Shown one piece after another: positions 1 to 52,471 of a stretch of DNA of 52,471 bases. The DNA lies in the NCBI GenBank assembly GCA_017460665.1, contig JAFUAO010000003.1:1-52471 (forward strand). The letters run 5' to 3'. The notes under the pieces are model-generated. The model was not told the origin of the DNA. It saw nothing but the letters and a program-made list of their open reading frames with translations, and did not search any database. Source of the DNA: Ruminococcus sp. Lineage in GTDB: Bacteria; Bacillota; Clostridia; Oscillospirales; Ruminococcaceae. The stretch's first letter is position 1, and every line of letters starts with the position of its first letter. A program made the translations under genes and the position numbers.

Positions 1-645
1 GGCTCCGCTAAGATCACCTATCAGGGCGTCGAGATCGACCTTGGGAAGAAGTGGGAGCGGCTGACCATGATCGAGGCCGTGAAGAAGTACGCCGGCGTGG
101 ACTACAATGACTGGGCCGACGACGCTGCTGCAAGAGCCTGCGCCAAGGAGAAGGGCGTCGAGGTGGAGGAGGGCGGCTCAGCCACCAAGGGCCACGTTCT
201 CATCGCCTTCTTCGATGCCTTCGTCGAGGATAAGCTGGTACAGCCCACTATCATCTACGATTACCCTGTGGAGAACTCTCCCCTTGCTAAGAGAAAGCCC
301 ACAGATCCGGCCTTTACCGAGCGTTTTGAGTACTTCATCTACTGCCGTGAGATGGGCAATGCCTTCTCTGAGCTGAACGATCCTATCGACCAGAAGGAGC
401 GCTTCGTAAAGCAGGTGGAGGCTAAGCGTGCTCAGGGCGCTAATGCCGAGGTGGACGAGGACTTCGTTACTGCTCTGGAGTACGGTCTGCCGCCTACGGG
501 CGGTCTGGGCTTCGGTCTGGACAGACTGGTGATGCTCCTGACAGACAGCGCTTCGATCCGTGACGTGCTGCTCTTCCCGACGATGAAGCCGATCCCTGCC
601 AACAGCGGCCGTCCTGCAAAGGAAGAGACTGCTGAAGAAGAGTAA
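1..645 (+). CDS. lysS: Lysyl-tRNA synthetase, C-terminal part (runs off the left edge)
   Basis: Class II lysyl-tRNA synthetase, which charges tRNA-Lys in the cytoplasm. The reading frame is open from base 1, so the start lies outside the window and about 214 residues are visible. The diagnostic part is class II motif 3 near the C-terminus ([15 protein letters not shown]), preceded by the SELNDPIDQ segment typical of the bacterial enzyme and followed by the usual IRDVLLFP ending. The tail after that is short and acidic (KEETAEEE). No second gene follows closely on this strand; a hairpin-rich intergenic element begins about 50 bp downstream and probably acts as the terminator. Confidence 0.95.
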
Positions 646-696
646 GCCTTCGTTGCCGCTGAGCGGCCAAGGCAAGCATAATTTTAAGGCATACAA

Positions 697-858
697 GGGG
701 ACGCCTTCTCTTACAAGGCGTCCCCTCTTGAAAAACAGTCCCCCGGACTGTTTTTCAATTCACCCCTTGCGAGGCGCTTCAAGCCAATGCAGGGCTCTGC
801 CCTGCACCCGCCAGAGGCTCTGCCTCTGGACTCCGGCAGGGAGCGAGCGGCTCCCTGC
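697..858. repeat. Intergenic modular hairpin element, copy 1
   Basis: A string of perfect or near-perfect hairpins fills the gap between lysS and the next gene: 697-725 (GGGGACGCCTT arm), 730-755 (AAAACAGTCC arm), 789-805 (GCAGGG arm), 811-829 (CCAGAGG arm) and 836-858 (GCAGGGAG arm). The block 762-783 (CACCCCTTGCGAGGCGCTT) is unpaired spacer. The same elements recur in reverse orientation at 37775-37934 upstream of another gene. No coding potential is convincing. It may be a dispersed repeat, a processed RNA or a terminator array. Confidence 0.8.
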
Positions 859-944
859 ACCCCGCAATTATTGTTTCAAAAAACTTACTTATCATGCAGA
901 TCCGGGCGGACGACCTGTCCGCCCCTTTTCTTTCCGGAGGTAAT

Positions 945-1853
945 ATGAAGGATAAGGACACTAAAAACCAGCTCGACGCCCCTCAGGACGAGGACAAGCT
1001 GCATATCTCCAAAAGCGTCTTCCAGACCACAAGGGAGATGCAGCAGCAGCGCCTCGAGGAGCAGCAGCGCCAGCAGGAGGAGCTCCAGAAAAAGCTGGCC
1101 GAGCGTGAGCGCCGTGCAAGAGAGGCCCGTGACCGCCGCCTGGAAGAGGAGCGCAAGGAGCTGATCCGCCTAAAGCAGGGCCTCATCGAGGAGAGCGAGA
1201 CGATCCACGAGGAGCCCGAGGAAGAGATAAAGCTGGGCTTTTTCAAAAGGATCGGCAACTTCTTCTACCACAACAAATGGTGGCTGGGGATCGGCGTTTT
1301 CTGCGTGCTGGTGGCGTCCTTCCTGATATACAGCCTGGTCACCAAGCCAAGGCCTGACATGATCGTGCTGGTCATCGGCGAGGACCAAAGCGTCGGGAGC
1401 TCAGACATCGACCGATATTTCGAGGAGTTCTGCCCCGACAACAACGGCAACGGCAAGAAGCTGGTCTCGGTCTACTATATGCCCTACTCCGACAGCCCTC
1501 AGCAGAACTACGCAAACGGGGTCGATACAAAGCTGACCGCCGAGCTGCAATCTGCTGACTCGGTAGTCGTGATCGGCAACCAAAAGGCCGAGGAGCTGTT
1601 CAAAGAAAACAACATCTTCATAGACCTCGCCGAACGCTATCCGAATGACGATCACGTCAGCGGCTGGAAGTATATGCTGGAGGACACTCCCTTCGGCCAG
1701 CGCACAGGCATCGACAGCGGACACCTTGAGGGCTGGTTCCTGGCTGTCAGGAGGCCTCAGGACCTGATGTACTCCGACACCGACGATATGCAGAAGACCT
1801 TCGACCGGGACATCGTGGTGGTGGACGCAGTTATCGCTGACCTGAACAAATGA
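945..1853 (+). CDS. Single-pass membrane protein with charged coiled-coil N-terminus, unknown function
   Basis: I do not recognise the family. The 302-residue protein starts at an ATG preceded by TCCGGAGG; an upstream in-frame ATG at 894 lacks a ribosome site. Residues about 30-80 are almost entirely Q, E, R and K and should form a long coiled coil. One transmembrane helix spans about 112-132, beginning with the WWLGIGVF segment, and the remaining 170 residues should lie outside the cell. The outer part contains a hydrophobic beta/alpha pattern (MIVLVIGED, SVVVIGNQKAEELF), so it may be a small ligand-binding or tetherin-like domain. It stands alone, with a terminator 70 bp downstream. Confidence 0.75.
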   Translation: MKDKDTKNQLDAPQDEDKLHISKSVFQTTREMQQQRLEEQQRQQEELQKKLAERERRAREARDRRLEEERKELIRLKQGLIEESETIHEEPEEEIKLGFFKRIGNFFYHNKWWLGIGVFCVLVASFLIYSLVTKPRPDMIVLVIGEDQSVGSSDIDRYFEEFCPDNNGNGKKLVSVYYMPYSDSPQQNYANGVDTKLTAELQSADSVVVIGNQKAEELFKENNIFIDLAERYPNDDHVSGWKYMLEDTPFGQRTGIDSGHLEGWFLAVRRPQDLMYSDTDDMQKTFDRDIVVVDAVIADLNK

Positions 1854-1921
1854 TAGACCGGCTATCGTCTAAACTAACACACTAAAGCACGATAGTCCAC
1901 ATCGGTTTGTGCATAAAATAG

Positions 1922-1949
1922 AAAGACGACCCATCGGGCCGTCTTTTTT
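1922..1949. terminator. Bidirectional intrinsic terminator
   Basis: A hairpin with AAAGACG and CGTCTTT arms and GGG/CCC inner pairing, with a T-run on both strands, lies between the convergent genes ending at 1853 and 1951. Confidence 0.8.
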
Positions 1950-1950
1950 C

Positions 1951-2184
1951 TTATTCAAATGAGTCCAGATCGATCTCGGCGATGATGTCTCTCAGCGCCG
2001 CAAGCTCGTCTGCAGTAAGGGTAACGCCCTTGCCCATCCTTGAATGATCCGGGGACCACTCACGAAGGTCGTACTTGGGCTCGTGCTCGTTCCAGCTCAC
2101 CATGTTCAGCTCCTTGGTCCAGCCCTTTGCGTTCTCAGAGAGGACCCCCAGCTTTTCTGTGATCTCGTATTTCAGCTCTGCCAT
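1951..2184 (-). CDS. YdbC/PC4-like single-stranded DNA-binding protein
   Basis: This 77-residue protein has the full pattern of the bacterial PC4-like family represented by Lactococcus YdbC: LSENAKGWTKELN near the start, then WNEHEPKYDLREWSPDH and MGKGVTLTADE before a C-terminal helix. Family members form a dimer with a curved beta sheet that binds single-stranded DNA. Their role in bacteria is not settled; replication or transcription support is the usual suggestion. The ATG has an A/G-rich ribosome site upstream on the minus strand (AAAAGGAGA). It is monocistronic, with a shared terminator downstream. Confidence 0.88.
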   Translation of the reverse strand: MAELKYEITEKLGVLSENAKGWTKELNMVSWNEHEPKYDLREWSPDHSRMGKGVTLTADELAALRDIIAEIDLDSFE

Positions 2185-2272
2185 AATGAAATCTCCTTTT
2201 CTTTTTTTCTGCCCGTTCGGGCTATATCTATTTTACCACAAAGCTGAGCTTTTGTCCAGTACCTGCCGAAAA

Positions 2273-2575
2273 TTATATTGAGATGCACAGATAGTCGAGG
2301 GCCTTGCTGTAGAGCTGGCGTGGACCGGAGCGACTGGTTATGAGCATTTCCGCAAAGTCGACGGCGTCCTCGATGTTCCGGGAGAAATCGGGGATGATCT
2401 CGGTCTCGCCGGACTCCATGTCCTCGGCCTCGATCCCGTAGACCGCCGTATCCTCGCCGAACCACTTCATTCGCCCGGCGATCACTCGGTAGGACACCTT
2501 GTTCGCTCCGCAGACCTCCATATAGACGGTCCTGCCGCTGATCTCCTTTCTGCTTTTTCTGATCATTCCGAACAT
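2273..2575 (-). CDS. Small conserved hypothetical protein, DUF6514-like
   Basis: A protein of about 100 residues with no signal peptide or membrane segment. The pattern YRVIAG...YGIEAED...DFSRNIEDAVDFAEML resembles the small clostridial DUF6514 family; I am not certain of the match, and the function of that family is unknown. Two ATGs are possible. The one at 2581 lies only 2 bases from the AAAGGAGG ribosome site, while the in-frame ATG at 2575 has a normal 8-base spacing, so 2575 is preferred. It sits between two other minus-strand genes but is separated from both by more than 80 bp. Confidence 0.65.
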   Translation of the reverse strand: MFGMIRKSRKEISGRTVYMEVCGANKVSYRVIAGRMKWFGEDTAVYGIEAEDMESGETEIIPDFSRNIEDAVDFAEMLITSRSGPRQLYSKALDYLCISI

Positions 2576-2708
2576 GACCATTGCCTCCTTTCGCTGTTCT
2601 GACCTAATTATACCACAGCTCAGGCTGTCTGGGAACGGGTCTTTTTTGCTGTCTCAGGGGAGCTTTCGGCAGATGAGGTCGAAAAAAGAGAGGCCGCCTC
2701 ATCAAGGC

Positions 2709-2746
2709 GAAAAAAAGCTCCTAAGGAACAGATCCTTAGGAGCTTT
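2709..2746 (-). terminator. Intrinsic terminator of the zinc-ribbon protein gene
   Basis: Perfect 14-bp stem (AAAGCTCCTAAGGA and its complement, loop ACAGA) followed on the minus strand by a T-run, just after the stop codon at 2759. Confidence 0.9.
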
Positions 2747-2758
2747 CGCTGTTATCGA

Positions 2759-3850
2759 TCAGAAATCAAAGTCATATGCGTCAAAACCGAAGATGTCCGC
2801 CTTGGAGATCAGCTTCGTCAGCTTCCTTCCGCAGGCCTCGAATGCATCTGCGAAGTCCTCGCCGATGACTGTCAGGTCATCCTCGTCCATGTAGAGCACC
2901 CAGCCGTCATCCAGCTTCACTGAGTAAACGTCGAACTTGGAGGTCTCCTCCTCGTCCTTGCCCTTAACGGTCAGCTCCACCTTCAGCTTGTAGGCCTTCT
3001 TTACCTCCTGGTCAGAGCCCTTGTACTGCTTCTTCAGTGTGCGGAGCTCCTTCTTGCTGGCCTTCTCCTTGTCAGTGATCTTGTAGGTCACCTTCAGGTG
3101 CTTGCCGAAATACTCGTCCTCCAGCACCTCAGTTGCGTCGTCGAGAAGATCGTCGAACTGGTCGATGATGTCGTCGTAGTCCTCGTCGGCGTCCTCAGCC
3201 TCGTCCTTGAGCTCGTCGATCTGGTCGTCGGTGAAAACGGCCTCCATAATGAGCTGAGAGTCGGCCTTGTTGATGCCCTTGACGGCCTTTTTCAGAGGAG
3301 TCTTGTAGCCGCCTCCGAAAAGCGAAGCCAGAAGAGCTATCAGCAGGATAAGGATCACGATAGCAGCTCCAACAAGAGCGATGCCCTTCTTGAAAGCGGA
3401 TCCATCGGGAGCAGCCTCAGCAGCGGCGTCTCCGGTGTGGCTCATAGAGCCGGAATAAGCAGGAGCCTCGGGCTTGGGAGCCTCAGCAGGCTTTCCGAAG
3501 TCCTTTGCGCTGTCGGGGATCCCCACGATAGCAGGCTCCGGAGCGTCATTTTCAAGGGCTTCCTTCACATTTTCAGCAGCGTCCTTAGCGGCGTCGGCTG
3601 CATTCTCTACAGTGTCCTTAGCGGCGTCGGCTGCATTCTCTACAGTGTCCTTTACGGACTCGACTGCGTTCTCAGCAGCGTCCTTTGCGGACTCAACTGC
3701 GTTCTCTACAGTGTCCTTAGCGGCGTCAACTGCGTTCTCAGCAGTCTCCTTTACCTCCTCAGCAGCCTTTTTAGCCTCAGCTACAGCTTCCTCACAGGTG
3801 CAGAGTTCCCCGTCCTCCAGCTTGTTACCGCAAAACTTACAAAATGGCAT
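2759..3850 (-). CDS. Zinc-ribbon membrane protein with LEA-like 11-residue repeats
   Basis: 363 residues in three parts. Residues 1-20 form a zinc ribbon (CKFCGNK...CTCE). Residues about 22-100 are roughly seven alanine/acidic 11-residue repeats of the type AAKDTVENAVES, like late-embryogenesis-abundant or apolipoprotein-like amphipathic helices. A proline/alanine linker follows, then one membrane helix (about 153-177, ALVGAAIVILILLIALLASLF) and a soluble, very acidic C-terminal domain that includes a YKITDKEKASKKELR segment. The topology suggests a cytoplasmic zinc ribbon and repeat region with an extracellular C-terminal domain. The function is unknown. The ATG has an AGGAGGT-like site (ATGGAGGTC) upstream. 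Confidence 0.75.
   Translation of the reverse strand: MPFCKFCGNKLEDGELCTCEEAVAEAKKAAEEVKETAENAVDAAKDTVENAVESAKDAAENAVESVKDTVENAADAAKDTVENAADAAKDAAENVKEALENDAPEPAIVGIPDSAKDFGKPAEAPKPEAPAYSGSMSHTGDAAAEAAPDGSAFKKGIALVGAAIVILILLIALLASLFGGGYKTPLKKAVKGINKADSQLIMEAVFTDDQIDELKDEAEDADEDYDDIIDQFDDLLDDATEVLEDEYFGKHLKVTYKITDKEKASKKELRTLKKQYKGSDQEVKKAYKLKVELTVKGKDEEETSKFDVYSVKLDDGWVLYMDEDDLTVIGEDFADAFEACGRKLTKLISKADIFGFDAYDFDF
3560..3740. repeat. 33-bp coding tandem repeats
   Basis: The DNA for the LEA-like region is itself repetitive. The unit GGCGTCGGCTGCATTCTC plus its continuation recurs exactly twice at about 3594-3659, and degenerate copies continue to 3740. The unit is 33 bp (11 codons), so copy-number change would keep the frame. 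Confidence 0.85.
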
Positions 3851-3917
3851 AACATGACCTCCATATCATTATTTTTCTCAATTATATCACTTTACTATAA
3901 AAAAGTCAAGGGGCAGT

Positions 3918-4610
3918 TCAGTCAAGATCGCTGATCTCCATGAAAAGCCTCTGCATTTGCAGGTCAGTCTCGGCGATACGCTCGGCGCACTCCCTCAGCT
4001 CCTCGGAGATCTCAGGGGTCAGCGCAGCGGACTGCTTGTATCTTAGCTGGTGCTCAAGACTGGCCCAAAAGTCCATGGCCATGGTGCGGATCTGGACCTC
4101 CACCGGGGCGTACTTCTTCTGTGAGGACAGGTACACCGGCACGTTGAGGATCAGGTGATAGCTCCGGTAGCCGCTGGGCTTGGGGTTTTTGATGTAGTCC
4201 TTCTGCTTCAGCACAACGTAGTCGTCACGGCGGCTGAGCAGGTCCACGACCTGATAGATGTCGCTGATGTAGCAGCAGGTCACCCTGATCCCGGCCATGT
4301 CCAGAAGGTTCTTCTGTGCGGCCTCCGGCGTCAGGGGGAGCCCCTTCTTCTGGAGCTTTCCGATGATCGACTCCGGAGATTTCAGACGGCTCTCGATGTT
4401 GTGGATCGGGTTGCGCTGGAACTTCACGCTGAATTCGCTGTCGATTATGCTCAGGTGGGTCTTGACCACCTCGATAGCGGACTGGTACAGATGCTGGAGC
4501 TGCAAGAACTCCATAAATACGGAGGCGAACCTCTCCCGCATATCCTGATCTGAATTGTAGAGCGCCGGCAGGTTTTCGATAGTGTCGATGTAGAATTCCT
4601 TTTCGCTCAT
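3918..4610 (-). CDS. relQ: Small alarmone synthetase, RelQ/YjbM type
   Basis: This protein makes (p)ppGpp by transferring pyrophosphate from ATP to GDP or GTP. At 230 residues it matches the small synthetase class: one synthetase domain, with no HD hydrolase and no TGS/ACT tail. Visible motifs are ESRLKSPESIIGKLQKKG, DMAGIRVTCCY (metal and substrate binding), KDYIKNPKPSGYRSYHL (G-loop) and EVQIRTMAMDFWASLEHQLRYK. The C-terminal helix (ELRECAERIAETDLQMQRLF) is the tetramerisation element in the family. The ATG has a GGGGAGAT ribosome site. It is monocistronic with its own promoter. Confidence 0.93.
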   Translation of the reverse strand: MSEKEFYIDTIENLPALYNSDQDMRERFASVFMEFLQLQHLYQSAIEVVKTHLSIIDSEFSVKFQRNPIHNIESRLKSPESIIGKLQKKGLPLTPEAAQKNLLDMAGIRVTCCYISDIYQVVDLLSRRDDYVVLKQKDYIKNPKPSGYRSYHLILNVPVYLSSQKKYAPVEVQIRTMAMDFWASLEHQLRYKQSAALTPEISEELRECAERIAETDLQMQRLFMEISDLD

Positions 4611-4658
4611 AAAGATCTCCCCTTTATCATGAGTTGAGGCAGAGCCTCATTTTGGACC

Positions 4659-4687
4659 ATTATAGCACGGTCCCGGATCGTGTATAT
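4659..4687 (-). promoter_or_regulatory. Probable relQ promoter
   Basis: Minus-strand TATAAT at 4659-4664 preceded by TGC. The -35 region 17 bp away (ATATAC) is weak. A small GAGGC/GCCTC hairpin (4633-4647) lies in the leader. Confidence 0.5.
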
Positions 4688-4704
4688 GTGAGTGATGTGA
4701 AATT

Positions 4705-7512
4705 TCAGTGAAACTCTTCAAGGCCCTGCTGGGACAGGGTCAGCTCTCTGTCCGGTGCGAATTTTTCCGATGCAGCATACCTGAGCAGTCCCCTTGCAAA
4801 GGCCTGTACCTCGGGGAGCTCCAGGATCTCGTCCAGCCTTGCCGTGCAGACCAGCAAGCTGCCCTTCCCAACTCTCGCCTCCCAAAGGAGCCCCAGACGG
4901 TGACAGCGCTGGAAGTTGTCGATCATCTGGACGATCGGGCGGAAACCGGCAGGAGCCTCGTCCATGACCGCAAGGCTGGAATGGGTGACTATCTGATACC
5001 ACTGAGGGGTGGTGAAAAAGTCGCTGAAAAAGCCCTCCAAGGCCGGGTGGCCCTCCTGGATCAGCAGGCCCATAGTGCCGGCAGGGAGCTCTCTGCCCAT
5101 GCTCTCGGAGATCGTGCTGAACATGGGGTAATTCCAAAAATCCGCACAGTAAAAGCCCGGAACAGCGCAGGGGAGCTCCCTCGGGAGGAAGAGCACACGG
5201 CCTCCGGCATCAAGAGCAGCCTTGGCCTCTTCAAGGTCAGATGTCACGGTCACGCCCTCCGCACACAGCCGGAGATCCTTCTCCGCCGCCGGGAAGGACC
5301 AGAGGCGGTAGCTGTTCTCAGTGAAGGTGGGCAGGAGGTCACCCTGCGGACGAACTCCCTCGGCCCGCAATTTCAGCGAAAATTCGCCTGTTTTTGGAGC
5401 CTTGAAGGTGATCTGGCCGATCCTTCCAAGGCCGGTAAAGCCCTCAGGCACGGCCAGCTCGCCGGACTCCTCGCCGGCGCTCCAACAGATCCTTTTCCCG
5501 AAAAGGGGCTCAGGCCGGCTATACCGCATGAGCACGGGCACGGTGACGGTCTGCCCCTCGGTGAGGACGAAGCTGTCAAGCTCCGCTAAGATCACGGCGT
5601 CGGAGCATGAGCCCAGCCATTTCTCCCGGAGGCCGAACCTTGAAACGAAGGTCTTTTCCTCCATGAGGGAGTTGAGCATACCCACGAGAGCGATGCCCTG
5701 GCCGGGAAAGTCCTGTAGGTCGAGGAGCTGAAAACCGGCTATATTTCGGGCTCTCATGGCCGCCTCCAGCTCCAATTTATAGCAGGAGAAGGCGTGGAGG
5801 CCGGAGGCTGTGTGGAGCTTCTGCGCCAGCTCTGACATACCCTTCCGCTCGAGAGTTTCACGGGCGATCTCAAGAGCACGAGGCTTCAGCGGACCGGTGA
5901 AGCGTGGGATCTCGTCAAAGTCCGGGAAAGAGCAATATTGTCCTATCTCGTGGGTAACGATCGGCTTCGTGGGGACAAGGCCTCCCCCGGAATGAGTTGC
6001 CCTGACACGCTTCACGCCGGTGCCGAACTGGATCTGGATGAACTCCTCACCGCCGTCGGAGCTGCCGCTCATTTCCTCCGGGAAGATCACCTTATCGTAG
6101 GAATGGGCCGTGTTTGGCTGCTCAGTCTGGACGAAGCCAAAGGGCTTGTCGCAGGCCGCATAGGAGCCCCGAATCAAGCGGTCCCTGCTGAGTCGCACGC
6201 CGGAGAAAAAGTCGTCCTCCGGCCGAATATTCGGATAAAACTGGAAGTTGTTGCTGCCCTGTGTATAGAGGTGGCGTGGGTCCTGGGAGCGGAACATCTC
6301 CAGGATCTGGCCCATGCGCTCAGGGCTCCCCCAGAGCTCGTTGCCCAGGGACATCATCACGAACGAGGGGTGGCTGCCGAAGCATTTCAGGATCCGCAGG
6401 CCCTCCGAGATCAGGAAGGACTGCTCCTCCTCGTCGAAGCCCTCCTCGCCGGGCGCCGCAAGGGTCCCCCAAAATGGCAGCTCCGGCTGCATGAAGATCC
6501 CCAGCATATCCGCCGCCGTGAATGCGGCCTCCGGCGGACAGCAGGTGTGGAAGCGGACGTGGTCCAAGCCCCAGTATTTCGCCTTTTGCAGGTACTCGTA
6601 CCACTCCTCCACAGTGGTGGGAGCGGCTCCCGTCAGCGGAAAGACCAGCCCGTCGTGGCGGCCCCGGGGCTGCACCGGACGGCCGTTCAGAAGGAAGTCC
6701 ATGCCCCTTGCCCGGAAGTCCCGGAGACCGAAGGTCACCGTTTCGATGTCGGCGCTTCCGGCCAGAGCCGCCTTCAGAGTGTAGGTCACGGGAGAGTGCT
6801 CACTCCAGAGAGAGGCCTCCTCCCCCAGCTCGATGACGGCCTCCGGCAGCTCCGCCGATACCGTGAGATCCTGCGTATCTACGGGCTTTCCGTCACTTGA
6901 GCAGCCCCAGACCGAGATCTGTGCTTCGCTGAGGCCTTCCAGTTCGAACCTGAGCCGCACACTGCGGCCCTCCGCATCGGGATAGGCCTGGATCCCGGCG
7001 ATACGCTGCTTTCCGGAGATCCTCAGGGAGATCTCGCCGGTGACGCCGTTCCAGTTGGACTGGGTGTCCTGAGAGGTCATGTGGCCGCCCTTCGTGGGGT
7101 AGCCGGTGTTGCTGACCAGCAGGCAGAGCTCCGCCTTCCCCTGAGCAATATAATCCGAAATATCGTAAATGTGAGGCGTGCAGAGGCTGTCGAAGCTCCC
7201 CACGAGCCTCCCGTTGACCCAGAGCCTGGTCATCCTAGTGCGCTCAAGGAACAGCTCCGCACGGCAGTCCGCCGGGAGCTCCCCCAGATCCACGGTCTTA
7301 TAGTACCAAGCCCAGCCCTCGAAGGCGTAGCTGTCGGTGAGGAAGCCCTCCTCACGGCGGGTGTTGGGCGAGCCCTTCCTCTGTGCAGAGGTGGTGGACG
7401 GAAGAGGGATCCGGTCCTCCGGGGGGATCTCCCAGAAACGGCCGCTGACGCCCTGCATAGCCTCGTCTGCACGGAAGCCCCAACTGCCGGAAAGATCTGT
7501 TTTGCTGATCAT
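4705..7512 (-). CDS. Glycoside hydrolase family 2 enzyme (beta-galactosidase/beta-glucuronidase-like)
   Basis: A cytoplasmic 935-residue enzyme with no signal peptide. The N-terminal 170 residues are the GH2 sugar-binding jelly roll (WYYKTVDLGELPADCRAELFLERT, VNGRLVGSFDSLCTPHIYDISDYI), followed by an immunoglobulin-like domain and the TIM barrel starting at DFLLNGRPVQPRGRHDG. The acid/base glutamate is in SLGNELWG, and the likely nucleophile is the glutamate of THEIGQY. A further 300 residues after the barrel form extra beta domains. The substrate is not evident; the divergent barrel argues against a classical LacZ. It probably acts on imported oligosaccharides released by the dockerin enzymes. 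The start is the ATG at 7512 (AGGAG upstream); a TTG just before it is less likely. Confidence 0.85.
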   Translation of the reverse strand: MISKTDLSGSWGFRADEAMQGVSGRFWEIPPEDRIPLPSTTSAQRKGSPNTRREEGFLTDSYAFEGWAWYYKTVDLGELPADCRAELFLERTRMTRLWVNGRLVGSFDSLCTPHIYDISDYIAQGKAELCLLVSNTGYPTKGGHMTSQDTQSNWNGVTGEISLRISGKQRIAGIQAYPDAEGRSVRLRFELEGLSEAQISVWGCSSDGKPVDTQDLTVSAELPEAVIELGEEASLWSEHSPVTYTLKAALAGSADIETVTFGLRDFRARGMDFLLNGRPVQPRGRHDGLVFPLTGAAPTTVEEWYEYLQKAKYWGLDHVRFHTCCPPEAAFTAADMLGIFMQPELPFWGTLAAPGEEGFDEEEQSFLISEGLRILKCFGSHPSFVMMSLGNELWGSPERMGQILEMFRSQDPRHLYTQGSNNFQFYPNIRPEDDFFSGVRLSRDRLIRGSYAACDKPFGFVQTEQPNTAHSYDKVIFPEEMSGSSDGGEEFIQIQFGTGVKRVRATHSGGGLVPTKPIVTHEIGQYCSFPDFDEIPRFTGPLKPRALEIARETLERKGMSELAQKLHTASGLHAFSCYKLELEAAMRARNIAGFQLLDLQDFPGQGIALVGMLNSLMEEKTFVSRFGLREKWLGSCSDAVILAELDSFVLTEGQTVTVPVLMRYSRPEPLFGKRICWSAGEESGELAVPEGFTGLGRIGQITFKAPKTGEFSLKLRAEGVRPQGDLLPTFTENSYRLWSFPAAEKDLRLCAEGVTVTSDLEEAKAALDAGGRVLFLPRELPCAVPGFYCADFWNYPMFSTISESMGRELPAGTMGLLIQEGHPALEGFFSDFFTTPQWYQIVTHSSLAVMDEAPAGFRPIVQMIDNFQRCHRLGLLWEARVGKGSLLVCTARLDEILELPEVQAFARGLLRYAASEKFAPDRELTLSQQGLEEFH

Positions 7513-7564
7513 CAAAAAACTCCTGTCTGACCTGCGGAAGGCTCCGCAAAGGCCTATATTTCGC

Positions 7565-8518
7565 TTATTTCAGTGCTTCTATCAGCTTCTTTGCAGCCTC
7601 GGCATACTTGCCGGCAGAAGCGCTCTTGTCGGCCTCGGTCTTGGCCTTGTCGAGCTCTGAGGGGAGCTCGCCGCCGGAGACCACCGCCGTGCTCTTGGAC
7701 TGAGCGTCCAGCATTATCATAGTGCCATTGCCCTCGCCGAAACGCCGCTCCAGATAGCTCCGGGCGATGTCCTCGTTGGGAGTGCCGGTGCCGTTGGAGG
7801 TCGCAAGGACAGCCACGTCGCCTCCACAGCTCTCCAGCTCGCTTTCCAGCTCTGCCACCTCCTCGGCAGTCAGCAGGCCGCCGTTGTCGAATACCAGCTC
7901 AGGGCAGAGCTCCCCCAGCTGCATCAGCCGGAGCACTGCCGAGCGGTAGTCCCCGGAAACTATGTCCTTAGTTGCCCAGAAAAAGGCCGAATTTACCGTA
8001 TCGTCGTCCACGAATACCGCACAGCTGCCTGACCGGAAGAGGTAGTCGCTGCCGGAATCCTCGTTGATGACCAGGAGAAGTCCGCTGCCTCTGCCTTCGT
8101 AGAGGGTGTCGTAGGCATCGGCTGCGTAGTCGTAGACCGACTTGCCGCCCAGACTTTTCGCCGTCAACACGGCGGCATTGATCAGGTAATTCTTGTAGAG
8201 GTGGCTGGCGTAGTCGTTGCAGGCGGAGAAGTCCTCGCTGCTGAGCACGTCGGCGTTGTCGTAGACGTAGGTACCCTCCGCAGGCTCCAGATCATCCACC
8301 TGCGGGAGACTTTCCGTCACCGGAGGGATCTCCTCCGAGCTCTCCTCATCGCTAAGGCTCATATCAGAGGAGCCCTGTCCGCCGCCGTCCTCGGAGGACT
8401 CAGGGGAGCTCTCAGAGCTGACAAAGCTCTCCGCCGGCTTTTCCCCACAGCCAGCCAAAAACAGGCCGGCAGCAAGGCTCAGGGCTATCAAAAATGAAAA
8501 TTTTCTCAAAAAGATCAT
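7565..8518 (-). CDS. TPM-domain lipoprotein
   Basis: The 317-residue protein begins with a lipoprotein signal peptide ending in the lipobox LAGC, followed by a long Ser/Glu/Asp-rich linker (about 30-75). Residues about 78-200 fit the TPM domain (TLP18.3/Psb32/MOLO-1), with TYVYDNADVLSSEDF at its start and GSGLLLVINEDSG in the middle. In this family the domain is followed in larger proteins by a membrane helix, but here none follows. The C-terminal region appears to carry a second, degenerate TPM-like segment (GGLLTAEEVAELE, GDVAVLATSNGTG). Some TPM proteins have weak acid phosphatase activity; the role here is unknown. It is divergent from the glycosylase gene, with overlapping promoter space. 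Confidence 0.75.
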   Translation of the reverse strand: MIFLRKFSFLIALSLAAGLFLAGCGEKPAESFVSSESSPESSEDGGGQGSSDMSLSDEESSEEIPPVTESLPQVDDLEPAEGTYVYDNADVLSSEDFSACNDYASHLYKNYLINAAVLTAKSLGGKSVYDYAADAYDTLYEGRGSGLLLVINEDSGSDYLFRSGSCAVFVDDDTVNSAFFWATKDIVSGDYRSAVLRLMQLGELCPELVFDNGGLLTAEEVAELESELESCGGDVAVLATSNGTGTPNEDIARSYLERRFGEGNGTMIMLDAQSKSTAVVSGGELPSELDKAKTEADKSASAGKYAEAAKKLIEALK

Positions 8519-8528
8519 TCCTTACCAC

Positions 8529-8557
8529 TTGTAATACTCCTTTTATTTTAGTATAAT
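8529..8557 (+). promoter_or_regulatory. Promoter of the DNA glycosylase gene
   Basis: TTGTAA (8529-8534), 17-bp spacer, TATAAT (8552-8557). A possible divergent -10 (TATACT) on the minus strand for the lipoprotein gene overlaps it. Confidence 0.7.
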
Positions 8558-8613
8558 TTAATAGAAAAATCAAGTGCCTGAGCGCATTTGATCAAAATTT
8601 TCAAGGAGGAACT

Positions 8614-9444
8614 ATGGAATACTTTGTTAAGGGGAACGATGTCATCGTTTCCGAGCCACACCTGGACCTTGCCGAGACTCTGGACTGCGGACAGGCCTTC
8701 CGCTGGAGGGCCGTGGAGAGCTTCTACGCCCAGACCTTCACCGGCAGCTTTCTTGATGCTCCCCTCACTGTCTCTCAGATGAGCCCCGGCAGCTTCATCT
8801 TCCACTCCACCTCAGAGGAGGCTTTTCTCAGCCTGTGGAGGGACTATTTCGACTTTTCCACCGACTACGGCAGGCTCAAGGAGGTCTTCTCCCAGGACCC
8901 CACTCTGGCAAAGGCCTGCGCTTACGCCGGCGGCATAAGGCTGCTGCGGCAGGATAGCTGGGAGTGCCTGATCTCCTTCATCATCTCCCAGAACAACAAT
9001 ATCCCCCGGATCAAGGGCATCATCGACCGCCTTTGCCAGCACTACGGCGGAAAATTCCCCACCCCGGAGCAGCTCGCAGGAGAGGATCCCGACAGCCTTT
9101 CCTACCTGCGGAGCGGCTTTAGGGCAAAGTACATCTGTGACGCTGCAAGGCGTGTGGCCAGCGGTGAGACTGACCTCAAAGCCATCGCTGAGTCCCCTAT
9201 CGACCAGGCAAGGGCCGCTCTGAAGGAGATCCTGGGGGTCGGCCCGAAGGTGGCGGAGTGCGTGCTGCTCTTCGGTATGCACCGCACAGAGGCCTTCCCT
9301 CTGGACGTTTGGATGAAGAGGGTCATGGCTGAGTACTACCCCGGCGGCTTCCCGGAGTTCGCCCAGCAGAACGCCGGCATCGCCCAGCAGTACCTCTTCC
9401 ACTACATACGGACAGGCTCGCCTGTCCCGGAGCCTGCTGTGTGA
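8614..9444 (+). CDS. OGG1-type 8-oxoguanine DNA glycosylase/AP lyase
   Basis: Removes 8-oxoguanine opposite C and nicks the abasic strand. The 276-residue protein has the N-terminal OGG domain (TLDCGQAFRWR near residue 27) and a helix-hairpin-helix GPD domain (EILGVGPKVAECVLLFG). The catalytic pair is visible as Lys212 in GPKVAECV and Asp231 in PLDVWMKR, 19 residues apart as in human OGG1 (K249, D268). The segment ISFIISQNNNIPRIKGII is the family's conserved helix. The start ATG follows AAGGAGGAACT. It is monocistronic, followed 50 bp later by a small membrane protein gene. Confidence 0.92.
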   Translation: MEYFVKGNDVIVSEPHLDLAETLDCGQAFRWRAVESFYAQTFTGSFLDAPLTVSQMSPGSFIFHSTSEEAFLSLWRDYFDFSTDYGRLKEVFSQDPTLAKACAYAGGIRLLRQDSWECLISFIISQNNNIPRIKGIIDRLCQHYGGKFPTPEQLAGEDPDSLSYLRSGFRAKYICDAARRVASGETDLKAIAESPIDQARAALKEILGVGPKVAECVLLFGMHRTEAFPLDVWMKRVMAEYYPGGFPEFAQQNAGIAQQYLFHYIRTGSPVPEPAV

Positions 9445-9496
9445 ATAAGCTGCGAAAAACTGGCAATACTCCCCTTGGATAAACTAAGGAGGAGCT

Positions 9497-9751
9497 ATGA
9501 TAAAAGGCGTGAACAAGCATATCATCGAGATCAACGACCCCGACAGCCTCTACTTCGAGAGGGCTGTCTTCTACCTGCGCCCCGGCGTCCGGGAGCTGCC
9601 TGCTGAGCTGGGCAGAAGAGAGATCGGCAGGTGCTTCTCAAAGCTGGGCATCTCCCCAAGGAGAAGGCGCCCCGGCCTGAGAGGAGGCCTCCTCATCGCC
9701 ATTGGACTGGCTCTGATCGCCGGAGCTGTGGTGATGATGAGCCTGAGCTAA
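9497..9751 (+). CDS. Small tail-anchored membrane protein, unknown function
   Basis: An 84-residue protein preceded by a strong AAGGAGGAG site. Residues 1-60 are soluble with a basic patch (SPRRRRPGLRGG), and the C-terminal 20 residues form one hydrophobic helix (LLIAIGLALIAGAVVMM), so it is probably anchored with its N-terminus inside. The family is not recognised. Same strand as the glycosylase gene and 52 bp after it, so co-transcription is likely. Confidence 0.7.
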   Translation: MIKGVNKHIIEINDPDSLYFERAVFYLRPGVRELPAELGRREIGRCFSKLGISPRRRRPGLRGGLLIAIGLALIAGAVVMMSLS

Positions 9752-9792
9752 GCAATATTTTCATTTTTTGCAGCAATATTTTTCAAAAATCG

Positions 9793-9821
9793 TAGACAAA
9801 GCTCTTTTTTTGTGTTATAAT
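9793..9821 (+). promoter_or_regulatory. Promoter of the AraC-family regulator
   Basis: TAGACA (9793-9798), 17-bp spacer rich in T, TATAAT (9816-9821). Confidence 0.75.
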
Positions 9822-9864
9822 GATATTGAATTCATGCGTATCTTATAAGGAAAGGAGTTTTGTC

Positions 9865-10728
9865 ATGGAACAGCATGATACCCGTGCCTTCCGAAATAAG
9901 CTGTCAAAACGGATAATCAGCACTCCCGGGCCCGCTGCTAAGTCTACCTTCTTCTATATGCAGGAAACAGGCTGCATAAAGACCGAGGACGCCGCTAATA
10001 CCCACCGCAGCAACCTGGAGTCCTTCCTGTTCGTTGCAGTTATCAGCGGATCGGGCGAGCTCACCGTCAACGGCGAGGCCCACAGCGTCTCAAAGGGAGA
10101 GTGCTTCTTCATCGACTGTCGGACCGACCACAACTATAAGTCCTCCGCAGCCGATCCGTGGGAGGTCATGTGGGTGCATTTCAACGGCGCTACCTCTGAA
10201 CAGTACTACGAGTACTTCCTCTCTCAGTCGAAAAATGTCTTTAGGCCGACCTTTTTCGACAAGGTGGTCTCTGCGATAAGCGAGATCATCGCCCTCAACG
10301 AGCACAAGAACCCCAACGCTGAAATCCTCACCTCTAAGCTGATCGTGGATCTTCTGACACTGGCCCTCACAGTGAGCAGCGATCCGGATCGGTATGACTC
10401 CGCCCTAAAGCAGAAGTTGGCGGCGGTGAACAGCTACATCGAGGACCATTTCAGCGAGGACCTCTCTCTGGAGAAGCTGTCCTCGGAGTTCTACATAAGC
10501 AAGTTCTACCTGACCCGTGAGTACAAAAAGATCTACGGGAAGACGATTTTTCAGCACATCATCACCTGCCGGATAAACTACGGCAAGCAGCTCCTGAGAT
10601 TTTCGGATAAGTCCGTGGAGGAGATCGCTCACCTGTGCGGCTTCAACGACCAGAGCTACTTCGCAAGGCAGTTCAAAAAGGCGGAGAACCTGACCTGCTT
10701 CGCTTACAGGAAAATGTGGCGTGACTAA
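9865..10728 (+). CDS. AraC-family transcriptional regulator with cupin sensor
   Basis: 287 residues. The N-terminal half (about 40-130) is an AraC-type cupin sensor (FLFVAVISGSGELTVNGE, GECFFIDCRTDHNYKSS, WEVMWVHFNG). The C-terminal 100 residues hold the two helix-turn-helix motifs (LSLEKLSSEFYISKFYLTREYK and the family signature beginning VEEIAHLCGFND and ending in YFARQFKK). Such regulators typically respond to sugars in Ruminococcus. The target cannot be told from position, because the downstream ABC genes face it. The start ATG at 9865 has AAAGGAG upstream; the longer reading frame from 9820 has no ribosome site. Confidence 0.9.
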   Translation: MEQHDTRAFRNKLSKRIISTPGPAAKSTFFYMQETGCIKTEDAANTHRSNLESFLFVAVISGSGELTVNGEAHSVSKGECFFIDCRTDHNYKSSAADPWEVMWVHFNGATSEQYYEYFLSQSKNVFRPTFFDKVVSAISEIIALNEHKNPNAEILTSKLIVDLLTLALTVSSDPDRYDSALKQKLAAVNSYIEDHFSEDLSLEKLSSEFYISKFYLTREYKKIYGKTIFQHIITCRINYGKQLLRFSDKSVEEIAHLCGFNDQSYFARQFKKAENLTCFAYRKMWRD

Positions 10729-10731
10729 ACG

Positions 10732-10760
10732 AAAAAGCTCCCTTTTGAGGGAGCTTTTTT
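10732..10760. terminator. Terminator between araC-type gene and ABC permease gene
   Basis: AAAAGCTCCC and GGGAGCTTTT arms, TTTT loop, and T-runs on both strands between convergent genes. Confidence 0.9.
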
Positions 10761-10788
10761 GCTGATATACGGCCTTCGTGACCAAGGA

Positions 10789-13098
10789 TCACTCCATGCC
10801 CTTTAGGACCTCTACCATGTCGATCCGCTTGATCCGCCGTGAGAACATCGCTCCCACCAGCACGGAAACGCCCATTACGAACAGGGCTGAGAGCACATAG
10901 GTCAGAGGGCTTATGTAGCAGGGCCAGTCGATAGCGTCGCCGTTGGAGTCCATCATCGCCTGGAGCGGCCCTCTTCCCAGAGGTATGCCGCAGATCGAAC
11001 CGATCAGGGACAGCCACAGGTTCTGAGAGGAAAGGAGCCTCCTTATTGCCGAGCTCCTAAAGCCCAGCACCTTCAGCGTGGCGAATTCCTTCTCACGCTC
11101 GTTGAAGGACAGATTTCCCGAATTGTAGAGGACTATCACGATCAGCAGGCACGCAAAGACCACCATGAACCAAACGAGCAGGTCCATGACCTCCATGCTC
11201 TTGTCGAAGGAAGCCTTTAGGTCGGTCATCGTGTGGACCGCCGAAACGCTGTCCTTGTTCTCGGCTGAGGAGCAGTCGTTCTTCGACACCAGCATCGCCG
11301 GCCGGAAGTCAAAGCCCTCGGCCTCGTAGTCCTCCCGGAGCATAGTGATGCCGGTCACGGAGGGGTGGCGTGAGATCAGGCCGATCACGTCCTCCTGCCA
11401 AACGCTGCCGGCAGAGGTCTTCCAGTAGACCTTGTCGCCCTCCTTCAGGCCCAGCTTGTCGGCCTGCTTCATGGTGAGGGCAACAGTCCCCTTGGGTATG
11501 GGAGACATCTCCAGATCCACGTTGGATACCCGGAAGAGCTCCTCGCCCTCAGTGACTGCCAGCTTGCAGCTTATGATCTCGTCGGAGGTGGGGTGAGGGT
11601 CTGCGGCCACTGAGATCATGTCCATGGCGATCAGCTCGCCGCCGATCTCAGCCTTGATCTCCTCAGCGTCCTCAAGGGTAGCGCTGTCGTTGAACAGCAC
11701 CTGATACTCATAATTCTGTATGTCGGTGAAATACCAGTCCTTCACGAAGCTCACCGTGTCAAAGGCGCCTATGCCAAGGGTCATGATCATCATGCCCATG
11801 GCGGTGCCGAAGATCCCCATGAAGGCTCTCAGCTTTGAGCGTGAGATGTCTCTCAGGTTATAGCGGGCGTTGAAGCTGAGCTTATCCCAGAAGGGCAGCT
11901 TCTCGAAGATACAGGGCTTTGCGGTGGGACCGCTGGCCGGACGGAGCGCCTCTGAGGGGTGGATCTTCAGGATCTTTTTGCAGCACACGAAGGAGGCTCC
12001 TGCACAGATCAGAACGATCGCTGCGGCAAGGATCAGGCTCTTGAAGCTGTAGCCGGGCTCCCAATCCGGGACCGTGTAGAACTCGCTGAACATATTCACC
12101 ATGAGCCGCCCGAAGGTCAGCAGGCCTAAGACTATGCCCAGCACACAGCCTATGGCTGACAGCACCACGCTGTAGCTCAGGTAGTGCCAGAGGATCTTGC
12201 GGTTCTTCATGCCCAGGGCGTTGAGAGTACCGATCTGTGTGCGCTGCTGAGCGATCATACGCTTCATGGTGGTGACGATCACCAGCAGGGCGATCGCTAC
12301 GAATATCGCCGAGAATATGTAGGAGAAGCTGTCGTGCTGGTGGAGCTCATCGGTCAGGCGGTTATAGCCGTCGATGCTTTTGCGGTCGCCGATGAAGGAG
12401 TAATCCCCGTCGAGGGCCTTTGAGAGCTCATCCTCCAGCGCAAGGGGATCGCCCTGGCAGGTGAACACGATCTCGTTGAAGATCCTCAGCTCCTCCGGCA
12501 GGGCCTCTGCCGAAAGATAGGCAAAGCCGATGTTGTGGAAATCGGTATCCGTATCGGAGGAGGCGCAGGCGAACTCGTACTCGGGAGTCGACACAAGGCC
12601 ACGGATCTCCTTCTCCATGTCCTGACCGAGAGCGTGGACAGTGAAGCTGTCCCCCACCTTGAGGCCCCATGCGTCTGCGAACTTGCTAAAGAGCCAAACT
12701 CCCTCTGTGTCCTTCGGGTCGAAGGCAGCGCCTTCCCAGACGTAGGGCACGGTGACCTCTGCGTCGTTCTGGAAATAGCAGTAGAGCTCGGCGGTGTTGT
12801 ACTTCTCGTCGGCCTTGCCCAGCACCTCGGTGCGGAGCTGGACGTCATCTACCTTGCCCACTGCGGCGACCTTTTCGGCGTCCTCCTTATCAAAGCCGGC
12901 GCCGTAGATCCAGCCGTCGGCGAAGTTTACGCCCTCCTCGTACTCCTGACGGGCCTTATTTCCGCCCACCACGTTTGCCTGAAAGCCGGTGTAGCACCAC
13001 ATGGCCACCAGCGCCAGCACCAGTACCGACAGGAACTGTACCAGATCTCTCCGCATATCACGGAGCATTTTCTTCCGGAGCATACTGTCACCTACCAT
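10789..13098 (-). CDS. ABC transporter permease with two FtsX domains
   Basis: The 769-residue membrane subunit of a MacB/LolE-like ABC system. It starts with one membrane helix (VQFLSVLVLALVAMW), then a long extracellular MacB-type core (about 45-250). An FtsX domain of three helices follows (about 260-400, with the QRTQIGTLNALGMKNRKIL motif), then a second extracellular region and a second FtsX domain (about 650-769, with FATLKVLGFRSSAIRRLL). Two starts are possible: the ATG at 13098 overlaps the stop of the ATPase gene (ATGGTAG), and the ATG at 13083 follows AGGTGA. Either way it is translationally coupled to the ATPase. The substrate is unknown; such exporters handle peptides, lipids or lipoproteins. 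Confidence 0.88.
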   Translation of the reverse strand: MVGDSMLRKKMLRDMRRDLVQFLSVLVLALVAMWCYTGFQANVVGGNKARQEYEEGVNFADGWIYGAGFDKEDAEKVAAVGKVDDVQLRTEVLGKADEKYNTAELYCYFQNDAEVTVPYVWEGAAFDPKDTEGVWLFSKFADAWGLKVGDSFTVHALGQDMEKEIRGLVSTPEYEFACASSDTDTDFHNIGFAYLSAEALPEELRIFNEIVFTCQGDPLALEDELSKALDGDYSFIGDRKSIDGYNRLTDELHQHDSFSYIFSAIFVAIALLVIVTTMKRMIAQQRTQIGTLNALGMKNRKILWHYLSYSVVLSAIGCVLGIVLGLLTFGRLMVNMFSEFYTVPDWEPGYSFKSLILAAAIVLICAGASFVCCKKILKIHPSEALRPASGPTAKPCIFEKLPFWDKLSFNARYNLRDISRSKLRAFMGIFGTAMGMMIMTLGIGAFDTVSFVKDWYFTDIQNYEYQVLFNDSATLEDAEEIKAEIGGELIAMDMISVAADPHPTSDEIISCKLAVTEGEELFRVSNVDLEMSPIPKGTVALTMKQADKLGLKEGDKVYWKTSAGSVWQEDVIGLISRHPSVTGITMLREDYEAEGFDFRPAMLVSKNDCSSAENKDSVSAVHTMTDLKASFDKSMEVMDLLVWFMVVFACLLIVIVLYNSGNLSFNEREKEFATLKVLGFRSSAIRRLLSSQNLWLSLIGSICGIPLGRGPLQAMMDSNGDAIDWPCYISPLTYVLSALFVMGVSVLVGAMFSRRIKRIDMVEVLKGME

Positions 13099-13799
13099 TC
13101 GATGTCGTTGACGGAAAGGGGCTTATCATTGGTCTTTATGGACTTGATCTTGCCGTTCCTCATGTGGATCACCTTGTTGGCGCACTTGGCTATATCGCTG
13201 TTGTGAGTTACCAGTATCACCGTGTTGCCGTGCTCGGTGGAGAGCTTTTGCAGAAGGTCGATGATCAGCTTTCCGGTCTCAGAGTCAAGGGCGCCCGTTG
13301 GCTCGTCGCCGAGGACGATCTTGGGGTCCTTTGCAAGAGCTCTGGCGATCGAGACTCTCTGCTGCTGGCCGCCGGACATCTGTGAGGGGAACTTCCTCTT
13401 CTGGTCCGCAAGGCCGACTCTCTCCAGCATCTCGTCAGGGTCAAGGCTGGACTTCTTTATGTCCTTCACCAGCGCAACGTTCTCATAGGCGGTAAGGCCC
13501 GGAAGAAGGTTGTAGAACTGGAAGATGAAGCCGATGCTGTCGGCACGGTAGTCCGAGAGCTGTCTGTCGTTGTAGGAGGAGATCTCCTTGCCGTCAACGA
13601 TGACCTTTCCCTCAGTGGGGACGTCCATTCCCCCGAGCATATTGAGCACCGTGGACTTCCCGGCACCTGACTGGCCCAGGATCACCACGAACTCCCCCTT
13701 TTCGATGGTAAAGCTGACGTGATCCACGGCGACTTGCAGGCCCTCGCCCTTGCCGTAGGTCTTGACCACGTCTTTGAATTCAACTGCTGTCATACCCAT
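13092..13799 (-). CDS. ABC transporter ATP-binding protein, MacB/LolD type
   Basis: The 235-residue ATPase that powers the neighbouring FtsX permease. Walker A is LGQSGAGKST, the signature is MSGGQQQRVSIARAL, and Walker B is KIVLGDEPTGALD. The D-loop region and the H-loop (VILVTHNSDIAKCANKVI) are also present, so it should be active. It is the first gene of a two-gene operon and overlaps the permease by 7 bp. The leader holds GGGAGGAATGGGT before the ATG. No two-component genes adjoin it here, unlike BceAB-type systems, which suggests a constitutive or globally controlled exporter. Confidence 0.92.
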   Translation of the reverse strand: MGMTAVEFKDVVKTYGKGEGLQVAVDHVSFTIEKGEFVVILGQSGAGKSTVLNMLGGMDVPTEGKVIVDGKEISSYNDRQLSDYRADSIGFIFQFYNLLPGLTAYENVALVKDIKKSSLDPDEMLERVGLADQKRKFPSQMSGGQQQRVSIARALAKDPKIVLGDEPTGALDSETGKLIIDLLQKLSTEHGNTVILVTHNSDIAKCANKVIHMRNGKIKSIKTNDKPLSVNDIEW

Positions 13800-13872
13800 T
13801 CCTCCCTATGTTAGTAGTTGCAAACTATACCATAATGATACCACATACCTCCGAACTTTTCAATAGTATACG

Positions 13873-13912
13873 AAAAAAAGGGAGAAAACGTCAGTCTTCT
13901 CCCCCTTTTTGG
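13873..13912 (-). terminator. Terminator of the P-type ATPase gene
   Basis: AAAGGGAGAA and TTCTCCCCCTTT arms with a 10-base loop; the T-run follows on the minus strand directly after the ATPase stop at 13921. Confidence 0.85.
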
Positions 13913-13920
13913 GTCGTATT

Positions 13921-16002
13921 TTATTTACTTTCCCTATCCAGATCTGTCATGCTCTTCAGGCCGATCGCAAGGGTCGAGGCATTGTGCAGCAGAGCAGATG
14001 TAGCGGGCGGAAGGACTCCCAGCACGCCAAGGACGATAAGTCCCAGATTGAAGCCGATTATGGTGCGGTAGTTCCAGCGGATACGCTCCATGAGGGCGCT
14101 GCTGAGCCGCCGCAGCTCCACCAGAGCCCAAAGGTCCTCGGCAGAGATCGTGATGTCGGCGATCTCACGGGCGATAGCGGCTCCCGTGCTTATGGCGATC
14201 CCGGCATCGGCCTCGCTGAGCGCAGGAGAGTCGTTGACGCCGTCGCCGATCATTATGACGCAGCGTCCGGCCTCGTGCTCACGGCGGATGAACTCCGCCT
14301 TGTCCTCCGGCAGGACCTCAGCATAGTACCGGTCAACGCCCACTCTTTCCGCAACAGCACGGGCGGTGCGGTCGTTGTCTCCGGTCATCATTACCACATT
14401 CGTAAAGCCGCTCTCATGGAGCTTCCCGATCACCTTGGGAGCCTCGCTGCGAAGAGGATCCTCGATACAGATCACCGCAGCTACCTCTCCTCCTATCGCA
14501 AGGTACAGGTGAGAATACTCCTCCGGCAGGTCCTCGAAGGAACGCTCCTCCGGGACCTTGCAGCCCTCATCCTCAAGGACGAAGTGCCGGCTGCCGATCA
14601 GTACCTTCTCGCCGTCAACTGTGCTTGAGATCCCGTGTGCCACGACGTATTCCACATTTGAATGGCGCTCCTCGTGGAGAAGTCCCCTCTCTGCAGCGTG
14701 ATCCACCACGGCATTTGCGATAGAGTGGGGATAGTGCTCCTCCAGACAGGCCGCCAGCCGCAGCATCTCCGCCTCGTCACGGCCGCCGAAGGTGATCACT
14801 TTTGCGACTCTCGGGGAGGAATAGGTCAGCGTGCCGGTCTTGTCGAAAACGATGGTATCCGCAGAGGCCACGGCCTCCATGAACTTTCCGCCCTTGACCG
14901 TGATCCCGGCACGGCTGCACTGGCGCATGGCCGACAGCACTGAAACGGGCATGGCCAGCTTCAAGGCGCAGGAAAAGTCCACCATAAGTATAGAAAGTGC
15001 CTTAGTTGCATTTCGGGTGATCAGCCAAGTCAGAAGAGTACCGCCCAAGCTCCAGGGAACGAGGCCGTCTGCAAGGTGAGAGGCCTTGTCCTCGGCGGTG
15101 GACTTCATCTTCTCGGACTCCTCGATCATCTTCACGATCCGGTCATAGCGTCCGCCTCCTGCGGCTGCCTCGGCGCAGACCGTACAGCGGCCGTCCTCCA
15201 CCACTGTCCCGGCGTAAACGTAGGAGCCCTCGGCCTTGTGGACAGGCACGGACTCGCCGGTCATAGAGGACTGGTTCACCATTGCGTCGCCGTAGACCAC
15301 CTTTCCGTCAAGGGGGATCATGGAGCCGGTGCGGACCACGATCAGATCTCCGGGACGGATCTCAGTCACAGGCACAAGGACCTCCTGTCCGCCCTCCGCA
15401 ACGGTCCAGACCTGATCTATCCCAAGGGACATGGTCCGGGCAAGGTCGTCGACGGAGCGCTTGTGGGTCCACTCGTCCAGTATATCGCCGATCTTAAGCA
15501 GGAACATCACAGATCCGGCGGTATCGAAGTCGCCTCTCAGCATGGAAACTCCGATAGCCACGGCGTCCAGCACAGGCACCTCAAGCCTGCCCCTGAGCAG
15601 GCATTTCAGGCCCTTTAGTATGTACTTCGCTGCCCGGTAGAAGGCATGGAGCCTCCTCAGCGGCATGGGAAGGAACAGCTTGTTGATAAAGCGGCGGAAG
15701 AGCGCTCCTGCCAGCTTGTCCTCGTACTCACGGCTGAGAGCTCTTCCTGTGCGGTCAGGCACAAGGGCAGCCGCACGCTCGTCCTCATAGGAGAAGCGGC
15801 TCAGCGCCCGGATAACGTCCTCCGTTTGGCAGGTGTAGCAGACGGTCACGTCGCAGGTGCGGTCAAAGACCTTGACCTGTGTGACTCCCGGGACCGAGGC
15901 GATGGAGTATTCCACCATATCGGCCTGAGCAAGGGTCATCCTGCTCTGGCAGAGCCTGACACGGATCCTGCCCCGTGAGGCGTGGAGTATCTTACATTTC
16001 AT
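13921..16002 (-). CDS. P1B-type heavy-metal-transporting ATPase with SC motif
   Basis: A 693-residue membrane pump. Phosphorylation site DKTGTLT, hinge MIGDGVNDSPALSEADAGIA, actuator loop SSMTGESVPV and the HP motif HYPHSIANAV are all present, so it should cycle normally. The transmembrane metal site reads DFSCALKLAMP: the usual CPC is replaced by S-C-A and the proline is missing. The N-terminal domain (residues 1-70) has the fold pattern of HMA_2 domains but no CxxC. This subgroup in Firmicutes lies next to a DUF6110 gene, as it does here. The metal is unknown; Mn, Fe or Zn efflux are possibilities. The gene is 54 bp downstream of DUF6110 with a weak hairpin between. Confidence 0.88.
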   Translation of the reverse strand: MKCKILHASRGRIRVRLCQSRMTLAQADMVEYSIASVPGVTQVKVFDRTCDVTVCYTCQTEDVIRALSRFSYEDERAAALVPDRTGRALSREYEDKLAGALFRRFINKLFLPMPLRRLHAFYRAAKYILKGLKCLLRGRLEVPVLDAVAIGVSMLRGDFDTAGSVMFLLKIGDILDEWTHKRSVDDLARTMSLGIDQVWTVAEGGQEVLVPVTEIRPGDLIVVRTGSMIPLDGKVVYGDAMVNQSSMTGESVPVHKAEGSYVYAGTVVEDGRCTVCAEAAAGGGRYDRIVKMIEESEKMKSTAEDKASHLADGLVPWSLGGTLLTWLITRNATKALSILMVDFSCALKLAMPVSVLSAMRQCSRAGITVKGGKFMEAVASADTIVFDKTGTLTYSSPRVAKVITFGGRDEAEMLRLAACLEEHYPHSIANAVVDHAAERGLLHEERHSNVEYVVAHGISSTVDGEKVLIGSRHFVLEDEGCKVPEERSFEDLPEEYSHLYLAIGGEVAAVICIEDPLRSEAPKVIGKLHESGFTNVVMMTGDNDRTARAVAERVGVDRYYAEVLPEDKAEFIRREHEAGRCVIMIGDGVNDSPALSEADAGIAISTGAAIAREIADITISAEDLWALVELRRLSSALMERIRWNYRTIIGFNLGLIVLGVLGVLPPATSALLHNASTLAIGLKSMTDLDRESK

Positions 16003-16028
16003 TTCAAGTCCTCCTGTATCATACAGAA

Positions 16029-16056
16029 ACAGACCGCCGAAGCGGTCCGTTTTTCC
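16029..16056 (-). terminator. Weak hairpin/terminator between DUF6110 and the ATPase gene
   Basis: GGACCGC and GCGGTCT arms with a TTCG loop; on the minus strand the T-run is interrupted, so partial read-through into the ATPase gene is expected. Confidence 0.6.
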
Positions 16057-16350
16057 TTAGTCAGTGCAGGGAGCTTCCTCGGGCGCATCGCTGCCCCAAG
16101 TGTCCTCGATGAAGGCGTCCTCCTCAGCGGCGGCACGCTCCTCGTTGATCTCCTTGGCGTCTGCGAGGATGTCCTCACAGTTCTCACGGAGGTCTGTGGC
16201 AGTCTCCATAACGCACTCCTTAGCTCGGAGGACCGCAGCAGTTGCGTGAGTGTAGCACTTCTTGGCGTCCTTGCTGGTCAGCACCTTGAGACCGGCTGTA
16301 CCGAAAAGGACTCCGCCTGCAAACAGGCCCAGCTTTGTCCATGACAGCAT
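16057..16350 (-). CDS. DUF6110 family membrane-associated protein
   Basis: A 97-residue protein with one N-terminal hydrophobic helix (LGLFAGGVLFGTAGLKVL), followed by a conserved KDAKKCYTHATAAVLRAKECVMETATDL helix and an acidic tail ending in APCTD. It matches the DUF6110 pattern, found beside P1B-type ATPases of the HMA_2 group. It probably assists metal delivery or pump assembly, but this is inference. The ATG at 16350 follows AGAGGTGA; the upstream GTG at 16359 overlaps that site and is unlikely to be used. Confidence 0.75.
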   Translation of the reverse strand: MLSWTKLGLFAGGVLFGTAGLKVLTSKDAKKCYTHATAAVLRAKECVMETATDLRENCEDILADAKEINEERAAAEEDAFIEDTWGSDAPEEAPCTD

Positions 16351-16476
16351 AAATATCACCTCTATTTTTGGGAAATAGGTTTTGTCCTTGAACTAATTGT
16401 AGCACATTGCAGCAGAGGCTTTCCGCTCTGTTCGGTCAGAGTTGTTATCAGATACTGATAGCCGAAATACAGAGAA

Positions 16477-17331
16477 CTACACGGCCTTCTGCACGGCAGA
16501 AGGCTCCATTTGGTCAGAAGATGAGGCCCGGTACTCTCTCGGTGAGAGCCCGATCTCCTCCTTGAAGGCCTTGGCGAACTTGCTGCCGTTGAAGTAGCCC
16601 ACCTCGACTGCTATATCCAGCACCGTCCGGTCGGTCTCTCGGAGGAGCCTTCCGGCGGCGAGCATCTTCCTCCGGCGTATGTAGGAGTACACCGAGCTGC
16701 CATAGACCATTCGGAAGGCGGCCTTGAGCCTTGTGGAGGCAAGGCCGGAGACCTGTGACAGCTCCGCTATCGTAAAGTGCTCGTTGAGGCTGGCACAGGC
16801 CCATCGGCAGGCCTTTTTCGCACACGTCACCTGATCTGCGGGGCACCTGTGATCCTTTGCACATGAGGTGAGGGGCGAATTGCTGAGGGTCATGAGGAGC
16901 TCCACGGCCTTTAGCCGGAGCCAGCCGGCAGGAGCGTCGGGCTCTGCTCCGGCAAGCTCAGTGAAGGCCCCTAAGAGCGCTCCCTCCGGACGTATCATCA
17001 GACAGTCCTCGGCCTGAGAGCTCCCCATAAGAGCTGAGGCTCTCAGGTCAACGCCCTCCAGATAGCCGGAGCCCTCCGCAGCACTGCCGATAACGAGCTT
17101 AAGGCCGGCGTACTCTCCCGTCGGAAAAGATCCGCCGCTCTCCCCACCGGGAGCCTTGCGGATCAGGGCTATGCCCTCCGTCAGGTAATAGCACTGCTGG
17201 CCTATGGTGAACTCTCTTCTTCCCTTTGTGCAGTAGTAGATCTCCAGAGCGCCCGGACCGGCGGAGGGCTCTCCGCCGGGGGCTTCTGAAAATATCAGGG
17301 ATATATCCGGAAAAAGCTGATGTTCTGTCAT
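16477..17331 (-). CDS. AraC-family regulator coupled to flavodoxin
   Basis: 284 residues. The C-terminal 100 residues hold both AraC helix-turn-helix motifs (FTIAELSQVSGLASTRLKAAF and VLDIAVEVGYFNGSKFAKAFKEE). Just before them is a cysteine cluster (SCAKDHRCPADQVTCAKKACRWAC) that could bind metal or sense redox state. The N-terminal 180 residues are a divergent sensor. The ATG at 17331 lies 4 bases after the flavodoxin stop codon, so the two genes are translationally coupled. The gene partners and the cysteines point to control by iron or oxidative stress; this is inference. Confidence 0.85.
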   Translation of the reverse strand: MTEHQLFPDISLIFSEAPGGEPSAGPGALEIYYCTKGRREFTIGQQCYYLTEGIALIRKAPGGESGGSFPTGEYAGLKLVIGSAAEGSGYLEGVDLRASALMGSSQAEDCLMIRPEGALLGAFTELAGAEPDAPAGWLRLKAVELLMTLSNSPLTSCAKDHRCPADQVTCAKKACRWACASLNEHFTIAELSQVSGLASTRLKAAFRMVYGSSVYSYIRRRKMLAAGRLLRETDRTVLDIAVEVGYFNGSKFAKAFKEEIGLSPREYRASSSDQMEPSAVQKAV

Positions 17332-17335
17332 TTCC

Positions 17336-17740
17336 TTATGCGAGCTGAGCTGCAAGAGCCTTCAGCTTGTCCAGATCCTCATCTGAGGGAGCCTCGTTCA
17401 CGATGAAGCCCTCGCCGCCGATGAGCTCGGCGCCTGCTGCCTTCACACGCTCCTCCCAGTTACGCATCCACTCGCCGTCGCCCCAGCCGTAGGATCCGAA
17501 GAGGATCACCTTTTTGCCGCTGAGAGAGGACTCTGCCTCAGTGAAGAAGGGCTCGAACTCGTCCTCCTCCAGCACCTCAGCGCCCATTGCCGGGCATCCG
17601 AAGGCGAATGCCTCATAGTCTGCGATAGCTCCGCTAAAGTCGGAAACGCTGAAGAGCTCTGCGTTTGCGCCCTCAGCCGCTGCCTTGGCCATAGCCTCTG
17701 TGTTGCCTGTACCGCTCCAGTAGATAACTGCTGTTTTCAT
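17336..17740 (-). CDS. Short-chain flavodoxin
   Basis: A 134-residue FMN electron carrier that replaces ferredoxin under iron limitation. The phosphate-binding loop is at the N-terminus (YWSGTGNTEAMAK), and the isoalloxazine-contacting loops appear as FGCPAMGAEVLEE and FGSYGWGDGEW. The length fits the short-chain class. The ATG has AGGAGG upstream. It sits 72 bp downstream of the DUF2325 gene and is followed by an AraC regulator in an overlapping arrangement. A GTTAG-N6-CTAAC operator lies upstream of the set. Confidence 0.93.
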   Translation of the reverse strand: MKTAVIYWSGTGNTEAMAKAAAEGANAELFSVSDFSGAIADYEAFAFGCPAMGAEVLEEDEFEPFFTEAESSLSGKKVILFGSYGWGDGEWMRNWEERVKAAGAELIGGEGFIVNEAPSDEDLDKLKALAAQLA

Positions 17741-17811
17741 TAAATATTCCTCCTGAAATAGTCTTGGGGGATCTCCCCATGGTTTATCGAACAGAATTTT
17801 CTGTACCGAAC

Positions 17812-18111
17812 TTATGACGCCTCACGCTGCCCGGCCTTGTAGGTGGAGAGCAGCTGCTTCAGTGCGCTGACGCTGGAGCTGTGGACGTGGACCACCGGGA
17901 TACCGTGCTTTTCTGACCGGCTCTTTACTGCGCCCAGCATTTTGTGGGAGCAGGTCCCTGTGAATACCACCATCAGATCCGGGAAGCCCAGCTTGTTCTC
18001 CATATCTGCCGGCATCTGAGTGAATACCTTGGATCTGTAGTTGAATGTCTTACAGATCTCCTGATAACGTGTTGCCATGCGGTCGTTGCCGCCGACGATG
18101 ACGATGCTCAT
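17812..18111 (-). CDS. DUF2325 family protein
   Basis: A 99-residue protein beginning MSIVIVGGNDRM and continuing with PDLMVVFTGTCSHKML and HGIPVVHVHSSSVSALKQLL, the complete DUF2325 pattern (a small Rossmann-like domain). The Cys and two His residues (GTCSHKM, VVHVHS) are conserved in the family and could bind a metal. The family is often found beside iron-related genes in Firmicutes. It is the first gene of the set read from the promoter at 18209-18237. Confidence 0.85.
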   Translation of the reverse strand: MSIVIVGGNDRMATRYQEICKTFNYRSKVFTQMPADMENKLGFPDLMVVFTGTCSHKMLGAVKSRSEKHGIPVVHVHSSSVSALKQLLSTYKAGQREAS

Positions 18112-18185
18112 CTCATCCCTCCTATCGGATAGTTATACAAAGCTAACAGTTGTGTATAAATGAAACGGAGAAGGACTCCGCTGAC

Positions 18186-18201
18186 GTTAGTTTTTCCTAA
18201 C
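18186..18201. promoter_or_regulatory. Palindromic operator GTTAG-N6-CTAAC
   Basis: GTTAGTTTTTCCTAAC lies 7 bases downstream of the -10 of the DUF2325-flavodoxin promoter, where a repressor would block transcription. The same palindrome occurs at 19766-19781. The half-sites resemble DtxR/MntR-family boxes. Confidence 0.75.
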
Positions 18202-18208
18202 AGTGTTT

Positions 18209-18237
18209 ATTTTACCATGAGCGCTCCTTTTTGTCAA
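18209..18237 (-). promoter_or_regulatory. Promoter of the DUF2325-flavodoxin-araC genes
   Basis: Minus-strand TTGACA (18232-18237), 17-bp spacer, TAAAAT (18209-18214). A perfect inverted repeat, GAGCGCT/AGCGCTC at 18219-18225 and 18241-18247, brackets the -35 box. Confidence 0.85.
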
Positions 18238-18247
18238 GGAAGCGCTC
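18219..18247. repeat. Inverted repeat bracketing the -35 box
   Basis: Perfect 7-bp arms GAGCGCT and AGCGCTC separated by 15 bases that include the -35 hexamer. It could be a second operator or an upstream RNA hairpin. Confidence 0.6.
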
Positions 18248-18342
18248 CTCAGGCCGTTCCATTTTGTGCACAACTTTCAGCTTTCTCCTTTAGTTAGGAG
18301 GAGATCTTGTCGCACATCAACAAATTTCGAGCCTTTATTCCA

Positions 18343-19122
18343 TTAGCCAAGTGCAACATCAAGAGCCATCATCAGTGAGGCTCCCACCGTGAACATTATG
18401 ACGCCGATGTTGGAGTGCTCGCCCTCGGACATCTCCGGTATGAGCTCCTCGATCACCACATAGATCATTGCTCCGGCGGCAAAGCTCAGCAGGTAGGGCA
18501 TGGCCGGCACGATCACCGTGGCCGCCGCAACTGTCAGAGCCCCGAAAACAGGCTCCACAGCTCCCGAGAGCACGCCGTCCCCAAAGGCCCTCAGCTTGCT
18601 CTTCCCTGCGGCGTGAAGGGGCATGGAGATCATGGCGCCCTCCGGGAAATTCTGGATAGCGATGCCCACGGACAGCGCCAGAGCTCCCCCGGCAGTCAGC
18701 TTCTCAGAGCCCGACAGCAGTCCCGCATAGACCACTCCCACGGCCATTCCCTCCGGGATATTGTGCAACGTCACCGCCAGCATCATCATAGTGGTCTTGG
18801 CCAGCTTGCTCCGGGGGCCTTCGGCCTTCTCCGCATTCATGTGGAGGTGAGGGATCACTGTGTCCAGCAGCAGCAGGAAGAGTATCCCCAACCAGAAGCC
18901 GATGAAGGCCGGCAGGAAGCTCCACCTGCCCAGCTTTGCGGACTGCTCGATAGCCGGCAGGATCAGGCTCCACACCGAAGCCGCTGCCATGACTCCGGCG
19001 GCTGAACCGATCAGGGAGCGCTCCATTTGGCGGCTGAGCTTTTTCTTCATGAAAAGGGTGCAGGCCGAGCCTGCCGAGGTGCCGATAAAGGGGATCAGAA
19101 GTCCCCAGAACACGTCTTTCAC
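18343..19122 (-). CDS. ZIP-family divalent metal transporter
   Basis: A 259-residue inner-membrane transporter of the ZIP/ZupT group, importing Zn, Fe or Mn. The binuclear site motifs are present on helix IV (TLHNIPEGMAVGV) and helix V (GIAIQNFPEGAMIS), with a third acidic site in VIEELIPEM. About eight helices are predicted. Translation probably starts at GTG (19122) behind AAGGAGGGAG. The gene lies 10 bp after an unknown four-helix membrane protein and shares its metal-type operator, consistent with metal-repressed uptake. Confidence 0.92.
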   Translation of the reverse strand: MKDVFWGLLIPFIGTSAGSACTLFMKKKLSRQMERSLIGSAAGVMAAASVWSLILPAIEQSAKLGRWSFLPAFIGFWLGILFLLLLDTVIPHLHMNAEKAEGPRSKLAKTTMMMLAVTLHNIPEGMAVGVVYAGLLSGSEKLTAGGALALSVGIAIQNFPEGAMISMPLHAAGKSKLRAFGDGVLSGAVEPVFGALTVAAATVIVPAMPYLLSFAAGAMIYVVIEELIPEMSEGEHSNIGVIMFTVGASLMMALDVALG

Positions 19123-19132
19123 AGCTCCCTCC

Positions 19133-19750
19133 TTATATGGCGATGAGAAGGCCCAGGAACATGGCTGCTCCGGCGAGGTTCCCGGCGTTGTGGACCCTGC
19201 AAAGGGTCAGCAGGACGAAGAACGGGATCGTATTGATCAGGCAGCAGAGCCTTGGCAGGGGCGTGATCCCGGAGACTATCGCTCCGAAGAGGGTCCCGGC
19301 GAAGACCAGCAGTCCCACATAGCAGGCTACCATGGTCAGTGCGGTCCGCTTGAACATCTCCAGCACGGCGGTCCTTGCCTCGTCGGTGCGGCCCATGCGG
19401 ACATAGAGCCACTCCACTACTCCGCAGAGGACGTGGTGGGCAGATCCGAAAACTGCGAAAACAAGGGCGCCTGCCGCCATGATCTTGGCGCAGGCCGGAG
19501 AGCTCTCCCGGATCCAGAGGCACAGCCCTAGGTCTCCGGCAAGGATCATCACAAGGGCCAGTACCCCGGCCAGCATGGACAGCTCCGCCCTTTTCAGCGG
19601 AAAGCCCTCGAAGGTCCGGGACAGCCTCTCGTTGTCGCCCAGGTCCTTGGGAGAAAATACCCCATTTGGGGTGAAGGTGATCAGCCGGTCGCACAGCCAA
19701 CAGAGGACGTGTCCGGCAAAAGCGGTGAACAAAAGTATCTTTACAAGCAT
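19133..19750 (-). CDS. Multi-pass membrane protein in the ZIP operon, unknown function
   Basis: A 205-residue protein with about five membrane helices; the family is not recognised with confidence. His and Cys residues lie within or next to membrane segments (FAGHVLCWLCDRL, GSAHHVLCGVVEW, CRVHNAGN), which would fit metal contact. The ATG at 19750 follows AAAGGAGCAGCT. It is the first gene of a two-gene operon with the ZIP transporter and directly follows the GTTAG-N6-CTAAC operator, so it is probably a metal-homeostasis component. Confidence 0.8.
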   Translation of the reverse strand: MLVKILLFTAFAGHVLCWLCDRLITFTPNGVFSPKDLGDNERLSRTFEGFPLKRAELSMLAGVLALVMILAGDLGLCLWIRESSPACAKIMAAGALVFAVFGSAHHVLCGVVEWLYVRMGRTDEARTAVLEMFKRTALTMVACYVGLLVFAGTLFGAIVSGITPLPRLCCLINTIPFFVLLTLCRVHNAGNLAGAAMFLGLLIAI

Positions 19751-19765
19751 AGCTGCTCCTTTCAA

Positions 19766-19781
19766 GTTAGTTCTCTCTAAC
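19766..19781. promoter_or_regulatory. Palindromic operator GTTAG-N6-CTAAC, second copy
   Basis: GTTAGTTCTCTCTAAC begins one base downstream of the -10 box of the ZIP operon promoter and overlaps the start point. It is the same palindrome and placement as at 18186-18201. Confidence 0.8.
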
Positions 19782-19782
19782 T

Positions 19783-19811
19783 ATTATAGCATTTCCCGTC
19801 AGATCTTGCAA
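19783..19811 (-). promoter_or_regulatory. Promoter of the ZIP transporter operon
   Basis: Minus-strand TTGCAA (19806-19811), 17-bp spacer ending in TGC, TATAAT (19783-19788). Confidence 0.85.
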
Positions 19812-19838
19812 GTACCCCGGAGAAGTTTTCGCCGGGCG

Positions 19839-19867
19839 TTGACGATCCGGGCCAAAAAAGCTATACT
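19839..19867 (+). promoter_or_regulatory. Promoter of the rhodanese lipoprotein gene
   Basis: TTGACG (19839-19844), 17-bp spacer, TATACT (19862-19867), divergent from the ZIP operon promoter about 30 bp away. Confidence 0.8.
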
Positions 19868-19924
19868 ATCTATGTGGAGCCCTTTACCTAAAAGGGCAGA
19901 TACGTTTTGAAAGGAGGCTGCGTT

Positions 19925-20755
19925 TTGAGAAAGATCATTGCAGCGGCAGTTTCTGCCGGCCTGGTCCTTTGCTCAGGCTGTCAGCAGACGGAGAGCTCTT
20001 CCCTCGGCTCTCAGGCGGCTCAGTTCGTCCAGATCAGTCAGGAGGAGGCCAAGTCCATGATCGACAGCGGCGAGGACCTGATCATCCTCGATGTCAGGCG
20101 GCAGGACGAGTTCGATCAGGGGCATATCCCCGGAGCAGTCCTCCTGCCTAACGAATCTATATTCGGCAATATGCCGGCGGAGCTGCCGGACACCTCCCAG
20201 AAGATCCTTGTGTACTGCCGCAGCGGCAACCGCAGCAAGCAGGCCGCCCAAAAGCTGGCAGACATGGGCTACACCAACGTGTATGAGTTCGGTGGGATCA
20301 TCACCTGGCCCTACGATGTGGTCAGCGGAGAGACTGAGCCGGGAACTGCTCCGGAGACCGAGCCTGCCGCCCTGCTGAGCTCCCCTGCGGACATCGCTCT
20401 CACGGCCTCCGACAGCCTCGGGAACTACACCTTCATCTACGGGGACAGGCTGTTCTACGCACTTTCTGAGACTGACAACTGGCACATCACAAACTCCTAC
20501 CTGATCGAGAACGACCAGGACATACTCATGATCTGCCGTGCTCTGGCGGAGGAGGCACCGGTCCACACCGCCGATCTTTCCGGCTGGCGGAGCCCGGAGG
20601 ACATGGCCTCTGAGTGGAAGAGCCACAACTACGCCTACAGGCTCCTGCCGGAGGGCTCGCCCTACAAAGACGACGCAAAGGACGTGGATCTGGACGCAAA
20701 GGACTCCGGCAAGACCACTCTGGACTTTATTTTAGAGCACACCGGGCTGGGCTGA
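19925..20755 (+). CDS. Rhodanese-domain lipoprotein
   Basis: A 276-residue exported protein. It starts at TTG behind AAAGGAGG, with a signal peptide ending in the lipobox CSGC. Residues about 38-140 are a rhodanese domain (EEAKSMIDSGEDLIILDVRRQDEFDQGHIPGA) with the active-site loop YCRSGNRS (Cys98), so it should carry a persulfide. The C-terminal half is an unfamiliar domain rich in aromatic and acidic residues (FIYGDRLFYALSETDNW). Membrane-anchored rhodaneses may handle sulfide or cyanide outside the cell. It precedes the broken suf genes, but its promoter is separate and a 130-bp gap intervenes. Confidence 0.88.
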   Translation: MRKIIAAAVSAGLVLCSGCQQTESSSLGSQAAQFVQISQEEAKSMIDSGEDLIILDVRRQDEFDQGHIPGAVLLPNESIFGNMPAELPDTSQKILVYCRSGNRSKQAAQKLADMGYTNVYEFGGIITWPYDVVSGETEPGTAPETEPAALLSSPADIALTASDSLGNYTFIYGDRLFYALSETDNWHITNSYLIENDQDILMICRALAEEAPVHTADLSGWRSPEDMASEWKSHNYAYRLLPEGSPYKDDAKDVDLDAKDSGKTTLDFILEHTGLG

Positions 20756-20888
20756 TGTTATGCCAGTATAACAGCGGTCCTTCCCGAAATACCGAGATCT
20801 GTACAGAGCAGCGGCAAAATCCCTCCCCGAAAGATCGGCAAAATACTAACGATGTGCTATGATATTATTGACAGGAGGTATCAACATC

Positions 20889-21511
20889 ATGCTTGAACTT
20901 AAAAACATCCGGTCCGGCGCCGAGACCGACGGACGAGCCGTTGAGATGATCCGTGACATAAGCCTTTCTATCGGCGACGGAAATTCGTCGTCATCACCGG
21001 TCCTAACGGCGGTGGAAAGTCCACCCTCGCAAAGCTGATCGCCGGCATCGAGAAGCCCTCCGGCGGCCGGATACTCTTCGGCGGCACCGACATCACTGAC
21101 CTGAGCATCACCGAAAGGGCAAGGCTTGGCATCGGCTTCGCCTTCCAGCAGCCCGTCCGCTTCAAGGGCCTTACCGTCCTTGACCTGCTGAGGATCGAGA
21201 TCGCTACCATGCTGGCAAGGAACGTGAAGCTGGCTGTTTTCGACGAGCCCGAGGCCGGGATCGACCTGTTGAGCTTCAAGAACCTGACCAGGATCTTCGA
21301 GGAGATCCGCAGGTCAGACTCCAACAGGACCGTGATCGTGATCTCACACCAAGAGAGGATCCTGGACATCGCCGACGAGATCGTGGTCCTCACCGACGGC
21401 TGTGTCACCAAGCACGGTCCCAAGGAGGAGATCCTGCCGGAGATCATAGGCAGCAGCTACGCCAAGGGCACCTGCCCGAAGATCGAGGAAGGGGGAAGCG
21501 AAAATGCCTAA
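20889..21511 (+). pseudogene. sufC: sufC-like Fe-S assembly ATPase, broken
   Basis: An ABC-type ATPase of the SufC family. The ATG at 20889 has AGGAGGTATCAACATC upstream. One base is missing at about 20979-20985 (GACGGAAATTC should read GAC-GGN-AAA-TTC), which throws the Walker A region (ITGPNGGGKST) into the next frame. Further on, LTVLDLLRI is joined directly to EIATMLARNVKLAVFDEPEAGID. The roughly 40-50 residues that normally lie between, including the LSGGE signature, are absent although frame is kept. Walker B and the H-loop remain. With both lesions the product cannot be a working ATPase. It overlaps the sufB remnant by 8 bp. Confidence 0.88.
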
Positions 21512-22284
21512 CATGGACGCAGTTCAGCTCCAATTGCTAAAGGAAGCCGCCGACCTCCACGGCGTTCCGGAGGGAGCATATAACCTCCGGGCCAATGGCA
21601 GGAGCGTCGGAAGGGACACCACCGCCAACATCGACATAACCACTAAAACTGAGGCCAGCGGCATCGACAACTGCGGCACTCAGGACTCAGAGCACGACGG
21701 CATACACAGGTCCTTCATCGGGAAGAACTCCCGTGTCCGCTATGTGGAGAATCACTACGGCTCCGGCGACGGCTCCGGAAAGCGTATCCTCGACCCGGTA
21801 ACTGAGGTCCACATGGAGGAGGGCAGCACCATGGAAATGGAAATGGTGCAGATCAAGGGCGTCGATCCCACACCGCTCCACTGTCGCAGAGCTGGGGGAG
21901 GACGCCAAGCTGATCATCCACGAGAGGCTAATGACCCACGGCCACCAGGACGCTGCCAGCATTTACAAGGTGACACTGAACGGCGACGGCTCCAGCGCTG
22001 ACGTGGTATCAAGGTCGGTCGCAAGGGACGAGAGCTACCAGAAGCTGGACCTGTGCGTGATCGGCAACGGTGCCTGCTCCGGACATACTGAGCGCGACTC
22101 GATCATCATGGACAGCGGAAGGATCCTTGCAGTGCCTTCTCTGGAGGCCAACAACATCGACGCTGCGCTGGTACACGAGGCGGCTATCGGAAAGAGCGCC
22201 GGCGAACAGCTCATAAAGCTCATGACGCTGGGCCTCACCGAGGCCGAGGATGAGGAGCAGATCATAAACGGTTTTCTCAAATAA
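21504..22284 (+). pseudogene. sufB: sufB/sufD-like scaffold, broken
   Basis: The scaffold subunit paired with SufC in the short clostridial SufBC system. The start (MDAVQLQLLKEAADLHGVPEGAYNLRANG) and end (HEAAIGKSAGEQLIKLM...EEQIINGFLK) are well preserved. About 50 residues are missing after ITTKTEASGID, where the text jumps to NCGTQDSEHDGIH. A frameshift at about 21870-21880 (GTCGATCCCACACCGCTCC) separates the N-terminal reading frame from the C-terminal one (AELGEDAKLIIHERLMTHG). The gene therefore gives only a truncated product. The absence of this set would have to be covered by another suf or isc locus elsewhere. Confidence 0.88.
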
Positions 22285-22294
22285 AACAGAGCTC

Positions 22295-22328
22295 AAAAGG
22301 TGCTGTACTTCGGTACGGCACCTTTTTT
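22295..22328 (+). terminator. Terminator after the suf remnants
   Basis: AAAAGGTGC...GTAC stem, TTCG loop, GTAC...GCACCTTTTTT. Confidence 0.9.
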
Positions 22329-22359
22329 GAGATGATATTGCCCATTCGCAACAAATTGC

Positions 22360-22388
22360 TTGATTTTTCCGGGAAAACGGTGTATAGT
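22360..22388 (+). promoter_or_regulatory. Promoter of the zinc-ribbon membrane protein gene
   Basis: TTGATT (22360-22365), 17-bp spacer, TATAGT (22383-22388). Confidence 0.7.
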
Positions 22389-22419
22389 AATAGTGTAAAG
22401 ATAAAAAGGAGCGATCATA

Positions 22420-23610
22420 TTGTACCTAAGAGAGAAACTTATCAAGGCTCTGAAAGCAAAAAACATCCTTGTCGCAATTTTCGCAGGGTTTTCCCTGATC
22501 TGCTTCGGGCTGTACATCCTCCATATGCTGGTGTACTACCGGGACGACCTGGAAACTGCAATGAGCGCCGTGGATATGGACCTTTCGATCAAAATGATGA
22601 TCATTGCTGCGGTGCTGTTCATGATCATGCTGATCTCCAGAAAAATGATCGGCGATGCGCTGTTCTTCTCCAGCTATTTCGAGGGAGATCTGGACGGGAT
22701 CATCCCCCTAAAGGACCTTGCTGAGGTCACCGGCCGGAGCAGCTCTAAGATCCGGAAACAGCTCGGGATCTATCTGCTGCTCTACATGAAGGGCTTCCGG
22801 CTCGAAGATGTGGAGGGCCAGTGCTGCGCCGTGCTCAGCAACAGGACGGTATCCTGTCAGTGCCTTAGCTGCGGAGCTCCTATCGAGAAGAGCATTTACT
22901 TCACCGGGAAATGCCAGTACTGCGGCAGCCTCGACCTCTTCGCAGGCGTCATCGCCGGCGACCGCTACTACAGCATCTCCCAGAACGTGCAGGAGGGCGT
23001 CAAGAAGCCGGACTTTTACTGCGCTAAAAATATGAAGCTGAAAACTGGGCTTTTCTTCGTGCTTTTGGTCCTGGGACTGATCCTGCTCTCGATCTTCGTG
23101 ATGTACGATATGGACCTGATCGGCAACTACAACGACAAGGACTACCTTCGTGAGCTGCTGATGACCGACAAGTCCCCTTACTACTCCTATGACCTGATAA
23201 AGGCCGATATATTGAGCAATATCATCTACGCCTCCGGCATCGCTGCTGTGCTTCTGCCGGCGGTGATCAACCGGCTCAGGCGGATCCGCTTCCTCAATGC
23301 GGCCAAGACCTGCTCGCAGTTCTTCTCTAAGATCCGTACTCCCTTTGTCAAGGTCAGCCTGATCCCCGGCCTTAACGATCTTTCCTCCCGAAAGCGCAAG
23401 CTCGGCTCGGTGAGGGGCGCTATCCGTGTGGGGTATCTGAAAAACTGCACCCTCGAGATGCACGGCGGAGAGCTCCAGGCCGCTCTTGCCAAAAAGATCG
23501 TCAAGGACCGCTGTCCCAACTGTGCTGCTCCCATAAACGGAGCCGCCGACGAGAACTATCGCTGTAATTACTGCGGCAGCATGATCATGCAGGTAGTCGC
23601 CAAGCGTTGA
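22420..23610 (+). CDS. Four-helix membrane protein with two zinc ribbons, unknown function
   Basis: 396 residues, starting at TTG with AAGGAG 8 bases upstream. Two membrane helices lie near the N-terminus (about 18-40 and 58-75) and two more in the middle (about 206-228 and 268-285). Two zinc-ribbon-like Cys quartets sit on the same side of the membrane: CLSCGAPIEK...CQYCGS (about 150-175) and CPNCAAPING...CNYCGS near the C-terminus. A winged-helix-like stretch (IIPLKDLAEVTGRSSSKIRKQL) precedes the first ribbon. The family is not recognised; similar zinc-ribbon membrane proteins are common but uncharacterised in clostridia. It lies just before the xylanase gene. Confidence 0.78.
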   Translation: MYLREKLIKALKAKNILVAIFAGFSLICFGLYILHMLVYYRDDLETAMSAVDMDLSIKMMIIAAVLFMIMLISRKMIGDALFFSSYFEGDLDGIIPLKDLAEVTGRSSSKIRKQLGIYLLLYMKGFRLEDVEGQCCAVLSNRTVSCQCLSCGAPIEKSIYFTGKCQYCGSLDLFAGVIAGDRYYSISQNVQEGVKKPDFYCAKNMKLKTGLFFVLLVLGLILLSIFVMYDMDLIGNYNDKDYLRELLMTDKSPYYSYDLIKADILSNIIYASGIAAVLLPAVINRLRRIRFLNAAKTCSQFFSKIRTPFVKVSLIPGLNDLSSRKRKLGSVRGAIRVGYLKNCTLEMHGGELQAALAKKIVKDRCPNCAAPINGAADENYRCNYCGSMIMQVVAKR

Positions 23611-23665
23611 CCTGTGCTGTGCAGTATCAAAATAACGCCGAAAGGCAGAAAAAAGGAGAATGAGA

Positions 23666-26600
23666 ATGAAGCTGAAACGTTTGATCTCAGCAGCGGCTGC
23701 AGCCGCTGTACTGGTGGGAGCAGTCCCCTGTCCGGCATATGCTGCCGAGGGCGACGAGGTGCTCCTCACCAACGACTTCGAGGAGAGCTTCGGCACCTGG
23801 AAGGCAAGGACCTCCGGGAGCACCGAGATAAGCCTCTCCGACACAACTGCAAATTCCGGCAGCAAGTCCCTCTATGTTACCGGAAGGACTACTAACTGGA
23901 ACGGCGCAGGCGCCTCCATGATCAAGGTCATGTACGCCGGCAGCCAGTACCAGCTCAGCGTGGCGGTCTACTACGACGACGAGACCGTGGGCGGTCAGCA
24001 GCAGCAGTTCAGCCTGCAATGCCTGTACACCGACAGTGAGGGCAAGGAGCGCTACGGCTACATCAGCGGCACTCAGGTGAAGTGCGGCGAATGGGCCACG
24101 ATCAGCGGCACCTACAATGTCCCGGAGGACGCAAGGGACCTTGTAGTTTATGTGGAGGCCGCTACTCTATCCGACTTCTACATCGACGATTTTTCAGTGA
24201 CCGGACCTCCGGCAGAGAGCGGATCGGCCGAGGACGGCTTCAGCGACGACTTCGAGGACGGTACTAAGATGAACTGGCAGGGAAGGGGCTCAAATACTAC
24301 CGTCGAGGTCACTGACAAGGCCGCCCACAGCGGCACCTACTCCCTTTACACTGACGGGCGAGAGCAGCTCTGGAACGGCGTCACCTGCAACAAGGCGCTG
24401 AATTTGGAGAACGGCGGCTACTACAGCTTCGGCTGCTGGGTGATGTACGACGGCGAGGAGTGGACCGACACCCAGAAGTTCTCAATAAACCTCCAGTACG
24501 ATATGGACGGCAAGGAGAACTACTACACACTCTACACCGACACCGCCGCAAAGGGCCAGTGGACCTACATCGGCACCGAGTACACGATCCCTCAGGACGC
24601 AACTAACATCTACGTTTACGTCCAGACCGCCTACAAGCCCGACGCATCAGTCACACCTCAGGACCTGATGGGCTTTTATCTGGACGACGTTTCCGCAGAG
24701 AGGCTCCCGGATCCTAAGATCCAGACCGACATACCCTCGCTGTGTGAGACCTACAAGGACTATTTCAAGATCGGCTGTGCGGCAACTGCCAGCGAGCTGG
24801 TCCAGTCTGCTGCAAAGGACCTGATCCTCAAGCACTACAACAGCCTGACTATCGGCAACGAGCTCAAGCCTGAGTCTCTCCTTGACCAGCAGGCCTCTAT
24901 CGCATATATGAACGCAAACGACGGCGACCAGGTCCACCCCCAGATCACTCTGAAAAACGCTAAGTCCCTCCTTGACTTCGCCAGCGAGAACAGTATCGAG
25001 CTGAGAGGCCACGTCCTCGTTTGGCACTCACAGACCCCCGACTGGTTCTTCAAGGAGAACTACAGCGACAGCGGCGCATTCGTTTCTCCCGAGGTCATGG
25101 ACCAGCGTATGGAGAACTACATAAAGACCGTTTTCGAGACCCTTGCCAAGGAGTACCCGGACGTGAAGTTCTACGCATGGGACGTGGTCAACGAGGCCGC
25201 CTCTGACGCAGGAACTATCCGAAAGGCCGGTGCCTACTCCCAGAACGATGGATCCTCCGGCTGGGTCAGCGTCTACGGCGACCAGAGCTACATCAAGAAG
25301 GCCTTCCAGTACGCAAGGCAGTACGCTCCCAAGGGCTGCAAGCTGTTCTACAACGACTATAACGAGTACAGCGACGCTAAGCTGAAATATATCCAGCAGG
25401 AGATCCTGGCTCCCCTGGTGGAGGAGGGCCTCATCGACGGCATGGGTATGCAGTCCCACATCGGCATGAGCAGTCCCACGATCGCCCAGTACGAGAACGC
25501 CCTGCGCTCCTATGCGGCTATGGGCCTTGAGGTCCAGGTCACTGAGCTGGACGTTTCCCTCAAGTCCAACAGCGAGGAGGACCTCCTTACGCTGGCGGAG
25601 CGCTACCGTGAGTGCTTCGAGATGTACAAGCGTGTGAAGGACGACGGCGTGGACCTTTCAGCAGTCGTGATCTGGGGAATAACAGACTCTACCAGCTGGA
25701 TCGGCGGCTATCCCCTGCTCTTCGACAAGGACTATCAGGCTAAGGCCGCATTTGACGCCGTTATCGACACCGATGCGGAGATCCAGACCATAAAGTCTAT
25801 CCCGGCCTATATGCTCAGCAGCGCCAGCTCCACCAACACCTCTATCTTTGACGGTGCAGTTGTCAACGATGTGGGCGACAAGGGCTCCTTCCGGGCGGCC
25901 TACGACACCAACGGCGGCAGGCTCAGCTTCCTGCTGGAGACTGCTCCGGGTGCAGAGGCAACTGTTATGGGCGACTGCTTCAAGACCTCCTCTGTGACTG
26001 TGACCAACGGACGCATGGAGCTGTCAGTTTCTCCCACAAAGGACCTGAGCACCGGCGACGAGGTAAGGTTCGACGTGGTGATCGACGGCGTGGCTTGGAA
26101 CGCTCAGACCGTCGATACTGCCGCTCCGGATCCCTCGGCCTACGGAAAGCTGACCCTGAAAAAGCGCCCCTCTATCGCTCAGGCGGCATACGGGACCCCC
26201 ACTATCGACGGCAAGATCGACGATGTGTGGGCTGACGCTCCTCAGATCGCTATCGACAAGCTCTCCTCTGAAAGCGGCGCAACGGGAACGGCTAAGATCC
26301 TCTGGGACAAGAAGAACATCTACGTTTTGGCTCAGGTGAAGGACCCCGTGCTCAGCGTGGCCAGCCCCAACACCTACGAGCAGGACTCTGTGGAGATCTT
26401 CATCGACGAGAACGGCCACAAGACCTCCTCCTATGAGGCAGACGACATACAGTGCAGAGTGAGCTGCGAGGGCGATAAGTCCGTTACCGACGGCCTCAGC
26501 ACTGACCGCTTCACCTCCTCCGCAGTCAAGACCGACGAGGGCTATCTGGTGGAGATCGCGATCCCGTCCACCCTTGGCGGCTATACCGCCGGCCAGTACA

Positions 26601-26977
26601 TCGGCTTCGATGCTCAGATCAACGACGACGGCGACGGCCAGGGCAAGCGCACGGCTATCGCAAACTGGTACGACCTGAGCGGCATGGGCTATACCGACGT
26701 TTCCGGACTGGGACTGCTGAAGCTGACCGGCGAGGCTCCTGACAGCGAGCTCCTCTACGGCGACGCAAACGTTGACGGAAAGGTGGACCTCCAGGACGCT
26801 GTAGCTATCCTGCAATTCTCTGCGCTCCCCAAGAAGTACCCCCTCACCGAGCTGGGCGAGGCTCAGGCCGACGTTGACGGTGTAGAGGGTATCTCCGGAA
26901 AGGACGCCCTCGTTATCCAGCAGGTAGACGCTAAGATCTACAGCCAGTCAGAGCTCCCTCTGACTGCCGGGAAGTAA
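23666..26977 (+). CDS. Cellulosomal xylanase: CBM22-CBM22-GH10-CBM9-dockerin
   Basis: A secreted 1103-residue endo-beta-1,4-xylanase. It has a signal peptide to about residue 27 (VPCPAYAA), two CBM22 modules (about 33-180 and 190-345, each with a NxxLYxxGR-type pattern), then GH10 (about 350-690) with acid/base Glu510 in WDVVNEA and nucleophile Glu627 in QVTELDV. A linker/beta domain is followed by a CBM9 (about 830-1020, starting TPTIDGKIDDVWADAP) and a type I dockerin at the C-terminus (GDANVDGKVDLQDAV and a second Ca-binding repeat). The dockerin docks it to scaffoldin cohesins. The start at 23666 has the best ribosome spacing (AAAAGGAG, 8 bases); an ATG at 23660 is too close. Confidence 0.95.
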   Translation: MKLKRLISAAAAAAVLVGAVPCPAYAAEGDEVLLTNDFEESFGTWKARTSGSTEISLSDTTANSGSKSLYVTGRTTNWNGAGASMIKVMYAGSQYQLSVAVYYDDETVGGQQQQFSLQCLYTDSEGKERYGYISGTQVKCGEWATISGTYNVPEDARDLVVYVEAATLSDFYIDDFSVTGPPAESGSAEDGFSDDFEDGTKMNWQGRGSNTTVEVTDKAAHSGTYSLYTDGREQLWNGVTCNKALNLENGGYYSFGCWVMYDGEEWTDTQKFSINLQYDMDGKENYYTLYTDTAAKGQWTYIGTEYTIPQDATNIYVYVQTAYKPDASVTPQDLMGFYLDDVSAERLPDPKIQTDIPSLCETYKDYFKIGCAATASELVQSAAKDLILKHYNSLTIGNELKPESLLDQQASIAYMNANDGDQVHPQITLKNAKSLLDFASENSIELRGHVLVWHSQTPDWFFKENYSDSGAFVSPEVMDQRMENYIKTVFETLAKEYPDVKFYAWDVVNEAASDAGTIRKAGAYSQNDGSSGWVSVYGDQSYIKKAFQYARQYAPKGCKLFYNDYNEYSDAKLKYIQQEILAPLVEEGLIDGMGMQSHIGMSSPTIAQYENALRSYAAMGLEVQVTELDVSLKSNSEEDLLTLAERYRECFEMYKRVKDDGVDLSAVVIWGITDSTSWIGGYPLLFDKDYQAKAAFDAVIDTDAEIQTIKSIPAYMLSSASSTNTSIFDGAVVNDVGDKGSFRAAYDTNGGRLSFLLETAPGAEATVMGDCFKTSSVTVTNGRMELSVSPTKDLSTGDEVRFDVVIDGVAWNAQTVDTAAPDPSAYGKLTLKKRPSIAQAAYGTPTIDGKIDDVWADAPQIAIDKLSSESGATGTAKILWDKKNIYVLAQVKDPVLSVASPNTYEQDSVEIFIDENGHKTSSYEADDIQCRVSCEGDKSVTDGLSTDRFTSSAVKTDEGYLVEIAIPSTLGGYTAGQYIGFDAQINDDGDGQGKRTAIANWYDLSGMGYTDVSGLGLLKLTGEAPDSELLYGDANVDGKVDLQDAVAILQFSALPKKYPLTELGEAQADVDGVEGISGKDALVIQQVDAKIYSQSELPLTAGK
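26755..26960 (+). repeat. Dockerin module, direct-orientation arm of an inverted repeat
   Basis: The dockerin coding segment of the xylanase matches, on the opposite strand, the dockerin segment at 28952-29160. By eye about 85% of bases agree, and the protein segments differ at only a few positions. The two arms enclose the SRPBCC gene and the retron. Confidence 0.8.
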
Positions 26978-27011
26978 CAGCAAAGAGCGGTGCTCATATG
27001 TAAGTTTTATG

Positions 27012-27056
27012 CCATAGTACTTCTGATGCAAGGTCAGAAGTACTATGGCTTTTTAT
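27012..27056 (+). terminator. Terminator of the xylanase gene
   Basis: Perfect 15-bp stem (CCATAGTACTTCTGA arm, 7-base loop) followed by CTTTTTATT. Confidence 0.9.
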
Positions 27057-27147
27057 TGACAATGAGGCTATGTCATGCTATAATCATTATTGACAAAGAT
27101 CGAAATTTGCATAAGATCAGCTTTGAAAGATCGTTAGGAGGGATACG

Positions 27148-27582
27148 ATGGTAGTGATCAAAACTTCTATTTTTCCGGCTTCAAAAAATGAAGTGTTTGA
27201 AAAATTGCAGAAGCTCAAGCTATTACAGTATATAGCATGGCCGTATGCGACATTTGCTCCGGTGGGCAAAAGGATCTCCACATGGCAGGCAGGGACAAGT
27301 TCATCATACAAGTTTAGGCTTTTTGGCGTGATCCCGTTTGGAACACACAGAATAAATGTCGTTAAGTTCGATAAGGATGAAGGGATATATATACACGAGG
27401 GAAATGAATATGTCCCAACGTGGGATCATAGGATCGTATTAGAAGAGATCTCAGCGGATCAGTGTTTATACTCTGACATCGTCGAGATCGAAGCGGGGTG
27501 GAAGACCGTATTTGTATTCTTATGGGCAAAGTGTTTTTATGCTCACAGACAGAGAAAATGGATCAGACTATTGAGAAAATAA
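27148..27582 (+). CDS. SRPBCC/START-like domain protein, AT-rich
   Basis: A 144-residue soluble protein that fits a SRPBCC (helix-grip) fold. It begins VIKTSIFPASKNEVFEKLQKLK, has alternating strands in the middle (FRLFGVIPFGTHRINVVKFD, YIHEGNEYVPTWDHRIVLEEI) and ends in a long helix (WKTVFVFLWAKCFYAHRQRKW). Such domains bind hydrophobic ligands; no ligand is evident. Base composition is clearly more AT-rich than the flanking dockerin genes, suggesting later acquisition. AGGAGGGATACG precedes the ATG. It lies upstream of the retron but is separated from it by a terminator hairpin and the retron's own promoter. Confidence 0.75.
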   Translation: MVVIKTSIFPASKNEVFEKLQKLKLLQYIAWPYATFAPVGKRISTWQAGTSSSYKFRLFGVIPFGTHRINVVKFDKDEGIYIHEGNEYVPTWDHRIVLEEISADQCLYSDIVEIEAGWKTVFVFLWAKCFYAHRQRKWIRLLRK

Positions 27583-27621
27583 AGATCCTCACGATATGAT
27601 CTATCATAGCAGGCAAATACA

Positions 27622-27660
27622 ATGCCCCGAAGCACTTTGAGATGCTTCGGGGCATAGCTT
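27622..27660 (+). terminator. Terminator of the SRPBCC gene
   Basis: Perfect 13-bp stem (ATGCCCCGAAGCA arm) with an 8-base loop. The following bases are only modestly T-rich (AGCTTCTATAT), so termination may be incomplete. Confidence 0.7.
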
Positions 27661-27718
27661 CTATATGGGTATCTGTTTATGGCACGCTCTTTTTCGGGGA
27701 GATCCTTCGGCCTGACCG

Positions 27719-27747
27719 TTGACTTTTTCTCTTCGCTGTGATATAAT
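27719..27747 (+). promoter_or_regulatory. Retron promoter
   Basis: TTGACT (27719-27724), 17-bp spacer, TATAAT (27742-27747), placing transcription start at about 27754, just before the a1 arm. Confidence 0.88.
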
Positions 27748-27753
27748 GCTCTT

Positions 27754-27932
27754 GACCGAACAGACGCCGGCAGCGTTTTGCACTTGCATACTGCGGCGAG
27801 TCGCCGCAGGGCTTTCAGGAATATCCACATGAGCAAATGTCAGCTCCACTGAATAAATAAGTCAACTTCGTTGACTTCAATTCAGCTCCGCCGCATTTGA
27901 ATGTTTTGTGCCGGCAGTCTGTTCTTTTTTTT
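27754..27932 (+). ncRNA. Retron msr-msd non-coding RNA
   Basis: The order matches a retron template RNA. The a1 arm GAACAGACGCCGGCA (27758-27772) pairs with the a2 arm TGCCGGCAGTCTGTTC (27909-27924) with one bulged A. Directly after a1 is AGC (27772-27774), where the branching G (27773) is expected. An msr hairpin of 8 bp, CTGCGGCG/CGCCGCAG, spans 27791-27809. The msd is a long hairpin from ACAT (27827) to ATGT (27904), with inner stems CAAATG/CATTTG, CTGAAT/ATTCAG and AAGTCAAC/GTTGACTT around a TTC loop. The reverse-transcribed DNA would be at most about 78 nt. Eight T residues follow a2, so the fold may also partly terminate transcription before the RT gene. Confidence 0.9.
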
Positions 27933-27945
27933 GGGAGGTGCAGCT

Positions 27946-28905
27946 ATGACAGACAGAGATGTTACGGAGCTCTCAAGAGCTCTCGGTGTGCCTGTGGGGA
28001 AGCTGTATATGCTCAGCAATGAGCGTATCCCCAGAAAGCCTAAGCGTGGCTCCTCCAAATACAAAAACTACCATACTGTCGTCATAAAAAAGGGGCTTTT
28101 CCGCAAGAGCCGAAAGCTGTCAGTGCCCAACGGCCTGCTGAAAATGACCCAGCGCAGGATCCTTCACCAGTACCTTTACAGGCTGGAGGCGTCACGATAC
28201 TCTACTGCCTATCAGCCCGGCCGCTCCCTCAGGGACAACGCCTCGCCTCACCTGGGGCAGGAGTACCTGATCAAGCTGGACATATCCAAATTCTTCGACA
28301 ATATCGACGCCGACATGGTCTACAACGTCATGAGACAGCTGGGGCTCTCACGGGCTGCAGCTGTCCTGCTCATGAGGCTTTGCGTACACAACAGCGTGCT
28401 CCCTCAGGGAGCTCCTACATCGCCGTATATCGCCAATCTGGTCATGAAGCCCTTCGACGAACACCTTGGAGACTGGTGCAGGGCCCGTGGGATAAACTAC
28501 ACTCGCTACTGCGATGATATGACCTTTTCCGGGAGAAAGGCCGACCTGCTCACCTGTCACCTTGTGGGGAAGGTCAGGAAGATGCTCCGGAGAATGGGAT
28601 TTGAGCTCAACGATAAGAAGACCCTCTTCCTGAGCCGTGGGTCCCAGCAGAAGGTCACGGGGATCGTAGTCAACCAGAAGCTGAAGGTCCCAAGGGAGCT
28701 CCGGCGGACGCTGCGGCAGGAGGTCTACTACTGCACCAAATTCGGGGCGGAGGAGAGCCTAAAGCGGCGCAGGCTGGATATGGCGCCGGAGGAGTATCTG
28801 CGCTCGCTGCTGGGACGGATCGCCTTTGCGCTCCAGATAGATCCGGAGGACAGTGAGATGCAGGGATACCACTCCCAGATCAAGGCCCTAGCTGCTCAGA
28901 AATAA
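27946..28905 (+). CDS. Retron reverse transcriptase
   Basis: A 319-residue RT that would make the msDNA from the RNA just upstream. It carries both retron hallmarks: the NAxxH motif (NASPH, residues 98-102) and the VTG triplet (237-239) in RT7. Catalytic motif A is LDISKFFDNI (111-120), motif B is LPQGAPTSP (152-160), and the active site is YCDD (188-191). The N-terminus (LYMLSNERIPRKPKR) and basic C-terminal thumb region are normal for the group. The ATG at 27946 follows GGGAGGTGCAGCT; a longer frame from 27901 would overlap the a2 arm. GC content resembles the host genome. No toxin, nuclease or other typical effector adjoins it: a terminator and a convergent gene follow. Confidence 0.93.
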   Translation: MTDRDVTELSRALGVPVGKLYMLSNERIPRKPKRGSSKYKNYHTVVIKKGLFRKSRKLSVPNGLLKMTQRRILHQYLYRLEASRYSTAYQPGRSLRDNASPHLGQEYLIKLDISKFFDNIDADMVYNVMRQLGLSRAAAVLLMRLCVHNSVLPQGAPTSPYIANLVMKPFDEHLGDWCRARGINYTRYCDDMTFSGRKADLLTCHLVGKVRKMLRRMGFELNDKKTLFLSRGSQQKVTGIVVNQKLKVPRELRRTLRQEVYYCTKFGAEESLKRRRLDMAPEEYLRSLLGRIAFALQIDPEDSEMQGYHSQIKALAAQK

Positions 28906-28907
28906 AC

Positions 28908-28936
28908 AAAAAAACTGCCCCGAGAGGCAGTTTTTT
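28908..28936. terminator. Bidirectional terminator after the retron RT
   Basis: AAAACTGCC and GGCAGTTTT arms with flanking A- and T-runs between the convergent RT and dockerin genes. Confidence 0.9.
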
Positions 28937-28945
28937 CTTTTGCTG

Positions 28946-31405
28946 TCATTTCAAGGGGAGCTGTCCCTGCCCGATCAGCTTTGCGTCCACCTGCTGGATC
29001 ACAAGTGCGTCCTTGCCGGAGATCCCCTCGACGCCGTCAACGTCAGCCTGCCGCTCGCCCTTCTCGGTAAGAGGATACTTCTTCGGCAGCGCAGAGTATT
29101 GCAGGATAGCGACTGCGTCCTGGAGGTCCACCTTTCCGTCAACATTTGCGTCGCCGTACAGCAGATCCGAGATCCTGACCTCAGTTACCCGGACCGTATC
29201 CACTGTCCGCTCGGCGCCGTCAGGAGCAGTGATCTTCACCGAGTAGGTGCCTTCCTTCCCGTTGATGACATAGGTCTCGCCGGTGGCTCCTTCGATAGCC
29301 TCGCCGTCCAAATACCACTGATACTGAGCGTCCTTCACAAGAGTCACCGGCGCTGCGGTGTAGCTCTCGCCCTCGGTCAGCTTCACGTCAGTGCGGCCGG
29401 AGTATACTCTAAAGCCTGCCGGGACGGTACAGGCCTCGGAATTTACCTCCCCCAGCAGGGCCCAATCGTTGGCGCTGTCCTGTAGGAAGAGCCGCACCTG
29501 CTGGATCTCGGTGCCGGCAGAGAGCCCCATCATCTCAAGAGGGATCGTGAACTCCACCGTATTCCCGACGTGCTTGCAGGAGTCTCCGCTTCGGCCGTCG
29601 TGGTTGAAATAAACATAGCCGTTAGAGGCGTAATAGATCCAGTAGCTCTCGCCGTCGGCTCTGGTCAGCCGGAGATTGTACACCGGAGCCTCCGCTGTGT
29701 CCGGGAGCTGTCCCATGATGTAAAGGTCATTCTCGTCGGCGGTCATGTAGACCTTGTTGTCGCCGTTCTCGCCGATCAGCATATCCTCGGTCCACTCGGT
29801 CTCAGAGGAGATCATGCCGTCCGCCACGATCTGGCCACGGACCGACATCACTCGCCCGTTATCGCCGCCGGAGCCGCCCTTCACACCGAAATACTTCGAC
29901 GTGCTGTCCGAGGGCGTGACGGTGACGCTGCCCACCAGATCTGCTCCCAGCGAGGCGTTCCACACGCCCTCATTTGCGAAGCGGATCGAACGCAGATCAT
30001 GCTGATCCACGGTATTTTCGCCCATTTGCAGCTTCAGATAAACGTTCCACTGGCCGGGCTCCAGACCGCCGGGGATAGTGACTGTCTGGCTCAGATCATT
30101 AGTGGTGCAGGAGAGCCACTTGTTTGCGTCCACCTCCGGCAGCGGACAGGAGATATAGCTGCCCTCGCGCTCAAGGATAAGGCTGGCGCTGACCTTGGGG
30201 ATCGGGCTGGCAAAGCCCGTGTTCTCCACGCTGAGCTCCACCGTAAGATCTCCGCCCTGAGGCACGCTCCCTGATGTTTTTGCGTCACGGAGGACGAAGC
30301 GGTAGCCCAGGTGGTCCCTGATGAACTGGAACACGGTCTGGCCATAATATGCGAAGTTATCCACTCCCGGAACGGAGTACTCCTCCCCGAAGGTATAGTC
30401 CTTGTAGAGGCTGAAAATGTTGCAGTTGATATAGCTCAGGTGAGTGCGGTACATCTCCGGGACCGCATTCTCCGGAAGGTAGGTGTCGTACTGCTGAGCG
30501 AAGGAGAGGTTCCCTGAGAACTCCCCTCCGTAATAGGAGGTCAGGCACTGTCTGCTGAGCCATGCGGTCTCGGTCTCACGGTCGGCGAAGGTGCCAAGGT
30601 CGGAGTTGCTCCCCATATAGCCGTCGTTGTACAGTCCCACACGGTAGGCCTGTGAGAGCCGGTAGCTCTGCTCCTCGGTAAGCTCCTGACCGGAGAGCCA
30701 TTCCTCGTCAGCAAGCTGGGAGCGCTCTATCCCCAGCCATTTTGCGAAGGTATCGGGGGTCCTGACAGTGACCGGTATCGGCTCCGGCACAGCCTTCACG
30801 AAGGCGTCAAGGACCTGAGCCTTGTAGTCAAGGGAGGTGTATTTTCCGCCGTGCTGCTCGCCCCACTTGCCCACCATACCGGTCTCGACGTAGGCGATGA
30901 TGTCGGAGTACTCCTCCAGCAGGCCGCTCTCCTTGATCTGCTCGATGTGGCGCAGCACCATGTCGAAGCTGGAGGGCTCCGGGTCGTCGTAGCCGTTCTC
31001 ATCGTAGCGGAAGCGCATGGCTATCATGCTGCCGTTTTTCCGGCAGTTCTCGAAGCTCTCCCTCAGCGAGCGGAAGAAGCTCTCGTCCAGCTCATAGTCC
31101 TGGCCCGGGACGTAGTCGGCGCCCTCGGTCCGGGTGCCGTTGGCGCCGGAGGAGTAGGCTCCGATGTAGATGAAGAACAGGACGATGCTGCCCTGGGGGT
31201 CGATCGGCTTGTATTCGCCGGGAGCGAGCCTGTACCACGGGGTATTCGTGTAGCCTGCGCCGGGGTTTGCGATAGTCTCCACCGATTCGGTGAAGCTGAT
31301 GTCAGATGTGACCAGCTCCTCCTCCGCCGAGGCCGACGGAAGGCCGCAGCAGGATAGCACGGCGGCGCCGGTGATCACTGAGAGGACTCGTTGAAATTTC
31401 GTCAT
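28946..31405 (-). CDS. Secreted DUF4874/DUF4832 protein with dockerin
   Basis: 819 residues with a signal peptide (to about residue 27, SASA). Residues about 35-420 correspond to DUF4874 followed by DUF4832, a barrel-like pair found in secreted glycan-active proteins (NPGAGYTNTPWYRL, IAMRFRYDENGYDDPEPSSFD, AYVETGMVGKWGEQHGG, YNDGYMGSNSDLGTF). Beta-sandwich segments follow (CARDB-like, then a carbohydrate-binding-like region), then an Ig-like domain (APVTLVKDAQYQWYLDGEAI) and a C-terminal type I dockerin (GDANVDGKVDLQDAV). The catalytic activity is not established. The dockerin makes it a cellulosome subunit. It is divergent from the sensor-AraC gene, which may control it. Confidence 0.85.
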   Translation of the reverse strand: MTKFQRVLSVITGAAVLSCCGLPSASAEEELVTSDISFTESVETIANPGAGYTNTPWYRLAPGEYKPIDPQGSIVLFFIYIGAYSSGANGTRTEGADYVPGQDYELDESFFRSLRESFENCRKNGSMIAMRFRYDENGYDDPEPSSFDMVLRHIEQIKESGLLEEYSDIIAYVETGMVGKWGEQHGGKYTSLDYKAQVLDAFVKAVPEPIPVTVRTPDTFAKWLGIERSQLADEEWLSGQELTEEQSYRLSQAYRVGLYNDGYMGSNSDLGTFADRETETAWLSRQCLTSYYGGEFSGNLSFAQQYDTYLPENAVPEMYRTHLSYINCNIFSLYKDYTFGEEYSVPGVDNFAYYGQTVFQFIRDHLGYRFVLRDAKTSGSVPQGGDLTVELSVENTGFASPIPKVSASLILEREGSYISCPLPEVDANKWLSCTTNDLSQTVTIPGGLEPGQWNVYLKLQMGENTVDQHDLRSIRFANEGVWNASLGADLVGSVTVTPSDSTSKYFGVKGGSGGDNGRVMSVRGQIVADGMISSETEWTEDMLIGENGDNKVYMTADENDLYIMGQLPDTAEAPVYNLRLTRADGESYWIYYASNGYVYFNHDGRSGDSCKHVGNTVEFTIPLEMMGLSAGTEIQQVRLFLQDSANDWALLGEVNSEACTVPAGFRVYSGRTDVKLTEGESYTAAPVTLVKDAQYQWYLDGEAIEGATGETYVINGKEGTYSVKITAPDGAERTVDTVRVTEVRISDLLYGDANVDGKVDLQDAVAILQYSALPKKYPLTEKGERQADVDGVEGISGKDALVIQQVDAKLIGQGQLPLK
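28952..29160 (-). repeat. Dockerin module, inverted arm
   Basis: Reverse-complement partner of 26755-26960. It encodes the dockerin of the DUF4832 protein, with nearly the same residues as the xylanase dockerin (differences such as LQYSALPKKYPLTEKGERQ). Confidence 0.8.
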
Positions 31406-31546
31406 AATATCGCTCCTTTACGTCTTTTTTGGAGATCGCCTCATCATCTGAGAGGGCATGACATTCGCTCATCAAAGGCCGGGAGCGCTATCCAGATCTT
31501 TTTGCCTATCCTCCATCAGCGCTCGCCCTTTACCTTGTTTAGGTCA

Positions 31547-31575
31547 ATTATATCACTCCCCTTCGTTTTTGTCAA
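31547..31575 (-). promoter_or_regulatory. Promoter of the DUF4832-dockerin gene
   Basis: Consensus TTGACA (31570-31575 on the minus strand), 17-bp spacer, TATAAT (31547-31552). It leaves an untranslated leader of about 135 nt. Confidence 0.9.
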
Positions 31576-31588
31576 TGTAGGGCCGGTG

Positions 31589-31617
31589 TTGAATTTTCCT
31601 GCGGGCTATGGTATAAT
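31589..31617 (+). promoter_or_regulatory. Promoter of the sensor-AraC fusion gene
   Basis: TTGAAT (31589-31594), 17-bp spacer, TATAAT (31612-31617). It lies back to back with the minus-strand promoter, the -35 boxes only 13 bp apart. Confidence 0.88.
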
Positions 31618-31648
31618 TGACACAGAACGACTGAAGGGAGGTCCCGAA

Positions 31649-33817
31649 ATGCCTGCAAAGCGTACAACGATCGGTGTAGTTACTGCCTGCGCCAGCAATT
31701 ACCCTGAGCGTGAAACGATCAGCGGCATCATCGCCCGGCTCCAGGAAAGGGGCTGCGATACCGCTGTTTTCTCGAATATCTACAACTTCGGCGAGAACGG
31801 TCTGGAGCTCCTCAGCGAGCACAGGATCTATGAGCTGATACGCTCCCGTGACATCAGCGGGCTGATCCTTCTGACCGAGTCCTTCGCCGATGTGAGGCTG
31901 AAAAAAATGGTCGCCGACCTGATCGGCGAGACCGATCTTCCGGTGATAGCGGCGGGAGCAAGGCTGCCTGAGTTCCCGGAGGAGCGCTGCGTCTACATCA
32001 ACACCGACGACTCCGGCGATATGGAGCTCCTGACCTCTCACCTTATCGAGGCCCACAGCTGCACGTCGATCGACCTGCTCACAGGCCCCTCCCAGTCGGA
32101 GGTGGCCAGGCTCCGCACAGAGGGCTATATCCGGGCCCTAAAGCGCCACGGTATCCCCGTCCAGCAGGAGAGGATCCACTGCGGCGACTTCTGGACCGAC
32201 TCCGGGAGCGAGCTGGCTCAGGGCTACATCTCCGGGCAGTTCCCCCTGCCGGAGGCGATCGTCTGCGCAAGCTGCCACATGGCCTTTGGGCTGCTGAGCA
32301 GCTTCGTCACCGCCGGGATCAAGGTCCCGGAGCAGGTAACGGTGGTGACATACGAGTATTCCGACGAGCGGATCCTGTATTCTCCCCTGCTGACCAGCCT
32401 CCGCCGTGCAAGGAGAGAGCTTGGCGAGGAGGCCGCCGAGAGGATCTGTATGCTCCTTAACGGACAGGATCTGCCTGAGTTCTCACCGCCGCCGGGAGAG
32501 CTGATCTGCGGCCGGAGCTGCACCTGCCCCTGCGACTACGAGCACTACATCAGCGACCTGACCTACACCCAGCGCCAGCGTGAGAACATCTTCTTCACCG
32601 TTTTCAACACCATGGAGCAGCGCTTCGTGGACTGCCGTAATATAGAGGAATTCACCCGTATCATCAGCGAGTATCAGTGGATGATCCGGGACTCCGAGAC
32701 CGTCTATCTGTGCCTGCTCAAAGACTGGTACGACCTTTCCTCCGGCAGCGCAGACGGGGTGGTCTGCCACTGCGTGACGCCTTGGGCAGGAAAAGCTCCC
32801 TTTGAGGCGGAAAAGCTGGAGCTGTCGGCCTTTTTCGCCGATACCGACCAGCCAGCGGCCTACTACTTCGTGCCGATCTTCCTGAGGACCCACATCATGG
32901 GACACGCCGTCCTGCGCTACTCGAAGCCGATAGGCTACGACAGCTTCCTCCACCACTGGCTGAAAACAGTTGCCGTGGCGCTGGAGTACCTGAGGATGAA
33001 GAACGACCTGCGGTCCCTGCTGATGTGTCAGGACCTGTCGGAGACAAGGGACTCCCTCACCGGACTGTACAGCGAAATGGGCCTGAGATACGTCTACGGG
33101 ACGATCAGCGAGGTCAGCGGCGGAGGCTGCATAATGGCAGTTCTGAGGGTCTGTCTCTTTGAGGAGAGCTCCGCTGACAGCCGCCGGAGGATCTCTGCGG
33201 TGAGCTCCGCTGCGGAGGCGGTAAAGAGCCTTTGCACCTCGCCCAATATCGCCGGAAGGATCTCCGAGGACACCTTCGTCTGTCTCTTACAGAGCGGCAC
33301 CGAGGAGCTGGCAGCCGACGCTCTCACGGCCCTCCTCCTTCAGCAGAGCAGCTACCTGAAGGCCTGCGGTGTGAGCTCCTTCGTATGCTCTGCGGAGAAG
33401 TGCTCCGGCCGCAGCTTCTCCGAGGTCCTTGAGAGCTGCCGGGAGAAGAACAGCTCCGCCGCCGCAGAGCTGAAAAAGCGCCGCAGCGCCTTCCGCTACA
33501 AGCAGCTCTCCGGTGTGAGGCAGAGGATCTACCTCTCCCCCGGCTCCACCTTCGAGCCGGAGGATCTGGCCTCCCTTGCCTCCTGCGAGCCCGACGCCTT
33601 CCGCCACAGCTACAAGAAATGCTTCGGTGCCAGCTTCCACAAGGACCGGATAAACGCCAGGCTCTCCCTGGCAAAGCAGCTCCTGCTGACCACCGACATG
33701 AGCACCACTCAGATCTCGGAGCTGTGCGGCTACAGCGACAGCAAATACTTCCTCCACCAGTTCTCCAAGGAGACCGGCCTTACCCCGATCAGCTACCGAA
33801 GGGCCTTCGCCGGATAG
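31649..33817 (+). CDS. Fusion regulator: periplasmic-binding-like sensor, degenerate GGDEF, AraC helix-turn-helix
   Basis: 722 residues with no signal peptide or membrane helix. Residues about 5-285 form a LacI/PBP1-like sugar-sensing domain (TIGVVTACASNYPERETISGI, DISGLILLTESFADV, YINTDDSGDMELL). A linker domain follows. At about 470 the DSLTGLYSEMGLRYV segment starts a GGDEF-like fold, but the catalytic loop reads GRISEDTFVCLL instead of GGDEF, so diguanylate cyclase activity is unlikely. The last 100 residues are an AraC DNA-binding domain (STTQISELCGYSDSKYFLHQF). It probably senses a plant-cell-wall sugar and controls the divergent dockerin gene, and perhaps the GH5 gene 100 bp downstream. 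GGGAGGTCCCGAA precedes the ATG. Confidence 0.88.
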   Translation: MPAKRTTIGVVTACASNYPERETISGIIARLQERGCDTAVFSNIYNFGENGLELLSEHRIYELIRSRDISGLILLTESFADVRLKKMVADLIGETDLPVIAAGARLPEFPEERCVYINTDDSGDMELLTSHLIEAHSCTSIDLLTGPSQSEVARLRTEGYIRALKRHGIPVQQERIHCGDFWTDSGSELAQGYISGQFPLPEAIVCASCHMAFGLLSSFVTAGIKVPEQVTVVTYEYSDERILYSPLLTSLRRARRELGEEAAERICMLLNGQDLPEFSPPPGELICGRSCTCPCDYEHYISDLTYTQRQRENIFFTVFNTMEQRFVDCRNIEEFTRIISEYQWMIRDSETVYLCLLKDWYDLSSGSADGVVCHCVTPWAGKAPFEAEKLELSAFFADTDQPAAYYFVPIFLRTHIMGHAVLRYSKPIGYDSFLHHWLKTVAVALEYLRMKNDLRSLLMCQDLSETRDSLTGLYSEMGLRYVYGTISEVSGGGCIMAVLRVCLFEESSADSRRRISAVSSAAEAVKSLCTSPNIAGRISEDTFVCLLQSGTEELAADALTALLLQQSSYLKACGVSSFVCSAEKCSGRSFSEVLESCREKNSSAAAELKKRRSAFRYKQLSGVRQRIYLSPGSTFEPEDLASLASCEPDAFRHSYKKCFGASFHKDRINARLSLAKQLLLTTDMSTTQISELCGYSDSKYFLHQFSKETGLTPISYRRAFAG

Positions 33818-33855
33818 CAGGTTCCATTTTGTACACCTATCGTCCGTTTTATATG

Positions 33856-33884
33856 TTGATTTCTCCGAACCTATGGTGTATAAT
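33856..33884 (+). promoter_or_regulatory. Promoter of the GH5-dockerin gene
   Basis: TTGATT (33856-33861), 17-bp spacer, TATAAT (33879-33884). Confidence 0.85.
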
Positions 33885-33919
33885 CGTATCATAAAATACA
33901 CTTTTAGGAGCTGATCGTT

Positions 33920-35371
33920 TTGAAGCTATACAGACGACTTCCCGCTGCTCTGACCGCCGCTGTCAGCGCAGTTTCAGTGCTGACCATGATCCCCGGCGAG
34001 GCGGAGGCAGTCTCCGGCCAGATGAGAGAGATCTCCACCATGGAGCTGGTAAGGGACATGGGCATCGGCATAAACCTCGGAAATACGATGGAGGCCTGCG
34101 GCGACTGGATCGCTCAGTGGGGGGACGGCACCGTTTCCTCCTATGAGACCGCCTGGGGCAGCCCTGTGATCACCGAGGATATGATCAGCGGCTACGCTGA
34201 GGCAGGCTTCGGCGTGCTGAGGATCCCTGTGGCCTGGTCCAACCTCATGGGGGACAACTACACCATTAGCCCTGACTATATGGCAAGGGTCCAGCAGATC
34301 GTAGACTGGACCTTGGACGCAAATATGTACGCTATCATCAATATCCATTACGACAACGGCTGGGTGAACAAATTCCCCGACAACAAGGACGAGTGCATGA
34401 AGCGCTACACCACAATGTGGGACCAGATCTGTGAGGGCTTCAAGGACTACGGCGACCACCTTATGTTCGAGTCCCAGAACGAGGAGCTGGGCTGGGATAC
34501 CCTTTGGAACAAATGGGGCGGCACCAATGGCAAGGACCAGTCCTACGCCCTTGTGAACGAGATCAACCAGAAGTTCGTGGACACTGTCAGAGCCTCCGGC
34601 GGCAACAACAGCCAGCGCCACCTGCTGATCTCCGGCTACAACACCGACCTCTCCTGCACCTGCGACTCTATGTTCAAGATGCCTGATGACCCTGCCGGAA
34701 GGATGGCAGTTTCGGTACACTACTACTCTCCTGTCGGCTTTGCGATCCTTGAAGAGGACGCAGACTGGGGCAAGGCTTCCTCGACCTGGGGAACGCAGGC
34801 AGAGGTGAAGACTCTCCAGAACGACATGGACCAGCTAAAGTACACCTTCATCGACAAGGGCGTGCCCGTCATCATCGGCGAGTACGGCTGCCCGATCAAG
34901 AACAAGGAGCTGGACTCTATCAGAAGGTTCCTCACGTCAGTTTGCAGCGAGGCCTACTCCCGTCAGCTCTGCCCCGTTATGTGGGACACTCCCGGCGGAC
35001 AGTACGACAGAAAGAGCTGCAAGATGAGCGACACCGTCCTCCAGCAGGCTCTGCTGGACATTGCAGGCGACAATATCCCGGCCAACAAGGTCCCTGAGAC
35101 TACCGAAGCCGCTGAGACAACTGTGACCACCGAAGAGGATCAGGTCCTCACCGGCGACGCCAACGCCGACGGAAAGCTGGACCTCAACGACGCTGTTGCG
35201 ATCCTGCAATATGTGTCCCTCCCGGCAAAGTACCCTCTCTCCGACGAGGGCATGGCTGCAGCGGACTGCTGCGACCCCGGTGACGGGATCACCGGAAAGG
35301 ACGCCTTGGCGATCCAGATGCTGGACTCCAAGCTGATCTCGTCCCTGCCTTACTGGTCAGAGCAAAAATGA
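33920..35371 (+). CDS. Cellulosomal GH5 endoglucanase with dockerin
   Basis: A secreted 483-residue endo-beta-1,4-glucanase. TTG start behind AGGAGCTGATCGTT; signal peptide to about residue 30. The GH5 domain (about 38-385) opens with the GIGINLGNTMEA motif typical of subfamily 4-like cellulases. Further motifs are LRIPVAWSNL, INIHYDNGW, acid/base Glu188 in FESQNEELGW, the SVHYYSP strand and nucleophile Glu321 in IIGEYG. A Thr/Glu-rich linker (TTEAAETTVTTEE) leads to a type I dockerin (GDANADGKLDLNDAV and DGITGKDALAIQ). It should cleave cellulose, mixed-linkage glucan or xyloglucan as part of the cellulosome. Confidence 0.95.
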   Translation: MKLYRRLPAALTAAVSAVSVLTMIPGEAEAVSGQMREISTMELVRDMGIGINLGNTMEACGDWIAQWGDGTVSSYETAWGSPVITEDMISGYAEAGFGVLRIPVAWSNLMGDNYTISPDYMARVQQIVDWTLDANMYAIINIHYDNGWVNKFPDNKDECMKRYTTMWDQICEGFKDYGDHLMFESQNEELGWDTLWNKWGGTNGKDQSYALVNEINQKFVDTVRASGGNNSQRHLLISGYNTDLSCTCDSMFKMPDDPAGRMAVSVHYYSPVGFAILEEDADWGKASSTWGTQAEVKTLQNDMDQLKYTFIDKGVPVIIGEYGCPIKNKELDSIRRFLTSVCSEAYSRQLCPVMWDTPGGQYDRKSCKMSDTVLQQALLDIAGDNIPANKVPETTEAAETTVTTEEDQVLTGDANADGKLDLNDAVAILQYVSLPAKYPLSDEGMAAADCCDPGDGITGKDALAIQMLDSKLISSLPYWSEQK

Positions 35372-35381
35372 ATATAACGAA

Positions 35382-35412
35382 AGCCGCAAGGGAGGATCTC
35401 CTTTGCGGCTGT
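35382..35412. terminator. Bidirectional terminator between GH5 and GNAT genes
   Basis: AAAGCCGCAA and TTGCGGCT arms around a GGAGGATCTCC inner hairpin, followed by GTTTTTATA. Confidence 0.8.
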
Positions 35413-35414
35413 TT

Positions 35415-35867
35415 TTATAGCTCGTCGTCCAGATATTTCACGAAGGCCCTGTCGATCTTGTCGGAATAGCCTGCGCTGCGGTAGAGCTCATGGGCGGAGG
35501 TGTTCTTCTCGGCGCAGGTCAGCAGCATCAGCTCACAGCCCCGCTCCTCCACGGCGATACGCTCAGCCTCAGCAAGGAGCCGCTTTGCGATGCCGCACCG
35601 GCGAAAGACCTGATCCACACAGACATACCAGATCGTCGCTATGGGAGCCTTCCCGTCGAACAGGTCCCAGACCAGAGCCATGGTGGTATAGCCGGCGATC
35701 CTGCCGTCAGCCCTCGCAAGCAGAAAGTAGTAGTCCGGGTCGTCACGGAGGCGCTCATAGACCTGCCTGACCTCCTCCAGAGAGTGCTCCTCCCGGAAGG
35801 CCCTCATGCACATGGCGAAGGTCTCCTCCAGGTCCTCCTCCCTCAGCCTCTCAACAGTGATCTCCAT
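35415..35867 (-). CDS. GNAT-family N-acetyltransferase
   Basis: A 150-residue acetyl-CoA-dependent acetyltransferase. Strand-turn motifs of the fold are visible: GRIAGYTTMALVWDLF, then ATIWYVCVDQVFRRCGIAKRLLAEAERIA with the acetyl-CoA loop (RRCGIA) at the R/Q-x-x-G-x-G/A position. It ends with the usual ELYRSAGYSDK segment. The substrate is not evident. It is monocistronic and transcribed away from the RiPP locus. Confidence 0.9.
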   Translation of the reverse strand: MEITVERLREEDLEETFAMCMRAFREEHSLEEVRQVYERLRDDPDYYFLLARADGRIAGYTTMALVWDLFDGKAPIATIWYVCVDQVFRRCGIAKRLLAEAERIAVEERGCELMLLTCAEKNTSAHELYRSAGYSDKIDRAFVKYLDDEL

Positions 35868-36041
35868 AAATGCACCTCCTTTGTGCCGTTATGATAATTA
35901 TACCACGATCGGGAGCTCCTGCCAAGTCCCTTTCTTCAAAAGAATTTGTGAAAACTATACCTTTGTGTGGTGACGATCGAGGAAAAAACTGGTACGATCA
36001 TAAAAAAGGCGTGAGATCTGCCGAAAAAAGGAGGTGTTACC

Positions 36042-36158
36042 ATGACATATCAGAAGCCCGAGATCATCGCTCAGGAGAAGGATCAGCGCTCATACGTTGC
36101 TTCCTGCTATCGTCCGCAGCTCAATGACTGCTGCGGTTTCACTCTATATAAAGGATAG
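36042..36158 (+). CDS. RiPP precursor peptide, Cys-containing, 38 residues
   Basis: A short frame with an excellent ribosome site (AAAAAGGAGGTGTTACC) directly before the radical SAM maturase. The N-terminal leader-like part is MTYQKPEIIAQEKDQ; the K-P-E-I-x-A-Q style resembles leaders of several short clostridial RiPPs. The C-terminal part has Cys22, Cys30 and Cys31 (YVASCYRPQLND, CCGFTLYKG) as likely sites for thioether or other cross-links. It lies 12 bases before the maturase ATG, so the two are surely co-transcribed. I cannot assign it to a named RiPP family. Confidence 0.82.
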   Translation: MTYQKPEIIAQEKDQRSYVASCYRPQLNDCCGFTLYKG

Positions 36159-36170
36159 GTGGTCACCATT

Positions 36171-37607
36171 ATGCTATACAGACTTAAAAAGAACGTTTTC
36201 TACAGAAGATACGAAGAGATCGGCTACATCGTCAACAAGTGGGCTCAAACGGACAGGGTCGTGAACCTGACCGGTGCGGTCTTTCTTGAGGTCCTCTCTA
36301 AGAAGAGCCGCCCCTTTGACCAGATCTGCGCTGAGGTCTCCCAGAAGTTCAACGCTCCGGCTGATATGATCTCCGATGATCTTGCGGAGTTCTACGGCGT
36401 CATGGAGCAGGACGGCTTCATCGTCAGCGGCCAGAGCGACGAGGAGCTCGACAGCAAGGACAAGCCCTTTTACTACGCAAATGTGGCTCCGGTAAATTTG
36501 GAGTACATCGGCTCTGAGAAGATCCTGCGCTCTGATAACTCCACCCAGGAGGTGCTCTCTCAGCATTTCAGGGAGCACCCTCACCTGGTCTCCATGCAGA
36601 TAGAGATCACTACACGCTGCAACGAGCGCTGTGTCCACTGCTATATCCCTCACCCGGCAAAGACCAAGGAAATGGACATGGAGCTCTTCGAGAGCATCCT
36701 CCGTCAGGCAAACGAAATGGGCGTGCTCTCGATCGCTCTTTCCGGCGGTGAGCCTATGTCCCACAGCCGTTTCAAGGATATGCTCCGCCTCATATCAGGC
36801 TATGACTTCTCCCTTAGTATCCTCAGCGATCTGACCCTACTTGACGATGAGACCGTCTGTCTGCTGAAGGAGGCCCGTATCTCCGAGGCGGCGGTTTCCC
36901 TCTACAGCATGGATCCTCAGGTCCACGACAGCATCACCCTGATGCCGGGCTCCCATGAGAAGACCCTGAACGCTATATACAAGCTGATCGAGACCGAGGT
37001 CCCTGTCCAGATCAACTGCCAGATCATGCAGGAGAACTGCAAGAGCGCCGACGGTGTCCTCGACTGGGCGGCTCAGCACAAGATCCACGCCGTCACCGAC
37101 CCGGTGCTTATGGCCAGATACGACCTGAGCTCAGGCGATCTGGACCACCGGATCTCGCTGGATCAGGTCAGGGAGGTCTACAAGTCGGTCCTGGAAAAGG
37201 ACGGCGGCTACAGGGCCCACGTCGAGGAGAAAAAAGACAAGGAATGTGTGAAGTGCGACAGCAGCGACGAAGGGCTCTGCGGAGTGTGCGTTTCGGGGAT
37301 CTCGGTCCGTGCGGACGGGACCCTCTGCCCATGCGCCGGCTGGCAGAGCTATATCCTGGGAGACCTGAACAAGGATCCACTGGAGAAGATCTGGAAGGAG
37401 TCTCCCAATGTGCTCTTCCTGAGAAAGCTGCGCCGGAGGGACTTCCCGGAGTGCATGGAGTGCGAGGAGGATCACTGCTCGATCTGCATGGCAAGGAACG
37501 CCAATGAGAGCCCCACCGGAAATATGCTGGAGGTCAACAAGCACTACTGCAAGGTGGCTAAGATCAACAGGGCTCTGGTGGAGGAGCTTCTGGAGAGCCT
37601 TCCGTAA
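36171..37607 (+). CDS. Radical SAM/SPASM peptide maturase with N-terminal RRE domain
   Basis: A 478-residue RiPP-modifying enzyme. Residues about 1-90 look like a PqqD-type RiPP recognition element that would bind the leader (YRLKKNVFYRRYEEIGYIVNKW, VNLTGAVFLEVLSKK). The radical SAM core starts at about 143, with the cluster cysteines 150, 154 and 157 in TTRCNERCVHCYIP and the GGEP motif (ALSGGEPMSHSRF). The C-terminal SPASM region has many cysteines for auxiliary clusters (CVKCDSSDEGLCGVC, CMECEEDHCSICMARN, HYCKV). Related enzymes form sulfur-to-carbon or C-C links. The ATG at 36171 has AGGTGG upstream; GTG at 36159 is less likely. No transporter or protease gene adjoins. Confidence 0.9.
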   Translation: MLYRLKKNVFYRRYEEIGYIVNKWAQTDRVVNLTGAVFLEVLSKKSRPFDQICAEVSQKFNAPADMISDDLAEFYGVMEQDGFIVSGQSDEELDSKDKPFYYANVAPVNLEYIGSEKILRSDNSTQEVLSQHFREHPHLVSMQIEITTRCNERCVHCYIPHPAKTKEMDMELFESILRQANEMGVLSIALSGGEPMSHSRFKDMLRLISGYDFSLSILSDLTLLDDETVCLLKEARISEAAVSLYSMDPQVHDSITLMPGSHEKTLNAIYKLIETEVPVQINCQIMQENCKSADGVLDWAAQHKIHAVTDPVLMARYDLSSGDLDHRISLDQVREVYKSVLEKDGGYRAHVEEKKDKECVKCDSSDEGLCGVCVSGISVRADGTLCPCAGWQSYILGDLNKDPLEKIWKESPNVLFLRKLRRRDFPECMECEEDHCSICMARNANESPTGNMLEVNKHYCKVAKINRALVEELLESLP

Positions 37608-37610
37608 AAA

Positions 37611-37642
37611 ACAGCCCCGGAGCTTTTCCGGGGCTTTGCTTT
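37611..37642 (+). terminator. Terminator of the RiPP operon
   Basis: AGCCCCGG and CCGGGGCT arms with a 7-base loop, followed by TTGCTTT. Confidence 0.85.
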
Positions 37643-37704
37643 AGCCGAAATATGGGATAATATCTGACAGAGGACCGCCGCCCGTTCGTCAACGAAGGGA
37701 GGAG

Positions 37705-37733
37705 TTGTATTTTTTCTTAGAGTGTGGTATAAT
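37705..37733 (+). promoter_or_regulatory. Promoter of the glycerol-1-phosphate dehydrogenase-like operon
   Basis: TTGTAT (37705-37710), 17-bp spacer, TATAAT (37728-37733). The transcript would carry a leader of about 280 nt containing the hairpin repeat. Confidence 0.75.
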
Positions 37734-37774
37734 AGCTTTATCAGGGAGTGGATAGAAATAATAATATCGGGTTT

Positions 37775-37934
37775 CCAAAGGGATCACATCCCTTTGGCAG
37801 GGTCTGGGACAGAGTCCCAGCGGGGTTTGGGGCAGAGCCCCAATGCGTTGAAGCGCCTCGCAAGGGGTGAATGAAAAAACAGTCCGGGGGACTGTTTTTT
37901 CAGAGGGGACGCCTTGTAAGAGAAGGCGTCCCCT
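37775..37934. repeat. Intergenic modular hairpin element, copy 2 (inverted relative to copy 1)
   Basis: Hairpins at 37775-37797 (CCAAAGGGA arm), 37803-37820 (CTGGGAC), 37827-37843 (TTGGGGC), about 37873-37901 (AAAACAGTCC) and 37907-37934 (GGGGACGCCTT). The last two, and the spacer GAAGCGCCTCGCAAGGGGTG, match copy 1 at 697-783 in reverse orientation. The other hairpins have different arms but keep pairing. Confidence 0.85.
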
Positions 37935-38019
37935 GCCCACGATCGCATTTTTTTCGCCGCAAGCCGCCTGTCGGCTTGCAATGATCTTCTTCCCATTTTT
38001 TATATTGCGAGGTGTTTCT

Positions 38020-39084
38020 ATGAACCAGCACACACGTTTCAACTTGCCGATCTGTCTTGCGGTGGAGGAGGACGCCTTCTTCCGCTCCGACGAGATCATA
38101 AAGCGCTATATCCCCGAGATCATCGGCCAGAAAACTCTCATCATCTCCGAGGAGTTCCTCATCGGGATCTATCAGGAGAAGATCGGCGAGATAAGCCGAG
38201 ACTTCGGCGGCGCCGAGATCTACGCCATGGACGGCGCCAGCTTCGACGAGGCCGTTGCGATCGCCAAAAAGGTCTGCGTGGAGGACATCAAGGTCATCAT
38301 CGGCATCGGCGGAGGAAGGGTCCTGGACACGGCCAAGTACGCTGCCCACATCAGCAAGGCGGTCTACATCTGTATGCCAACCTCCCTCAGCAACGACTCC
38401 CTGGCCTCGCCCTTCGCCGTTTTGGAGACCTACGGCAAGGCAAGGAAGACCCTTGACTGCAAGATCCCGACTGCAATTATAGTCGATACGAATATGATCG
38501 TCAACGCTCCTCAGGAGCAGACTCTCTCCGGAATAGGCGACACTATCGCAAAGCACACGGCTCTCTTCGACTGGAAGCTGGCCGCCGAAAAGGGCAGCGA
38601 AAGGATCGACGACTTCGCCTACGCACTGAGCCGCATGAGCTACGATTCAGTCTATCACTGCAATCAGCAGGATATGAAGAGCAGGGTCTTCATCAGGATC
38701 CTGTCAAGGGCACTTGTCATGGGCGGTCTGGCTATGGAGATCGCAGGCTCCTCTCGGCCGTGCAGCGGAAGCGAGCACCTCTTCGCCCACGCTATCGAGG
38801 AGCACTACACCGACATCAAGATCACTCACGGCCTTGCCGTTGCTATGGGGAGCATACCGGCCTGTATCTTCCAGGGACAGGATCCCTCCGGGCTGGTCTC
38901 ATTCTTCCGCACCCACGGACTGAAGACCGACCCCATGGCCTACGGGATCGATGAGGAGATGTTCGCCGATATTTGGGAGAAGGCCCGCACGGTCCGCCCG
39001 GGAAGGATCACTATCCTCGATCAGGTCCCCACGGACAGAGTGCAGCTTTCAGAGATCTACAAGAGAATGAGGGAGGAAGCATGA
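38020..39084 (+). CDS. Glycerol-1-phosphate dehydrogenase-like enzyme (Fe-ADH_2/AraM family)
   Basis: A 354-residue NAD(P)-dependent metal enzyme of the iron-alcohol-dehydrogenase superfamily, closest by motifs to sn-glycerol-1-phosphate dehydrogenases. The nucleotide loop is GIGGGRVLDTAKYAA, the substrate loop is MPTSLSNDSLASPFAVL, and metal ligands are in SGIGDTIAKHTA, SGSEHLFAHAIEEH and ITHGLAVAMG. G1P in bacteria feeds archaeal-type or heptaprenylglyceryl lipids or surface polymers. The ATG at 38020 follows GAGGTGTTTCT; the upstream frame from 37867 only reads through the hairpin repeat. It overlaps the HAD gene by 4 bp (ATGA). Confidence 0.85.
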   Translation: MNQHTRFNLPICLAVEEDAFFRSDEIIKRYIPEIIGQKTLIISEEFLIGIYQEKIGEISRDFGGAEIYAMDGASFDEAVAIAKKVCVEDIKVIIGIGGGRVLDTAKYAAHISKAVYICMPTSLSNDSLASPFAVLETYGKARKTLDCKIPTAIIVDTNMIVNAPQEQTLSGIGDTIAKHTALFDWKLAAEKGSERIDDFAYALSRMSYDSVYHCNQQDMKSRVFIRILSRALVMGGLAMEIAGSSRPCSGSEHLFAHAIEEHYTDIKITHGLAVAMGSIPACIFQGQDPSGLVSFFRTHGLKTDPMAYGIDEEMFADIWEKARTVRPGRITILDQVPTDRVQLSEIYKRMREEA

Positions 39085-39710
39085 AAACAGGACTGATATT
39101 CGACATGGACGGCACCCTCTGGGACTCCTCAGAGAACGTCGCCGCAGCTTGGACCGAGAGGATCGGCCAGCTCTACCCGGACCGCCGGGGCGTTTCAAAG
39201 AGCGATATAATGAACGTCATGGGACTGACCATGGACCGGATCGCTGATATACTCTTCGGCGACCTGCCGGAAAGTGAGCGCTATGAGCTCCTTGACCAGT
39301 GCGGCAGCTACGAGAACGACTATCTTCGCAGGCACGGCGGAGTCCTCTATCCTAAGCTAGAGGAGACTCTGGAAAAGCTCAGCCGGGACTATCCACTCTA
39401 CATCGTCAGCAACTGTCAGAGCGGATATATCGAGGCGTTCCTGGAGTTCTACGGCTTCGGGAGATATTTCTCGGACATCGAGTGCTACGGGAACAACCTG
39501 AAGGAGAAGAGCGACAACATCGCCCTTATCATGGAGCGCAACGGCCTTGACCGGGCGCTGTACATCGGCGATATACAGGGCGACTGCGACTCCGCAGAGA
39601 AGGCCGGGGCGGAGTTCATACACGCCGCCTACGGCTTCGGCACGATCGACCACGAGGTGCCGGAGCTGGGGAGCTTCAGTGAGCTCCCTGAGCTGCTGAA
39701 AGACCTGTAA
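39081..39710 (+). CDS. HAD-family phosphatase
   Basis: A 209-residue haloacid-dehalogenase hydrolase. Motif I FDMDGTLWDS, motif II YIVSNCQSGYIE, motif III lysine near NNLKEKSDNI and motif IV ALYIGDIQGDCDSAEKAGA are all present, with a helical cap in between. The ATG overlaps the stop of the dehydrogenase gene, so the two enzymes are made together and may act in sequence, for example on a phosphorylated polyol; this is inference. Preceded by GGGAGGAAGC. Confidence 0.92.
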   Translation: MKTGLIFDMDGTLWDSSENVAAAWTERIGQLYPDRRGVSKSDIMNVMGLTMDRIADILFGDLPESERYELLDQCGSYENDYLRRHGGVLYPKLEETLEKLSRDYPLYIVSNCQSGYIEAFLEFYGFGRYFSDIECYGNNLKEKSDNIALIMERNGLDRALYIGDIQGDCDSAEKAGAEFIHAAYGFGTIDHEVPELGSFSELPELLKDL

Positions 39711-39712
39711 AA

Positions 39713-39741
39713 AAGGGACTGCATATGCAGTCCCTTTTTGT
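39713..39741. terminator. Bidirectional terminator
   Basis: AAAGGGACTGCA and TGCAGTCCCTTT form a near-continuous palindrome with A- and T-runs on either side. Confidence 0.9.
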
Positions 39742-39756
39742 CGCTGTCCATGGCCG

Positions 39757-40432
39757 CTACGCCTGCTTCACCACCAGCGTTACGGCAAAGCAACCGTCTT
39801 TTATGTCGGCGTAGACCTCGCCGTCCATGAGCCCCATTAGCCGCTTGCAGATAAAAAGTCCAAGGCCGTTGCCCTGTACTCCGGCGGAGTTGTTCCCTCG
39901 GTGGAAGCTCTCGAAGATCTGCGGCAGCTCCTTGCTCTCCAGAGAGCAGCCGGTGTTGGAGACAGTTATCAGCTCGCAGCCGTCCATTTTGTCGAAGCCG
40001 AGCCGGATCTGCCGCCCGTCGCCGTACTTTATGGCGTTCTCCACCAGATTTTGCAGGCACTCCCCAGCCTGTCCGGGTCGCAGGAGAGTATGCAGTCGTC
40101 GTAGCGCTCCACCCTTAGCTCAGTGCCGCTCATGGAGAGCTGAGGAGCGTATCTTGCACAGATCTTGTCCACGATCTTGCTGATGATGCTGCGCTGATAG
40201 CGGCGCTTGAAGATCCCCTTGATCTTGGCGATCAGTATGTCGATGTCATAGGGCTTTTCGATGTAGTCGTCTGCTCCGAGGTCGAGCCCGTTCAGCTTGT
40301 CCTCCTTGCCGGTCCTTGCGCTGAGGATCAGTATCGGCGGTCTCTCTGAGCTTTGAGCAAATGGAGGACCCGTTCACGTCCGGGAGGTTTATGTCCAGCA
40401 CCACCAGCCTTGCGGAGCGTAAACTTAACCGC
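39757..40432 (-). pseudogene. Decayed two-component system: receiver fragment fused to histidine-kinase fragment
   Basis: Reading the minus strand from 40432, a response-regulator receiver lacks its N-terminus. RLVVLDINLPDVNGSS is followed by a frameshift near ETPPILILSARTGKEDKL and continues to GADDYIEKPYDIDILIAKIKG. No DNA-binding domain follows; the text passes straight into a kinase segment (ICARYAPQLSMSGTELRVERYDDC) and the ATPase domain. A second one-base frameshift interrupts DPDRLG/ECLQNLVENAIKYGDG. The remaining HATPase part (NGLGLFICKRLM, to 39757) is well preserved. At least two frameshifts and one large internal deletion are needed, so this is a relic. Confidence 0.88.
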
Positions 40433-40442
40433 TGAAAAGAAA

Positions 40443-40480
40443 AAGCCCTCAGAAACGCTTGCAGGGCGTTTCCGAGAGCT
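40443..40480 (-). terminator. Minus-strand terminator-like hairpin
   Basis: Arms CTCTCGGAAACG and CGTTTCTGAGGG, then CTTTTTC on the minus strand. It lies at the border between the two-component relic and the AT-rich insert. Confidence 0.7.
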
Positions 40481-40675
40481 TGCGGTTAGTATTCAGTTCC
40501 ATTTGGGTATCTGCTTGTTGTGGTACGCTCCACAATTCCGATCATGACCCCAGTGGGACGGTTTTTGAGTGCGTCAGTAGGCTATGGTTTTGTGGATCAC
40601 TTACTAAGATAAATAATTTTTTTCGTTTTTTATTTTCTCATCTGTCACTATAATCCATTATTGATTCAAATTCCG

Positions 40676-41755
40676 TCACCATTGTGGGCGTTTTTTTACA
40701 GTCCAATATACATAACCGTCTTGAGGATTTTCGAGGGGAATAATATGAACTTCAACATCACGGAATTTTTCTGAGTTACCCTTGACAAAAAAACGAACTC
40801 CGAATTGCTTTTCAAATTCCAATCGATCTCGTCTTGAATAGGGAAGATTGGGATTTACGGCAGGCGGAATCTGGAAACTTCTGTCCTCCCACCAAAGAAT
40901 GTAATTTCCGTTTTCATCTAAACGTTTTTCAAGCGTGATAGGAACACATTTGCGCTTGTCACTTCCGTAATCGCTCTCGAAAGTTACATCATATATTATT
41001 ACCTCGTCATTTTCAATATAGTCGCCAAGGAATTTGATTGCAACTCCTTTTGATCTGCCACCCTTATTATTAACAAAAACAACGGAATTGACATCAGTTC
41101 TGCACTGCATTCCATCATAGCAATCGATACGGAGTTTAGGTAGCTCTTTCTTTGTGCCTTCCAGAAGAGAAAAGTACAGCAAGGTAAGTTTTGACGAATC
41201 AGATACAAAATCCTCTGTTCTGTCCGCTTCTAAACCACATTGTTCTTTGTCCATTCCAATGAATTCTGCGGTGCTGAATAGGACGTCCTCTGCAAATGGA
41301 CTATTTTCCTTGATTTTTTGTTTGAATTCGTCAAAATTGCTTACTACGATTTTCCACGGAGTTACGCTCGTTCTTCTTGGAAGTTTCATTCCCTCATACG
41401 GTGAGCCTGAGTTGATCCACCCATCTATTTTTTGAGTTGTATTGATAAGATGCATAAAGGCATAATCACTATCCATACAAGCCATTGCTATAACGCTCGT
41501 GCAAAACCTTTTAGAAATCGGTTCTGCAGCGGCAACCGTATCATTATTGTCATTAAAATTGAAACAATCAGAAGCCACAGTTATCCATGAACTGTTTTTT
41601 GGAGCATAGATCGCCACTCTTACCTCCGCATCATCAGGAGCATCAAGCTGTGTATATCCCTTTGAAGTCATATCCTCTGCCAAAAATGATTTCAAATCAT
41701 CAAGAGAAACACTACTCGTTCTTTGTATGTGAAGATTTGAAAGGAATAGTCCCAT
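40676..41755 (-). CDS. Unrecognised 359-residue soluble protein, AT-rich
   Basis: I do not recognise this family. The protein has no signal peptide or membrane helix. It begins MGLFLSNLHIQRTSS and may have two domains: residues about 1-190 (with SSWITVASDCFNFNDN and HLINTTQKIDGWIN) and a beta-rich second half (SVVFVNNKGGRSKGVAIKF, DVEVHIIPLENPQDG). Base composition is much more AT-rich than neighbouring genes, with its own strong promoter, and it lies between two decayed host genes. All this suggests recent acquisition. A role in mobile-element biology or defence is possible but unsupported. Confidence 0.75.
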   Translation of the reverse strand: MGLFLSNLHIQRTSSVSLDDLKSFLAEDMTSKGYTQLDAPDDAEVRVAIYAPKNSSWITVASDCFNFNDNNDTVAAAEPISKRFCTSVIAMACMDSDYAFMHLINTTQKIDGWINSGSPYEGMKLPRRTSVTPWKIVVSNFDEFKQKIKENSPFAEDVLFSTAEFIGMDKEQCGLEADRTEDFVSDSSKLTLLYFSLLEGTKKELPKLRIDCYDGMQCRTDVNSVVFVNNKGGRSKGVAIKFLGDYIENDEVIIYDVTFESDYGSDKRKCVPITLEKRLDENGNYILWWEDRSFQIPPAVNPNLPYSRRDRLEFEKQFGVRFFVKGNSEKFRDVEVHIIPLENPQDGYVYWTVKKRPQW

Positions 41756-41834
41756 TCTTATTTTCCTCCTCAGATTTAATAGACTATACTTTTGTTATTG
41801 CAGAAATACAAGAATGCAATTGTCACCTATGGAC

Positions 41835-41863
41835 ATTATACCAAAAACCTACGGAAAAGTCAA
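41835..41863 (-). promoter_or_regulatory. Promoter of the AT-rich 359-residue gene
   Basis: Minus-strand TTGACT (41858-41863), 17-bp spacer, TATAAT (41835-41840). Confidence 0.88.
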
Positions 41864-41869
41864 TCACCT

Positions 41870-41904
41870 AAAAAAAGCCTTATCCCCGAATTATAGGGGA
41901 TAAG
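41870..41904 (-). terminator. Terminator of the small gene at 41931-42161
   Basis: CTTATCCCC and GGGGATAAG arms with an 8-base loop, followed on the minus strand by GCTTTTTTT. Confidence 0.9.
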
Positions 41905-41930
41905 ACAATTCCTAATAAGTATCTATGCGA

Positions 41931-42161
41931 TTATTCTTGAAGCTCCTTCATCAAAGCAACTCCGTCCTTGAAACCGACCTTGTAATCAGCTCTCATCTCA
42001 GCGGCGGCGGTATCGCTCACGCAGTCAAGTATCTTGTGGAATACATCGATCTGCTCCTCGCTCAGAGAATTTTCAAACGGTATGCAGAGCTTGCCCCACT
42101 CGTCAGAGAACTCAGCGGTGTGAATATCGCCCTGTCTGTAATTGTACATCGCATCGATCAT
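41931..42161 (-). CDS. Small protein, possibly DUF6809-like
   Basis: A 76-residue soluble protein. The layout (a short N-terminal segment, a helical middle EEQIDVFHKILDCVSDTAAAE and a terminal YKVGFKDGVALMKELQE helix) is like small clostridial DUF6809-type proteins often found on mobile elements. I am not sure of the match. The ATG is preceded by GAAAGGACGAATACAA. The gene is AT-rich and part of the same insert as the 359-residue gene. Confidence 0.6.
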   Translation of the reverse strand: MIDAMYNYRQGDIHTAEFSDEWGKLCIPFENSLSEEQIDVFHKILDCVSDTAAAEMRADYKVGFKDGVALMKELQE

Positions 42162-42236
42162 TTGTATTCGTCCTTTCGGTTTTATTGTTGTAAAACCAAC
42201 CGTCCAAACTTTACCAAATAATCGTTGCTAAGGTGT

Positions 42237-42606
42237 TGCCTACGGCACTCCCATTGCCTTCATCAGGGCAATCTCACGGAACTCCTCGCCGATCGTGAAG
42301 CCGATAGTGAACCTGAGCACGACGAAGGCTGTGATCATGAGTATGATACTGATCATCATCATGATGTAGGCCACGATCATATCGTAAAGATAGATCCCCC
42401 ACGTTCAGCTCGAACACGTCCCCCACCTTGACGTCCAGATCCTGGAGGAAGGGCAAGTTGGCGTAGAAGCTGCCTTTTTCCACATCGGTGATGATGTTGT
42501 TGATACTGGCTGCCGCAAACATGGAGCACAGCATCACGAACAGCAGGAGTATGACGTTCATGGTCTTTTTTCTTTTGAGGTCCTTTTTAAGTACTCTCCA
42601 AAACAT
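42237..42606 (-). pseudogene. Decayed FtsX-type ABC permease
   Basis: The start is intact: MFWRVLKKDLKRKKTMNVILLLFVMLCSMFAAASIN is the usual first helix of large VEX/Bce-like permeases. After KVGDVFELNVG (near 42400) the frame shifts and most of the protein is missing. What remains is one FtsX fragment with DMIVAYIMMMISIILMITAFVVLRF and EEFREIALMKAMGVP, ending in a stop at once. A normal member has more than 600 residues; about 120 remain. With the two-component relic at 39757-40432 it may be the remains of one transport/sensing operon. Confidence 0.85.
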
Positions 42607-42732
42607 GATCTTACCTCGTTTCGTTAGTGGTCTTTTCTATGCTCTTATGATACCACAGAGTTTCTTAACAAGTCCTTAACTTTTGAAAAGAGCCAGTTTT
42701 CTGCTGTTTTTCGGAGGATAGACCGGCTGTGC

Positions 42733-42761
42733 TTGACGATCATGGGTCCTGAGAGTATAAT
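42733..42761 (+). promoter_or_regulatory. Promoter of the DMT transporter gene
   Basis: TTGACG (42733-42738), 17-bp spacer, TATAAT (42756-42761). A GGGCAGT/ACTGCCC hairpin (42768-42786) lies in the leader. Confidence 0.88.
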
Positions 42762-42810
42762 ACTAATGGGCAGTTTTTGACTGCCCCTGATCATCATTGG
42801 AAGTGAAAAA

Positions 42811-43758
42811 ATGGAAACTCACAAAAAAAACGCACTCATATTCCTGGGTGCATTCCTCTGCTGCTTTCTCTGGGGGAGCGCCTTTCCCGGGATCAAGATA
42901 GGCTACGGCCTCTGGGGGATCTCAGGCAGCGACACCTGGCAGATCATCCGCTTTGCCGGGATAAGGTTCCTCCTTGCAGGAGCTCTTGTGATCGCCTTTG
43001 CCAGCATTATGAGGAGGCGGCTCCTTCTCCCGAGGCCCGGCGAGCTGATACCGATCGCCTTCCTCAGCCTTTTCCAGACAGTCGGCCAGTACATCTTCTT
43101 CTATCTGGGACTTGCCCACACCACCGGCGTGAATTCGGCGGTAGTGGACTCGCTGACCTCATTTTTTGCGATCATCATCGCAAGCCTCTTCATGAAAATG
43201 GAAAGGCTCACCGGCCGGAAGATCCTCGGCTGTATGCTGGGCTTTTCAGGAGTCCTGCTCATAAACCTGACGCCGGAGGGCTTCTCCTTCCGGCCTTTAG
43301 GCGACGGCCTTGTGGCGCTGTCGGCCCTGTGCTACGGGGTCTCCTCGGCGCTGATCAAGAGATATTCCGCAAGCCACGACACTGTGCTGTTCAGCGGCTT
43401 CCAGTTCATGCTCGGCGGCGCCGTCATGATCCTTGTGGGACAGAGCGGCCTGGCCCTTGCCGGAGAGCGCTCCACCTCCGTCGCTGAGCCCACAGGCGCC
43501 GCACTTATCCTGCTGTATCTGGCGCTGGTGTCCAGCGTTGCGTATACCCTCTGGGGGATCCTGCTAAGGAGCAGCGATGTCTCCAAGATCTCGATCTTCG
43601 GCTTCATGAACCCGGTGATCGGGGTGATCCTCTCGGCTCTCCTTTTAGGGGAGGCCGGACAGCTGGGTCCCAAGCACGCCGCTGCGCTCCTGCTGATAGC
43701 GGCAGGGATAGCCGCCGTGAATATAGCTCCCAAAAATACCGAGCAGAGCCATGGGTGA
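42811..43758 (+). CDS. DMT-superfamily (EamA) transporter
   Basis: 315 residues with ten predicted membrane helices in two EamA repeats. Helix 1 reads IFLGAFLCCFLWGSAFPGIKIGYGLW; the first repeat ends near VLLINLTPEGFSF, and the second contains LYLALVSSVAYTLWGILLR and ISIFGFMNPVIGVILSALLLGE. Members export amino acids or metabolites; the substrate is unknown. The ribosome site (GGAAGTG) is weak. It has its own promoter and a leader hairpin, which might regulate it. Confidence 0.92.
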   Translation: METHKKNALIFLGAFLCCFLWGSAFPGIKIGYGLWGISGSDTWQIIRFAGIRFLLAGALVIAFASIMRRRLLLPRPGELIPIAFLSLFQTVGQYIFFYLGLAHTTGVNSAVVDSLTSFFAIIIASLFMKMERLTGRKILGCMLGFSGVLLINLTPEGFSFRPLGDGLVALSALCYGVSSALIKRYSASHDTVLFSGFQFMLGGAVMILVGQSGLALAGERSTSVAEPTGAALILLYLALVSSVAYTLWGILLRSSDVSKISIFGFMNPVIGVILSALLLGEAGQLGPKHAAALLLIAAGIAAVNIAPKNTEQSHG

Positions 43759-43773
43759 GGCGCCCGTGGCTCT
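43745..43773. terminator. Bidirectional terminator overlapping the DMT gene end
   Basis: AGAGCCATGGG and CCCGTGGCTCT arms, followed by TTATTTG, between convergent genes. Confidence 0.7.
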
Positions 43774-44904
43774 TTATTTGCTGTTGGCTCTTCCGATACG
43801 GTAGATCACGCTGTAAACTGCGAAAACGCAGATCACCGTAACGGCGATGTTGACGTACATATTTTCCCGGAAGGCCGCCATAAGTCCCACGAAGGCAGCG
43901 GCAAAGGCTCCCATGGTCAGGTAGAAGCCGGCCTTTGGCTTACAGCTCTTCCTTGCGTAGCCGGTGGTCAGGAACAGCGACACATAGAATATCAGGAAGG
44001 ACGTGATCAAAAGCACCATTTTCGGCAGGAGCTTCACCTCGCTGTCCTGCATGAATTCCAGGGAATTGGTGATGTTGTTAAGGCCGAATATGATGAACAG
44101 GTGGATCAGCATATAGCCAAGGCCGCTGCTGGACTGCTCACGGTCGATGATCTTGTCGTAGACCGTGCCGTAGCTGAGGAAAAGTCCCACTACGATCAGG
44201 AAGGACATCAGCGAGAAATAGACCCTTGCCGGGGTAAGTCTGCCGGTGAAGTACTCCGAGACAGCGATCACCATTTCTCCGAAGGTGAACACTACATACA
44301 GCATGGCTCGCTCGGAAAGGTGGGCGAAGTCTACGGCCTTAGCGGCACCGCCGCCGGACTTCACCGACGAGGCCACCATGCCGAAGAGTATGGGGATCCC
44401 GGAAACATCGGTCCCTGTGAGCCTGTAGACCGGTATGGTCCCCAGCACCAGCAGGGCCTGTATGAGCAGGGTCGCTGAGATGTGTCGGATAAGAGCTCTG
44501 TGCTCCGGGTCCTTGGAGCGGCTGCGGAGCTCTATCAGGTATTGCAGGGCCACATTCAGCAGGATCGCCGCCCATGCCACATGGTACTGGGTGTGATAGC
44601 TCTCCCACTGAGCACGGGTGCCCTCTGCCACAAAGTAGAGAAGGAACATATTGGAGAACAGGAAGATATGCTCCCTCAGGCCGTTCCTTCCGTAGAGGTT
44701 TATGTAGTAGGTGGAATAGTTCCAGATCTGGATCACCGCAAGGGTACACAGAACATATGCAAGGAACATTCCCGGCTGGATCTCTCCTCCGCTCATATGG
44801 TGGAGCAGAGAGTTGTTCCGGCCGATGATATAGACGAAGATCAGGTCGTAGATCAGCTCAAGATACTCGACCTTTTTCTCTTCCTTGATGAGATCCTTTG
44901 TCAT
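43774..44904 (-). CDS. LtrA-family (low temperature requirement A) membrane protein
   Basis: 376 residues with about ten membrane helices. The N-terminal VEYLELIYDLIFVYIIGR segment is the LtrA signature, and the paired helices with YVVFTFGEMVIAVSEYFTGRL match the second conserved part of the family. The family was named from Listeria cold growth; the biochemical role is unknown. The ATG has an AGGAGAGAAGCT site upstream. Confidence 0.88.
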   Translation of the reverse strand: MTKDLIKEEKKVEYLELIYDLIFVYIIGRNNSLLHHMSGGEIQPGMFLAYVLCTLAVIQIWNYSTYYINLYGRNGLREHIFLFSNMFLLYFVAEGTRAQWESYHTQYHVAWAAILLNVALQYLIELRSRSKDPEHRALIRHISATLLIQALLVLGTIPVYRLTGTDVSGIPILFGMVASSVKSGGGAAKAVDFAHLSERAMLYVVFTFGEMVIAVSEYFTGRLTPARVYFSLMSFLIVVGLFLSYGTVYDKIIDREQSSSGLGYMLIHLFIIFGLNNITNSLEFMQDSEVKLLPKMVLLITSFLIFYVSLFLTTGYARKSCKPKAGFYLTMGAFAAAFVGLMAAFRENMYVNIAVTVICVFAVYSVIYRIGRANSK

Positions 44905-44960
44905 AGCTTCTCTCCTGTCGTGAGTATATTGGGGAGCGCTCTCCGCTCCCGGAGCGTATA

Positions 44961-44990
44961 CGAAAAGGGACTGCTGAGCAGTCCCTTTTT
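44961..44990. terminator. Terminator of the dockerin gene at 44991
   Basis: AAAGGGACTGCT and AGCAGTCCCTTT palindrome followed by T-runs on both strands. Confidence 0.9.
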
Positions 44991-46127
44991 TCAGGTCTTC
45001 CCTGCCTCTGTGACAAGCTCCCGCATAAGGATCATATCGTAAACGTCAAGGCGCTCATCCTCGCAAAGGTCGGCCATCTCCCAGTTAGGGAGCTCCGTAT
45101 CCGGCACCCCAAGGAGCCATTTTTGCAGCAGCACAGCGTCGGCGATATTCGCCTCTCCGTCGCCGTTTATGTCACCACGGACCTTCTCCTGCGCCTCCTC
45201 TATCGGAGCCATGCTGGGCTCGGTATCGCCCCACCACTGTTCCCAGCGGTCGTCGGTGCGGTACGGGGCAACGTCCTCGGACTCGGTCCAGGTGAAAACG
45301 TTGTCATAAAGGTGGCCCTCGTAGTAGTAGAACTGGGCCATTGCACAGATCTCATCGGCGTATGTGCGGTAGGCGCCGTCGTCCTCCGCCATGTCGCACC
45401 AGCCGGTATTGAAGCCCTTCAGACTGTTCCTCACCACATGATAGCCGGTCATGCCGTGGGTGTTTATGCAGAGCTCCACGAAGTGAAGGATCTTGCGGAT
45501 ACCCATGTGGTTTGAAATTATGGCGTCGTAGAAATTCTGGGGAGTGAAGGAGTACTGATACATCTCAGGCACGTTGTCCTCCTTCACAAATGTGGGATCA
45601 CAATCCGCAAAGGCCGTAACAGCGGTCTGTAGAGTACCGTAGGCGTGAGCAGGATCCACTCCGAAGCCCTTCTGCTGGGCAGTCTCAAGGTCAGCACCGT
45701 CGCCGTTACCTCCAAGAGTGGACTCCCTTGAGCCGAGCCCCAGAAATAGAGCATAGACCTTCTCACGCTCGGGCTGGCCAAGGCGCACGGAGATCAGGTC
45801 CCAGTGCTCGTCGATCTCCTTATACAGAGCGTATTTGACCTCCTGAACGGTCATAGCGTGGTTTATGGCCCGGATCTCCTCCTCAGAAGCGTCAGCAGGA
45901 GTGTTCCTCTCGCCGTAGTTGAACGGGTTGCCCACGCCCTCCTTCTGCACATCACGAGAGGTATCGTGAGCGGGATCGCACTCATCCCCGGCATGGCCGT
46001 AGCCGCCGGAGGCTCCGCTGATAAGGGGCGAAGGATCGCTTTCAGCGGCGGTGACGGCCGGAAGCTGGACAGCTCCCAAAAGCATGGAAGCGGATATGAT
46101 AGTTGAGATCAGTTTTTTGCAGATCAC
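44991..46127 (-). CDS. Secreted dockerin protein with possible lysozyme-like domain
   Basis: 378 residues. It starts at GTG behind AGGAGGGAACGCTT, with a signal peptide (to about residue 28, AVTAAES). Residues about 85-290 form one domain; the stretch REKVYALFLGLGSRESTLGG and the following GVDPAHAYGTLQTAV resemble the catalytic-glutamate region of lysozyme/transglycosylase-like folds, though this is a weak match. Several aromatic residues (YYYEGHLYDNVFTW, WEQWWGD) could bind glycan. A type I dockerin ends the protein (GDINGDGEANIADAV and DERLDVYDMILMREL). It is a cellulosome subunit whose substrate could be a plant, fungal or bacterial wall polymer. Confidence 0.82.
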   Translation of the reverse strand: MICKKLISTIISASMLLGAVQLPAVTAAESDPSPLISGASGGYGHAGDECDPAHDTSRDVQKEGVGNPFNYGERNTPADASEEEIRAINHAMTVQEVKYALYKEIDEHWDLISVRLGQPEREKVYALFLGLGSRESTLGGNGDGADLETAQQKGFGVDPAHAYGTLQTAVTAFADCDPTFVKEDNVPEMYQYSFTPQNFYDAIISNHMGIRKILHFVELCINTHGMTGYHVVRNSLKGFNTGWCDMAEDDGAYRTYADEICAMAQFYYYEGHLYDNVFTWTESEDVAPYRTDDRWEQWWGDTEPSMAPIEEAQEKVRGDINGDGEANIADAVLLQKWLLGVPDTELPNWEMADLCEDERLDVYDMILMRELVTEAGKT

Positions 46128-46301
46128 AAGCGTTCCCTCCTTGTTTTTTCTTAATTATAGCACGACATTCGGAAAAATGCAAGGGGCGGGCTCCGAGAGC
46201 TCGGAATGGGGTGAGAAAAGAGCTGAAAGGCACTCTCCGGCTCATGCAGTCCGAGGACCTAGATCCGAGCATTTCCTGCATGAAACGACAAAATTTATGC
46301 A

Positions 46302-46330
46302 TTGACAACAAGAAAGTAATGTGCTATACT
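46302..46330 (+). promoter_or_regulatory. Promoter of the small RNA
   Basis: Consensus TTGACA (46302-46307), 17-bp spacer ending in TGC, TATACT (46325-46330). Confidence 0.9.
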
Positions 46331-46336
46331 ATATAA

Positions 46337-46432
46337 GTCAGCGGTCGCAGCACTTGTCTCAGCTTTTTCGCAGCACTCGTTTTTCCTTCCGCTGATACCA
46401 GACTGCCCCTCCGGAATGGAGGGGCTTTTCTT
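46337..46432 (+). ncRNA. Candidate small RNA of about 95 nt
   Basis: It has a strong promoter and a terminator (GCCCCTCC and GGAGGGGC arms, 46405-46425, then TTTTCTT) but no reading frame or ribosome site between. The RNA has a closing stem TCAGCGG/CCGCTGA (46338-46344 with 46389-46395). Inside it lie two nearly identical 13-nt repeats, TCGCAGCACTTGT (46345-46357) and TCGCAGCACTCGT (46368-46380), each followed by a pyrimidine-rich stretch. The repeated exposed segments look like two copies of an interaction site for a target RNA or protein. It matches no RNA family I know. Confidence 0.75.
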
Positions 46433-46504
46433 ATAAAAGACCGCCTGAGCTCACAGTAAGAAGCTGACAGACTGGAGCAGGAGCGGCTTTCGGAGTATAG
46501 AGGG

Positions 46505-46533
46505 TTGACTTCCGGCGGCGAGGGGGGTATAAT
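46505..46533 (+). promoter_or_regulatory. Promoter-like sequence before the small AT-rich operon
   Basis: TTGACT (46505-46510), 17-bp G-rich spacer, TATAAT (46528-46533). The first possible start codon overlaps it closely. Confidence 0.55.
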
Positions 46534-46534
46534 G

Positions 46535-46669
46535 GTGTCAGATAGTAATGGAGATCTGTTTAAGCCTGTAACTCAAGAAGCTATTGACAGCGTTCCTAAG
46601 CTCCTAATGATAGACAAACTTATAATAGAACCAGATGTTGCCAAGAAGATCATGAAAGGAAGTGGATCA
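46535..46669 (+). CDS. Short frame before the 73-residue gene, possibly a remnant
   Basis: A frame of 44 residues beginning at GTG (VSDSNGDLFKPVTQEAIDSV, then PKLLMIDKLIIEPDVAKKIM). No ribosome site is evident, and the -10 box directly abuts the start. It may be the C-terminal tail of a lost larger gene rather than a real small gene. Its stop lies 2 bases before the next ATG. Confidence 0.4.
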
Positions 46670-46671
46670 TA

Positions 46672-46893
46672 ATGCTTAGCAAAGCAATTGAGTTTGCAAA
46701 AAATAACGGCTTTAATGGAGCTAAGTATCATTGTGAATGGAACGGCTTTAAGTGTTATGAGCCACTATTCGATAGATCAAAAGAAAGTAGGAAAGTTGGT
46801 ATGCTTGAAATACTTGTTGATCGATCAGGCAATGCTCGAATGGCAACATCGGAAGAATTTTTTGAAATATTAGACAATTTACCCGATGAATAA
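46672..46893 (+). CDS. Small unknown protein, AT-rich
   Basis: 73 residues, soluble, with a helix at the start (MLSKAIEFAKNNGFNGAKY), a beta-like middle (MLEILVDRSGNARMATSEE) and an acidic end. AAAGGAAGTGGATCATA precedes the ATG. The family is not recognised. Its size, composition and tight coupling to an upstream tail-like frame fit an immunity-type protein left after a toxin gene was lost, but this is speculative. Confidence 0.6.
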   Translation: MLSKAIEFAKNNGFNGAKYHCEWNGFKCYEPLFDRSKESRKVGMLEILVDRSGNARMATSEEFFEILDNLPDE

Positions 46894-46898
46894 CGGCT

Positions 46899-46928
46899 AA
46901 ACCGCCCTCACCTGAGAGCGGTTTTCTT
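46899..46928 (+). terminator. Terminator of the small operon
   Basis: AAACCGC-CTC and GAG-GCGGTTTT arms followed by TCTTAT. Confidence 0.75.
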
Positions 46929-47025
46929 ATACCCAAAACTCAAAATGCTCATATAACGCTTATAAGCATTTGCGACCGGTTTGAAACTAAGCTGCAAGTG
47001 ATTTTTTATGCTCGGAGGTGACACT

Positions 47026-47110
47026 ATGGCTCACAAAAGGTCTGCGGTATCTGCGGCAATCCGGTGGACTTCATGCAGAAATATCCCCACCCCCTGAGCC
47101 CATGCATAGA
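47026..47110 (+). pseudogene. 5' fragment of an HNH endonuclease gene
   Basis: After TCGGAGGTGACACT an ATG opens a frame that is soon shifted. In the adjoining frame the text reads KVCGICGNPVDFMQKYPHPLSP, the N-terminal zinc and linker part of phage-type HNH nucleases (CxxCGxPVD...YPHPLSP, normally followed by DHI). The catalytic part is absent because the sequence runs into the 3' end of the cas1 remnant on the other strand. Only about 30 codons remain. Confidence 0.75.
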
Positions 47111-47620
47111 TCAGTCCTCACCTCCCGTGAGCGTGTCCGTGGTCCGTTTATTCTCCTGCCACGCAGTCAGGACCTTTTTCTTGCCGTCCTTCGTCAGGTA
47201 GACCGCACCGCTCTCCTGCTTTTCAAAGTCGCCTATATTCAGCTTTCTGAGATCTATCAGGGTGAGCGTCAGCCTTTCGGCGATGCACCTTGCCTCCTCC
47301 ACCAAGGCGCAGGCCAGACTGCGCCTGCCCGAGCGGAAGGAATGATAAAAGCCGCAGCAGCTATCCAGCCCCACGCTCTCCAGCGCAGAGGCATATGAGC
47401 TGGTCATGATCGTGTACAGGAACGACAGCACAGCATTGACCGGATCAAGAGGAGGCCGCTTCGTTTGTCCGCTGACGAAAAAGTCCTCCTTCTGGGCTCG
47501 GATCAGCCTGTTGAAGATACTGAAATACGCCTTGGCGCAGCTACCCTCTAGGCCCATGATAGTCTCGGTGTCGTTCATTTCATAGACGTGTTCGATACCG
47601 CTCTCCAGATACTCAACAGC
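47111..47620 (-). pseudogene. cas1: cas1 remnant (type I-C)
   Basis: The middle part of the Cas1 integrase: EYLESGIEHVYEMND, MGLEGSCAKAYFSIFNRLI, RPPLDPVNAVLSFLYTIM, ALESVGLDSCCGFYHSFR, FEKQESGAVYLTKDGKKKVLTAWQ. A complete Cas1 has about 340 residues; here the first 140 or so and the last 40 or so are missing. Its 5' side is fused in another frame to the cas4 remnant, and its 3' side abuts the HNH fragment. Catalytic residues in the C-terminal lobe are partly present, but the protein cannot work. Confidence 0.88.
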
Positions 47621-48055
47621 TCATCGTACTTCTGAAATTCGCTGTCGAAGGGCAGGCGGACCCTCTTTCGTGTGTCGGCGTAGTAGATGAAGGCCTCGCT
47701 GTCACAGTCCCAGATCTGGTCGGCGCATATCTTCTGAGCGAAGACCTGTATGGCGTCGGTCTCGTTGAAGCTGCCTTTTTTGGGAGCTCTGGGCTTGTAC
47801 TCCACGATCCTCACCTGAAAGAGCCCCTCATGGCCCTCCACCGGAACACCGCTGCTGCTGCGGATGAATTCCACACAGTCCGTCACGCCGTAGATGTCGT
47901 ACTCCGGAAGGTCGTTATACACGGCTATATCGCTCCGGACCACCTTTTTTCTGTCGGAGTAGCTGTGGCTGCCGTCGTGAACGTGCTGGTGCTGGATATT
48001 GGCCTTGACCACGAAGGCGTTCTCCGCCCAGTCGTCGTTCACCTCCAGCAGCGCA
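47575..48055 (-). pseudogene. cas4: cas4 remnant (type I-C)
   Basis: The Cas4 exonuclease core is recognisable from LLEVNDDWAENAFVV through IYGVTDCVEF, IVEYKPRAPKKG, DAIQVFAQKICADQIWDCD and FIYYADTRKRVRLPF. The N-terminal part (with its first cysteine) and the C-terminal Fe-S cysteine cluster are missing. The 5' end is fused out of frame to the first codons of cas7; the 3' end runs into the cas1 remnant and stops at 47575. Confidence 0.85.
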
Positions 48056-48100
48056 AAGCATTACGAACTCATATCTGTTCTTGATAGCATCGTTCTCCAT
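48055..48100 (-). pseudogene. cas7: cas7 (csd2) 5' stub
   Basis: Behind AAAGGAATACAGATC the ATG at 48100 starts MENDAIKNRYEFVML, the typical N-terminus of type I-C Cas7. After 15 codons the sequence jumps to cas4, so nearly the whole 290-residue backbone protein is deleted. Confidence 0.8.
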
Positions 48101-48135
48101 GATCTGTATTCCTTTCATTCACTTTTAGTTGAGGT

Positions 48136-49717
48136 TTAGAGCTTCTTGTTCATTTGATAATAGCCGACGATGAACCTTCCCTGATCGTCGAGGCTGAGGG
48201 TCGGCGGGAAGCCTCCGTTAAGGCCGTCGGTGATGTCTCCGATCAGCCTGTTGTAGTAGACCGAAGTTCCCTCGCTCAGCTTCCTCATGTGGTTCTGCGC
48301 CAGCTTTGCCAGCTTCGGGAAAACGCTGGACGGACGTGAGCGGCAGAGGCAAAATAGGCATCCTTGATCGTCGGGTTAAGACTGCCCCCTGAAGAGTCCT
48401 GCTGGATCTTCTCGTAGACCGCAAATAGACCGCCGCAAAGGTATGCGGGATCCTTGTTTGCTTCGTTCCATGCCATAGTGATCTCCTCCTGTTTGTATTT
48501 TCTGTTGAGGCAGGCCTTTATTATACCTGCCCGAGTGTCGTTCAGCTTGGTGTAAGGCGAGTTCTCCTCATCGCTGTCGGTCTTTACACGCCTTACCACC
48601 GTCGCAAGGAGAGCGTCGGGGTAACGGGTGCCGCTGAGCGCCGCAAGCATTATCGCCGACATCAGCGGAGGCGGCACCAGATCGTTGCTGGACTTAGGCG
48701 AGACCAGCTCCTTGGCGAGCCGCCCGAAGTATACCGGCCGGGCGTTCTTCTCGTTTATCATAAGGTCACTCTGGTGGGCCATAAGGTCCTCCAGCATCTC
48801 TCCAAAGGAACCTCTGTACATGAATTTCTGACAGATCCTTGAGGAGTTTGGCGTAAGGCCGGCTATGTAGAAGGTCACGCTGCTATCGTCTAAGAGGCTG
48901 TCTATGGACTCCCGGTCGGCGGTGTAGCCCTTCCCTGCATACTGCATGAACTTAGCGATAGTCTCATCGGTCTCGTCGCCGCCGGAGTTCCCAAGAAAGG
49001 CCGAGAACACGCTGCATTCCTCGCTGTCGTCCTCCTTTATGGCGAACCATATCAGCACCATGCCCTCGATAGTGCAGTGGTGCTTCCTGTCTGACAGCAG
49101 CTTGTTGAACGCACCGGTGTACTTCTTCATCGCTTCCTCGGAGACGCTGCCGTTGAACGACTGGGTCTTTCCGTATGACTCAAAGGAGGTGTCGTTCATG
49201 CAAACCAGCTGACAGCCGGATGCCTGTCCTCCGGGGAATTTTACCTTGTCATGGAGCCTTGCGATCGGCAGCCTCTCCCCCAATATACCGCAAACTGAAA
49301 CGTCCTTCGGATCTGGGCCGGGGGCTTTCGCAGCAAGGGACTGATACTTCTCTATGAGCTGGGGATCCTGCTCGAGATAGCCGGAGCTCTCACTTAGGGC
49401 AAATCCGAAATATGCCCCTTTGTAGCCCTTCCCCAGCTCCTTGAGGACAGCGTTCTCAGTTTCGTTCTCAGGGCTCCAGCTCTCGATGAATTTCCGGTAA
49501 GCCGTGCAAATGGGGGATCCCAGCACCTCGATGATCTTGTCCTTGCCCTTTTGTCCTTGATCGTCCTCTTCATCATGAAGGGGATGATCTGCTTCAAACT
49601 GCCGTCCTCAGAGAGTATGATCCGGTAGTGTATGTCCTGCTCACCGAAGCACTCCGGGAGCTTCTTCTCGCTGGCCGCCTGCTTGTCTGCGTAGTCGCAC
49701 AGCGCCCTTATCAGCAT
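48136..49717 (-). pseudogene. cas8c: cas8c (csd1), two frameshifts
   Basis: The large Cascade subunit of type I-C. The N-terminus is MLIRALCDYADKQAASEKKL. A one-base loss in an A-run near 49550 (GACAAAAGGGC) shifts the frame; the main body (LGSPICTAYRKFIESW to AYFASAAHVRPAF) lies in the second frame. A further loss near 48340 shifts again, and the true C-terminus (VFPKLAKLAQNHMRKL to FIVGYYQMNKKL) reads to the TAA at 48136. Apart from the shifts the sequence is well preserved over 520 residues, so the damage is fairly recent. Its ATG overlaps the end of cas5c (ATGCTGA). Confidence 0.9.
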
Positions 49718-50436
49718 ATTATCCCCTCCCTGTACCTTGCAACATCTATGACTCCGTCTATCATGTGAGGCCGGTAGTACAGCGGCTCGGCCTTGTCGGA
49801 GAACTTCGGATCCTCCCAGTTCCCGTTCACGGGGACTCCGCCGTCCTCAAATCTCAGCCCGTAGAGCATGAAGCCCAGGTCGATGTCTCCTTTTAGGGAC
49901 TCATGGACGCCGGACAGGTCGAAGTCCTCCACCAGCTCGATCCTGCTGACGGAGAACTCTCTGCACCCAAGGCAGGGCTGGCGGAAGCACTGGCCGTTTT
50001 TCAGCCTCCTCAGCATGATGTTGTAGTGCTTTTCCTCGCTCTCGTCGGGGTGGTCCGACTTGTTCCCTGTTAGCTCGAAGTGGAACTCTATGCCGTAGCG
50101 CACATCTCTCAGCAGCATACCGGCACGCTGGCTGCGCTGCTCCGAGGCAAAGATCTCGGCGCTGCCGGTGCCCCTCATCTGAGAGGTCACTGACCTGAGA
50201 GGGATCTTGGTCTTGATCTCATTTCGGCGGATATTCACGAACCGTATGGGGGCGAATACCACGATCCGGTCCACTACGATCCTGATAGCCGGCTTCCAGT
50301 AGACCGACTTGATCAGCCCCTCCATGGCTGACACTGTGGGAACGTCATAGCTCACACGCTCCGCCTTCATTTCCGGCCTTGTGAAGAGGGCGAGCTCGCC
50401 ATCTACCATTATCTTGGATCCGTAGCTCGATCTCAT
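49711..50436 (-). CDS. cas5c: Cas5c, type I-C crRNA-processing nuclease
   Basis: The only intact gene of the cas operon. At 241 residues it has the Cas5 RAMP start (SKIMVDGELALFTRPEMKAERVSYDVPTVSAMEGLIKSVYWKP) and the PCLGCREFSVSRIEL segment conserved in Cas5c. In type I-C systems Cas5c cuts the pre-crRNA, replacing Cas6. The ATG at 50436 follows AAGGAGCGTG. With no visible array or working Cascade, it probably has no function here unless it serves another locus. Confidence 0.92.
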   Translation of the reverse strand: MRSSYGSKIMVDGELALFTRPEMKAERVSYDVPTVSAMEGLIKSVYWKPAIRIVVDRIVVFAPIRFVNIRRNEIKTKIPLRSVTSQMRGTGSAEIFASEQRSQRAGMLLRDVRYGIEFHFELTGNKSDHPDESEEKHYNIMLRRLKNGQCFRQPCLGCREFSVSRIELVEDFDLSGVHESLKGDIDLGFMLYGLRFEDGGVPVNGNWEDPKFSDKAEPLYYRPHMIDGVIDVARYREGIIC

Positions 50437-50444
50437 CACGCTCC

Positions 50445-51490
50445 TTAATCGATATAGTCAGGCTGATAGTCTATATCGAGCCCTGTTTCGCTGTTATAGC
50501 GGTCGCCTGCCGACAATATGAAAAAGCCGCTGTCGGTCTCCCTGAGGAGCCCTGCCTTCAGCGCCCTGTCAAGCTCGCCGTGTACTCTCAGCGACACGGA
50601 ATATCTTTGCAGCTTTCGCCTTACGGTCTTTCCGCCGAAGGGGAGCTGTTCTACGAGTTGGGCAGCCTCGCCGCAGCTCTCGATCACGACACTGACCGTT
50701 TCGTCCTTGATGAAGCCAAAGCCCTCAGCGTAGGACCTGAACGGGATCCCGTCAAGGCGATCCACGCCGGCTGAAATGGAATTCTGCTCTATCAGCTCGT
50801 CCGAGTAAGCGAAGAGCCTGCTGTAGTATTCCTTGATGCTCTCCTCAGAGGTCAATTCGCAGCCACGGTCCAAAAGGTCCCGGACGATCGCTGCTCTCAC
50901 CTTCATGTCTCCTCTGAGCTTGTCCTCGGTCTCAAAAATGAAAACATCGCCGTGATCCAGCCTGCCCTCACGGTTGCACCTGCCGCCGGACTGCAAAATG
51001 CTGCCAAGGCCGGCGAGCTGTCTAAATACCGCCTGGAAGTAGAGATCTACTCCGGCCTCCACGAGAGAGGTGGATACGACAGTGATCTTCTCACCGTCAG
51101 CCAGATCCCTGCGGATCTTAGGGATAGTCTCAGACCTGTCAAAGGGCGTCATATAGGTGGAAAGGTGGTATTTCCGCCCGGTGAGCAGCCGATAGATCTC
51201 CCTTGCGGTCTTTCGGCTGTTGACTATGATCAGGCTGGAAGGATAGTCTAAGGCCCTCTGAGCGACGGCCTCCATATCCGTCATGCCGAGATAGCTGTAC
51301 CTGCACTTCTGGAAAAACCGTGTATCCTGCTTGTCCAAGATCAGCTCTCTGCACTTAGCATCGCCGATATACCGCTGAAATAGAGCCGAATGGTCGGGCA
51401 TAGTGGCCGAGAGGAAGATAGCCTCGCCCCTGAGATATTTCGTCAGGAAGCCCACAGCTCTCAGGCAGGGCTGCAAGCACTCTAGCTTCA
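50445..51490 (-). pseudogene. cas3: cas3 C-terminal remnant
   Basis: The second half of the Cas3 helicase-nuclease: IFLSATMPDHSALF (motif III), SSLIIVNSRKTAREIY (motif IV), VVSTSLVEAGVDL (motif V), QSGGRCNREG (motif VI) and the C-terminal domain. The HD nuclease domain and helicase motifs I and II, roughly 400 residues, are absent. The fragment is joined at about 51485 to the beginning of an unrelated frame. The stop TAA is 7 bases before the cas5c ribosome site. Confidence 0.88.
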
Positions 51491-51627
51491 TGCTCCTGAT
51501 ATGGGTTTGCTTTCAGCCTTTCAAAGTCGGAGTGAGGAAGGAATACCCATTTCTCGACCTCACAGCGTTTGGTGTTGTGATCGGAAGCCTTGTGTATCAG
51601 CTTACCGTTCATGTAGAATTTGTTCAT
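51484..51627 (-). pseudogene. 5' fragment of an unknown gene fused to cas3
   Basis: A well-formed start (AGGAGGAATCAG then ATG) begins MNKFYMNGKLIHKASDHN, followed by KRCEVEKWVFLPHSDFERLK. It does not look like the HD domain of Cas3. After about 48 codons it runs out of frame into cas3. It is probably the first gene of the original operon, truncated by the same deletion that removed the cas3 N-terminus. Confidence 0.6.
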
Positions 51628-52050
51628 CTGATTCCTCCTGTTACATAATTATTCCATAGACAGCAGGCGTGATCTGCTTTCTATGTATCTGCCACAGGAG
51701 GCTCAAAAATCGTTCACAGCGGCTTTAGTTGCTCTCGGTGGTGCAGTTTCCCGACCTGCAACCGATGCCGTCAAAAACGGCTCACAAATTGCTGATAGGT
51801 TTACTATCACTTGGTTTTCGGGGAAACAAAAAAGGACTCGATTCCAGTGTTTTCACATTTCGTGAAAACCACTAAAACCGAGTCCGAAACTTTGTGTACT
51901 ATTTTTTGCTGACAAAATCGAGATTTGCCTGTATTTCGACCAATATTCACTCCAAAATTTTCCCTTGTGAGGGTTCAAATCCAGCCAGAGGCCTAAAACA
52001 CCCCAATGTCATCTATGAAAATCGAAGTAAATTTTTCGAGATTTGGGTAG
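51628..52050. other. Non-coding gap between cas operon and rRNA operon
   Basis: About 420 bp without a credible gene. It holds a strong hairpin at 51834-51885, short AT-rich stretches and a T-arm-like motif (GGTTCAAATCC at about 51967), but no CRISPR repeats. Confidence 0.6.
51834..51885 (-). terminator. Long terminator-like hairpin upstream of the cas remnants
   Basis: Outer arms GGACTCG/CGAGTCC and inner arms GTTTTCAC/GTGAAAAC with a TTTCG-type loop; the minus strand continues with TTTTTTG. Confidence 0.65.
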
Positions 52051-52080
52051 CAAAAAAGCCCGATATTTCGGGCTTTTTTG
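52051..52080. terminator. Terminator of the rRNA operon
   Basis: AAAAAAGCCCGA and TCGGGCTTTTTT arms with an ATATT-like loop, 30 bp beyond the tRNA on the minus strand. Confidence 0.9.
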
Positions 52081-52109
52081 GGCATGTCATCAATTTAGTC
52101 ATGACGATA

Positions 52110-52186
52110 TGGTGGGCCATTAGGGACTCGAACCCCAGACCGTCCGGTTATGAGCCGGATGCTCTAACCAACTGAGCTAATGGCCC
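52110..52186 (-). tRNA. tRNA-Met (anticodon CAT)
   Basis: A full cloverleaf on the minus strand: acceptor GGGCCAT/ATGGCCC, D-arm AGCTCAGTTGGTTAGAGC, anticodon stem CCGG/CCGG around CTCATAA, and T-loop GGTTCGAGTCC. The 3' CCA is encoded (52110-52112). It lacks initiator features, so elongator Met is most likely; Ile with a modified CAU anticodon cannot be excluded. Confidence 0.92.
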
Positions 52187-52227
52187 GATATGAATAAACG
52201 GAAGCCTTGCGACTTCCGTTTATCTTA

Positions 52228-52345
<118 letters not shown>

Positions 52346-52399
52346 TTTGGAAACTGAATAAAGTTTTTGCAATGAAAGAGGGAGAACATTAGAAGCAAA

Positions 52400-52471
52400 A
52401 GGAAAAGCCCTCGACCTATTAGTACTCGCAAGCTGAACGTGTCGCCACGCTTACACTTTGAGCCTATCGAC
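52400..52471 (-). rRNA. 23S ribosomal RNA, 3' end (runs off the right edge)
   Basis: Minus strand; the terminal part with GTACTAATAGGTCGAGGGCT. The exact 3' boundary is approximate. Confidence 0.88.

Follow-up and report, generated by a model that had tools for sequence, protein, structure and literature searches.

The 52,471-nt stretch of Ruminococcus sp. DNA analysed here (the window) very probably carries a self-contained Ec107-type (Retron-Eco5) retron, for which no linked effector was found and from which msDNA production is predicted. On sequence analysis, the complete cassette spans positions 27719-28936 and comprises an extended sigma-70 promoter, an msr-msd RNA, a 319-residue reverse transcriptase (RT), and a terminator (Table 1). 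These are the four parts of the complete retron put forward in the original prediction; all of them were located, and both the covariation of the RNA and the class of the RT agree with that reading. The element had also been termed apparently undescribed. Within the literature searched this holds for the individual element (a search for retron, Ruminococcus, and reverse transcriptase listed no title about a Ruminococcus retron), but its kind is known, being Ec107-like. The main interest lies in the broad branch to which it belongs, which has no recurrent linked effector and does have a recurrent DNA-type hairpin.

Table 1. Features of the retron cassette, in window coordinates.
Feature	Position	Strand	Basis or remark
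Sigma-70 promoter TTGACT-17-TATAAT, TG-extended -10	27719..27747	+	11/12 consensus matches
a1 arm of the retron ncRNA, GAACAGACGCCGGCA	27758..27772	+	Pairs with a2, one bulge
Predicted branching guanosine	27773..27773	+	AGC at a1 end; retron rule and genus alignment
msr hairpin CTGCGGCG-AGT-CGCCGCAG	27791..27809	+	100% of cells paired in 18 loci
msd, predicted RT-DNA template, 84 nt (ends approximate)	27825..27908	+	Comparison with the E. coli element; inference
msd outer stem	27834-27839/27894-27899	+	Fold and genus alignment
msd inner stem CTGAAT/ATTCAG, bearing the tip hairpin	27849..27885 (arms 27849-27854/27880-27885)	+	100% of cells paired; two pairs with double-sided change
msd tip: 8-bp stem, TTC loop (GAA triloop on the DNA strand)	27859..27877	+	Hairpin read and loop counts
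a2 arm	27909..27924	+	Covariation with a1
Ribosome-binding site GGGAGG	27933..27938	+	Read from sequence
Retron RT, 319 aa, Ec107-like (NASPH, YCDD, VTG)	27946..28905	+	ORF, PADLOC, alignment, trees, predicted structure
Intrinsic terminator; also reads as terminator for the convergent dockerin gene	28909..28936	+	Sequence

Organization of the cassette

The RT bears the motifs that mark retron enzymes, all three of which had been predicted: NAxxH of region X (NASPH, residues 98-102), YxDD (YCDD, 188-191), and VTG (237-239). In an alignment of 50 rows, H102, Y188, D190, D191, T238, and G239 were invariant. Upstream of the RT lies an msr-msd RNA with paired a1 and a2 arms and AGC at the end of a1, as expected of a retron. 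The predicted a1/a2 pairing and the msr hairpin both stood up to comparison among relatives (see below). AGC starts with the final base of a1, which would make G27773 the branching guanosine. One detail required amendment. The nested msd hairpin with its 8-bp, TTC-capped stem was found as described, but its length had been put at no more than about 78 nt. The stretch apparently homologous to the msd of the E. coli slmA-pyrE element measures 84 nt as far as a2 (98 nt in the E. coli element), so an RT-DNA of about 80-95 nt seems more likely.

The RT and its RNA occur together in the genus

We searched 125 genomes of the genus, 35 of which had some RT match at E <= 0.001. Seventeen genomes contributed 18 loci that keep the RT start, with identities of 57-100% (the window included). 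Directly 5' of the RT, the ncRNA was present in all 18. The RT is uninterrupted in 17 of them; in the remaining locus (L064, G050:C28), it is split between two frames and the ncRNA is retained. The RNA counts omit G001:C2, the G003 fragment, and the contig-edge copy in G020, whose upstream region is missing. The G001:C2 copy (L072) is damaged, having an in-frame stop and no ncRNA or msr core that we could find, and that of G003:C13 (L073) is a 76-residue RT fragment in which no msr core was found.

A covariance model was built from the 18 genus ncRNAs and scanned over the 125 genomes with stricter filters. It returned 18 strong matches (E of 5e-29 or better), each at one of the 18 RT loci; the rest comprised 12 antisense hits that echo the palindromic msd and a single weak hit in G084 (E 0.005). 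The model had no match at E <= 0.01 in 22 retron-free loci. Because the strong matches fall exactly at the RT loci and none falls in the retron-free ones, the RNA and the RT evidently travel together. An Rfam search yielded no retron family match at either gathering or relaxed thresholds.

The dockerin gene downstream of the window retron has matches in 85 of the 125 genomes. Among 15 dockerin loci compared, the retron ncRNA was present only at the window and at its sister in G034; the sequence of one locus (L088) extends just 135 nt beyond the gene. None of these loci could be aligned as a clean empty site.

Covariation supports the RNA fold

The window RNA folds with a z-score of -4.15, and none of 200 shuffles folded as well. 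Covariation was examined in 18 distinct sequences over 40 pairs, with 500 shuffles and six slid versions as controls. Paired cells amounted to 94.6% as observed vs. 28-49% when the partner was slid by 1-3 columns, and 15 of the 40 pairs (53 cells) had changed on both sides; kinship of the loci inflates such counts, and the slid controls retain the same kinship. No shuffle of the 500 reached the observed value for four of five covariation measures, and 38 did so for the fifth, further pair types. Most of the covariation comes from the a1/a2 helix, in which 8 of 12 pairs are altered on both sides. The msd inner stem occurs in the genus as CTGAAT/ATTCAG, CCGAAT/ATTCGG, GCGAAT/ATTCGC, and ACGAAT/ATTCGT. 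Outer msd pairs are kept less well: 78.7% of cells are paired, and columns 104-161 are unpaired in 14 of the 18 loci. RNAalifold offered an alternative 3' hairpin (columns 157-177), which we set aside in favor of the outer msd stem; neither is strongly supported. Taken over the genus, a1/a2 and msd pairing was retained in 18 of 18 loci, as a check in relatives ought to find if the predicted pairing is correct.

Just before a1, a promoter with 9-12 of 12 consensus matches and a 17-bp spacer is found in 15 of the 18 loci, 14 of them with TG ahead of the -10 element. In the three others (L067, L068, and L071), a repeat of about 206 bp is inserted where the promoter would be. This repeat (e.g., L068:7571-7776) is dispersed: its matches in the three genomes searched numbered 11 each in G022 and G058 and 2 in G008, some of them short or mirror matches.

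The msd tip resembles a stable DNA hairpin

When the tip loop is read as the DNA strand, 16 of the 18 genus loci have a GNA triloop (GAA in 8, GCA in 3, and GGA in 5), and the other two have ACA (L061) and ACC (L062). Among more distant relatives that the RT tree puts on the Ec107 side (see below), 22 of 29 had a tip that could be assessed by script, the apical loop being chosen by hand where there were several; the remaining 7 had no msr core or no a2 motif that we could find. A GNA triloop occurs in 11 of the 22, a five-nucleotide T-GNA-G loop in 4 more, and neither in 7 (L009, L043, L045-L048, and L080). A blind count of upstream triloop hairpins with at least 5 pairs, the msr loop excluded, gave GNA in 16 of 23 in the genus, 15 of 52 in the distant loci, and 1 of 8 in the six control loci of other retron types. 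Shared ancestry inflates all of these GNA counts.

Two accounts (PMC4686876, PMC11101458) describe GNA loops as extraordinarily stable, nuclease-resistant DNA mini-hairpins. The DNA-side folding energies of the loops that we compared were alike, and the energy tables hold no special stability for DNA triloops. Since such tables are blind to this property, the claim for GNA rests on the sequence pattern together with what PMC4686876 and PMC11101458 report. By a hand reading of the 52-row RT tree, the middle base of the genus tip loop changed about four times and the outer two once or twice. This pattern is no more than suggestive. A DNA-type motif at the tip may mean that the reverse-transcribed product is under selection, which we advance as an argument and not as proof. 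A literature search for retron together with triloop found no paper. In two distant loci, the msd region contains two GNA-triloop hairpins each (GCA and GTA in L003; GCA and GAA in L004), so that the msd there looks branched or doubled.

No recurrent effector was found linked to the RT

Does the element have the linked effector that most studied retrons carry? We examined ORFs of at least 80 residues that do not overlap the RT and lie within about 700 bp of the element. The sample, drawn from 45 Ec107-side loci, comprised 102 proteins (L009 and three broken genus copies were omitted, and L045 gave none). None of the 102, the window's three included, matched a retron effector model in PADLOC; six unrelated models were matched, by one member each. 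Effectors were present in all six control retrons, which are of other types and came from the same searches: PRTase III-A in four, NDT II-A in one, and a fused RT-Toprim in one. Judged by the 25 of 75 Pfam families listed, the neighbors seem to be typical host genes. When 275 ORFs from 56 loci, RTs among them, were clustered, no family apart from the RT exceeded six loci. Within the ORFs tested, then, a linked or fused effector, the mark of a tripartite defence retron, appears to be lacking. Its absence is the most unusual feature of the lineage and went unmentioned in the original prediction.

One of the two six-locus families encodes an S33-type alpha/beta hydrolase directly after the RT (L066-L071, in G011, G054, G022, G008, G096, and G058), where its gene abuts or overlaps the RT stop, with an ATGA overlap in L068; the other lies upstream in the same six genomes. 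The hydrolase occurs in 21 of the 125 genomes, and in 15 of them it has no close RT beside it by position (9 of the 15 were read). In several retron-free loci, a promoter-like sequence was seen by eye just before the hydrolase gene. The adjacency of RT and hydrolase could be a nascent operon, the capture of an effector, or only an insertion site.

It is improbable, in our judgment, that the window retron is tripartite after all, with an effector that went unrecognized, such that a neighbor (the 144-residue protein encoded upstream or the alpha/beta hydrolase) is a toxin held in check by RT-msDNA. Such a constitution is that of most studied retrons, and the abutting hydrolase of the six loci would fit it. 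However, the hydrolase does without a close RT in 15 of its 21 genomes, the 144-residue protein matches nothing in PADLOC or Pfam and clusters with no neighbor of the other copies, and no neighbor family goes beyond six loci. The contrast of 0 of 102 neighbors with 6 of 6 controls points the same way for ORFs that have at least 80 residues, lie no more than about 700 bp away, and are clear of the RT.

We consider it very improbable that the element is a relic, i.e., a retron that, having lost its effector, is degrading or has persisted by chance. Loss is plausible inasmuch as the nearest outgroup has PRTase genes, and damaged copies do exist in the genus (G001:C2, G003, and G050). Nevertheless, the window RT and its nearest relative (G034, 83% identity) differ with a dN/dS of 0.12, albeit at a dS near 0.86; the motifs in the window are intact; the covarying RNA is kept in 18 of 18 loci; and the effector-free side of the tree, which includes E. 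coli and many Clostridia, looks old and maintained.

Placement of the RT

The best PADLOC model for the window RT was RT_Ec107-like (392.7 bits, E 3e-118), followed by RT_III-A (308.3 bits); Pfam recognized RVT_1. With the window RT as the query, 17 of 396 genomes of the family had matches at E <= 1e-30 and 12 of 391 of the class at E <= 1e-40, and genome contigs gave 9 loci. The resulting distant set consisted of 33 distinct loci and two lower-scoring genus matches (L028 and L029). As had been expected, the RT groups with retrons. The tree puts 29 of the distant loci on the Ec107 side; the remaining 6 fall on the opposite side. The branch that separates effector-free from effector-bearing RTs had support of 99/96 in the 52-row tree and 95/89 in a 46-row tree without the near-copies L009, L042, L044, L067, L070, and L084 and the long-branched L054, and with E. 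coli added; both trees are midpoint-rooted only, and L029 and L054 are long branches. PADLOC, run on 10 relatives, gave seven clear RT_Ec107-like assignments, a tie with RT_III-A for L083, and RT_III-A for L052 and L053. For the distant loci, the Ec107-like label rests on the tree, PADLOC having been run on 8 of that side's 46 relatives.

The ncRNA model matched 5' of the RT and on its strand (E <= 0.01) at 15 of the 29 distant Ec107-side loci, and gave no match at that threshold at the other 14. It also matched one of the six other-side loci, the type III-A control L051 (E 0.0055), so the model is not specific to the clade. The msr core CGA(G/T)(T/C)CG was found by script in 26 of the 29, being absent from L005, L010, and L082.

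Type III-A retrons resemble the window element in having a related RT and, in controls L051 and L052, an msr-like hairpin with a CGAGTCG core; they differ in having PRTase genes upstream (and, in L051, a winged-helix gene), none of which were found at the window. That the window retron is a III-A variant is most unlikely. RT_III-A is its second-best PADLOC family and III-A RTs form the nearest outgroup in both trees, yet the window RT lies across the 99/96 branch from them, and no match to PRTase or winged-helix proteins, the III-A mark, occurred among the 102 neighbors, the window's three included, whereas four of the six controls have PRTase_III-A.

An AlphaFold2 model of the RT (pLDDT 92.8) had retron entries as its best 18 PDB matches, with group II intron RTs next. 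Some other RNA-guided RT (a group II intron fragment, a DGR, or a DRT-type defence RT) shares the fold, but that one has been mistaken here for a retron is scarcely credible given NAxxH and VTG, the covarying msr-msd RNA, and the ranking of those 18 retron structures above the group II, DRT, and DGR entries. The model resembles Retron-Eco1 (Ec86) in RT fold and architecture (TM 0.75); in contrast, the two RTs are about 25% identical in the structural alignment, and Eco1 was solved in complex with an effector. The Eco1 RNA is unlike that of the window.

No relative was found when viral contigs were searched with the single RT protein. In phage and plasmid records, all RTs fell below 60% identity (39.7% and 36.7% for the best-ranked), giving no sign that recorded phages or plasmids carry the close family.

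Comparison with E. coli Ec107

The slmA(ttk)-pyrE intergenic site of E. coli is what we take to be the Ec107 (Retron-Eco5) site. Of 60 E. coli records drawn in even steps through 5374 listed, 5 carry a "reverse transcriptase family protein" between slmA and pyrE. The comparison that follows is with the element of one strain, MS20649, whose identity as Ec107 rests on its site and on PADLOC (RT_Ec107-like, 437 bits). Its RT has 319 residues and YCDD, is placed by the tree among the effector-free RTs, next to a group with Lachnospiraceae members (96/89), and is 45% identical to the window RT over 265 residues. The RT is the only annotated gene between slmA and pyrE, a genomic site different from that of the window.

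The two RNAs share an msr-msd upstream of the RT, an msr hairpin of the GGCGAGTCGC type, AGC where a1 ends, and a tip with a GNA loop (as DNA, GTACGC-GAA-GCGTAC in E. coli). The Ruminococcus covariance model matched upstream of the MS20649 RT on the same strand (E = 0.0014, 18.7 bits); with 5.3 kb searched and filters off, the score is modest and the E-value rough, and a III-A control scored as well. In the grouping of its RT, its apparently homologous if weakly matching ncRNA, and the lack of an accessory gene, the window element thus looks Ec107-like. PMC6868368 states that RT-Eco5 has YCDD and that the retron replaces 34 bp of intergenic DNA; there, Ec107 expression is also said to rise upon phosphate starvation and entry into stationary phase.

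Proposed mechanism and role

By homology to known retrons, we envisage that one promoter would give rise to a single RNA containing the msr, the msd, and the RT message. The RT would bind the msr, prime from the 2'-OH of G27773, and copy the msd into an RT-DNA of about 80-95 nt. After digestion of the template by host RNase H, the product would be a branched msDNA tipped with an ultra-stable GNA-loop hairpin. Priming from a 2'-OH, copying of the msd, and template removal by RNase H are features of retron biology (PMC6868368, PMC8989520).

What might such a product do? A 2019 review (PMC6868368) calls retron function poorly understood. The literature searched gave no answer as to the role of Ec107, a retron without a linked effector, and a search worded for effector-less retrons found no paper. 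In a Clostridia family, the RT, the RNA fold, and the DNA-type tip are kept while no linked effector recurs, which suggests that RT-msDNA is functional by itself or has a partner encoded elsewhere, and the missing effector hints faintly that the particle may act in one of these two ways. By analogy, phage sensing or defence, alone or with a partner in trans, would be the most likely role, a tentative assignment that falls short of being probable. The induction of Ec107 in starvation and stationary phase, as given in PMC6868368, does not point to phage defence.

A broader proposition strikes us as possible but rather unlikely: that Ec107-type retrons form an ancient, actively maintained, effector-free branch whose output is the RT-msDNA particle and whose hallmark tip is selected at the DNA level for GNA (GAA/GCA/GGA). 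If true, the tip would hold the msDNA in its folded state and make it resist nucleases and single-strand-binding proteins, and the folded msDNA would sense a phage or stress factor or titrate a host protein. The Clostridia family offers many natural variants for testing function, and retrons of the Ec107 kind, being compact (about 1.2 kb), are candidates for DNA production in Bacillota hosts.

Surroundings of the retron

The window retron lies among fibre-degradation genes (23660-26977, 28946-31405, and 33920-35371), whose products are a GH10 enzyme with CBM9 and CBM4_9, a DUF4832/DUF4874 protein, and a GH5 enzyme. Dockerin matches of the GH10 and DUF4832/DUF4874 proteins are below the Pfam cut-off, and the GH5 dockerin was recognized by eye. 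Elsewhere in the genus, genes of the serine recombinase family lie 3' of the RT or its remnant in L060, L062, L072, L073, and L074 (Resolvase by Pfam in the two that were scanned), and L057, L060, and L062 have upstream genes in common, including one that is glutamine amidotransferase-like. The recombinases and these common upstream genes suggest carriage on integrative elements.
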